Positions 1 to 35,134 of a stretch of 35,134 bases of DNA are shown here, one piece after another. The notes under the pieces are model-generated. The model was not told where the DNA came from, searched no databases, and was given only the letters and a program-made list of their open reading frames with translations. Origin of the DNA: Acidobacteriota bacterium. Lineage in GTDB: Bacteria > Acidobacteriota > Terriglobia > 20CM-2-55-15. Made by a program: the position numbers and the translations under genes. The DNA is taken from NCBI GenBank assembly GCA_023265365.1, contig JAHFTY010000012.1, positions 1 to 35,134 of the forward strand. The letters run 5' to 3'. Numbering within the stretch: position 1 is the stretch's first letter; the number at the start of each line of letters is the position of its first letter.

Positions 1-111
1 AAACAGGGTCGATCCGAGCAGAGGCAACATATGAATCCTTTTTTCGCCCGCCCCTCAAGCCACTGCGGTCCCAATAAAGCATGATCGAGGAAAAACGTTT
101 TCTCCTCCTCG

Positions 112-260
112 GAGCCTGTCCAAGTAATACGAGAGTGGAAATGTGCGAAAAATTTTTTTCGCACATTTGCCCCACAAACGACGATCGAAGAATCGCCAGG
201 CCGTTTCGATCCCCCGAAAAACGTCCAAATTCGAGTTTTTCGTATTACTTGGACAGGCTC
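112..260. mobile_element. MITE-like non-autonomous insertion (149 bp)
   Basis: Perfect 21-bp terminal inverted repeats lie at 112-132 and 240-260; the outer end reads GAGCCTGTCCAAGTAATACG. The element sits inside a copy of the dispersed repeat. It is flanked on both sides by CTCG (108-111 and 261-264), whereas uninterrupted copies at 4640 and 9700 read CCTCCTCGACGAGG with a single CTCG. This fits a 4-bp target duplication. The interior is AT-rich and holds a near-perfect palindrome at 139-168 around GTGCGAAAAATTTTTTTCGC. There is no coding capacity for a transposase, so any mobilising enzyme must be encoded elsewhere. The family is not assigned. Confidence 0.75.
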
Positions 261-370
261 CTCGACGAGGGTGGCGCGACGCGCCGGGGTGGTGCGGTTC
301 AAGAAATCGATTTTATTGAACGGACCGCCCCGCCGCTCCGCGGCACCCCGCCTTGGCCAAGGCGGGGAAA
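261..370 (+). repeat. Dispersed palindromic repeat, copy A
   Basis: This copy continues leftward at 85-111 but is split by the MITE-like insertion. It is a string of short palindromes: a GAGG/CCTC arm, GGCGCGACGCGCC, a TTCAAGAAATCGATTTTATTGAA stem at 298-320, GCCGCTCCGCGGC, and finally a CCCCGCCTTGGCCAAGGCGGGG-type stem at 347-367 followed by AAA. The same modules recur at about 2450, 4566, 9685 and, inverted, 15682-15943. It is non-coding; reading frames through it are spurious. Confidence 0.8.
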
Positions 371-536
371 TTCACAAGACCATCGTGGCACATCCTAAGG
401 GTTTTGCCGCCCGATGAGAATTGGCAAATGCGGCGGACGGTTTCCCGCACCGTTGAAAAGCAGCAGCCGGCCGGCGTGTGCGGATACGCGAGATTTCGAT
501 TCTGGAACCTTGACCGGGCACTATAAGATTCCCGCC

Positions 537-2402
537 ATGAAACACGCATGCCGGATTGTGATTGTCTTTCTTTGCCTGCACGTGGTCGCTCATGCGCAGG
601 CGTTCGAGGTGGCTGAAGCCTCGATTGCCGATCTTCAAAAAGCGATGACGGACGGCAAGGTCACCTCGAAGGCGCTGGTGCAGTCGTACCTCACACGCAT
701 CGAGGCGTTCGACAGGAAAGGCCCGAGGCTCAACGCTCTCATTGCCATCAATCCCAACGCCGTCAAGGATGCCGAAGCGCTCGATCGCGAACGCGCGGCG
801 AAAGGACCGCGCGGTCCGTTGCATGGCATTCCGGTCATCGTGAAGGACAACTACGACGTCGCCGGTCTGCCGACCACGGCCGGCACGATGGCGCTGCTGT
901 CGCACATTCCGGACAAGGATGGATTCCAGGTGCGAAAGCTGCGGGAGGCCGGCGCGGTGATCCTTGCCAAGTCCAACCTCCACGAACTCGCATCCGGAAT
1001 CCTGACCGTCGGCTCGGCCTTCGGTCAGACGCTCAATCCATACGATCCGGAGCGCGTTCCCGGTGGATCGAGCGGCGGAACCGGCGCGGCCATCGCCGCC
1101 AGTTTTGCGGCGGCGGGGATGGGGAGCGATACGTGTGGTTCGATTCGAATTCCATCCTCGCACAACAACCTGGTCGGATTGCGGCCCACGAAAGGTCTCT
1201 CGAGCATCAACGGAATCGTTCCCTTGTCCGTCACTCAGGATGTCGGCGGGCCGCTGGCCCGCTCGGTTGCGGATCTCGCCGCGATGCTGGACGCCACGAT
1301 CGGTGAAGCCCCGGGAGACGCCGCCACTCGCCTGGCCGCCGGCCAGGCCCGGCCGACATTTGCCGACGCGCTGAACGCGGCCTCGCTGAACGGTGTGCGA
1401 ATCGGCGTGCTGGAGCCGCTGTTTGGCGACGCGTCGGACGACCAGGACGTCTTGCGTCTGGTTCGGACGGCCATCGATGACATGAAGAAACAGGGAGCCA
1501 CCGTCGAATCAATCAAAATGCCCGAGTTGAATGACCTGCTGAACGGCTCCTCGGTGATCGATTACGAGTTCAAGGAAGACCTGGCCGCCTATCTCGCCCG
1601 CTATTCGAACCCGCCGGTGAAAACGCTCCAGGAAATCGTGGACAAAGGCCTGTACCACTCCATGCTCGAGGCCGTACTCAAGAGACGCCTCGCCGCCAAA
1701 GGACGCGACAGCGACGACTACCGCAAGGCGGTCGAGAAGAGAAAAGAAGTCCAGCAGGCCATCCTGAAAGTGATGGCGGACCAGAAACTCGACGCGCTCG
1801 CTTATCCAACGATTCGACGAAAGCCCGTCCATATCGGCGAGCAGCAACCGGGAAGCACCTGCCAGTTGAGCGCGACCACCGGTTTTCCGGCGATCAGCAT
1901 GCCTGCGGGATTCACGCCCGATGGATTGCCCACGGGTCTGGAGCTGCTCGGAGTCCCCTTCGATGACGCCCGGCTCGTCTCTTTCGCGTACGCCTTCGAA
2001 CAGGCCGCGCACCACCGGAGGGCGCCGGCCCTGACACCGGCCCTGGGGTTACGGACCATGGCCGGCGTGTTGAGCTGGGAGACGAAGATCAGTGTGCCCG
2101 GCGGCGCGCAGGTTTCCGGGCGTTTTGCCTTCGATCCGTCAACCAACGAGTTGCGTTATTCGCTCGCCGCCTCGGGGATGAAACAGGATCCGTTGATTTC
2201 CGCCACGATTCATCGCGCTCCCAAAGGAGCGTCGGGCCCCGTGATTCTCGTCCTTTCGAATCGTCCCTTCGAAGAACTGTCGGGCACACAACGGCTCACC
2301 AGTGCCGATCGTGAGAAGCTGACAGGGGGCGAACTGTACCTTGAAGTCCACACACGCCAGGGACGGGCGGAGAGTTTCAGGTCGGCGCTGACTCCTCGGT
2401 GA
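537..2402 (+). CDS. Secreted amidase-signature hydrolase with C-terminal CHRD-like domain
   Basis: Starting at ATG 537 the protein has 621 residues and opens with a signal peptide (hydrophobic to about residue 20, A-Q-A cleavage context). The body is an amidase-signature enzyme, a family that hydrolyses C-N amide bonds. The Ser-cisSer-Lys triad is visible: Lys103 in VIVKDNYD, the GGSSGG loop at 176-181, and nucleophile Ser202 in GSDTCGSIRIPS. The frame stays open upstream to 414, but that extension is not signal-like, so 537 is preferred. Residues from about 506 to the end are not amidase: they carry an ISATIHRAPKGASGPVILVL stretch and a LYLEVHTRQGRAESFR tail, the pattern of a CHRD domain. 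Substrate is unknown; the signal peptide points to an extracytoplasmic role. Confidence 0.9.
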   Translation: MKHACRIVIVFLCLHVVAHAQAFEVAEASIADLQKAMTDGKVTSKALVQSYLTRIEAFDRKGPRLNALIAINPNAVKDAEALDRERAAKGPRGPLHGIPVIVKDNYDVAGLPTTAGTMALLSHIPDKDGFQVRKLREAGAVILAKSNLHELASGILTVGSAFGQTLNPYDPERVPGGSSGGTGAAIAASFAAAGMGSDTCGSIRIPSSHNNLVGLRPTKGLSSINGIVPLSVTQDVGGPLARSVADLAAMLDATIGEAPGDAATRLAAGQARPTFADALNAASLNGVRIGVLEPLFGDASDDQDVLRLVRTAIDDMKKQGATVESIKMPELNDLLNGSSVIDYEFKEDLAAYLARYSNPPVKTLQEIVDKGLYHSMLEAVLKRRLAAKGRDSDDYRKAVEKRKEVQQAILKVMADQKLDALAYPTIRRKPVHIGEQQPGSTCQLSATTGFPAISMPAGFTPDGLPTGLELLGVPFDDARLVSFAYAFEQAAHHRRAPALTPALGLRTMAGVLSWETKISVPGGAQVSGRFAFDPSTNELRYSLAASGMKQDPLISATIHRAPKGASGPVILVLSNRPFEELSGTQRLTSADREKLTGGELYLEVHTRQGRAESFRSALTPR

Positions 2403-2449
2403 GTGGACGCCACCCCAGCTAAATATTCCTGTCCACAAAAGCGAAATCG

Positions 2450-2525
2450 CGGTTCAAGAGTTGATTTTGTTGGTCGAACCGCCCCGCCGCTCCGCGGCAC
2501 CCCGCCTTGGCCAAGGCGGGGAAAA
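2450..2525 (+). repeat. Dispersed palindromic repeat, copy B (partial)
   Basis: Only the right-hand module is present: a degenerate TTCAAGAG/GATTTTG stem, then ACCGCCCCGCCGCTCCGCGG and the CTTGGCCAAG stem, ending GGGGAAAA. It lies between the amidase and the histidine kinase. The kinase frame is open through it, which would give a false N-terminal extension. Confidence 0.75.
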
Positions 2526-2619
2526 GAAAAACCCAAGCGTGTCGGGTTCGACATTCCAAAATCTTCGACTCGATTCTTGGACCGGCCGGACTCGCTGCGC
2601 GTTTGCTATATTGTCGCCC

Positions 2620-4557
2620 GTGATCTCCTCCATTCCACGCCGCGTCGCCGCTGTTCTGGGGATCGGCGCGATTTATATCCTGACTGCGAAGTTCGGTTTC
2701 AGTCTCGCCTTCGTCGCGGAACAGGTCACCGTCGTCGGGCCCCCGGCCGGATTAGCCATCGCATCCATCGCGCTTCTCGGATTCGGCGTCTGGCCCGGAG
2801 TTTTCCTTGGCGCTTTTGTCGCCAATGTCACCGGCAACGAACCGGTGCTGACGGCGATCGGTATTGCCGCCGGCAACACGCTTGAGGCGGTGGTTGCCGT
2901 CGCATTGATGAAGCGGATTTCGCGGTTCGACAAAGCGCTCGCCCGCATCCGCGACGTTTTTGCTCTGATCCTGCTGGGCGCGGGAGCCGGCTGTGCGGTC
3001 GGCGCCACGATCAGCGTTGCGAGTCTTTGCGCGGGAGGAGTCCAGCCCTGGAACCGGTTTGGCGCGCTGTGGTTCGTGTGGTGGTTGGGCGACGGATTGG
3101 GCACCCTGATTGTCGCTCCGATGCTGCTGACGCTGTTCACAACGAACTTCAGCCGGCAGCCCGCACGCCGATGGGAAGCCGTCGGGCTTGGAGCGGCACT
3201 GATCCTGGCCAGTGCGGCGGTGTTTGCCGGCCGCCGGCAGGAGATTTCCGCCCGATCCATCGAGTACGTCGTTTTTCCGATGGTGATCTGGGCCGCGCTC
3301 CGCTTCGGACCGCGAGGCGCGGCCTGCGCCACATTTCTGATTTCGGCAATCGCGGTTTGGGGAACAAGCCGGGGAGTGGAGCCGATCGTGGCCGGCGATC
3401 CGGCCGGAAATCCGGTCTATGTTCAACTCTTCGTGGCTGTCGTTGCGATAACCGGTCTTGTCCTTGCCGCTGCGATTTCCCAACGGCGGGAACAATACGC
3501 TGTGTCCATGGCTGTGATCGAAGGAACGACCGATTCGGTGTTCGTGAAGGACTCGCTCGGCCGGTACCTCATGATCAATTCCGCCGGCGCCTCTTTCATC
3601 GGCAAGCCGCCGGAGATGATTCTCGGACAGGACGACTCCGGCCTTTTTTCAGAAGAGACTGCGGCTCGATTGATGAAGCAGGATCGGCACGTGATGGAAT
3701 CCGGAGAGACGGAGACGATTGAGGAGACGGTGACAGCGGGAAACGCATCCCGCATATATCTGTCGACCAAGGGACCGTATCGCGACTCGCGTGGAAGAAT
3801 AATCGGGGTGATCGGTGTGTCGAAGAACATCACGGAACTCAAGCGCATCAGCGAAGAGTTGCGGGAAAACGACAAGCGCAAGGACGAGTCCCTCGCCATG
3901 CTTGCCCACGAATTGCGCAATCCGATGGCGCCGCTCCGGCTCGCGGCCGACCTGATGAAGCTGGACCCCGAACGGGCAGCCGAGCAAAACGTGCAGGACG
4001 TGATCGCGCGCCAGGTCAAGAAACTGGGCCGCCTCGTGGACGATCTTCTCGATGTTTCACGCCTGACCCGCGGCAAAGTCGAGTTGCAACGCATGTCCAT
4101 CGATGTGCGCGTCCCGCTCCGCTCTGCGGCCGGAATCATACGGCCGGCGGCGGCGGCGAAAGGGCAACACCTCGAGATGGCGATACCGGAAACTCCGGTT
4201 GTGGTTTACGGAGACGCGCTCCGGCTCGAACAGGTGTTCTCAAACCTGCTGAACAACGCCTCGAAGTTCGCCGGCGTCGAAGGCTCGATCAAGGTCTGTC
4301 TTCGGGAAGAGCAAGGCGAAGCCGTCATCGGTGTTTCGGACAACGGCGCCGGAATCCCGCGAGAGTTTCTCTCGCGCGTTTTTGACATTTTCACCCAGGG
4401 GGATGGCTCGTCGACGCGAGCGGAAGGCGGGCTGGGCATTGGCCTGACCGTGGTCCGGAGCATCGTGTTGATGCACGGCGGCCGCGTCGAGGCATTTAGC
4501 GAAGGTTTGGGCAGAGGCGCAACGTTCACGATTCGTCTGCCCATGACCAGTGAATAA
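2620..4557 (+). CDS. MASE1-PAS sensor histidine kinase
   Basis: Read from GTG 2620 the protein has 645 residues; TTG 2611 is an alternative. The frame is open from 2461 but those first codons come from the dispersed repeat. The N-terminal half is a multi-pass membrane region of MASE1 type, with the hallmark VVGPPAGLAIASIALLGFG. A PAS domain follows (VIEGTTDSVFVKDSLGRYLM to GVIGVSKNITELK). The kinase core has the H-box AMLAHELRNPMAPLRL with phospho-acceptor His430, N-box FSNLLNNASKF, G1 VSDNGAGIP, F-box FDIFTQ and G2 GGLGIGLTVV. It should autophosphorylate in response to a signal sensed through the membrane or PAS domain. No response regulator is adjacent, so the partner is unknown. Confidence 0.92.
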   Translation: MISSIPRRVAAVLGIGAIYILTAKFGFSLAFVAEQVTVVGPPAGLAIASIALLGFGVWPGVFLGAFVANVTGNEPVLTAIGIAAGNTLEAVVAVALMKRISRFDKALARIRDVFALILLGAGAGCAVGATISVASLCAGGVQPWNRFGALWFVWWLGDGLGTLIVAPMLLTLFTTNFSRQPARRWEAVGLGAALILASAAVFAGRRQEISARSIEYVVFPMVIWAALRFGPRGAACATFLISAIAVWGTSRGVEPIVAGDPAGNPVYVQLFVAVVAITGLVLAAAISQRREQYAVSMAVIEGTTDSVFVKDSLGRYLMINSAGASFIGKPPEMILGQDDSGLFSEETAARLMKQDRHVMESGETETIEETVTAGNASRIYLSTKGPYRDSRGRIIGVIGVSKNITELKRISEELRENDKRKDESLAMLAHELRNPMAPLRLAADLMKLDPERAAEQNVQDVIARQVKKLGRLVDDLLDVSRLTRGKVELQRMSIDVRVPLRSAAGIIRPAAAAKGQHLEMAIPETPVVVYGDALRLEQVFSNLLNNASKFAGVEGSIKVCLREEQGEAVIGVSDNGAGIPREFLSRVFDIFTQGDGSSTRAEGGLGIGLTVVRSIVLMHGGRVEAFSEGLGRGATFTIRLPMTSE

Positions 4558-4875
4558 ACGCGCATTCGAGGAAAAGCGGTTTTCCCCTCCTCGATGACGC
4601 ACAGCTGAAATCGAGGAAAAGCGGTTTTCCCCTCCTCGACGAGGAGGGGTGGCGCGAAGCGCCGGGGTGGTGCTGTTCAAGAAATCGATTTTGTTGAACG
4701 AACCGCCCCGCCGCTCCGCGGCACCCCGCCTTGGCCAAGGCGGGGAAAAGTCCTCGTCCTGCGACTCCATGGCTTCATGTAATAACCAGACCGCATCGCC
4801 CAACGTTTTTTCTCGCTTAGGAAAAGCCCAGCGCCGGGGTGGTGGACACCACCCTCGGCGGGTCTGTTCAAGACA
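4558..4875. other. Intergenic region between convergent genes
   Basis: This is mostly repeat copy C. A degenerate fragment (CGCCGGGGTGGTGGACACCA and following bases, about 4831-4872) lies just before the stop of the minus-strand secreted protein. No real open reading frame was found; candidate frames translate the repeat. Confidence 0.6.
4566..4785 (+). repeat. Dispersed palindromic repeat, copy C (longest)
   Basis: The first module (GAGGAAAAGCGGTTTTCCCC followed by TCCTCGA) occurs twice, at 4566-4594 and 4611-4640. The full chain of stems follows: CCTCCTCGACGAGG, GGCGCGAAGCGCC, TTCAAGAAATCGATTTTG-TTGAA, GCCGCTCCGCGGC and CTTGGCCAAG, ending at 4750. A further stretch to about 4785 (TCGTCCTGCGACTCC, later CATGTAA) is shared with the inverted copy near 15821-15852. 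It lies between convergent genes. Confidence 0.8.
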
Positions 4876-5643
4876 CTATCGAATGAACCCGGACAACGAC
4901 GCCGGAACGCTGGTGACAACGTCTCGAGTGAACTTCAGTCCGGCCGCATAGATCGGCTGATTCGAATCCAGTCTCACCGGTCCCACGTGCTTCTCCGGAA
5001 TTCCGGCCACCCATTCGTTCAGGAATCGCGATACCGTCGTCTTCCCGGCCACCGTCAATTGAGCCGCTGAGAGAAGCCTTCCATAGAGATCGAATACCTG
5101 AAGGCGAACCAGCGCCGGAATGGTCAGATCGTTGGTGATGGCCAGGGCGAGACGCCCGTCCTCGCGGGCGTCATCGATGAACTGGATCCCGGTCGCGCTC
5201 GCCGATGAGTTGACGGCGGTTTCGGACGAAAGGCGGAGCGTCCCCTGCGGACTGCGTGCGTAAGTGGAATAGACCGTATAGGCGACGATCGGACTCGAGC
5301 AGCTCACCGTGGCGTAACCCGTCGTCAACGGGCCGGCCCCCGAGGTTCGCAACAGGTCAAAACTATTCGGCGGCAGGAATTGCTGAATCAGACCGCCGAC
5401 CGCCACCGATCCGTCCGGAGCCGTGAGGGCGGGCGCCGAACCGACCAGTTCGATCCAGCAGGAAATAGAACCCAGTCCGCCGTTCTGCATGACCAGCGAC
5501 GTCCGGTAAGTTGTGCCATCCGGCTGGCTTCCATTCACCACCACGGGGAATACGTGAAGCACGCTCGCGCTCCGGTCCTGCGCCCGGGCAATGCTGGCGG
5601 ATAGCGCGAGGACCACCACTCCGATAAGTCTCATGAACCGCAT
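4876..5643 (-). CDS. Small secreted protein of unknown function
   Basis: Starting at ATG 5643 (ATG 5634 is equally possible) the product has 255 residues. The first 22 residues form a signal peptide (MRFMRLIGVVVLALSASIAR, then A-Q). The mature part is rich in Ser, Thr, Val and short beta-like stretches, with no charged catalytic cluster or recognisable enzyme motif. The frame is open upstream to 6036, but that part overlaps the acyl-CoA synthetase antisense and is not signal-like. It lies 88 bp downstream of the synthetase on the same strand. Its function is not recognised; an adhesin-like or cell-surface beta protein is possible. Confidence 0.75.
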   Translation of the reverse strand: MRFMRLIGVVVLALSASIARAQDRSASVLHVFPVVVNGSQPDGTTYRTSLVMQNGGLGSISCWIELVGSAPALTAPDGSVAVGGLIQQFLPPNSFDLLRTSGAGPLTTGYATVSCSSPIVAYTVYSTYARSPQGTLRLSSETAVNSSASATGIQFIDDAREDGRLALAITNDLTIPALVRLQVFDLYGRLLSAAQLTVAGKTTVSRFLNEWVAGIPEKHVGPVRLDSNQPIYAAGLKFTRDVVTSVPASLSGFIR

Positions 5644-5731
5644 CGTTGGATCATAGACGACGGTCTGAACGAAAGGTATGTTTTGTACAGCAGTGCGCGA
5701 ACCGCCGGGGTGGTCGCCGCGAATGACCGGC

Positions 5732-7303
5732 TCATTGTCTGCTGATGGCGGACTTCTTTCCTCGGAGCACGAACTTCTGAATCTTTCCGGTGGCGGTTTT
5801 CGGCAGTTCTTCGATGATTCGAAATTCCTGTGGAACTTTGAAATGGGCCAGGTGGGCGCGGGCGAATTCGCGAAGATCGCCTTCGCTGGCGTGGCCCCCC
5901 GTTCGAAGGACCACAAAGGCGCAGGGAGCCTCTCCCCATTTTTCGTGCGGCAGGCCGACGACGGCCACTTCCTGCACGGCCGGATGGCGCAGCAGGATGC
6001 CTTCAACCTCGACGGAGGAAATGTTCTCGCCACCACTGATGATGATGTCCTTCATCCGGTCGCGGATTTCCGCGTACCCATCCGGATGCACGACCGCGGC
6101 GTCTCCCGTATGCATCCAGCCGCCGCGGAAGGCTTGGGCGGTGGCATCCGGATCGTTGTAGTAGCCTTTCATCACGACGTTTCCGCGAACCACAATCTCC
6201 CCGAGCGTTTCGCCGTCGTGAGGGACTTCCTTTCCTTCCTCGTCCACGACCTGCAACTCGCCCGAAGTGATCAGTTCCACGCCCTGGCAGGCCTTAACGG
6301 CGGCGCGCTCGCGAACGGACTTTGCGGTGTGTTCCGGCCTCGGCTCGCAAATCGTGATGAACGGGGACGTCTCGGTCATGCCGTAGGCCTGGGTGATCAC
6401 CCAGCCGAGTTCTTCTTCCACACGCTCGATCGTCGCGGCGGCCGGAGGCGCGCCGGCCGTCACCACTCGAACGCCTCGCGGCGCGTGTTTCCGCATTTCT
6501 TCGGGCGCGTTGGCGATTCCGATCAAAACCGTGGGCGCGGCGCACAGCATGGTGACGGCTTCGCGGGCCACGAGGTTGTAGACCGCGGCCGGATCGACCT
6601 TGCGAAGGCAAACGTGGGTTCCGCCGACGGCGGTGACAGTCCAAACGAACGTCCAGCCGTTGGCGTGAAACATCGGAAGCGTCCAGAGATACCGGTCGGC
6701 CACCGTCATCGGCAGGTGCACCAGCGTCCCGACAACGTTCATGTAGGCATTGCGATGGGTGATCATCACACCCTTTGGCTTTGAAGTGGTGCCGCTCGTG
6801 TAATTGATGCTGATGAGATCGCCTTCCGCAATTTCCGGCCTTTCAAAAACAGGACTCGTTGAGGCGACCAGCGACTCATAGTCCAGCCAGCCGGCCCGGG
6901 TTCCCTCCAGAGCCACAAAGTGCTCCACCCCGGGAATCGATTCCCGGATGCTGTCCACGGCATCCAGATAATCGGCATGCGCGCAAACGACGCGAGCGCC
7001 GCTATGACCGATGATGTAAGCGAAGTCCGCGGCGGTCAGCCGGAAGTTCACCGGAACCACCACTGCGCCGATCTGTGGAACGGCGTAGAACGACTCGAGC
7101 TGGGCCGTCATGTTCGGCGCAATGTGTGCCACACGATCTTGCCGGCGCACGCCCAACGCCTGAAGGGCGGCGGACCACCGGTCGCACCGGTCGAAAAACT
7201 GCAGGTAACTGAAGCGCACTTCTCCGTCGACAACGGCTTCACGGTTCGCATACAGTCGGCGGCTGCGACGGGCAAATTCGAGGGGTGTCAGAGGAGTTTC
7301 CAC
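5732..7303 (-). CDS. AMP-dependent acyl-CoA synthetase
   Basis: A complete 523-residue member of the ANL adenylating superfamily, which activates a carboxylic acid with ATP and transfers it to CoA. Visible motifs are the phosphate-binding loop YTSGTTSKPKGVMITHR, the QAYGMTETSP motif, the hinge region TGDAAVVHPDGYAEIRDRMKDIIISGGE, and the C-terminal catalytic lysine in PKTATGKIQK. Length and motif spacing match medium- or long-chain fatty acyl-CoA ligases, but the substrate cannot be read from sequence. The start is GTG (7301-7303). This places it 19 nt inside the possible start of the divergent TPR-methyltransferase gene, so the two 5' ends overlap. Confidence 0.93.
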   Translation of the reverse strand: METPLTPLEFARRSRRLYANREAVVDGEVRFSYLQFFDRCDRWSAALQALGVRRQDRVAHIAPNMTAQLESFYAVPQIGAVVVPVNFRLTAADFAYIIGHSGARVVCAHADYLDAVDSIRESIPGVEHFVALEGTRAGWLDYESLVASTSPVFERPEIAEGDLISINYTSGTTSKPKGVMITHRNAYMNVVGTLVHLPMTVADRYLWTLPMFHANGWTFVWTVTAVGGTHVCLRKVDPAAVYNLVAREAVTMLCAAPTVLIGIANAPEEMRKHAPRGVRVVTAGAPPAAATIERVEEELGWVITQAYGMTETSPFITICEPRPEHTAKSVRERAAVKACQGVELITSGELQVVDEEGKEVPHDGETLGEIVVRGNVVMKGYYNDPDATAQAFRGGWMHTGDAAVVHPDGYAEIRDRMKDIIISGGENISSVEVEGILLRHPAVQEVAVVGLPHEKWGEAPCAFVVLRTGGHASEGDLREFARAHLAHFKVPQEFRIIEELPKTATGKIQKFVLRGKKSAISRQ

Positions 7304-8385
7304 GCAAGGTGTCTACACTACCGGATCTCATGAGGCAAGGGCTTCTTCACGCGCAGCAGGGCGAGTGGGAGCGGGCCCGCCAATCCTTCGAGGCGGCTTG
7401 CGAAACCGGGGGGTCGATGAGCGCGGCCTTGTCGAACAACCTCGGCGTGGTGGCGTTCCATCAGGGCGACTTCGGGAAATCCAATGAACGGTTCAAGCAG
7501 GCGGCGGAGTTATGGAGCCGGGATCCCGATGACGCCGGAATCGCCATGGCCCGATGCAACCTGGCGGCTCTTTACTGGCGCCAAGGTTTCTTTTCCGAGT
7601 CCGAGCATCAACTGCAGATGGCCTTTCGCATTCTCGACCGAAAGCCGCCAAACGTCTCTCCCGATGTTCTGACCATCGAGGTCAAACCGGACCTCAATCC
7701 GGACAATCTCCCCGAAACACTTCGGAGGCTGGGTCCGTGGTATCAGAACATCGAGGTTCGTCCCGGTCTCATGACAAATCCATCCGGCGGCGATCACCCG
7801 GGGTACCGGTGGAGAATTCTCGAAAAATTCCTTCCAAAGGACCTCGCCGGAAAGACGGTGCTCGATATCGGGTGCAACGCAGGCTACTTCAGTTTTGAAA
7901 TGAAGAGGCGAGGGGCCGCCCGTGTCGTGAGCATCGACATCATGCCGCACGTTCTTGCCCAGACGCGGTTCCTGTCGGCATGGTTCGACCTGCCGGTCGA
8001 GCTGCGTCAAATGGATGCCTACGATGTTGGAAACCTGGGCGAGTTCGATTACGTCATATTCGTCGGAGTGCTCTACCACCTCAAACATCCCCTTTACGCA
8101 CTCGAGAAAATCGGAGCGGTTTGCAGGGACATGATGCTGTTTCAGTCGGTGATTGCGGGGCCTCGGGGTGATTTCACGCCGGAAGAAAACTATCCGGATG
8201 GGGAAAAGAAGGTGTTTGAACAGGCCACCTATCCAAAGTTGTATTTCGTCGAAAAATCTTACAATGGCGACGAAAGCAACTGGTGGTTTGCCACGCAGAG
8301 CTGCCTGAAAGCCATGCTGCGGACGGCCGGGTTCCGCGAAATTCTGGCTACCGAAAACGCCGATACGTTCGTCTGCCACAAGTAA
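7285..8385 (+). CDS. TPR-containing SAM-dependent methyltransferase (CmoB/DUF1698-like)
   Basis: A 366-residue product if it starts at GTG 7285, which is preceded by GAGGGG. GTG 7309 and ATG 7330 are in-frame alternatives that would avoid overlap with the divergent synthetase. Residues 15-120 form TPR-like helical pairs (AQQGEWERARQSFEAA, HQGDFGKSNERFKQAAEL). The C-terminal part is a class I methyltransferase: SAM motif VLDIGCNAGYFSFEMKRRGA, acidic end VVSIDI, and the VGVLYHLKHPLYAL stretch typical of CmoB-like/Rta_06860-type enzymes. Those relatives are often labelled tRNA wobble-uridine modifiers. The TPR fusion suggests a different or protein substrate, and the actual substrate is unknown. 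Confidence 0.85.
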   Translation: MSEEFPRKVSTLPDLMRQGLLHAQQGEWERARQSFEAACETGGSMSAALSNNLGVVAFHQGDFGKSNERFKQAAELWSRDPDDAGIAMARCNLAALYWRQGFFSESEHQLQMAFRILDRKPPNVSPDVLTIEVKPDLNPDNLPETLRRLGPWYQNIEVRPGLMTNPSGGDHPGYRWRILEKFLPKDLAGKTVLDIGCNAGYFSFEMKRRGAARVVSIDIMPHVLAQTRFLSAWFDLPVELRQMDAYDVGNLGEFDYVIFVGVLYHLKHPLYALEKIGAVCRDMMLFQSVIAGPRGDFTPEENYPDGEKKVFEQATYPKLYFVEKSYNGDESNWWFATQSCLKAMLRTAGFREILATENADTFVCHK

Positions 8386-8460
8386 TCTCACCAAACCGGT
8401 TCCCAATCCGTCTGAATCACCTGTGTTTACGTATTTGCGAAAGCCAGGGGAAGAAAAGAA

Positions 8461-9630
8461 ATGAACCGTTTAACGAAATATCAATTGTTCGTCGGGGCCT
8501 CCGTGATGCTTATTGCGGGCGCTCTTGCCGGAGCCGCCGTCGTCCATGCCGGACACGCGCCGGAAGCAGCCGGGACGGCCGCAGCTCCGCCGGTCCGCGA
8601 GGCGGCGGCCATGCCGACGACGTTCTCGCCGGTGGTGAAGAGCGTCATGCCGGCCGTCGTCAACATCTCTTCAAAGAAAATCTATAAGACATCGAGCCGG
8701 ACACCCTCCGAACCGGACCCGTTCGACATGTTCCGCGGCTTCGGTTTCCAGCCGCCGATCCCGCGCCAGCCGCAGCGCCAGGAAGCGGAGGGTTCGGGCG
8801 TCATCGTCAGCGCGGATGGTTATGTCCTGACGAACAACCATGTTGTGGATGGCGCGGATCAGGTGACGGTGACGTTGTCCGACAAACGAGAGATGAAGGC
8901 GAAGGTGGTCGGCGCCGATGCAAAGACCGACATCGCGCTGCTGAAGTTGGACGCCACGAATCTGCCCTTCGTCAAACTCGGCAGTTCCGCCGGCGTCGAA
9001 GTGGGCGACATCGCGCTTGCGATGGGCAATCCGTTCGGTCTGGGCCAGACCGTGACGATGGGAATCATCAGCGCCGTGGGCCGGGGCGGCATGGGAATCG
9101 AGGAGTATGAAGATTTCATCCAGACCGACGCCGCCATCAATCCGGGCAACTCGGGCGGCGCTTTGGTCGATACCAAAGGTGAACTGATCGGAATCAACAC
9201 GGCCATCCTTTCCGGAAGCGGCGGGAATCAGGGAGTCGGATTCGCTGTGCCGATCGACATGGCTCGACAGGTGATGACGCAATTGAAGGAAAAGGGCTCC
9301 GTCACGCGGGCGTATCTCGGCGTCTACTTCCAGGAACTCACTCCGGAACTCTCGAAGGCCCTCGATGTCAAAGCCAACACCGGCGCAGTCGTCACCGAGG
9401 TTATTCCCGATGGACCGGCCGAAAAGGCGGGCCTCCAGCGCGACGACGTCATCGTCCGCCTGAACGGAAAACCCATCGACGGCCGGACGCTTCGTTTGAT
9501 GACCGGCTCTCAGACTCCCGGCACAACGATCGACCTGGGAGTGCTTCGAAACGGAAGCGAAAAGACGATCGCGGTGAACCTCGGCACAATGCCCGCCGAG
9601 CCCTCGCGAGCCGAAGGACGGCGCCGGTAA
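8461..9630 (+). CDS. HtrA/DegP-family periplasmic serine protease with one PDZ domain
   Basis: 389 residues, preceded by a purine-rich GGGGAAGAAAAG ribosome-binding region. The N-terminus is a signal peptide or anchor (about residues 10-30). The trypsin-like domain shows the triad His127 (NNHVVDG), Asp157 (KTDIALLK) and Ser231 (GNSGGALVD). A single PDZ domain follows (YLGVYFQELTPELSKAL through LRNGSEKTIAVNL). One PDZ matches DegS/DegQ-short architectures rather than two-PDZ DegP. The expected role is degradation or surveillance of misfolded envelope proteins. The tail ends in a basic, low-complexity RAEGRRR. No heat-shock promoter was identified in the short gap upstream. Confidence 0.95.
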   Translation: MNRLTKYQLFVGASVMLIAGALAGAAVVHAGHAPEAAGTAAAPPVREAAAMPTTFSPVVKSVMPAVVNISSKKIYKTSSRTPSEPDPFDMFRGFGFQPPIPRQPQRQEAEGSGVIVSADGYVLTNNHVVDGADQVTVTLSDKREMKAKVVGADAKTDIALLKLDATNLPFVKLGSSAGVEVGDIALAMGNPFGLGQTVTMGIISAVGRGGMGIEEYEDFIQTDAAINPGNSGGALVDTKGELIGINTAILSGSGGNQGVGFAVPIDMARQVMTQLKEKGSVTRAYLGVYFQELTPELSKALDVKANTGAVVTEVIPDGPAEKAGLQRDDVIVRLNGKPIDGRTLRLMTGSQTPGTTIDLGVLRNGSEKTIAVNLGTMPAEPSRAEGRRR

Positions 9631-9684
9631 CTCCCGGAAAGCGGTACTCCTCGATCTCGCCTCAGGAAAAACTCTGGTGTGCAT

Positions 9685-9804
9685 TCCCCGTTTTCCCCTC
9701 CTCGACGAGGGGTGGCGCGAAGCGCCGGGGTGGCGCTGTTCAGGAAATGGATTTTTGAACGAACCGCCCCGCCGCTTCGCGGCACCCCGCCAAGGCGGGG
9801 AAAA
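9685..9804 (+). repeat. Dispersed palindromic repeat, copy D
   Basis: An uninterrupted copy containing CCTCCTCGACGAGG, GGCGCGAAGCGCC, a shortened TTCAGGAAATGGATTTTTGAA stem, GCCGCTTCGCGGC (a compensatory change in the loop) and a shortened CCCCGCCAAGGCGGGG stem that lacks the central TTGGCC. It follows the htrA-like gene and ends GGGGAAAA. Confidence 0.8.
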
Positions 9805-9957
9805 TTCTACGGTTTCCCTCGACGCGCTTTCCATTTTTTGACACGTTTCGTGTCCTTCCTGTCAGAGGCTTGACCCGTTTCTGGATCGTGGGTTTTATTT
9901 TTCAAAGAGTTAAGTTGCTGTAGCGACAGGAAAGAAAACTGCTTTGACGTCATCGTC

Positions 9958-10032
9958 ATGAGCAGACTTCAAATACTTTCAGGAATCGCGTGGGTGCTTC
10001 TGGTGACCATCGCGGTGTTAACGTCCCGGTAG
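9958..10032 (+). CDS. Possible 24-residue hydrophobic peptide
   Basis: ATG 9958 opens a frame encoding MSRLQILSGIAWVLLVTIAV and four more residues, a plausible single membrane helix with a basic N-terminus and C-terminal Arg. No clear Shine-Dalgarno sequence precedes it, although a weak promoter-like pair lies 60-90 bp upstream. It could be chance. No function is proposed. Confidence 0.25.
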   Translation: MSRLQILSGIAWVLLVTIAVLTSR

Positions 10033-10112
10033 CCGACCACACCAGGCGCGATAAACCGGCCTCACCTCGACCTCTCGTTGCACATTTCCGCTTCGACGCT
10101 TAGTGTTAGGAA

Positions 10113-10673
10113 ATGGAATTTCGACCTGGCGATGCGTTGCTCGTCGTCGACATGCAGAATGACTTCTGTCCCGGAGGCGCTCTCGGCGTTCCCGAGGGAG
10201 ATCGCATCATTCCCGAGTTGAACGAATTGATGGCGCGAGCCGCCCGGCTGAACATTCCGATCTTTGTAACGCGGGACTGGCATCCGCAGAACCACGTCAG
10301 TTTCAGAGATCGTGGAGGCATCTGGCCCGTCCATTGCGTTCGGGAGACCCGGGGCGCCGCCTTCCATCCGGATCTGAAGGTACCCGCGGGCGCGGCGGTC
10401 ATCAGCAAGGCCACTCATCCCGACAAGGAAAGCTATTCCGCCTTTGGCGATACGGATCTGGCGGAGCGCTTGCGCGCCCTGAAAGTAAGACGCCTGTGGG
10501 TCGGCGGTCTCGCGCTGGATTACTGCGTCAAGGAGAGCGCCCTTGATGGCCAAAAGCTGGGTTTCGAGATTCACGTCCTCAGGAATCTCGCCCGGGCAGT
10601 TAACGTGAAGCCCGGTGACGATCGGCTGGCCGTCGTCGAGATGTCGCGGGCCGGAGTGGTGATCGAGCCGTGA
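10113..10673 (+). CDS. pncA: Nicotinamidase
   Basis: A 186-residue isochorismatase-fold amidohydrolase that converts nicotinamide to nicotinate, the first step of the deamidating NAD salvage route. The catalytic triad is visible: Asp13 in VVDMQNDFCPGG, Lys99 in ISKATHPDKESYSAF and nucleophile Cys138 in GGLALDYCVKE. The metal site is Asp55 and His57 in TRDWHPQNH with His74 in WPVHC. The next gene is the nicotinate phosphoribosyltransferase that uses its product; the two overlap by four bases (GTGA at 10670-10673), which strongly supports the assignment and suggests translational coupling. The ribosome-binding site ahead of ATG 10113 is weak. Confidence 0.96.
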   Translation: MEFRPGDALLVVDMQNDFCPGGALGVPEGDRIIPELNELMARAARLNIPIFVTRDWHPQNHVSFRDRGGIWPVHCVRETRGAAFHPDLKVPAGAAVISKATHPDKESYSAFGDTDLAERLRALKVRRLWVGGLALDYCVKESALDGQKLGFEIHVLRNLARAVNVKPGDDRLAVVEMSRAGVVIEP

Positions 10674-11992
10674 TCGACGACAACATCGCGCTGCTCACCG
10701 ATCTGTATGAGCTCACGATGTTGCAGTCCTATTTCGAAGAAGGCATGAACGGCACGGCCGTCTTCGATCTCTTCGTCCGGCGCCTTCCCGCCCAACGCAA
10801 TTACCTGCTCGCCTGCGGTTTGGACGAAGTTCTGACATATCTGGAAACTCTCCATTTTTCGGAGGAATCCCTCGCGTACCTTCGCTCGCTGGGCACGTTC
10901 ACGAACGCATTCCTGGACCATCTCCGCCGTCTTCGGTTCACCGGCGATGTGTACGCGGCGCCTGAAGGAACCGTGGTTTTCGCGAATGAACCCCTTGTTG
11001 AAATCGTTGCGCCTCTGCCTGAAGCCCAACTCGTCGAGACGTATGTCATGAACCAGGTCCACCTCCAGACCCTTGCCGCATCCAAGGCTGCCCGGGTCGT
11101 CAGCGCGGCGGCGGGCCGGAGCGTGGTCGATTTCGGGTTGCGCCGGATCCATGGCATTGACGCGGGAATCAAGGCGGCGCGCGCGTTCCATATTGCAGGC
11201 GTTCAAGCGACGTCGAATGTTCTTGCGGGCCGGAAGTACGGAATCCCGGTGGCCGGAACGATGGCTCACAGCTATATCCAGGCGCACCCGGACGAGATGA
11301 GGGCATTCGGGGCATTCGTGAAGACTTTTCCGTCGACGATCCTGTTGGTGGATACCTACGACACGCTCGAGGGCGTACGGCACGTCATCGAACTGAAACA
11401 GAGGCTGGGCGCCGATTTCCTCGTGCACGGCATCCGGCTCGATTCCGGAGATCTGGCGGGCCTCGCAACCGGCGCCCGGTCCCTTCTAGATGAAGCCGGA
11501 CTGAAGGACGTTCAGATTGTGGCGAGCAACAGTCTGGACGAATACTCCATCCGGGAGCTTCTCGCCGTTGGAGCGCCGATCGATAGCTTCGGCGTCGGCG
11601 TGCGGATGGGCGTCTCGAGTGACGCGCCGTACCTGGACACGGCATACAAGCTGGTGGAGTATGCCGGCGTACCGAAGATGAAGTTTTCTGCCGAAAAGCT
11701 CAATCTGCCCGGACGAAAGCAGATTTTCCGGCACGCGGATCATGACGTCCTTGGATTGCAGAACGAGCCGCTCCCCGGAGAACCGCTGCTCGTCAAGGTG
11801 ATGGAGAATGGACGCCGGATGGAGCCGAAGGGCGACAGCATGGCGCGCGCCAGAACATTGTTCCGGAACCAGTCCGGAAGGCTACCTCGTCATGTGTTCG
11901 ATATCGAACCTGCAGATCCGCCTTTCCCACTGAAAGTCAGCGCCGGCCTTCTTTCGCTGCGGGACGAGACTTTTGGCCGCTTTCGCGGTTGA
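10670..11992 (+). CDS. pncB: Nicotinate phosphoribosyltransferase
   Basis: A 440-residue type II phosphoribosyltransferase that joins nicotinate and PRPP to give nicotinate mononucleotide for NAD synthesis. The N-terminal LLTDLYELTMLQSYFEEGM signature is diagnostic. Further family features are VDFGLRRIHGIDAGIKAARA, GTMAHSYIQAH and LVDTYDTLEGVRH, and the phosphate-binding region around GIRLDSGDLAGLA. It starts with GTG 10670, which shares bases with the pncA stop, so it is probably read by ribosomes finishing pncA. The genes form a two-step salvage operon. Confidence 0.96.
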   Translation: MIDDNIALLTDLYELTMLQSYFEEGMNGTAVFDLFVRRLPAQRNYLLACGLDEVLTYLETLHFSEESLAYLRSLGTFTNAFLDHLRRLRFTGDVYAAPEGTVVFANEPLVEIVAPLPEAQLVETYVMNQVHLQTLAASKAARVVSAAAGRSVVDFGLRRIHGIDAGIKAARAFHIAGVQATSNVLAGRKYGIPVAGTMAHSYIQAHPDEMRAFGAFVKTFPSTILLVDTYDTLEGVRHVIELKQRLGADFLVHGIRLDSGDLAGLATGARSLLDEAGLKDVQIVASNSLDEYSIRELLAVGAPIDSFGVGVRMGVSSDAPYLDTAYKLVEYAGVPKMKFSAEKLNLPGRKQIFRHADHDVLGLQNEPLPGEPLLVKVMENGRRMEPKGDSMARARTLFRNQSGRLPRHVFDIEPADPPFPLKVSAGLLSLRDETFGRFRG

Positions 11993-12026
11993 TCGACGAC
12001 TTCAGCACCCGGAGGAGCGTCAAGGA

Positions 12027-12338
12027 TCAACCTCTCGACCGGCGCCACCAAAGCTGAAAAAGAAAGCCCTGAATCGCCGACAGGAAGACCAGCATCAGAT
12101 CCGTGACGGTATAGAGCGGAAAGAACCTCCAAACCGTTCGAATGAAAAACGCGCCAACCACGCCGATGCCGGCATTCAACAGAAGGAACAGAATGAACGC
12201 GCCGATACACTGTGAAAATTCTTCGAAGACCGGGCGGAGAACCTTGGGGTTCAAACGGAACCGCTTCACGGCGAGGTAATAGACGAGGCCGGAAGTCAGC
12301 GCGACGAGGATGTAGATGTAGAGGTCATCGAGAGTCAT
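12027..12338 (-). CDS. Small three-helix membrane protein
   Basis: 103 residues with three hydrophobic segments: LYIYILVALTSGLVYYLAV near the N-terminus, IGAFILFLLLNAGIGVVGAF in the middle, and a third ending in FLFQLWW. The C-terminus is basic. Its start codon overlaps the stop of the upstream DUF218 gene by one base (TGATG), so the two are co-translated. No family was recognised. The context suggests an accessory of the DUF218 protein in envelope metabolism, which is inference only. Confidence 0.75.
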   Translation of the reverse strand: MTLDDLYIYILVALTSGLVYYLAVKRFRLNPKVLRPVFEEFSQCIGAFILFLLLNAGIGVVGAFFIRTVWRFFPLYTVTDLMLVFLSAIQGFLFQLWWRRSRG

Positions 12339-12955
12339 CAGATGTATCCGGCAATTTTGTAGTAAACCAGCCCGCTGGAATGAATGAGGATGTTTATCAG
12401 AAGCTTCAACCGGTCGTGAGGATTGCCGGCAATCGCGGGGTAGTTGTCGGAAGGAGCCGCGAATACGCTCAGTCCCGCCATCTCGAATATCCGTTTGGCG
12501 CGCCGCATATGCAGCGCTTCGGTCACCAGCAGGACCCGGCTCGGATTTCGCGGTTTTAACAGAGCCGCGGTCTCCTGGGCCTCGTCGCGCGTGGTTAGGA
12601 CGTCCGTCATTTCCAGAATGGCGCTCTCGGGAATGCCGAGTTCCGAACCAATCCTTGCGCGAACGGTGGCTTCGGGCGCGACGTTCCGGCGGCCCGGCCC
12701 GGACATGATCAGCAGGGGCGCCAATCCCTGCTTGTAGAGTCTCAACCCGAAAAGAAGTCGTTGCTGCGATTCATAGCCCAAGGTTCCATCGCCCAGGATT
12801 CCGGACCCCAGAACGACGATGGCATCGGCGGGCTTCAGCTCGGAAGGAATGACGAGGGCTTCTGCCGTCATGTTGGTAATGGGAGTCATGGTCACGACGA
12901 GAAAACCCACGATGGTCGCCGTGCCAATCCACATGACCGTGCGATTCCATTTCAT
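12338..12955 (-). CDS. YdcF/ElyC-like DUF218 envelope protein
   Basis: 205 residues. An N-terminal membrane anchor (residues 8-25) is followed by a DUF218 domain: ADAIVVLGSGILGDGTLGYE, the APLLIMSGPGRR strand-loop, DVLTTRDEAQETAALL and VLLVTEALHMRRAKRIFE. Family members such as SanA and ElyC are linked to envelope barrier function and peptidoglycan precursor handling, but no reaction can be assigned here. It is transcribed away from the DUF1028 gene, with 51 bp between the two starts. A GGGAAATT run precedes its ATG. Confidence 0.88.
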   Translation of the reverse strand: MKWNRTVMWIGTATIVGFLVVTMTPITNMTAEALVIPSELKPADAIVVLGSGILGDGTLGYESQQRLLFGLRLYKQGLAPLLIMSGPGRRNVAPEATVRARIGSELGIPESAILEMTDVLTTRDEAQETAALLKPRNPSRVLLVTEALHMRRAKRIFEMAGLSVFAAPSDNYPAIAGNPHDRLKLLINILIHSSGLVYYKIAGYI

Positions 12956-13006
12956 AATTTCCCGATACTAACAGAAGCGGATAGAATCCCGCGCATGGAG
13001 GCATCA

Positions 13007-14032
13007 ATGAAACGGCTTGCGTGGTTCGGCTTGCTCCTGATCGTGACTCTTCCGGCAACCTCTCAACAGGTCGATCCGCATCTGGCGGGACCGGACCCGT
13101 GGTTCTCCACGTTCTCGATCGTCGCGCTCGACCCCGCAACCCAGGAATTGGGCGTCGCCGTTCAATCGCGCGCGTTCGGCGCGGGCGCCGCGGTGCCTTA
13201 CGCCAAGGCCGGGGTCGGCGCGGTTGCGACACAGGCCGCCGCGAATCGATCGTACGGACCGAAGGCCATCGCCTCGCTGGAAGCGGGCCTGAGTCCAGCC
13301 GAAGCCGTCAGGAAAATGGTGGAAGAGGATCCGGCCAAACTCCGCAATCAGGTGGCCGTCATCGATATGAAGGGACGCACCGCCGTTTACACATCCCCCA
13401 CCATCGACGCCGGCGGCAAGGATGCGCAGGGCAATCCGGCGTACGCCGGCTCGATCGAAGGCAAGAACTACTCCGTGCAGGGCAACACGCTCGCCGGCGA
13501 AGAAGTCGTCAAAGCGATGGCCAAAGCATTCGAAACCACCCCGGGACGGCTCGAAGACCGCCTGATGGCCGCGCTCGACGCGGGTCAGTCCAAAGGGGGC
13601 GACCGGCGCGGCATGCAGTCCGCCGGCATCCTGGTGGTGCGGCCGGTGAAAGACCCCAACAACGACGTGGAACGCGCGGTCGATCTGAGGGTGGACGATG
13701 CCGCCGATCCATTCAAAGAACTCCATCGCCTGCTGGACATCCGCCGAGCGAACGGTTTCAGCCAGCAGTCCTCCCAACTCGCCCAACAGGGGAAGTTTGC
13801 CGAGGCCATCGCGCAACAGAAAAAAGCCGTCGACATGAACCCGAAAAGCGATGCGCTGCACTACGCGCTCGCCCAGCGCTACGCACAGGCCGGCGAGTAC
13901 CTCAACGCTTTAACCGAATTGGAAATCGCGGCGAAGATGCTCCGGCGATACAAGGAGCAGGCCGCCCGGGACCCCGTCTTCGAAAAGATGCAACAGTTCG
14001 TCGAATTCAAACGGTTTCTGGGGACGAATTAG
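13007..14032 (+). CDS. Secreted DUF1028 protein with TPR tail (paralogue 1)
   Basis: Starting at ATG 13007, 341 residues. An earlier in-frame ATG at 12995 is disfavoured because it contains the GGAGG ribosome-binding sequence (12997-13001) that serves ATG 13007. A signal peptide (LAWFGLLLIVTLPATSQQ) leads into a DUF1028 domain (DPWFSTFSIVALDPATQELG, SRAFGAGAAVP, VGAVATQAAANRSYGP, VQGNTLAGEEVV), an Ntn-hydrolase-like family of unproven activity. From about residue 250 a TPR-like tail appears (GKFAEAIAQQKKAVDMNPKS, ALAQRYAQAGEYLNALTELE). It is clearly paralogous to the convergent gene at 14043-15059. Related domains are sometimes labelled putative peptidoglycan-binding; no substrate is claimed. 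Confidence 0.9.
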   Translation: MKRLAWFGLLLIVTLPATSQQVDPHLAGPDPWFSTFSIVALDPATQELGVAVQSRAFGAGAAVPYAKAGVGAVATQAAANRSYGPKAIASLEAGLSPAEAVRKMVEEDPAKLRNQVAVIDMKGRTAVYTSPTIDAGGKDAQGNPAYAGSIEGKNYSVQGNTLAGEEVVKAMAKAFETTPGRLEDRLMAALDAGQSKGGDRRGMQSAGILVVRPVKDPNNDVERAVDLRVDDAADPFKELHRLLDIRRANGFSQQSSQLAQQGKFAEAIAQQKKAVDMNPKSDALHYALAQRYAQAGEYLNALTELEIAAKMLRRYKEQAARDPVFEKMQQFVEFKRFLGTN

Positions 14033-14042
14033 ATTGCCGGAT

Positions 14043-15059
14043 TTAATTGGTTCCCACCATCCGTTTGAATTCCGGCATCTCTTTCATCTTCGCGAACGCT
14101 TCGTCCCCTGCGGCATTCTTCTTCAGCGTGGGCTGCATTTTCACCGCTGTTTCGAGAGTTTTCAGGGCATTCGCGAACTCGCCGGCCTGCGCGTAGCGTT
14201 GAGCCAGGGAATAGTGGAGTTGTTCGCTGCGCGGGTTGATGTCGAGGGCTTTCTTCTGTTCGGCGATGGCTTCGGCAAACCTGCCTTGTTTGGCCAGTTC
14301 CTGTGAAGCGGTGGTGAACTGGTTGGCTTTGCCCAGCGTGATGTACAGGATGCGTCGAAGTTCCTTAAAGGGATTCCCGGCATCATCGACGCGGACGTCG
14401 ACGATGCGTTCGACGGTGGACTGGGAATTGGGAGGGATGGGCCGGACCACGAGAATGCCGGCGGACTGCATCCCGCGAACGTCGCCGCCTTCGGACTGTC
14501 CGGCGTCCAGAGCGTCCATGAGCCGCTCGGCCATCGCGCCTTTGCCGAGTTCATAGGCGGCGGCCATCGCTTTCACAACGTTCTCGCTCGCCAGCGTGTT
14601 GCCCTGGACGGAGTAGTTTTTTCCGGTCACGTGTCCGGCCCAGGCGCCGTAATGAACCGGATCGTTCGCATTGAAGTTCCTGTCGATGACGTTCTTGCCG
14701 GTATAGACGGCCGAACGTCCTTTCGTATCGATCACGGCAACCTGACGGGTGTCGCGCCCTGGATCCTCGTCCGTGATTTTCTTCACGATTTCCGCAGGAC
14801 TCATGCCTTTCTTCAGGAGTTCCATCGCCTTGGGCCCATAGGAGCGATTCGCGGAAGCCTGAGTGGCGACCGCGCCGACGCCGGGTTCGGCCCACGGAAC
14901 GGCGGCGCCGGCGCCGAACGCGCGCGATTGAACGCCGACGCCGAGTTCGTTGGTTGCAGGATCGAACGCGATGATCGAGAAAGTGGAGAACCACGGATCC
15001 TGGGCGGCGATGGGCAGGGCGAAAGTCAGCAATAACAAACCGAACGCCAGACGTCTCAT
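14043..15059 (-). CDS. Secreted DUF1028 protein with TPR tail (paralogue 2)
   Basis: 338 residues, preceded by a strong AGGAGG 4 nt before the ATG. It has the same design as paralogue 1: signal peptide ending LPIAAQ, DUF1028 core (DPWFSTFSIIAFDPATNELG, SRAFGAGAAVPWAEPGVGAV, SANRSYGPKAM, NYSVQGNTLASENVV, MQSAGILVVRP), and a TPR tail (GRFAEAIAEQKKALDINPRS). Both paralogues end in G-T-N. They are arranged tail to tail with 10 bp between the stops. An internal insertion (KNVIDRNFNANDPVHYGAW) distinguishes it. The pair probably arose by inverted duplication and diverged; whether they act together is unknown. Confidence 0.9.
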   Translation of the reverse strand: MRRLAFGLLLLTFALPIAAQDPWFSTFSIIAFDPATNELGVGVQSRAFGAGAAVPWAEPGVGAVATQASANRSYGPKAMELLKKGMSPAEIVKKITDEDPGRDTRQVAVIDTKGRSAVYTGKNVIDRNFNANDPVHYGAWAGHVTGKNYSVQGNTLASENVVKAMAAAYELGKGAMAERLMDALDAGQSEGGDVRGMQSAGILVVRPIPPNSQSTVERIVDVRVDDAGNPFKELRRILYITLGKANQFTTASQELAKQGRFAEAIAEQKKALDINPRSEQLHYSLAQRYAQAGEFANALKTLETAVKMQPTLKKNAAGDEAFAKMKEMPEFKRMVGTN

Positions 15060-15186
15060 GTTGCCTCCTGTAGCGGGGGATTTTACACCACAGGGAAAAT
15101 TTATGGCGCCTGGCCGGCCTGAACCCGCGGGAGATTCACGGGTTAGATGTGGAACGGCGATTGCACCTCAACTCCTGCATGGGGCA

Positions 15187-15315
15187 ATGTTTTCGGAGTG
15201 TGAATGGGGAGAGGACGCGGCGATGCGCAACTGCGAGCGCGTCCTCAAGCGCCAGTACACGCAAATCAAGGAGACGCACGACCGGATCCGGAACCTGGAA
15301 AAGAAAGCGGCATAG
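15187..15315 (+). CDS. Possible small charged helical peptide upstream of the YtxH gene
   Basis: A 42-residue frame from ATG 15187, or 30 residues from ATG 15223, which has GGGGAGAGGA upstream. The conserved-looking part is MRNCERVLKRQYTQIKETHD and following residues RIRNLEKKAA, strongly helical and possibly coiled-coil. It ends 24 bp before the YtxH gene on the same strand, compatible with an operon. A longer in-frame extension to 14950 overlaps the DUF1028 gene and is unlikely. It may be chance; no function is proposed. Confidence 0.4.
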   Translation: MFSECEWGEDAAMRNCERVLKRQYTQIKETHDRIRNLEKKAA

Positions 15316-15339
15316 CCGATTTCATTTTGGAGGGGCTTT

Positions 15340-15645
15340 ATGACGACGAGTGAAAAAATTCTCTGCCTGATGGCGGGCACCGGTGTTGGAGCCATCATGG
15401 GGATGCTGTTCGCGCCGCGCTCGGGCTCGGAGCTTCGCGCCGCGCTCGGATCGCAAGCGCAACGCGGCGTGGACCTGATTACGGAAAGAGTGGATGAAGG
15501 CAGATCGGCCGTCCGCAACATTGTCGAGCGCGGGAAACAGACGTTCGGTGAATCGGTGGTGGACTTCAGGAGCCGGTTCAACGAATCGGTCGAAGCGGGC
15601 AAACAGGAATACAACGCCAGCCGGAACCGGGAAAGCCATGGTTGA
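15340..15645 (+). CDS. YtxH-domain small membrane-associated protein
   Basis: 101 residues, preceded by GGAGGGG. The N-terminus carries the YtxH hallmark: one glycine-rich membrane helix (ILCLMAGTGVGAIMGMLFAP) followed by R-S-G-S-E-L-R. The rest is a long amphipathic helix (RVDEGRSAVRNIVERGKQTF, then FRSRFNESVEAGKQEY). YtxH-like proteins are common in stress or general envelope contexts and have no defined enzymatic role. Confidence 0.85.
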   Translation: MTTSEKILCLMAGTGVGAIMGMLFAPRSGSELRAALGSQAQRGVDLITERVDEGRSAVRNIVERGKQTFGESVVDFRSRFNESVEAGKQEYNASRNRESHG

Positions 15646-15681
15646 TCGGAACCGTCTCACCGCTTACCTGGCGTGAATGGT

Positions 15682-15747
15682 TGGCACCACCCCGGCGCTT
15701 CGCGCCACCCCTCCTCGTCGAGGAGGGGAAAACGCTTCGCCTCGATT
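15682..15747 (-). repeat. Dispersed palindromic repeat, copy E1 (left module, inverted)
   Basis: On the minus strand it reads TCGAGGCGAAGCGTTTTCCC, CCTCCTCGACGAGG, GGCGCGAAGCGCC, GGGGTGGTG. That is the first module of the repeat; the second module is missing at this position. Confidence 0.75.
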
Positions 15748-15820
15748 TCGCTTCATTGGGACAGCAGCGCCTGGTATCACAGTCCGGTGCCTGTCCAGGC
15801 CGGACAAGGTGTGATTTTCT

Positions 15821-15943
15821 TACATAAAACCGGGAGTCGCAGGACGAAGACCTTTCCCCGCCTTGGCCAAGGCGGGGTGCCGCCGAGCGGCGGGGCGGTT
15901 CGTTCAAGAAAATCAATTTCTTGAATAGCACCACCCCGGCGCC
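15821..15943 (-). repeat. Dispersed palindromic repeat, copy E2 (right module, inverted)
   Basis: On the minus strand it reads GGCGCCGGGGTGGTG, a TTCAAGAAATTGATTTTCTTGAA stem, ACCGCCCCGCCGCTCGGCGG, the CTTGGCCAAG stem and GGGGAAAGG. It continues through TCGTCCTGCGACTCC and TATGTAA, which match the right flank of copy C. It ends at the thrS stop. Confidence 0.75.
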
Positions 15944-15953
15944 TCCATCCGGA

Positions 15954-17735
15954 CTATTTCCTTGCGGCGACGGCTTCTTTCACCATGCCGATGAATTCGT
16001 CGAGGGACTTGGACTTCAGGTCTTCGCCCGAACGCAACCTCACGGAAACGGCGTTGTTTTCCGCTTCGCGATCTCCGGCAACGAGCATGTACGGGATTTT
16101 CTGAAGCTGCGCATTCCGGATCTTCGCCTGCATTCGCTCGCCGCTCGAATCGATGAACACCCGCATTCCGGCGGCGTACAGAACTTCGCGCACCTTGTTG
16201 CAATAGTCCGCGTGACGGTCCGCAATCGGAATGATCGCGGCCTGCACCGGCGCGAGCCACACCGGAAACGCACCGGCAAAGTGTTCGATCAGAATTGCGA
16301 TGAAACGCTCGAAACTCCCCATGATCGCCCGATGGATGACGACCGGGCGGTGCTCCAGATTGTCGGCGCCTGTGTATTTCAGGTCGAAGTTCTCGGGCTG
16401 CTGGTAATCGAGCTGGATCGTTCCGCACTGCCAGTTCCTGCCAATGGCATCCGTGATGTCGCAATCGATCTTCGGACCGTAGAACGCGCCGTCCTTTTCG
16501 TTGACCGTGTATGGCATGCCCGCCTTCTCGAGGGCAGTCTTGAGTTGGGCTTCCGCATGGTCCCACGTTGCGACTTCGCCGAGAAACTCGTCAGGCCGGG
16601 TGGAGAGCTTTACGGAAAACGACAGGCCGAAGTCGCCGTAGATACGCTGGATCAGCCCGATCAGCCGCCCCACCTCTTCGCCGATCTGATCCTGAGTCAC
16701 GAAGCAGTGCGCGTCGTCCTGTGAAAACTGCCGCACACGCGTTAATCCGGAAAGCACGCCGGACGTTTCGTTGCGATGAAGAGGCGTCTGTTCGTGAAAC
16801 CGGACCGGCAGTTCGCGATAGCTGTGGATCTCGCTGGAATAGGCCAGGAAGTGACCGGGACAGTTCATCGGTTTCATGCTCATCATCTCGCCTTCGGACT
16901 CGATGAGGAACATGTTCGACCGGTAGTGTTTCCAGTGGCCGGATCTTTCCCACCACGCCTTGTTGTAAACCAGAGGCGTTTTCACTTCGACATAGCCTGC
17001 CGGAAACAGTACTTCGCGCATGTAGCTCGAGAGAATGTTGTACAGCGTGGTTCCCTTCGGCAGCCAGAACGCGGCGCCCGGCGCGAGTTGATGGAACGTG
17101 AAGAGACCCAGTTCCCGGCCGAGTTTCCGGTGATCGCGCTTTTTGGCTTCGTCGACACGGACGAAGTACTCCTCGAGTTCCTTCTTCGTATCGAAGGCGA
17201 CGCCGTAGACCCGCTGCATCTGTTCGCGCTCCTGGTTTCCGCGCCAATAGGCGCCCGACACGCGCGTGAGCTTGAAACTCTCAGGATCGATTCCTTTGGT
17301 TGTCGGCACGTGCGGGCCGCGGCAGAGGTCGGTAAACGTGCCGGTCCGGTAGACGCTCACTTCGGAAACGCTTCCGCCGGCCAGGCTGGCGTCGCCGAAT
17401 TCCGCGACAGCCGTGGTGCCGCGCGTCCTGAGGTCGTTCAGCAGTTCCACCTTGAAGTTCTGCTGCATGCCGCCGAACGTCCGGAGGGCGTCATCCATGG
17501 GAAGCTCGGACCGGTCGAACGAGAGGCCCTGCTTCACCTTCTCCCGCATCCGCTTTTCGATCTTCTCCAGATCTTCCGGCGTGAGCGGCCGGCTCAAATG
17601 AACGTCGTAGAAGAACCCGTCTTCAACGACGGGCCCGACGCCGAACTTCGCTTCCGGAAACATTTCCTGAATGCTCGCCGCCATCAGATGGGCGAGCGAG
17701 TGTCGCTTCGTATCGAGTGCTTGGTTCTTGGACAT
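15954..17735 (-). CDS. thrS: Threonyl-tRNA synthetase lacking the TGS domain
   Basis: 593 residues, against about 640 for the usual bacterial enzyme. The N-terminal TGS domain is absent, and the protein opens directly at the editing domain (KRHSLAHLMAAS with the later DLCRGPHV metal-type motif). The class II catalytic core follows: zinc ligands Cys in MKPMNCPGHFLAYSSEIH, His in FSQDDAHCFV and His in VVIHRAIMGSFERFI, plus motif 2 RFHEQTPLHRNETSGVLSGL. The C-terminal anticodon-binding domain begins near VWLAPVQAAIIPIADRHADY. It charges tRNA-Thr. It lies on the minus strand, facing away from the infC cluster it normally heads, with ogt in between. No strong ribosome-binding site is visible ahead of ATG 17735. 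Confidence 0.96.
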   Translation of the reverse strand: MSKNQALDTKRHSLAHLMAASIQEMFPEAKFGVGPVVEDGFFYDVHLSRPLTPEDLEKIEKRMREKVKQGLSFDRSELPMDDALRTFGGMQQNFKVELLNDLRTRGTTAVAEFGDASLAGGSVSEVSVYRTGTFTDLCRGPHVPTTKGIDPESFKLTRVSGAYWRGNQEREQMQRVYGVAFDTKKELEEYFVRVDEAKKRDHRKLGRELGLFTFHQLAPGAAFWLPKGTTLYNILSSYMREVLFPAGYVEVKTPLVYNKAWWERSGHWKHYRSNMFLIESEGEMMSMKPMNCPGHFLAYSSEIHSYRELPVRFHEQTPLHRNETSGVLSGLTRVRQFSQDDAHCFVTQDQIGEEVGRLIGLIQRIYGDFGLSFSVKLSTRPDEFLGEVATWDHAEAQLKTALEKAGMPYTVNEKDGAFYGPKIDCDITDAIGRNWQCGTIQLDYQQPENFDLKYTGADNLEHRPVVIHRAIMGSFERFIAILIEHFAGAFPVWLAPVQAAIIPIADRHADYCNKVREVLYAAGMRVFIDSSGERMQAKIRNAQLQKIPYMLVAGDREAENNAVSVRLRSGEDLKSKSLDEFIGMVKEAVAARK

Positions 17736-17752
17736 AAGTCACCAGTGTAATT

Positions 17753-17835
17753 GGAATTGCGGATTGCGGATTGCGGATTGCGGATTTTGAGACATGTGGA
17801 CAGTTCCGAAATCCGAAATCCGAATTCCGCAATTC
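17753..17835. repeat. Iterated ATTGCGG heptamer with imperfect inverted arm
   Basis: ATTGCGG is repeated four times in tandem at 17756-17783. After a short spacer, 17806-17835 carries an imperfect inverted counterpart (CCGAAATCCGAAATCCGAAT, then TCCGCAATTC). Together they could form a long hairpin. It lies in the gap between thrS and ogt and has no coding sense. Confidence 0.7.
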
Positions 17836-17843
17836 TCTGAGTT

Positions 17844-17874
17844 CCCCTCGCGCCTCAGGTGGTGAGGTGAGGGG
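17844..17874. repeat. GC-rich hairpin downstream of ogt
   Basis: CCCCTC-GCG-CCTCA, loop GGTGG, then TGAGG-T-GAGGGG. It lies one base past the ogt stop on that gene's downstream side. There is no U-tract, so it may be a REP-like element or 3'-end stabiliser rather than a classic terminator. Confidence 0.5.
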
Positions 17875-17875
17875 G

Positions 17876-18346
17876 CTACGTGAAAAGTGTTCTTCCCTGT
17901 TGTTCGATGGAAAGGAGCTTCTGCTTGAGTTGAAGTCCCCCGGCGTATCCGGTCAGCGAACCGTCCTGCCCGACGACGCGGTGGCATGGAATCACGACCG
18001 CAATCCGGTTCTCGTGATTCGCCATACCCACAGCCCGGGAGGCGCCCGGCTTGCCGATCGATTTGGCGATATCGCCGTAGGAGCGCGTTTCCCCATAAGG
18101 AATGTCGAGGAGCGCGCGCCAGACGGACATTTGGAACGGGGTTCCCTCGAAATCGAGAGGGCATTCGAATTCGGTACGGCGACCCTGGAAGTACTCCGAC
18201 AACTGGCGGACAAACGGCCGGTTGAGGGACTGATCGACAATGCCGTCCGGCGGTATGGTCATGCCGAAACGGACAGCGGACAATCCCTTATCGGAGGAAG
18301 CCAACGTCAGCGGACCCATTGGCGTTTCCATGATCGCGTAGCGCAT
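17876..18346 (-). CDS. ogt: Methylated-DNA-protein-cysteine S-methyltransferase
   Basis: 156 residues. A suicide repair protein that takes the methyl group from O6-methylguanine onto its own cysteine. The acceptor is Cys121 in VVIPCHRVV. The DNA-binding helix-turn-helix (IPYGETRSYGDIAKSIGKPG, then SRAVGMANHEN) and the C-terminal GYAGGLQLKQKLL are typical. Length fits the stand-alone Ogt type with no Ada N-terminal domain. It probably shares a transcript with the small membrane protein 31 bp upstream. Confidence 0.95.
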   Translation of the reverse strand: MRYAIMETPMGPLTLASSDKGLSAVRFGMTIPPDGIVDQSLNRPFVRQLSEYFQGRRTEFECPLDFEGTPFQMSVWRALLDIPYGETRSYGDIAKSIGKPGASRAVGMANHENRIAVVIPCHRVVGQDGSLTGYAGGLQLKQKLLSIEQQGRTLFT

Positions 18347-18377
18347 GAAACGAAGAATAACTTAAAGAATCTGCGGC

Positions 18378-18515
18378 TTACAACAGCCAATCCCGGATGA
18401 AACCAATTCCGACCATCATCGCCATCGACCCGACAAACGCAATAAACTCCGTAAACAGCACGAAGGCCGGCCGGCTTTCGCTGTGAAACGTGACGATGCG
18501 GCTATGGAAGCTCAT
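18378..18515 (-). CDS. Putative 45-residue single-pass membrane protein
   Basis: ATG 18515 to TAA 18378 encodes MSFHSRIVTFHSESRPAFVL, then FTEFIAFVGSMAMMVGIGFI and RDWLL. It has a short basic N-terminus and one strong hydrophobic helix. Third positions are GC-biased like neighbouring genes. It ends 31 bp before the ogt start, suggesting a shared transcript. The ribosome-binding sequence is poor (GAAGGT directly against the ATG). It is below usual annotation length cut-offs. No family was recognised. Confidence 0.5.
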   Translation of the reverse strand: MSFHSRIVTFHSESRPAFVLFTEFIAFVGSMAMMVGIGFIRDWLL

Positions 18516-18575
18516 ACCTTCGGCGTGGCACGTCAGACTCCAGAACGCCGGTCTGGAGGCGCCCGGACAATCGAA

Positions 18576-18604
18576 TTGAAAAATCTAGGTTGCTTTGTTA
18601 TGGT
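18576..18604 (+). promoter_or_regulatory. Sigma70-type promoter of the infC cluster
   Basis: TTGAAA (18576-18581), a 17-bp spacer and TATGGT (18599-18604) are well placed to start transcription near 18611, just ahead of the infC leader hairpin. Confidence 0.6.
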
Positions 18605-18616
18605 TAGCGTTTGTCT

Positions 18617-18650
18617 CTTGCTGCCGGACGCACTCCGGCAGCAAGTTTGT
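18617..18650 (+). terminator. infC leader hairpin, possible attenuator
   Basis: A perfect 12-bp stem (CTTGCTGCCGGA, 5-nt loop CGCAC, TCCGGCAGCAAG) is followed by TTTGTTT and then, after three bases, the GGAGG of infC. It begins only a few bases after the predicted transcription start. Leader control by IF3 or L20 is known for infC operons elsewhere; here an attenuator or ribosome-access switch is inferred. Confidence 0.55.
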
Positions 18651-18667
18651 TTCTGGAGGTCTCAGCC

Positions 18668-19180
18668 ATCGATAAAAACATAAGGGTCAACGGCAGAATC
18701 CGGGCCCGCGAGATTCGCGTCATCGACGACAAGAACGAGCAGCTTGGAATCTTGACTCCGCAGGCGGCATTGGTCATCGCGCAAGAGCGCGGTCTGGATC
18801 TGGTGGAGGTCGCACCCACGGCAACCCCGCCGGTCTGCCGGATCATGGATTATGGGAAGTACCTTTACCAGTTGAACAAGAAGCTTCACGAGGCGAAGAA
18901 ACATCAGAAGAACATCGTCGTCAAGGAAGTGAAGTTCAGGCCCAACACCGATGAGCATGATTACGAGTTCAAAAAGAACCACATCGTCCGGTTCCTGAAA
19001 CAAGGCGATAAAGTCAAAGCGACCGTGTTTTTCAGAGGACGAGAAATCGTCCACCAGAGTATCGGACGGGCCCTTCTGGACCGATTGGTCCAGGAGCTCA
19101 TCGACATCGGCGCCGTCGAAGCGCGGCCCAAAATGGAAGGCCCGAATCTGATCGCGATATTCGCGCCAAAGAAGAGTTAA
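18668..19180 (+). CDS. infC: Translation initiation factor IF-3
   Basis: 170 residues if it starts at AUC 18668, which sits 8 nt after GGAGG (18655-18659). No ATG or GTG occurs at the homologous position, and the family normally begins close to this [17 protein letters not shown] segment. An upstream in-frame TTG (18611) would force translation through the leader hairpin and add a non-homologous 19 residues. Rare starts (AUU in E. coli) are the basis of IF3 autoregulation because IF3 discriminates against them. The N-domain, the linker around [20 protein letters not shown] and the C-domain ([18 protein letters not shown]) are intact. It is the first gene of the infC-rpmI-rplT-pheST cluster. 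Confidence 0.95.
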
Positions 19181-19187
19181 GGACGTT

Positions 19188-19391
19188 ATGAAACAGAAAT
19201 TAAAGACACATCGAGGCGCCGCCAAGCGCTTCAAGGTTACGGGAACCGGAAAGGTCATCCGGCGCCATGCGTTTGCCCGCCACATTCTGACGAAGAAGTC
19301 GTCGGGCCGGAAACGCAAGCTGGGTAAATCAGCAGTCCTCGACGAGGCCGAAGTCAAAAGCGTCAGGGACATGCTTCCTTACAGTTTTTAA
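19188..19391 (+). CDS. rpmI: 50S ribosomal protein L35
   Basis: 67 residues, usual length, very basic, beginning [20 protein letters not shown] and ending near DMLPYS. It lies 7 bp after infC with a TAAGGA ribosome-binding site formed at the infC stop. Together with infC and rplT it forms the conserved cluster. Confidence 0.97.
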
Positions 19392-19402
19392 GGAGTTTTC
19401 AA

Positions 19403-19756
19403 GTGCCTCGAGTCAAACGTGGAACAAAGCGCAAGGACCGCCGCAAGAAACTGCTCGGTCTCGCCAAAGGTTATTACCTCAATAAGAGCAAGCTCTACAA
19501 ATTCGCCAAGGAGGCCGTCGAGAAAGCGCTCGTCTACGCCTACCGCGACCGCAAGGTCCGAAAGCGCGAATTTCGAAAGCTCTGGATCATCCGCATCGGT
19601 GCGGCGGCCCGCCAGAACGGCACGAACTACAATCGATTGATCTCCGGCCTGAAGAAAGCCGGCGTCGAACTCGACCGCAAAGTTCTGGCCGACATCGCCC
19701 TGCAGGATCCGGCCAGCTTCACCCGGCTCGTGGATCAGGCGAAAAGCGCAAAGTAA
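19403..19756 (+). CDS. rplT: 50S ribosomal protein L20
   Basis: 117 residues starting at GTG 19403, preceded by AAGGAG at the rpmI stop. Diagnostic segments are [40 protein letters not shown] and [21 protein letters not shown]20 binds 23S rRNA early in assembly and in several bacteria represses its own operon through an mRNA site. No L20-specific leader was identified here beyond the infC hairpin. Confidence 0.97.
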
Positions 19757-19774
19757 AGGTATGGGATTTACGGG

Positions 19775-20812
19775 ATGTCTTCAAAGACGGGAATCGACCA
19801 ACTGCGTGAACTCGAACAGCGGTTCGACCGGGAACTCGCTGCGGTCGTCGACCACCGTTCTTTAGAGGACATCCAGGCACGCTACCTCTCCCGCAAAGCG
19901 GGTCTCCTCACCCTCCAGCTTCAGAACCTGGGCAAACTGCCCTCATCCGAAAGGGCGGAGTTCGGCCGCGTCGCGAACCAGGTCAAGACGCGCATCGAAT
20001 CGGCGCTCGGCCTGCTTCAAACCACGATTCTCGAGCGCGAAAAGAACGAAGCGCTCGTCCGCGAAACCATCGACGTCACGCTGCCGGGCGTTCGCCGGCG
20101 GACCGGCCATCGTCATCCGCTGACGATCGTCTGGAAGGAAATCGAGGACATCTTTATCGCGATGGGCTACTCGATCGAAGAGGGCCCCGAAGTCGAAACG
20201 ACCTATTACAACTTCGACGCGCTTAACACGCCACCCGCTCATCCGGCCCGCGATCCGCGCGACACGTTTTACATATCCGGCGATGTCGTTCTGCGGACCC
20301 ATACGTCTCCGGTACAGATCCGCACGATGGAGAAAATGAAGCCTCCGGTGCGCATCATCTGCCCGGGCAAGGTGTTCCGCCGTGACGCGTTCGACCCGAC
20401 CCACTCGCCGATGTTCCATCAGGTCGAAGGACTGCTCGTGGACGAAGGCGTGACGTTCTCCGACATGAAAGGGACGCTCGAACGGTTCCACAAGAAATTC
20501 TTCGGCGAAAGCACGCAAACTCGCCTGCGGCCCAGTTTCTTCCCGTTCACTGAGCCCAGCGCGGAAGTCGATATCACGTGCGTGGCCTGCGGGGGAACCG
20601 GCTGCCGCAACTGCAAAGGCACAGGCTGGATCGAAGTGATGGGATGCGGCATGGTGCACAAGTCGCTTTTCCGGAACGTCGGCTACGATCCCGCCAAATA
20701 CACCGGCTTCGCTTTCGGCGGCGGAATCGAACGATACGCGAAACTGCGCTACAACGTGGAAGACCTCCAGTTGTATTTCCAGAACGACATGCGCTTTCTC
20801 GAACAATTTTGA
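19775..20812 (+). CDS. pheS: Phenylalanyl-tRNA synthetase alpha subunit
   Basis: 345 residues, the catalytic subunit of the alpha2-beta2 enzyme. An N-terminal coiled coil leads into the class II core: ATGYSIEEGPEVETTYYNFD-type motif at GYSIEEGPEVETTYYNFDAL, HTSPVQIRTM, FRRDAFDPTHSPMFHQVEG (motif 2) and FAFGGGIERYAKLRY (motif 3). Before motif 3 there is a four-cysteine insert, CVACGGTGCRNCKGTGW, as in Bacillus-type PheS; it probably binds zinc. Its partner pheT follows 56 bp downstream, with a small hairpin between them. Confidence 0.96.
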   Translation: MSSKTGIDQLRELEQRFDRELAAVVDHRSLEDIQARYLSRKAGLLTLQLQNLGKLPSSERAEFGRVANQVKTRIESALGLLQTTILEREKNEALVRETIDVTLPGVRRRTGHRHPLTIVWKEIEDIFIAMGYSIEEGPEVETTYYNFDALNTPPAHPARDPRDTFYISGDVVLRTHTSPVQIRTMEKMKPPVRIICPGKVFRRDAFDPTHSPMFHQVEGLLVDEGVTFSDMKGTLERFHKKFFGESTQTRLRPSFFPFTEPSAEVDITCVACGGTGCRNCKGTGWIEVMGCGMVHKSLFRNVGYDPAKYTGFAFGGGIERYAKLRYNVEDLQLYFQNDMRFLEQF

Positions 20813-20833
20813 CCTCGGCGCCGGCGCGGAAAT

Positions 20834-20855
20834 GGTGTCAGTGGTGCCTGACACC
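20834..20855. repeat. Short hairpin between pheS and pheT
   Basis: GGTGTCAG, loop TGGTGC, CTGACACC: an 8-bp perfect stem 13 bases before the pheT start. It lacks a U-tract. It may be a REP-like repeat or affect pheT translation. Confidence 0.55.
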
Positions 20856-20868
20856 GAATGTGTAAAAC

Positions 20869-22881
20869 ATGAAGATCAGTCTCAATTGGCTTAGAGAATT
20901 CGTGGACCTGCCGGACGACCCGCAAACGCTGGGCCGCAAGGTCACAAGCGTGGGTCTCGCCGTCGACCTCCTGGAATCGAAAGGTGGCGACACGCTTTAC
21001 GAATTCGACATCACGACGAACCGGCCGGATTGTCTCAACCATCTCGGCATGGCCCGCGAGGTCGGCGCGATCTATGGTTCGACGGTGAGAAAACCGGTCT
21101 TTGAAGTGAAGGAAGCCGACGAAGACACCGCCAATGTCTTTTCGATCGACATCGCCGACCCCGACCTCTGCGGCCGATATTGCGGGCGCTACATCGAGGG
21201 CGTGAGGATCGGTCCGTCTCCCGAGTGGCTTCAGAAGCGCCTCGAGTCGATCGGCCAGCGCTCCATCAACAACGTGGCCGACGTGACGAACTTCGTGATG
21301 ATGGAGCTCGGCCAGCCGCTGCATGCGTTCGACGCCGACACGCTGCACCATCAGCAGATCATCGTGCGGCGAGCGGACGTTGACGAACGGATCACGACAC
21401 TCGATGGGCAGCAGCGGACCCTGAATCCATCCATTCTGGTGATCGCCGACGCCGACCGTCCGGTTGCGATTGCCGGCGTCATGGGCGGAGCCGAAACCGA
21501 AATCTCGAACAAAACGGCGAATGTTCTTCTGGAAAGCGCTTACTTCTTCCCCGCCGGCATCCGGAAGACCGCACGATCGTTGAGCATGTCGACCGAAGCT
21601 TCGTATCGATACGAACGCGGCGGCGACATTGAGCTGGCCCGTTACGCCTGCGATCGGGCGGCTGCGCTGATTCAGCAGGTGGCCGGTGGCCGGATTTATC
21701 GCGGTGCGATTGACGTCTACCCGGCGCCGCACCAGCCGGTTGTGGCGAGCCTGCGGCGCCATCGCATCGAGGAATTCCTTGGCGCGCCCGTTCCGGACGA
21801 CGTCGTGGACCGGATCTTCCAGCGCCTGGGTTTCCAGCCCGCGCGCACGCCGGAGGGCTGGACGGTCACCGTGCCCAGCTATCGCGTGGATGTCGGCGAC
21901 GAAGAGGATCTGCTGGAAGAGGTCGCGCGCCATCACGGTTTCGACAATTTCCCGGCGACGCTTCCTCCCTTTGCCGGGTCCGGATCGGGCAAACCGTACG
22001 ATCAGGAGGAGCGGCAGCTTCGGAATGATCTGTCCGCGTTCGGCTACTCCGAAACGTACGGACTGTCATTCACCGATGAAACAACCGAGGCTCGATTCGG
22101 TCACGCCGAAAAGCCGGTTCGGCTGCTCAACCCGATGAGTGAAGACTGGACGTTGCTCCGCAGTTCACTGGTATCCGGCATTCTTCAGGCCGTTGAATGG
22201 AACATGCATCGCGGCCGGCGCGACCTCCAGTTGTATGAATTGGGCAAGGTCTATCGGGAAGGAAGTGAGAAACGGATGCTGGTTCTCGCTGCGACGGGCA
22301 TGCTGCTCCAGAAAAGCGTTCACGAAAACCCGAGGGAGGCCGGCTTCTACGACATCAAAGGCGACGTTGAAGCGATCCTCAGGGCATTCGATGTTTCCGG
22401 AACGACAACGCGCGAGAATCTGCCGAAGTACTATCACCCGGGCCGGTCGGCGCGTCTCGGCGGCTTCGCGGTTGCAGGCGAGATCCACCCGGACTACACG
22501 CCTGCCATGAAGCCTCATCAGCGCATCTGTCTCGCCGAAATTGACGTTGATGAAATTCTGAAATCGCGGCTGAGGCATGAAGCGAAGCCCGTCCTCAAAT
22601 ATCCGTCGATCCGGCGCGATCTCTCATTGTTGCTGGAGCGCGGCGTCGAGTATGCTGCGATCCGGAACACGATCGCGGATGCGGGAATTGCGGAACTGGT
22701 CCGGTTCGAACCGTTCGACCGGCTGGACAAGGGCCCGTTCCCGGATTCGAAGTACAGTCTTTCCGTTTCTCTGATCTATCAGTCGCCGGAGCGAACCCTT
22801 ACGGACAACGAGGTCGAGTCGCTTGACCGAAGAATTCTTGAACTGCTCGAACAGCGCCTCGGCGCTCAACTAAGGAAATAG
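20869..22881 (+). CDS. pheT: Phenylalanyl-tRNA synthetase beta subunit, short form
   Basis: 670 residues, against about 800 for E. coli-type subunits. Residues 1-40 (MKISLNWLREFVDLPDDPQT) run directly into the B3/B4-type segment (EFDITTNRPDCLNHLGMARE), so the EMAP-like OB tRNA-binding domain usually inserted at about residues 40-150 is missing. The rest is present: the VAIAGVMGGAETEIS region, B5 domain, core class II-like fold (LLNPMSEDWTLLRSSLVSGI), and the C-terminal anticodon-binding FDX-ACB domain (KYPSIRRDLSLLLERGVEY to the end). It is the structural and editing partner of PheS. Confidence 0.96.
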   Translation: MKISLNWLREFVDLPDDPQTLGRKVTSVGLAVDLLESKGGDTLYEFDITTNRPDCLNHLGMAREVGAIYGSTVRKPVFEVKEADEDTANVFSIDIADPDLCGRYCGRYIEGVRIGPSPEWLQKRLESIGQRSINNVADVTNFVMMELGQPLHAFDADTLHHQQIIVRRADVDERITTLDGQQRTLNPSILVIADADRPVAIAGVMGGAETEISNKTANVLLESAYFFPAGIRKTARSLSMSTEASYRYERGGDIELARYACDRAAALIQQVAGGRIYRGAIDVYPAPHQPVVASLRRHRIEEFLGAPVPDDVVDRIFQRLGFQPARTPEGWTVTVPSYRVDVGDEEDLLEEVARHHGFDNFPATLPPFAGSGSGKPYDQEERQLRNDLSAFGYSETYGLSFTDETTEARFGHAEKPVRLLNPMSEDWTLLRSSLVSGILQAVEWNMHRGRRDLQLYELGKVYREGSEKRMLVLAATGMLLQKSVHENPREAGFYDIKGDVEAILRAFDVSGTTTRENLPKYYHPGRSARLGGFAVAGEIHPDYTPAMKPHQRICLAEIDVDEILKSRLRHEAKPVLKYPSIRRDLSLLLERGVEYAAIRNTIADAGIAELVRFEPFDRLDKGPFPDSKYSLSVSLIYQSPERTLTDNEVESLDRRILELLEQRLGAQLRK

Positions 22882-22882
22882 A

Positions 22883-23152
22883 ATGTCAAACGCGTTCGAA
22901 AAATTTGAAGAGCTGGAAACGCGCATTATGCGCGCGGTGGAGTTGGTGAAGACGACGCGGCAGGAGAAGGAGAACCTGGAGAAGGAACTCTCCGGCTCGC
23001 GCTCGCAGATCGCGAAGATGGAACGCGAGCTGGAAGAGTTGAGACGGGAACGCGATTTGGTCAAGAATAGGATCGAGAATCTACTCCACAATCTTTCCGA
23101 GTTGACCGAGGAGCCGGGTGTCCAAACCGAAGTCACGTCCAATCGACGTTGA
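22883..23152 (+). CDS. ZapB-like coiled-coil protein
   Basis: 89 residues, starting one base after the pheT stop with AAGGAA as ribosome-binding site. Nearly the whole chain is a heptad-patterned coiled coil (FEKFEELETRIMRAVELVKT, ENLEKELSGSRSQIAKMERE, ELEELRRERDLVKNRIENLL). This matches ZapB-like cell-division factors in length and nature. The next gene is ZapA, with which it overlaps by 35 nt, and that context makes a role at the FtsZ ring likely. Confidence 0.75.
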   Translation: MSNAFEKFEELETRIMRAVELVKTTRQEKENLEKELSGSRSQIAKMERELEELRRERDLVKNRIENLLHNLSELTEEPGVQTEVTSNRR

Positions 23153-23420
23153 GATCTACGATCAGAAATACACAATCGTCCTCCAGAAGCCTCTTCCGGA
23201 GGACGAAGTGCGCGCCCTTGCCCAGGAAGTCGATGCCCGCATGCGCGACATCGCAGCCGTGGCCAGCACCGCCGACTCTCTGAAAGTCGCCGTCCTCACC
23301 GCGCTGCACCTCGCGCAGGAATACCGCGAGCTCAAGCGAAACTGCGATCGCAAGGATGCACTCCTCAACTCCAAAGCCACGGAATGGAGTCGCGCGCTGG
23401 AACAAGTCTTGAAGAAATAA
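23118..23420 (+). CDS. zapA: Cell division protein ZapA
   Basis: 100 residues starting at GTG 23118, preceded by GAGGAG within the upstream coding sequence. It shows the ZapA pattern: N-terminal beta hairpin (PIDVEIYDQKYTIVLQKPLP), a helix with VRALAQEVDARMRDIA, hydrophobic core SLKVAVLTALHLAQEYRELK and a C-terminal coiled coil. ZapA binds and bundles FtsZ filaments. The pheT-zapB-zapA order is shared with other bacteria. No 6S RNA, often found after zapA in gammaproteobacteria, is evident in the 9 bp before the next gene. Confidence 0.9.
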   Translation: MSKPKSRPIDVEIYDQKYTIVLQKPLPEDEVRALAQEVDARMRDIAAVASTADSLKVAVLTALHLAQEYRELKRNCDRKDALLNSKATEWSRALEQVLKK

Positions 23421-23429
23421 GAGCAATCG

Positions 23430-24836
23430 ATGCGGCGGCTCCTTCTCGCAACATTCATCATCCTCTGTCTTGCCGCAACCGGCGTGGCGCAGACCGGGGA
23501 TCGCATCGTGATCGTCCACACCGGCGATATCCATGGACAGATTCTCCCCAAAGACGGCGCCGGCGGAATGGCGGAACTGGCCACCATCCTCAAACGATCC
23601 GCCCCGGACCTGGTTCTCGACGCCGGCGACATGTTCACGGGCACCATGTTGAGCGACGAGCCGCAAGGCAAACCCACGATCGAAATCATGAACCGCCTGC
23701 ACTATGCCGTAGCCGCTCTGGGCAATCACGAATTCGATTACGGGGTCGACGCCTTCAGGGCCCGGGCCAAAGAAGCGCAGTTCCCGATTCTGTCGGCGAA
23801 TGTCCAGGGTATGGACGAAATCAAGCCTTACGCCATCCTGAGCGTGAGAGGCGTTCGCATTGGAGTGATCGGTCTCACGACAGAGGAACTCACAACCACC
23901 GCCCATCCGAAGAATTTGAAGAACATCAAACTGACCACGTTGGTCAACGCCATGGAGACCACGCTTCCCGTCGTGCGCCGGCAAAGCGACTTCATTATCG
24001 TGATGGCGCATCTGACCCAGGACGAACAGATCCGGATCGCGAAGTCCTTTCCCGAAGTGAAGCTGATCATTGCCGGCCATCCCCATCAGGTTCGCACCAC
24101 CGTTGTCGGAGGCACGACGATCGTCGAGGCCGGCAGCAGTTCGCGATTTGTCGGGCGTCTGGTCATTCGTCTCGACGGCAAGGTTCCCGAATCGATTACC
24201 GAGGAAGCCATTCCCGTTCGCGACGTCGCGCCCGATCCCGAGATCCAGGCGGTCATTGAACCCTATCGCAACGCCGTCGGAACGCGAAGTGCGGAGAAGA
24301 TTGGAGAGGCGACGGCCGATCTGTCGAGGAGCGAGTCCGAAGAGTCCGCGCTCAATAACCTCATTGCGGACGCCCTTCGCGCCGCCACCGGAACACAGAT
24401 CGCCATTCACAATGTGGGCGGGATCCGGGCAGGAATTTCCAGAGGCCCGATTACCTTCGGAAGCATCTTCGACGTCCTGCCTTTTTCGAACTCGGTCGTG
24501 ACGCTGAAGCTGACGGGCGCACAACTGAAACGAGTCCTCTCGAGGAGAGTGCTTGCCGTCAGCGGCATCCGGGTCGGATGGGACATCACCAGGCCTTCAG
24601 GCGCCCGGCTGGTCTGGGTCACGTTTTCGGACGGAACGCCGATTGAGGACGACCAGACCTACTCCATCGCGACAAACGATTTCGTGCAGGCGGGGGGAGA
24701 CGGCCTGCTCGAGTTTACGCAGGCTGCGGATGTCGCCGACTCGGAACGATTGCTGCGGGAAACCGTGGCCGGCTATGTCCGGCAAAACCCCGTGATCTCT
24801 GCAAAAACCGACGGCCGGGTCGTCATCAACAAGTAG
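23430..24836 (+). CDS. Secreted 5'-nucleotidase/UshA-family metallophosphoesterase
   Basis: 468 residues with a signal peptide (LLLATFIILCLAATGVAQT). The N-terminal metallophosphoesterase domain has the metal motifs VHTGDIHGQI, VLDAGDMFTGT, ALGNHEFDYG, MAHLTQDEQ and AGHPHQ. The C-terminal 5'-nucleotidase domain shows LNNLIADALRAATGTQIAIH, NVGGIRAGISRGPITFGSIF and DVLPFSNSVVTLKLTGAQLK. The family releases phosphate from extracellular nucleotides for nucleoside salvage; the exact substrate is not readable. It follows zapA by 9 bp and precedes the cyclase gene by 5 bp, so it may be cotranscribed with both. Confidence 0.93.
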   Translation: MRRLLLATFIILCLAATGVAQTGDRIVIVHTGDIHGQILPKDGAGGMAELATILKRSAPDLVLDAGDMFTGTMLSDEPQGKPTIEIMNRLHYAVAALGNHEFDYGVDAFRARAKEAQFPILSANVQGMDEIKPYAILSVRGVRIGVIGLTTEELTTTAHPKNLKNIKLTTLVNAMETTLPVVRRQSDFIIVMAHLTQDEQIRIAKSFPEVKLIIAGHPHQVRTTVVGGTTIVEAGSSSRFVGRLVIRLDGKVPESITEEAIPVRDVAPDPEIQAVIEPYRNAVGTRSAEKIGEATADLSRSESEESALNNLIADALRAATGTQIAIHNVGGIRAGISRGPITFGSIFDVLPFSNSVVTLKLTGAQLKRVLSRRVLAVSGIRVGWDITRPSGARLVWVTFSDGTPIEDDQTYSIATNDFVQAGGDGLLEFTQAADVADSERLLRETVAGYVRQNPVISAKTDGRVVINK

Positions 24837-24841
24837 GAGCC

Positions 24842-25843
24842 ATGAAAACAATCGCCATCGCCCTCCTCGTCATCGTCTGCATCGCCGCCGCGATTTCCGC
24901 CCGACCGCCACAAATGCGCACCGCCGGCCACAATGTCACTCAGGCCGATATGGACCGGTGGAAGAAAGAACTTTCGAATTGGGGGCGCTGGGGAAAAGAC
25001 GATGAGAAAGGAACGCTGAACCTCATCACGCCGGCCAAACGCAAGCAGGCGGCGGCCCTCGTCAAGGAAGGTTTAGCGGTGTCGCTCGCGCGCGACGCGG
25101 CCACCGAGAAGGATGTCGATAACCCGCAACCTTACGAGAACGTCATGATCTCCGACGGATCCAACAGGCCGGCGGCCACCGACCGAATCGCTGTGTCGAC
25201 GCATGGGCTCGCGCACACCCATCTCGATGCGCTGGCTCACCATTTCATCGGCGGAAAAATGTACAACGGGTTTTCGCAGAAGGAGTGGGTCTCGATGCAG
25301 GAGGGCGCAAGGAAGGCGTCGATCCACCAGGTGAAAGAAGGCATCTTCACGCGCGGCATATTGATGGACATTCCCAGACTGAAGGGCGTTCCCTACCTCG
25401 AACCCGGCACACCCATCTACGTCGAGGATCTCGAGGCGTGGGAAAAACAGGCCGGCATCAAGGTCTCCGCCGGCGACGCCGTTTTTATCCGGACCGGCCG
25501 CTGGGTGCGCCGCGCAAAACTGGGGCCTTCGACCACCGGCGAAGCGGGACTCGATGCGTCCGTCATTCCATGGTTGCGCCGGCGCGACGTCGCCGTGATC
25601 GGAAGCGAGGCGGCATTGAGCGTCACGCCGATTTCTCCGAACATCACCGATCCGGATGACTACCTGCCCCTGCACAACTTCGTTCTGGTGATCCTTGGCA
25701 TGAACGTCTTCGACGACTGCGACCTTGGCGCGCTCAGCGAGGCCGCGGCTGCCCGGAAGCGATGGGAGTTTCTGTTGACGGCCGCGCCACTTCCCCTGCG
25801 GCACGGCACGGGATCGCCCATCAACCCCACCGGCTTGTTTTGA
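24842..25843 (+). CDS. Secreted cyclase-family (kynurenine formamidase-like) metal hydrolase
   Basis: 333 residues with an N-terminal signal peptide (IAIALLVIVCIAAAISA). The cyclase-family fingerprint is STHGLAHTHLDALAHHF, whose histidines and aspartate bind metal. Supporting segments are WGRWGKDDEKGTLNLITPAK, ISAGDAVFIRTGRW-type VSAGDAVFIRTGRWVRR, and a C-terminal PLHNFVLVILGMNVFDDCDL. Members include arylformamidases and isatin hydrolases; the substrate here is unknown. It lies 5 bp after the 5'-nucleotidase gene and converges on the phosphatase gene with 12 bp between stops. Confidence 0.88.
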   Translation: MKTIAIALLVIVCIAAAISARPPQMRTAGHNVTQADMDRWKKELSNWGRWGKDDEKGTLNLITPAKRKQAAALVKEGLAVSLARDAATEKDVDNPQPYENVMISDGSNRPAATDRIAVSTHGLAHTHLDALAHHFIGGKMYNGFSQKEWVSMQEGARKASIHQVKEGIFTRGILMDIPRLKGVPYLEPGTPIYVEDLEAWEKQAGIKVSAGDAVFIRTGRWVRRAKLGPSTTGEAGLDASVIPWLRRRDVAVIGSEAALSVTPISPNITDPDDYLPLHNFVLVILGMNVFDDCDLGALSEAAAARKRWEFLLTAAPLPLRHGTGSPINPTGLF

Positions 25844-25855
25844 GCCGCCCCGTGG

Positions 25856-26866
25856 TTAGTAGATCGGAGTGACCTTGTCTCCCAGAATCTCCAGCGCGGA
25901 TGCACGGCCGCCGGCAAAGGTGGAGGAGAGCATTCCGGTGTCGATCAGAACCACCTGGCCGTCAAAGCGCGGCACGATCGTGCCCTCCTGCGGCGTGTGT
26001 CCGACGACGAAACGTTTCACGCCGAACGCCGAGGCGAGCTGCCGGATTGTGGCGTTGCCTTCCGCGTCGCTCCATTGCGCAAACCCGCGGAACCAGAGGG
26101 GGCCATCCGTGTTGATGGTCAGCCAGCTGCCATATCGAAGGAATGGTTCCAGCGCTTTCTTGTGATTCGCGTCCAGGCCCGCAGCGTTTGCGGCATCCGC
26201 CAGTTCTTTCAGCGTGGAAAGCGCCGTCGCGAGCTTCTGGTCAATCATGTACTTCCGCGAGGCGTCGAACAGCTTCACTTCGGCGGCGACCGCCTCATTG
26301 ATCTGATCGACTTTCCAGGACGCAAAATCCACCTTCAGACCGCCGTGCAGAAAGATGGTTTCGTTCACCTTGACGATCGCGGGAAGCGACCGCAGCCACT
26401 TTCCGTATTTGCCGCCGGGACCGAACGCCTCGCGATGCTCAACGAATCCCAACGGGACCGATGCACCGGAAGCCTTGCGGCGAGACTCGGACTTGTCGTC
26501 GACGTAGCTGGCGTAATCGCTTTCGGTCACGTAACGAAGGTCGCCGAACATGTTCATCGCTTCATGATTGCCCAGCAGGACAAGGACGCGCCCACCCTGC
26601 CGTGACGCCTCTTTTTGAAGCCGCATGAGGAGATCCATGACCGCCCGGCTCTTCGGACCGCGATCGAGGAAGTCGCCGGTCTGCACCAGCGTCGCATCGC
26701 GGCCGGACCAGTGGCGATTCGTATCGAGCAGAGCCGCGCGTTGCAGGATGGCGGCGAAAGCGTCGAAGTCACCATGGATGTCGCCAACCGCAACGACTCG
26801 AGGCGCCGCCGGCGGCGAGAACGCCAGGGCGAGGCACAAAAGCAGTGTGGCAACGGGTTTGACCAT
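25856..26866 (-). CDS. Secreted PPP-family (Shewanella-like) protein phosphatase
   Basis: 336 residues with a signal peptide (ATLLLCLALAFSPPA). All PPP metallophosphatase motifs are present in order: AVGDIHGD, VQTGDFLDRGP, LLGNHEAMN, IFLHGGL and VVGHTPQEG. The arrangement and the YASYVDDKSESRRK insert fit Shewanella-like Ser/Thr or Tyr protein phosphatases. It starts 9 bp after the stop of the CotH-like gene, so the two are probably cotranscribed and both exported. No clear ribosome-binding site precedes its ATG. Its physiological substrate is unknown; the neighbour is a candidate partner. Confidence 0.9.
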   Translation of the reverse strand: MVKPVATLLLCLALAFSPPAAPRVVAVGDIHGDFDAFAAILQRAALLDTNRHWSGRDATLVQTGDFLDRGPKSRAVMDLLMRLQKEASRQGGRVLVLLGNHEAMNMFGDLRYVTESDYASYVDDKSESRRKASGASVPLGFVEHREAFGPGGKYGKWLRSLPAIVKVNETIFLHGGLKVDFASWKVDQINEAVAAEVKLFDASRKYMIDQKLATALSTLKELADAANAAGLDANHKKALEPFLRYGSWLTINTDGPLWFRGFAQWSDAEGNATIRQLASAFGVKRFVVGHTPQEGTIVPRFDGQVVLIDTGMLSSTFAGGRASALEILGDKVTPIY

Positions 26867-26875
26867 TTCGCAATG

Positions 26876-28006
26876 TTACATCGTCGAGCGCGAGCAGCCG
26901 TTGATGAATGCTCGTTTCACCGACACCGGTCGGTCGATCGTGGAAAAGAACTCGCCGAGAAAGCCCTTCATCTCGTTCTTCGCCGGCGATTCGAGATCCG
27001 GGATCGTATCGAACGCGGCAAACATCTCCGTTTTCTTGGACCGGAAAGTTTCCAGAACGGTGGCGATCTGTTCTTCGGCGAGGCAGGGACCTCGATACAG
27101 GCGGTCCAGAACCGACTTGAGACCCAGTTTGGGCGCGGGATGGGAATACGGCGCGTGGACCAGACCGGAGAGGTCGAAATCGTAGGTCACCGGATAAAGG
27201 GACTTGTCGGGCGTCTGAACCAGAACGACGTTGTGCAGCGCGAATATCGAGAAGTCCGTGTTGCCGATCATGTATTGAAACACCATCATGTTCGCAAGCG
27301 TCTCGCGGTGCAGCTCCGAAAACAGGGTCCGCTCCAGCGCGACCACACGTCCGTCCATGCGCCGCGCCACGTCGCCGTCGTCTTCAAGAAGCAGACCGTA
27401 ACGGGTGGCGATCTGCTTCTTCGACGCCGAATCCACATACGTCACTCTTGCGAGCCGGGCGCGAAAGGATCTGGGCGTAAGGATGTTCGAGAGCTTGTAA
27501 GCGAGGTATTCGCGGAGAACAAACTGTTCGTGTTCCTTCGAGTTCTGGCAATGCGTGACCAGCTTCAACGCACCGGCCGGACCCTCAAAAACCGTTCCAT
27601 TGACACCATCCTTCTCGAATTCAATCCGCAATGGAACAAACGAGCACGTCATCGGCATCCGGCGAAGGTGCCCCCGGGCGCTGAGGCTCACGGCGATGGA
27701 CTTCCCGGCGCCCGCCGAATCGATCTTCAACAGGGCCGGATACCGCTTCGCGCTGTTGGGATCGCGATCTTTGTTGATGACTCCGAATGAACCCTCGATC
27801 GTGAACGACAAAGGCGTCTCGCTCTGAAATAACTCCCGGCGGAGGGCATCCATGCGGCGCGCGGTCATCGTCTCGGGCGCGGGCCATGGTTCGATGAGCT
27901 TGGCGAGTTTTTGAATCGGAGTTTTTTTCGGCGCGGGTGCCTGTGCACCGAGGGGCGACAGCGGGATCAAAAAAAGAAGGGCGGCGAGGGTCATTCGTTT
28001 CGTCAT
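26876..28006 (-). CDS. Secreted CotH-like protein (putative atypical kinase)
   Basis: 376 residues from ATG 28006 (ATG 27994 is possible); a 19-residue upstream extension precedes the signal peptide and is dropped. The signal peptide is MTLAALLFLIPLSPLGAQA. No common domain was recognised outright, but the layout resembles CotH: an N-lobe with ALLKIDSAG, SLSARGHLRRMP and a basic strand; a helix FVLREYLAYKLSNIL; RYGLLLEDDGDVARRM where CotH proteins have a G-x-Y-x-x-x-E-x-x-D stretch; MVFQYMIGNTDFSIFALHNV as a possible catalytic loop; and YPVTYDFDLSGLV as a D-x-D metal motif. CotH kinases phosphorylate secreted or spore proteins. This is pattern resemblance, not proof. Confidence 0.6.
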   Translation of the reverse strand: MTKRMTLAALLFLIPLSPLGAQAPAPKKTPIQKLAKLIEPWPAPETMTARRMDALRRELFQSETPLSFTIEGSFGVINKDRDPNSAKRYPALLKIDSAGAGKSIAVSLSARGHLRRMPMTCSFVPLRIEFEKDGVNGTVFEGPAGALKLVTHCQNSKEHEQFVLREYLAYKLSNILTPRSFRARLARVTYVDSASKKQIATRYGLLLEDDGDVARRMDGRVVALERTLFSELHRETLANMMVFQYMIGNTDFSIFALHNVVLVQTPDKSLYPVTYDFDLSGLVHAPYSHPAPKLGLKSVLDRLYRGPCLAEEQIATVLETFRSKKTEMFAAFDTIPDLESPAKNEMKGFLGEFFSTIDRPVSVKRAFINGCSRSTM

Positions 28007-28070
28007 GGACGGTGATTCTCGGTCTCGAGGAATCAGGACGCAAGATATAAAAGCCTTTCGCATTCATGTG

Positions 28071-28076
28071 ATAATC
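28071..28076 (+). promoter_or_regulatory. Possible -10 element of the Oar-like receptor gene
   Basis: GATAAT lies 22 bp before the receptor ATG and just ahead of its GGAGG ribosome-binding site, in the 92-bp gap to the divergent CotH-like gene. No convincing -35 was found. Confidence 0.3.
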
Positions 28077-28098
28077 GCGCACATCGGAGGAAACACGA

Positions 28099-31000
28099 AT
28101 GTCCAGGCGCACGGCCATTATTCTGGCCTCGATACTGCTTTTCATTCCCGTATCCGCACGCGCTCAGCGGACCGCTGCAACGATCACCGGAACGGTGGTG
28201 GACGCCAGCGGTGCGGTCATTCCCAGCGTGACCCTCACGCTCGAAAACCTGCGGACCGGAGTCGTCGCCACAAACGTGTCCAATGAAACGGGCAACTATT
28301 TTTTCACTTCAGTTCAGCCGGGATTGTACAAGTTGACGGCGGAACTGCCGGGGTTCAACAAATACGTTCTGAATGAGATCACCGTCGATGTCGCCGCGCG
28401 AATGGGAATCAACATACCGATGGAAGTCGCCGGCGCCGTGGGCGCCGTTGAAGTCACAGCGCGGCCGGAATCGCCGCTGTTCATCAACTCTCCTTCGGTC
28501 GGCGGAGTCATCAACGGTCAGCGGCTTCTGGAACTCCCGCTGCCCAGCCGGGACGCGCTGGGCCTGGTTCTGACGCAGCCCGGCCTGCTCGGCGACAACT
28601 TCGGCGGAGCGCGCATCGGCGCGCTGAATGTCACGCGGGACGGCATCAATGTGATGGATCAGCGGATCAATTCCGGCGTGAACTCGGTGGTCTTCACAAG
28701 CGTCGATACGGTCGAAGAAGTTCGAGTCGTGACTTCGCCCGTGGACGCGGAACTGGGACGCGGATCCGGCCAGGTCCAGATGTCGACGCGATCGGGGACG
28801 AACACGATTCACGGCAGCGTCTACGAAACCCACCGCAACACCGTCCTGAACGCGAACGACTTCTTCAACAACATGTTCGGGATCGAACGCGACGCCCTCA
28901 TCCGAAACAGCTACGGCGGCCGCCTGGGGGGACCGATAAAGAAGGATAAAACGTTTTTCCTCGTCGTGTATGAAGGCGATCGGTTGAGAACTGCGGAGAC
29001 GGTGGTGGCCACGGTCTTCACCCAGCCGGCGCGGGACGGCGTCTTCCGCTTCTTCCCGGGCGTGCAGAACCAGAATGCCGATGGCGCCGCCCCGACCGTC
29101 GACGTCCTCGGCAACCCGGTAAAGCCTTCGGCGACCGCGCAACTCCAATCCGTGTCTCTGTATGGCCGCGATCCCCTGCGAAACGGGCCCGATCCCACAG
29201 GCGTCGTTCGAAAACTTCTCGATGTGATGCCGCTGCCGAATGACTTCCGGGCCGGCGACGGCTTAAACACCGCAGGCTACCGATGGCGCAGGAAAGCCGC
29301 GGCGAATTACGGACAGATCAATGCCAAAGTCGACCACTACATCAACAAACTTCACAAGGCCTCGTTTACCCTTACGCGCGAGAAACTGCGATTCAGGAAC
29401 GGTTTCCTGCCGCAAACCTTTCCGAACTCGCCGGGCGGAGAGGTGACTTCGCCGGCCATGGTCTACCAGGCCGAACTGAGTTCCACGTTTTCGCCGCGCC
29501 TCGTGAACGATTTCTATGTTGGAGGCCAGCGCGCGCGCGTCCGTTTCACGGCCCCATGGGAACTCCCCGGCGGCAAGAGTCTGATGCCGGCGGCAAACGG
29601 ATACGGATACCTTCCGGTGTTCTCGATGGTCAGCGACCCGATCCCGACCGACAACGATCCGCAGGGTCGCATTACCCCACTGTATGCGTATGGCGACAAG
29701 CTGCAGTGGTTCAAAGGCAAGCACGCTCTCAAAATCGGCGGCGAAATCCGTTTCGTCAGCACGAACGGCTTCAACGCATTCGATGTCGTTCCACGCGTGT
29801 TTTTCGGGTTCGGCGACGGTCCGGATCTGGTGGGCGTAAACGCTCAGGGAATTCCCGGGCTGGGTCAGAACGAAGGCAACGCGCAATACATGCTGGGCGA
29901 TCTTGCCGGAGCGGTCGACAGCATCACCCAGGCTTTCAATGCGTCCGGCGGAACGAAACCGGCTTTTCTTGCAGGCGAAAGCAAGCAGCGTACGTGGCGG
30001 CAACGGGAGTTCAGCCTCTACGCGCAGGACGACTTCAAGCTGAAACCGCGGCTGACGCTGAACCTTGGCCTCCGCTACGAATTCTACGGAGTGCCGTGGG
30101 ACGCGAACGGCAGAACGGCCGGACTCGTTGGAGGGTCCAACGGCCTGTTCGGCATTTCCGGAAACTCCTGGTCGGATCTGTACAATCCCGGCACTTCCAA
30201 CGGACAACTCACCCAGGTTCAGTTGATCGGAAAGCGATCGCCGAATCCGAATACCAACCTGTACAACAACGACTGGAATAACCTCGGCCCCGTCGTGGGC
30301 TTGAGCTGGTCGATGCCCTATTTTGGAAAAGACAAAACGGTTCTTCGCGCCGGCTACAGCGTTTCCTACGAGCGCGAAGCACTCCGTCTTGTCGATATCG
30401 TCGCGGGTGACCAGCCCGGTCTCCGGTCCGAAACGACTTTCACGGCCTTCAGCGCGCTGAACCTGACGCAGATCCGTCTGCCCCTGACGCCTCCGGGACA
30501 ACCGCTCGCAGTCGTTCCCCTCGAGGATCGGAGCCAGGCCGTGCGGTCGTTCGACAACAATCTGCGCACACCCTATATCCAGAACTGGAATCTGACGATC
30601 CAGCGCGAACTTCCAGGGGGATTCACCCTCGATGTTCGTTACGTCGGCGGCAAAGCAACCAAGCTCTGGCGCGCAATCAACATCAACGAAGTAAACATTT
30701 TCGAGAATGGGATCCTGGAGGCCTTTCGAATCACGCAGCAGGGCGGAAACGCTCCGTTGTTCGATCGCCTTTTCTCGGGGTTCAATCTGGGCCTTGGCAC
30801 AATCAACGGCCGGACAGTCACCGGCTCCGCGTCTCTTCGGCAATTCGCAACAACCCGCGCCTACCTCGCCAACAACAGCGTGGGCGCCTTCGCCGACTTC
30901 GTGAATCGCGCCAGCGTCCAGGGCGAGCGCGGGGCCATTCCGCGATTCGCGCTCCTGCCGGAAAACTGGATCACCGTCAATCCGCAGTTTGCCGCGGCGC

Positions 31001-31851
31001 AATACATCGGCAACCTCTCGAATTCGACGTACAACTCGATGCAGTTGAATGCTCAGAAACGACTATCGTCCGGCTGGGATTTTCAAACGAACTACACCTG
31101 GAGCCGTTCTCTCGGCGACGAGGAGGGGGACTCCCAGGACCTGCTGAACAGTTTCCGGAACGGCAGGAATCGGCGCATCGACAAACGCCTGCTGGGATTC
31201 CATCGGACCCACATATTCCGGAACAGCGGAACGTGGGAACTGCCGATCGGACCCGGAAAAACGATTCTTCCCAACATGCCCAGGTTTCTCGGAAAGGTCG
31301 CGGGCGGCTGGCAGTTCGGCGGAATCGTCAATGTCTTCTCCGGGCCTCCGATCAGTTTCGATTCCGGCGTCACCTCGTTCAACCAGTTCGTCGACAACAC
31401 CGCAACGCTTGTCGGCCCATTGGCCAGGGATGCCGGCGGAGTGAAGAAAACGGCGAACGGCGTGGTTTACTTCGACGGCTTCACGCAGGTCAACGACCCG
31501 GACATCGCAACACTGACGTCCGCACAGTTACTCAATACGCGAAGCGCCATGAAAGCGATCGCCGACTCTTCGGGCAGAGTGGTTGCCGTCAATCCCACTC
31601 CGGGGACTCTGGGATCCTTGTCGCAAACCTATCTCGAAGGACCTGGCGCCTTTCGCTTCGACGTGAACCTGATCAAGAAGTTCAAGTTTCACGAGAGCCG
31701 CGAGGTCCAGATGAGAGTGGATATCCAGAATCTTCTGAACAAGGCTCAGTTCGCCGATCCGGTCACCGACATCAACTCGACGAGTTTCGGCCGCCTCAGG
31801 GCTTCGGGAGGAAACCGGGTGATCGCCATCCAGGCGAGGATCAGCTTTTAG
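28099..31851 (+). CDS. Oar-like TonB-dependent outer-membrane receptor
   Basis: 1250 residues, start supported by GGAGG. A signal peptide (IILASILLFIPVSARAQ) is followed by a carboxypeptidase-regulatory-like Ig fold at about 25-115 (ATITGTVVDASGAVIPSVTL, GNYFFTSVQPGLYKLTAELP). A plug domain comes next (GGVINGQRLLELPLPSRDAL, VEEVRVVTSPVDAELGRGSG, GTNTIHGSVYE) and then a long beta barrel with repeated Tyr/Asn-rich strands. The last residue is Phe (AIQARISF), as expected for an outer-membrane barrel. Such receptors are expanded in Acidobacteriota and probably import or secrete large substrates, often glycans or peptides. No TonB, ExbB or SusD-like gene is adjacent. Its stop overlaps that of the convergent RRM gene by four bases (31848-31851). 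Confidence 0.95.
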   Translation: MSRRTAIILASILLFIPVSARAQRTAATITGTVVDASGAVIPSVTLTLENLRTGVVATNVSNETGNYFFTSVQPGLYKLTAELPGFNKYVLNEITVDVAARMGINIPMEVAGAVGAVEVTARPESPLFINSPSVGGVINGQRLLELPLPSRDALGLVLTQPGLLGDNFGGARIGALNVTRDGINVMDQRINSGVNSVVFTSVDTVEEVRVVTSPVDAELGRGSGQVQMSTRSGTNTIHGSVYETHRNTVLNANDFFNNMFGIERDALIRNSYGGRLGGPIKKDKTFFLVVYEGDRLRTAETVVATVFTQPARDGVFRFFPGVQNQNADGAAPTVDVLGNPVKPSATAQLQSVSLYGRDPLRNGPDPTGVVRKLLDVMPLPNDFRAGDGLNTAGYRWRRKAAANYGQINAKVDHYINKLHKASFTLTREKLRFRNGFLPQTFPNSPGGEVTSPAMVYQAELSSTFSPRLVNDFYVGGQRARVRFTAPWELPGGKSLMPAANGYGYLPVFSMVSDPIPTDNDPQGRITPLYAYGDKLQWFKGKHALKIGGEIRFVSTNGFNAFDVVPRVFFGFGDGPDLVGVNAQGIPGLGQNEGNAQYMLGDLAGAVDSITQAFNASGGTKPAFLAGESKQRTWRQREFSLYAQDDFKLKPRLTLNLGLRYEFYGVPWDANGRTAGLVGGSNGLFGISGNSWSDLYNPGTSNGQLTQVQLIGKRSPNPNTNLYNNDWNNLGPVVGLSWSMPYFGKDKTVLRAGYSVSYEREALRLVDIVAGDQPGLRSETTFTAFSALNLTQIRLPLTPPGQPLAVVPLEDRSQAVRSFDNNLRTPYIQNWNLTIQRELPGGFTLDVRYVGGKATKLWRAININEVNIFENGILEAFRITQQGGNAPLFDRLFSGFNLGLGTINGRTVTGSASLRQFATTRAYLANNSVGAFADFVNRASVQGERGAIPRFALLPENWITVNPQFAAAQYIGNLSNSTYNSMQLNAQKRLSSGWDFQTNYTWSRSLGDEEGDSQDLLNSFRNGRNRRIDKRLLGFHRTHIFRNSGTWELPIGPGKTILPNMPRFLGKVAGGWQFGGIVNVFSGPPISFDSGVTSFNQFVDNTATLVGPLARDAGGVKKTANGVVYFDGFTQVNDPDIATLTSAQLLNTRSAMKAIADSSGRVVAVNPTPGTLGSLSQTYLEGPGAFRFDVNLIKKFKFHESREVQMRVDIQNLLNKAQFADPVTDINSTSFGRLRASGGNRVIAIQARISF

Positions 31852-32102
31852 TCATCGAGCGGTGAGCGCCCTCGCCGCACGTAAAGCCTGCGGTTGCCAA
31901 AGGGCTGCTGATCCAGGGCGCTGACCGCGGCGTCTGCGGGGACGGAATTCAGTTGCACGCGCGCGAAAGAAGGCGAAGTGCCGGTGACGACATCTCGAAT
32001 CAGGCGAAGGTCATTGACCTTGAATCCGTGTCCTTCGATCCAGGTGCGAAGGTCGGCGTCGTTACTGTTGTGAGGAATATTGGCAAACAATAGATTTTCC
32101 AT
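31848..32102 (-). CDS. Small RRM-domain RNA-binding protein
   Basis: 84 residues from ATG 32102, preceded by TTGGAGCC. A single RNA-recognition motif fills the protein: RNP2-like LLFANIP, helix DADLRTWIEGHGF, RNP1-like SFARVQL, and C-terminal QPFGNRRLYVRRGRSP. RNP1 lacks the usual G-F-G/A-F-V core, so binding may be atypical. The frame is open upstream to 32252, but that part does not resemble an RRM. Relatives in cyanobacteria and other phyla are cold- or stress-linked RNA-binding proteins. It is tail to tail with the receptor gene. Confidence 0.85.
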   Translation of the reverse strand: MENLLFANIPHNSNDADLRTWIEGHGFKVNDLRLIRDVVTGTSPSFARVQLNSVPADAAVSALDQQPFGNRRLYVRRGRSPLDD

Positions 32103-32181
32103 GTTCCGGCTCCAAGTAAGTTTTCGTGTTTTCCAAAACTCTTGGACGGCTTTGTCGGGTGACGGCTGCGTCAAGGCAGGG

Positions 32182-32197
32182 AGTACAACGCTGTACT
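32182..32197. promoter_or_regulatory. Possible operator palindrome
   Basis: AGTACA-ACGC-TGTACT is a perfect 6-bp inverted repeat in the 221-bp gap between the divergent RRM and membrane-TPR genes. It could be a regulator site or a short hairpin; no cognate regulator is nearby. The rest of the gap holds nothing recognisable. Confidence 0.3.
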
Positions 32198-32323
32198 TGA
32201 GCGCAGAGTCTAACCTAAAGACTGAAGGGATTGCCATAACATTTCGGGCCATAGTATCGTCTGCGCCACAGGTACCCCATGAATGAATTCCATGAGCTGA
32301 TGGGCCGCAAACCCTGAGTCTGT

Positions 32324-34651
32324 ATGTCGTATCGCAGTACTTTCATCGATTCGCCGCTCAGCGACTCCGTTTTTCTTCTCGGCATTCCGCTGATCGCACT
32401 TGGCGGAGCCATGACGCTGCTTCATTTCAACATCGTCACGCTCGCCGCCTTTGTCGGCTTCACCGCGATCTACACTGGCGCTCATCATCTGCCGGGATTG
32501 CTGCGCGCCTACGGAACAAGGGAAATCCTCGAGGCGAATCGCACACGTCTGATTTTGGCTCCGGTGCTGATCTTCTCGTTGATTCTGTTCCTCGAGTTCA
32601 AAGGCCTTCGCGCCTATATCGTCGTGCTGTGGTTCTTCAACTGGTGGCACACGGCGCGCCAGAACTACGGTCTTCTTCGCATCTACGAACGAAAGGCCAT
32701 GCCGGCGGTTTCCGGATCGGTGAAGCTCGATATGATCTCCATCGTCGTCTGGCATTTCACGGCGAGCGAGCTTCTTTCGGACGATATGCGGTTCGAACTC
32801 GCTCAGCACCTTTTCAATTTGAATATCCATAACGCCGCGCTGGTCTCGTCGGGGTTATGGGTTTTGCGGGGCGTGGGAATCGGGGCATCCACTGTTCTGC
32901 TGGTCCTGTACGTACGGAACTCGGTGGCGCAGTTTCGAGCGAACAAGACGGTGGCGATCAATAAGCAGATCTTCCTGCTGGTGACGTACGGGTTCTATTT
33001 CCTAATGTTTTCGATGGTCATGGAAGACATGGCGACCAGCGTGGAGTCGTTTTACCACAATACCCAATACGTCTTCTTTGCCTGGATCATGCAGCGCCGG
33101 CTTGGTGAAAAGAGCGCGCAGTTCAACGGGCTGGGCGCTCTCTTTTCGATGAAAAACAGAGGTGGGGCAGTGCTTGCCTACGTGGGAGTCGTCGCGGGCT
33201 GGGGAATTCTCGTCGGCGGGTCCATCAAACCGCGCATCGAAGTGCAGCAGGTGGTGCCGATGTTCAACGCCTTCTATGCGACCGCCGCCTTTCTGCACTA
33301 CTACACGGACAGCTTCATCTGGAAGGCGCGCAGCAGGGAGTTGAGTTCCGTCCTGAGCCTGAAAGGCGGCGCCGGAGTCGAGTTGTCCCCACGATCGTTC
33401 GCGTTTTCATTTGCGGAAATCGCGGCGTGGATTCTGATTCCGATCGGGATCGTCACGATGGCGACCAATCCACAAAATCGTTCGCATGAAGGCGTCCGGC
33501 AGAACGCGAACCTTGCGAGGTTTTCCGAGGAGGCCCTGCGCTACCGTGAGCGCTGGCCGCAAGCCGCGATCGCGGCGGTCAACGTGGGAGACTTTCTGGC
33601 TTCCGGTGATGAGCCGTCGAAGTCCATCGAGTGGTACGAGCGAGGCGTGGCGCTTCGCCCCGATTATGCGGATGCCTGGCAGGCCCTGGGTCATGTGTAT
33701 TCGACGGAGCACGATCCGGAAAAAGCCGCGGCCGCGTACGAAGAGGCGGTCGCGCTGGATCCGACCTTCAAAGGAAGTTTCAATAATCTCGGGATCGCCT
33801 ATTCGCTGCTGGGTGACTTCAACAAGGCGCGCGCGGCTTATGAGCACGCGATTTCTCTCGACCCTGCGTACCTGGACGCTTGCTTGAATCTTGCGAGTCT
33901 GTTTGCCGAACGGGGCGACCTGGACACTGCTCGAACCGGGTACCAGCGCGTCCTGTCCCTGGACCCGGCATCGGCCGAAGCCCTGGCAGCGTTGGGGAAG
34001 ATCGCTGCGCAACTGGGCCAGTTTGATGTGGCCGACAAATACTTTTCTGAACTTATTCGGCGATTTCCCGATGAACCTCAAGGGTACCTGCTGCTCGGAA
34101 AGATCGGCCTTTCACGTCAGGACTTCGCATCGGCGGAAAGAAATCTCAGTGCGGCGGTGGCGAGGAACCCAAGGCTGCCGGAGGCTCGCCTGATGCTCGC
34201 GAATTTCTATATGACGCAATCGGAACCGGAACGCGCATTGAAAGAGGTCGAAGCTCTTATCGATATCGATCCGGGACGCGCTGCGGGCTACATCGTCAAA
34301 TCGCAGGTCCTCATGAATTTCCACCGGCTGCGTGAAGCGGCAACCGCGCTGGAAGAAGCAGCCCGCCTTGAACCCGCGAATGCGGAAGCCCATGGAAACC
34401 TCGGCTCGGTGTACGCGAAGCTCAACCGCGGAGAAGATGCGAAGCAGCATCTGCAGAAGGCCGTCGTGCTGGACCCGAACTACTCGGACGCTTATTACGA
34501 GTTGGCTCTGCTGTGGGAAAAGAAAGGGGATCGATCCGTCGCGATGATGTATCTCAATCAGGCTGTCGCGCACGGCAATCACGCCGCGGCCCGTAAGCGC
34601 CTTCAGGAGCTGATGGCGGAAACCACGGGCGGAAAAACAGGAAATGACTAG
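32324..34651 (+). CDS. Polytopic membrane protein with histidine motifs fused to a TPR tail
   Basis: 775 residues from ATG 32324; no clear ribosome-binding site. Residues 15-440 contain about eight to ten hydrophobic segments. Several carry conserved-looking histidines: HH at 54-55 (YTGAHHLPG), His109 (WWHTARQNYG), His144, His245 (FYHNTQYVFFAW) and His325 (LHYYTDSFIWKAR). The spread of His/Asp/Gln motifs at membrane edges recalls membrane di-iron or metal enzymes, but no named family was recognised. From about residue 440 the protein is a run of roughly nine TPRs (SIEWYERGVALRPDYADAWQ, KAAAAYEEAVALDPTFKGSF and so on) ending with KTGND. The TPR part probably binds partners; on which side of the membrane is unclear. 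Confidence 0.85.
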   Translation: MSYRSTFIDSPLSDSVFLLGIPLIALGGAMTLLHFNIVTLAAFVGFTAIYTGAHHLPGLLRAYGTREILEANRTRLILAPVLIFSLILFLEFKGLRAYIVVLWFFNWWHTARQNYGLLRIYERKAMPAVSGSVKLDMISIVVWHFTASELLSDDMRFELAQHLFNLNIHNAALVSSGLWVLRGVGIGASTVLLVLYVRNSVAQFRANKTVAINKQIFLLVTYGFYFLMFSMVMEDMATSVESFYHNTQYVFFAWIMQRRLGEKSAQFNGLGALFSMKNRGGAVLAYVGVVAGWGILVGGSIKPRIEVQQVVPMFNAFYATAAFLHYYTDSFIWKARSRELSSVLSLKGGAGVELSPRSFAFSFAEIAAWILIPIGIVTMATNPQNRSHEGVRQNANLARFSEEALRYRERWPQAAIAAVNVGDFLASGDEPSKSIEWYERGVALRPDYADAWQALGHVYSTEHDPEKAAAAYEEAVALDPTFKGSFNNLGIAYSLLGDFNKARAAYEHAISLDPAYLDACLNLASLFAERGDLDTARTGYQRVLSLDPASAEALAALGKIAAQLGQFDVADKYFSELIRRFPDEPQGYLLLGKIGLSRQDFASAERNLSAAVARNPRLPEARLMLANFYMTQSEPERALKEVEALIDIDPGRAAGYIVKSQVLMNFHRLREAATALEEAARLEPANAEAHGNLGSVYAKLNRGEDAKQHLQKAVVLDPNYSDAYYELALLWEKKGDRSVAMMYLNQAVAHGNHAAARKRLQELMAETTGGKTGND

Positions 34652-34676
34652 TCCGGCCGGGATTTCGGTTGGGCGG

Positions 34677-34706
34677 TTGACCTTGAGACAGCCGGTCCCC
34701 TACAAT
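34677..34706 (+). promoter_or_regulatory. Sigma70-type promoter of the structured RNA
   Basis: TTGACC (34677-34682), an 18-bp spacer and TACAAT (34701-34706) form one of the better promoter matches in the window. Transcription would begin about 34711-34713, exactly where the structured RNA's closing stem begins. Confidence 0.6.
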
Positions 34707-34710
34707 CAGG

Positions 34711-34912
34711 AAACCCTGCGAAGAGTCGTGTTGGTTCGAACTAAAATTTGAACCAATGCTTATTTGAAAGGGAGCCTGATTAACGCGTGGTGTGTGGGCC
34801 TTAAACCTTCAACGGTACTTAGGTCCCCTAAAGCGCGGATAGGGCGCCCACCTGTGTATGCAGGTTCAAATAGGTCAGAGCCACACGCCTGAGTGGGGTT
34901 TTTCCTTTTTGT
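34711..34912 (+). ncRNA. Structured RNA of about 200 nt, class not assigned (riboswitch-like leader or 6S-like RNA)
   Basis: It begins at the predicted start of the preceding promoter and ends in GGGGTTTTTCCTTTTT. Helices seen by eye: 34711-34719 with 34893-34901 (AAACCCTGC/GTGGGGTTT, two wobbles); local hairpin TTGGTTC 34731-34737 with GAACCAA 34750-34756; long-range 34758-34768 with 34865-34875 (core TATTTGAA/TTCAAATA); GTGGGC 34794-34799 with GCCCAC 34846-34851; TTAGG/CCTAA 34819-34831. GGTGTGTGG 34789-34797 can pair with CCACACGCC 34881-34889, crossing the long-range helix, which implies a pseudoknot or an alternative fold. There is no open frame of note. Its end lies 13 bp from the next start codon, favouring a cis-regulatory leader; length and closing stem would also suit a 6S RNA. 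Confidence 0.55.
34881..34912 (+). terminator. U-tract terminator at the end of the structured RNA
   Basis: CCAC (34881-34884) can pair with GTGG (34893-34896), ahead of GGTTTTTCCTTTTT. The stem is short. The alternative closing stem 34711-34719/34893-34901 ends on the same U-tract, so termination may depend on which fold forms. Confidence 0.45.
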
Positions 34913-34925
34913 GAAAAGAGGACCG

Positions 34926-35134
34926 ATGAAACGGCAACTCCGAATCTGCGGCGTGACGGCCGCGATGCTCCTGACCATCCCTTTCGCTGTCGCGCAGAGG
35001 GCTGCGGCTCCCCATCCGATCACGCGCGCGCTCGAGGACGAAGTGAAACGGGCGATGGAGGTGCTCCAGGCGAAGGGCAACCCCGCGCCTTACTTCATCA
35101 ACTATGAAGTCCACGACATCCAAAGGGTCCAGGT
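34926..35134 (+). CDS. Secreted TldD/PmbA-related protein (5' part, cut by window end)
   Basis: Starting at ATG 34926, preceded by AAAAGAGGA, 69 complete codons are present. A signal peptide (ICGVTAAMLLTIPFAVAQ) leads into LEDEVKRAMEVLQAKGNPAP and YFINYEVHDIQRVQ. Acidobacterial TldD-related metallopeptidase-like proteins often begin this way, with a helix then P-Y-F-x-x-Y-x-V-x-D. The catalytic part lies beyond the window, so the family call is tentative. It directly follows the structured RNA, which may control it. Confidence 0.6.
   Translation, partial: MKRQLRICGVTAAMLLTIPFAVAQRAAAPHPITRALEDEVKRAMEVLQAKGNPAPYFINYEVHDIQRVQ

Follow-up and report, generated by a model that had tools for sequence, protein, structure and literature searches.

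The window, that is, the whole stretch of DNA that was analysed, comprises 35,134 nucleotides of contig JAHFTY010000012.1 from an Acidobacteriota bacterium (assembly GCA_023265365.1, positions 1 to 35,134, forward strand). Its genes include pheS (from 19775), pheT (20869) and zapA (23118), which are followed by approximately 11 kb (23430-34651) of other genes, among them those of a nucleotidase, a TonB-type outer-membrane protein and a TPR gene. The TPR gene stops at 34651 and a TldD/PmbA-like gene begins with an ATG at 34927; the gap of about 275 nt that separates them holds a structured RNA, which lies on the forward strand from 34710. Two TldD/PmbA-like genes are arranged in tandem after the RNA, at contig positions 34927-38334, in front of ymdB (contig 38402) and ffh. 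A run of N, which marks an assembly gap, lies at contig positions 35135-35144 inside the first of them, so the break in the reading frame of this gene belongs to the assembly and need not exist in the organism. The proteins most closely related to the TldD-like protein come from metagenome genomes that are labelled Acidobacteria gp5, in keeping with an acidobacterial host. The coordinates of the features are collected in the table below.

The gap is strongly folded at the RNA level, as had been proposed from the letters alone. The minimum free energy of its RNA is -88.2 kcal/mol, which corresponds to z = -5.5; none of 200 shuffled sequences folds as well. The promoter described by the earlier note is also present as a promoter-like site, and its -10-like box, CTANNAT, occupies the same alignment position in all 11 members of the family. 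The U-tract that had been noticed at the end of the RNA corresponds to a T-run at about 34900-34904. Several family members have no T-run after the closing stem, e.g., GCGGGCCCCAGCTGTAGCC (alignment columns 240-260); consequently, the 3' ends of these RNAs may arise by differing means within the family.

Table. Features of the RNA locus and of its neighbours, with positions in the window.
Feature	Position	Strand	Evidence or remark
pheT, upstream anchor of the 6S block	20869..22881	+	Pfam B3_4, tRNA_synthFbeta, FDX-ACB, B5
zapA	23118..23420	+	Pfam ZapA, 50.5 bits; 62% identity to a relative's zapA
Putative sigma-70-type promoter, TTGACC-18 nt-TACAAT	34677..34706	+	consensus scan; 0.1 expected per shuffled region
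6S (SsrS) RNA	34710..34903	+	full-length RF00013 match; present in 11/11 family genomes
Closing stem, 5' strand	34713..34735	+	pairs with 34881-34900; compensatory changes at several pairs
Helix P2, 5' strand, presumed product-RNA (pRNA) template, UUUGAACC	34747..34754	+	pairs with 34863-34870
Presumed pRNA start, base after CCAA	34757	+	predicted from RF00013 alignment and motif; cf. E. coli U44
Distal 5' central bubble, CUUAUUUGA	34758..34768	+	collapse-helix strand; pairs with 34865-34875
Apical arm with terminal loop	34770..34849	+	23 consensus pairs, 4 with compensatory changes
3' central-bubble hairpin, ACCUGU/GCAGGU	34850..34865	+	predicted upon P2 displacement; pairing kept in family
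Helix P2, 3' strand, GGUUCAAA	34863..34870	+	common to P2, 3' hairpin and collapse helix
Closing stem, 3' strand, with T-run	34881..34904	+	bases also claimed for the second helix of the earlier note, which is unsupported
TldD/PmbA-like gene, start	34927..35134	+	Pfam PmbA_TldD_3rd on continuation; neighbour, outside the RNA system

The RNA is almost certainly the product of this genome's 6S RNA (SsrS) gene, which has a promoter-like site of its own and would yield a transcript of approximately 190 nt. 6S RNA is a known small RNA that imitates an open promoter and blocks RNA polymerase reversibly. When all Rfam families were scanned over the whole window, RF00013 was the single match; it covers model positions 1-187 of 187 and reaches 62.9 bits (E 2.5e-10), the curated gathering cut-off being 46.4 bits. 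Within the stretch of the RNA, no other Rfam family was found at E = 1 or better. The Rfam scan had been suggested by the earlier note, with a strong match to a known class as the result that would speak against its own reading. Such a match was found, and it bears out the option that the note had kept in reserve, namely a divergent 6S RNA. The RNA resembles 6S RNAs in its length, its closing stem, central bubble and apical arm, its occurrence as a single copy (a search of the genome found one) and its linkage to zapA, and the bubble motifs TGAACCAA...CAGGTTCAA are conserved. It differs in that its sequence is divergent and that the locus in the family has the order pheT-zapA-6S-ymdB-ffh. The gene adds an ordinary member, not labelled before, to a known RNA family. 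A model built from the family detects 6S RNA in 11 of 11 family genomes with 160-217 bits, scores that arise partly by construction because the same 11 sequences were used for the model, and the Rfam model alone also detects it in all 11.

The genomic setting of the gene can be followed through its relatives. The block pheT-zapA-6S-ymdB-ffh occurs in 10 of the 11 family genomes, all four protein genes lying no more than 1.5 kb from the 6S gene, and zapA is the gene directly upstream. Among 48 more distant loci, pheT is near 6S in 31 and zapA lies within 1.5 kb of it in 24. The E. coli ssrS gene is also linked to zapA. In the window's genome, zapA is found about 11 kb upstream, and it seems that 6S kept its place in the ancestral block as other genes came in on either side. 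Relocation of the 6S gene was also considered, as an initial tblastn search returned no shared neighbours; yet zapA and ymdB flank the RNA distantly on the same contig, and insertion is the better explanation.

The fold was evaluated on the family alignment of 11 sequences. The 6S rod, which consists of the closing stem, P2 and the apical arm, has 97.2% paired cells and seven pairs that changed on both sides, and this combination of pairing and covariation was equalled by none of 500 shuffles and by no slid version. The 5' strand of P2 aligns with a conserved RF00013 pairing. The segment UUGGUUC (34731-34737) is perfectly complementary to GAACCAA (34750-34756), which gives the 5' strand of P2 a third alternative; this pairing has a probability of about 0.03 in the free RNA and looks like a terminator in a simple scan.

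The alternatives to a 6S RNA concern both the kinship of the molecule and its role. A new, unnamed structured RNA without any kinship to 6S would agree with the divergent sequence, the modest score and a blastn search against a plasmid collection that returned no match, but the model is matched over its full length, 6S anatomy and zapA linkage accompany the match, and homologues are spread across the phylum (130 of 199 genomes in a phylum sample, best score 117 bits). Such an RNA is therefore extremely improbable. Equally little credit can be given to the proposal of the earlier note that the RNA is a transcription-attenuating riboswitch, or leader, which controls the TldD-like gene by exchanging a second helix (34789-34797/34881-34889) for the terminator hairpin. 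Indeed, 22 nt separate the end of the RNA from the ATG of the TldD-like gene on the same strand, and a T-run follows the last stem of the RNA. However, the 6S match spans the whole RNA, the usual neighbours are zapA, ymdB and pheT, and a tldD gene adjoins 6S in only one of 59 loci, that of the window's genome; for this reason, the riboswitch is unsupported and the TldD neighbour is incidental.

The second helix fares no better. It is complementary on paper in the single sequence, with 85.9% paired cells in the 11 family sequences, but 226 of 500 shuffles equal it, its covariation score lies under the shuffled mean, and its probability in the predicted ensemble is 0.00. Its 3' strand belongs to the covarying closing stem. 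The helix is chance complementarity, and its failure, along with the synteny, led to the rejection of the riboswitch. The same lack of covariation and zero probability also speak against a conserved pseudoknot in which both crossing helices of the earlier note would coexist, and this candidate was discarded. A milder version is that the 6S RNA doubles as a tldD leader in this single genome, where, after the insertion of tldD, readthrough past the 3' end of 6S would feed tldD transcription. The short distance and common strand agree with it, as does the fact that the arrangement is unique to the window's genome, while the T-run after the closing stem argues against it; a second promoter was not found in a 451-base scan, which counts neither way. 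We regard this version as unlikely.

The locus is thus best read as a 6S gene. The present analysis itself supplies the assignment to the family, the fold and its conservation, the genomic setting and the predicted switch described below, whereas binding to the polymerase, the product RNA and release would follow the pattern of 6S RNAs that have been studied. By this analogy, the rod with its central bubble would imitate an open promoter and bind the holoenzyme of RNA polymerase and the housekeeping sigma factor when nutrients are scarce. Once NTPs are available again, the polymerase would use the 5' side of the bubble as the template for a short pRNA, starting near 34757 and reading through GAACC toward the closing stem. 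The motif TGA(A/G)CC(A/G)A(C/U) at this presumed start is conserved in the phylum. The 5' end of the pRNA is predicted to be AUUGGUUC here and GUUGGUUC in relatives. Its synthesis would unzip P2 (34747-34754/34863-34870), and the freed 3' strand could then form both the hairpin at 34850-34865 and the helix 34758-34768/34865-34875, after which the refolded RNA would depart from the polymerase.

The latter helix is the other of the two that the earlier note had listed, and here the note was right: 11 standard pairs exist, and their core is invariant in the family. It corresponds to the known "central bubble collapse helix" of 6S RNAs. What stands of the two-helix claim is fold switching, in which P2 competes with the collapse helix as a real alternative fold at the central bubble; the crossing pseudoknot does not stand, as helix 34789-34797/34881-34889 is unsupported. 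In the predicted ensemble of the free RNA, P2 has a probability of about 0.97 and the core of the collapse helix about 0.03. When the eight presumed template bases were blocked in constrained folding, the core pairs of the collapse helix reached 0.93-1.0 and the 3' hairpin reached 0.64-1.0. After blocking, at least six collapse-helix pairs are predicted in 11 of 11 family members (0.5 expected with the distal bubble shuffled), although these rows are mutually related and do not represent independent events. The corresponding count is 10 of 45 for more distant homologues, with 1.8 expected. Since P2 and most pairs of the collapse helix are nearly invariant in the family, covariation cannot prove either of them. 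For the free RNA of three of the 11 relatives, another bubble fold is predicted over P2, which makes the ground state uncertain in those relatives.

Both refolding elements have counterparts in other bacteria. A collapse helix in which the 3' strand of P2 pairs with the distal 5' bubble was described for B. subtilis 6S-1 and A. aeolicus 6S RNA (Ganapathy et al. 2022, PMC8876501), whereas E. coli 6S RNA forms an extended 3' hairpin of 9 bp, which is reported to be absent from the B. subtilis and A. aeolicus RNAs (PMC8876501). The extended 3' hairpin and the collapse helix are treated as alternatives in the literature considered here. Here too, as in B. subtilis and A. aeolicus, re-pairing is possible between the distal 5' central bubble and the 3' strand of P2, but a 3' hairpin of 6 bp, to which part of the same strand contributes, is predicted as well. 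As in E. coli, the opening of P2 is predicted to let its 3' strand form a hairpin with the 3' bubble, but this hairpin is shorter (6 bp vs. 9 bp) and is joined by the collapse helix. It is possible, although we hold it only tentatively and at somewhat less than even chances, that the 6S RNA of this lineage unites an E. coli-type 3' hairpin with a collapse helix of the B. subtilis/A. aeolicus type, the 3' strand of P2 contributing to each. Any novelty would lie in this combination alone, which is suggested by structure prediction and nearly invariant sequence.

The analysis gives a name to a gene that had not been annotated and disposes of a mistaken riboswitch lead. In a phylum remote from the model organisms, 6S and zapA are still neighbours, which can aid in finding divergent 6S genes there. 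Moreover, the family alignment offers a testable lineage for work on 6S RNA, in which both refolding elements seem to be present in one molecule.
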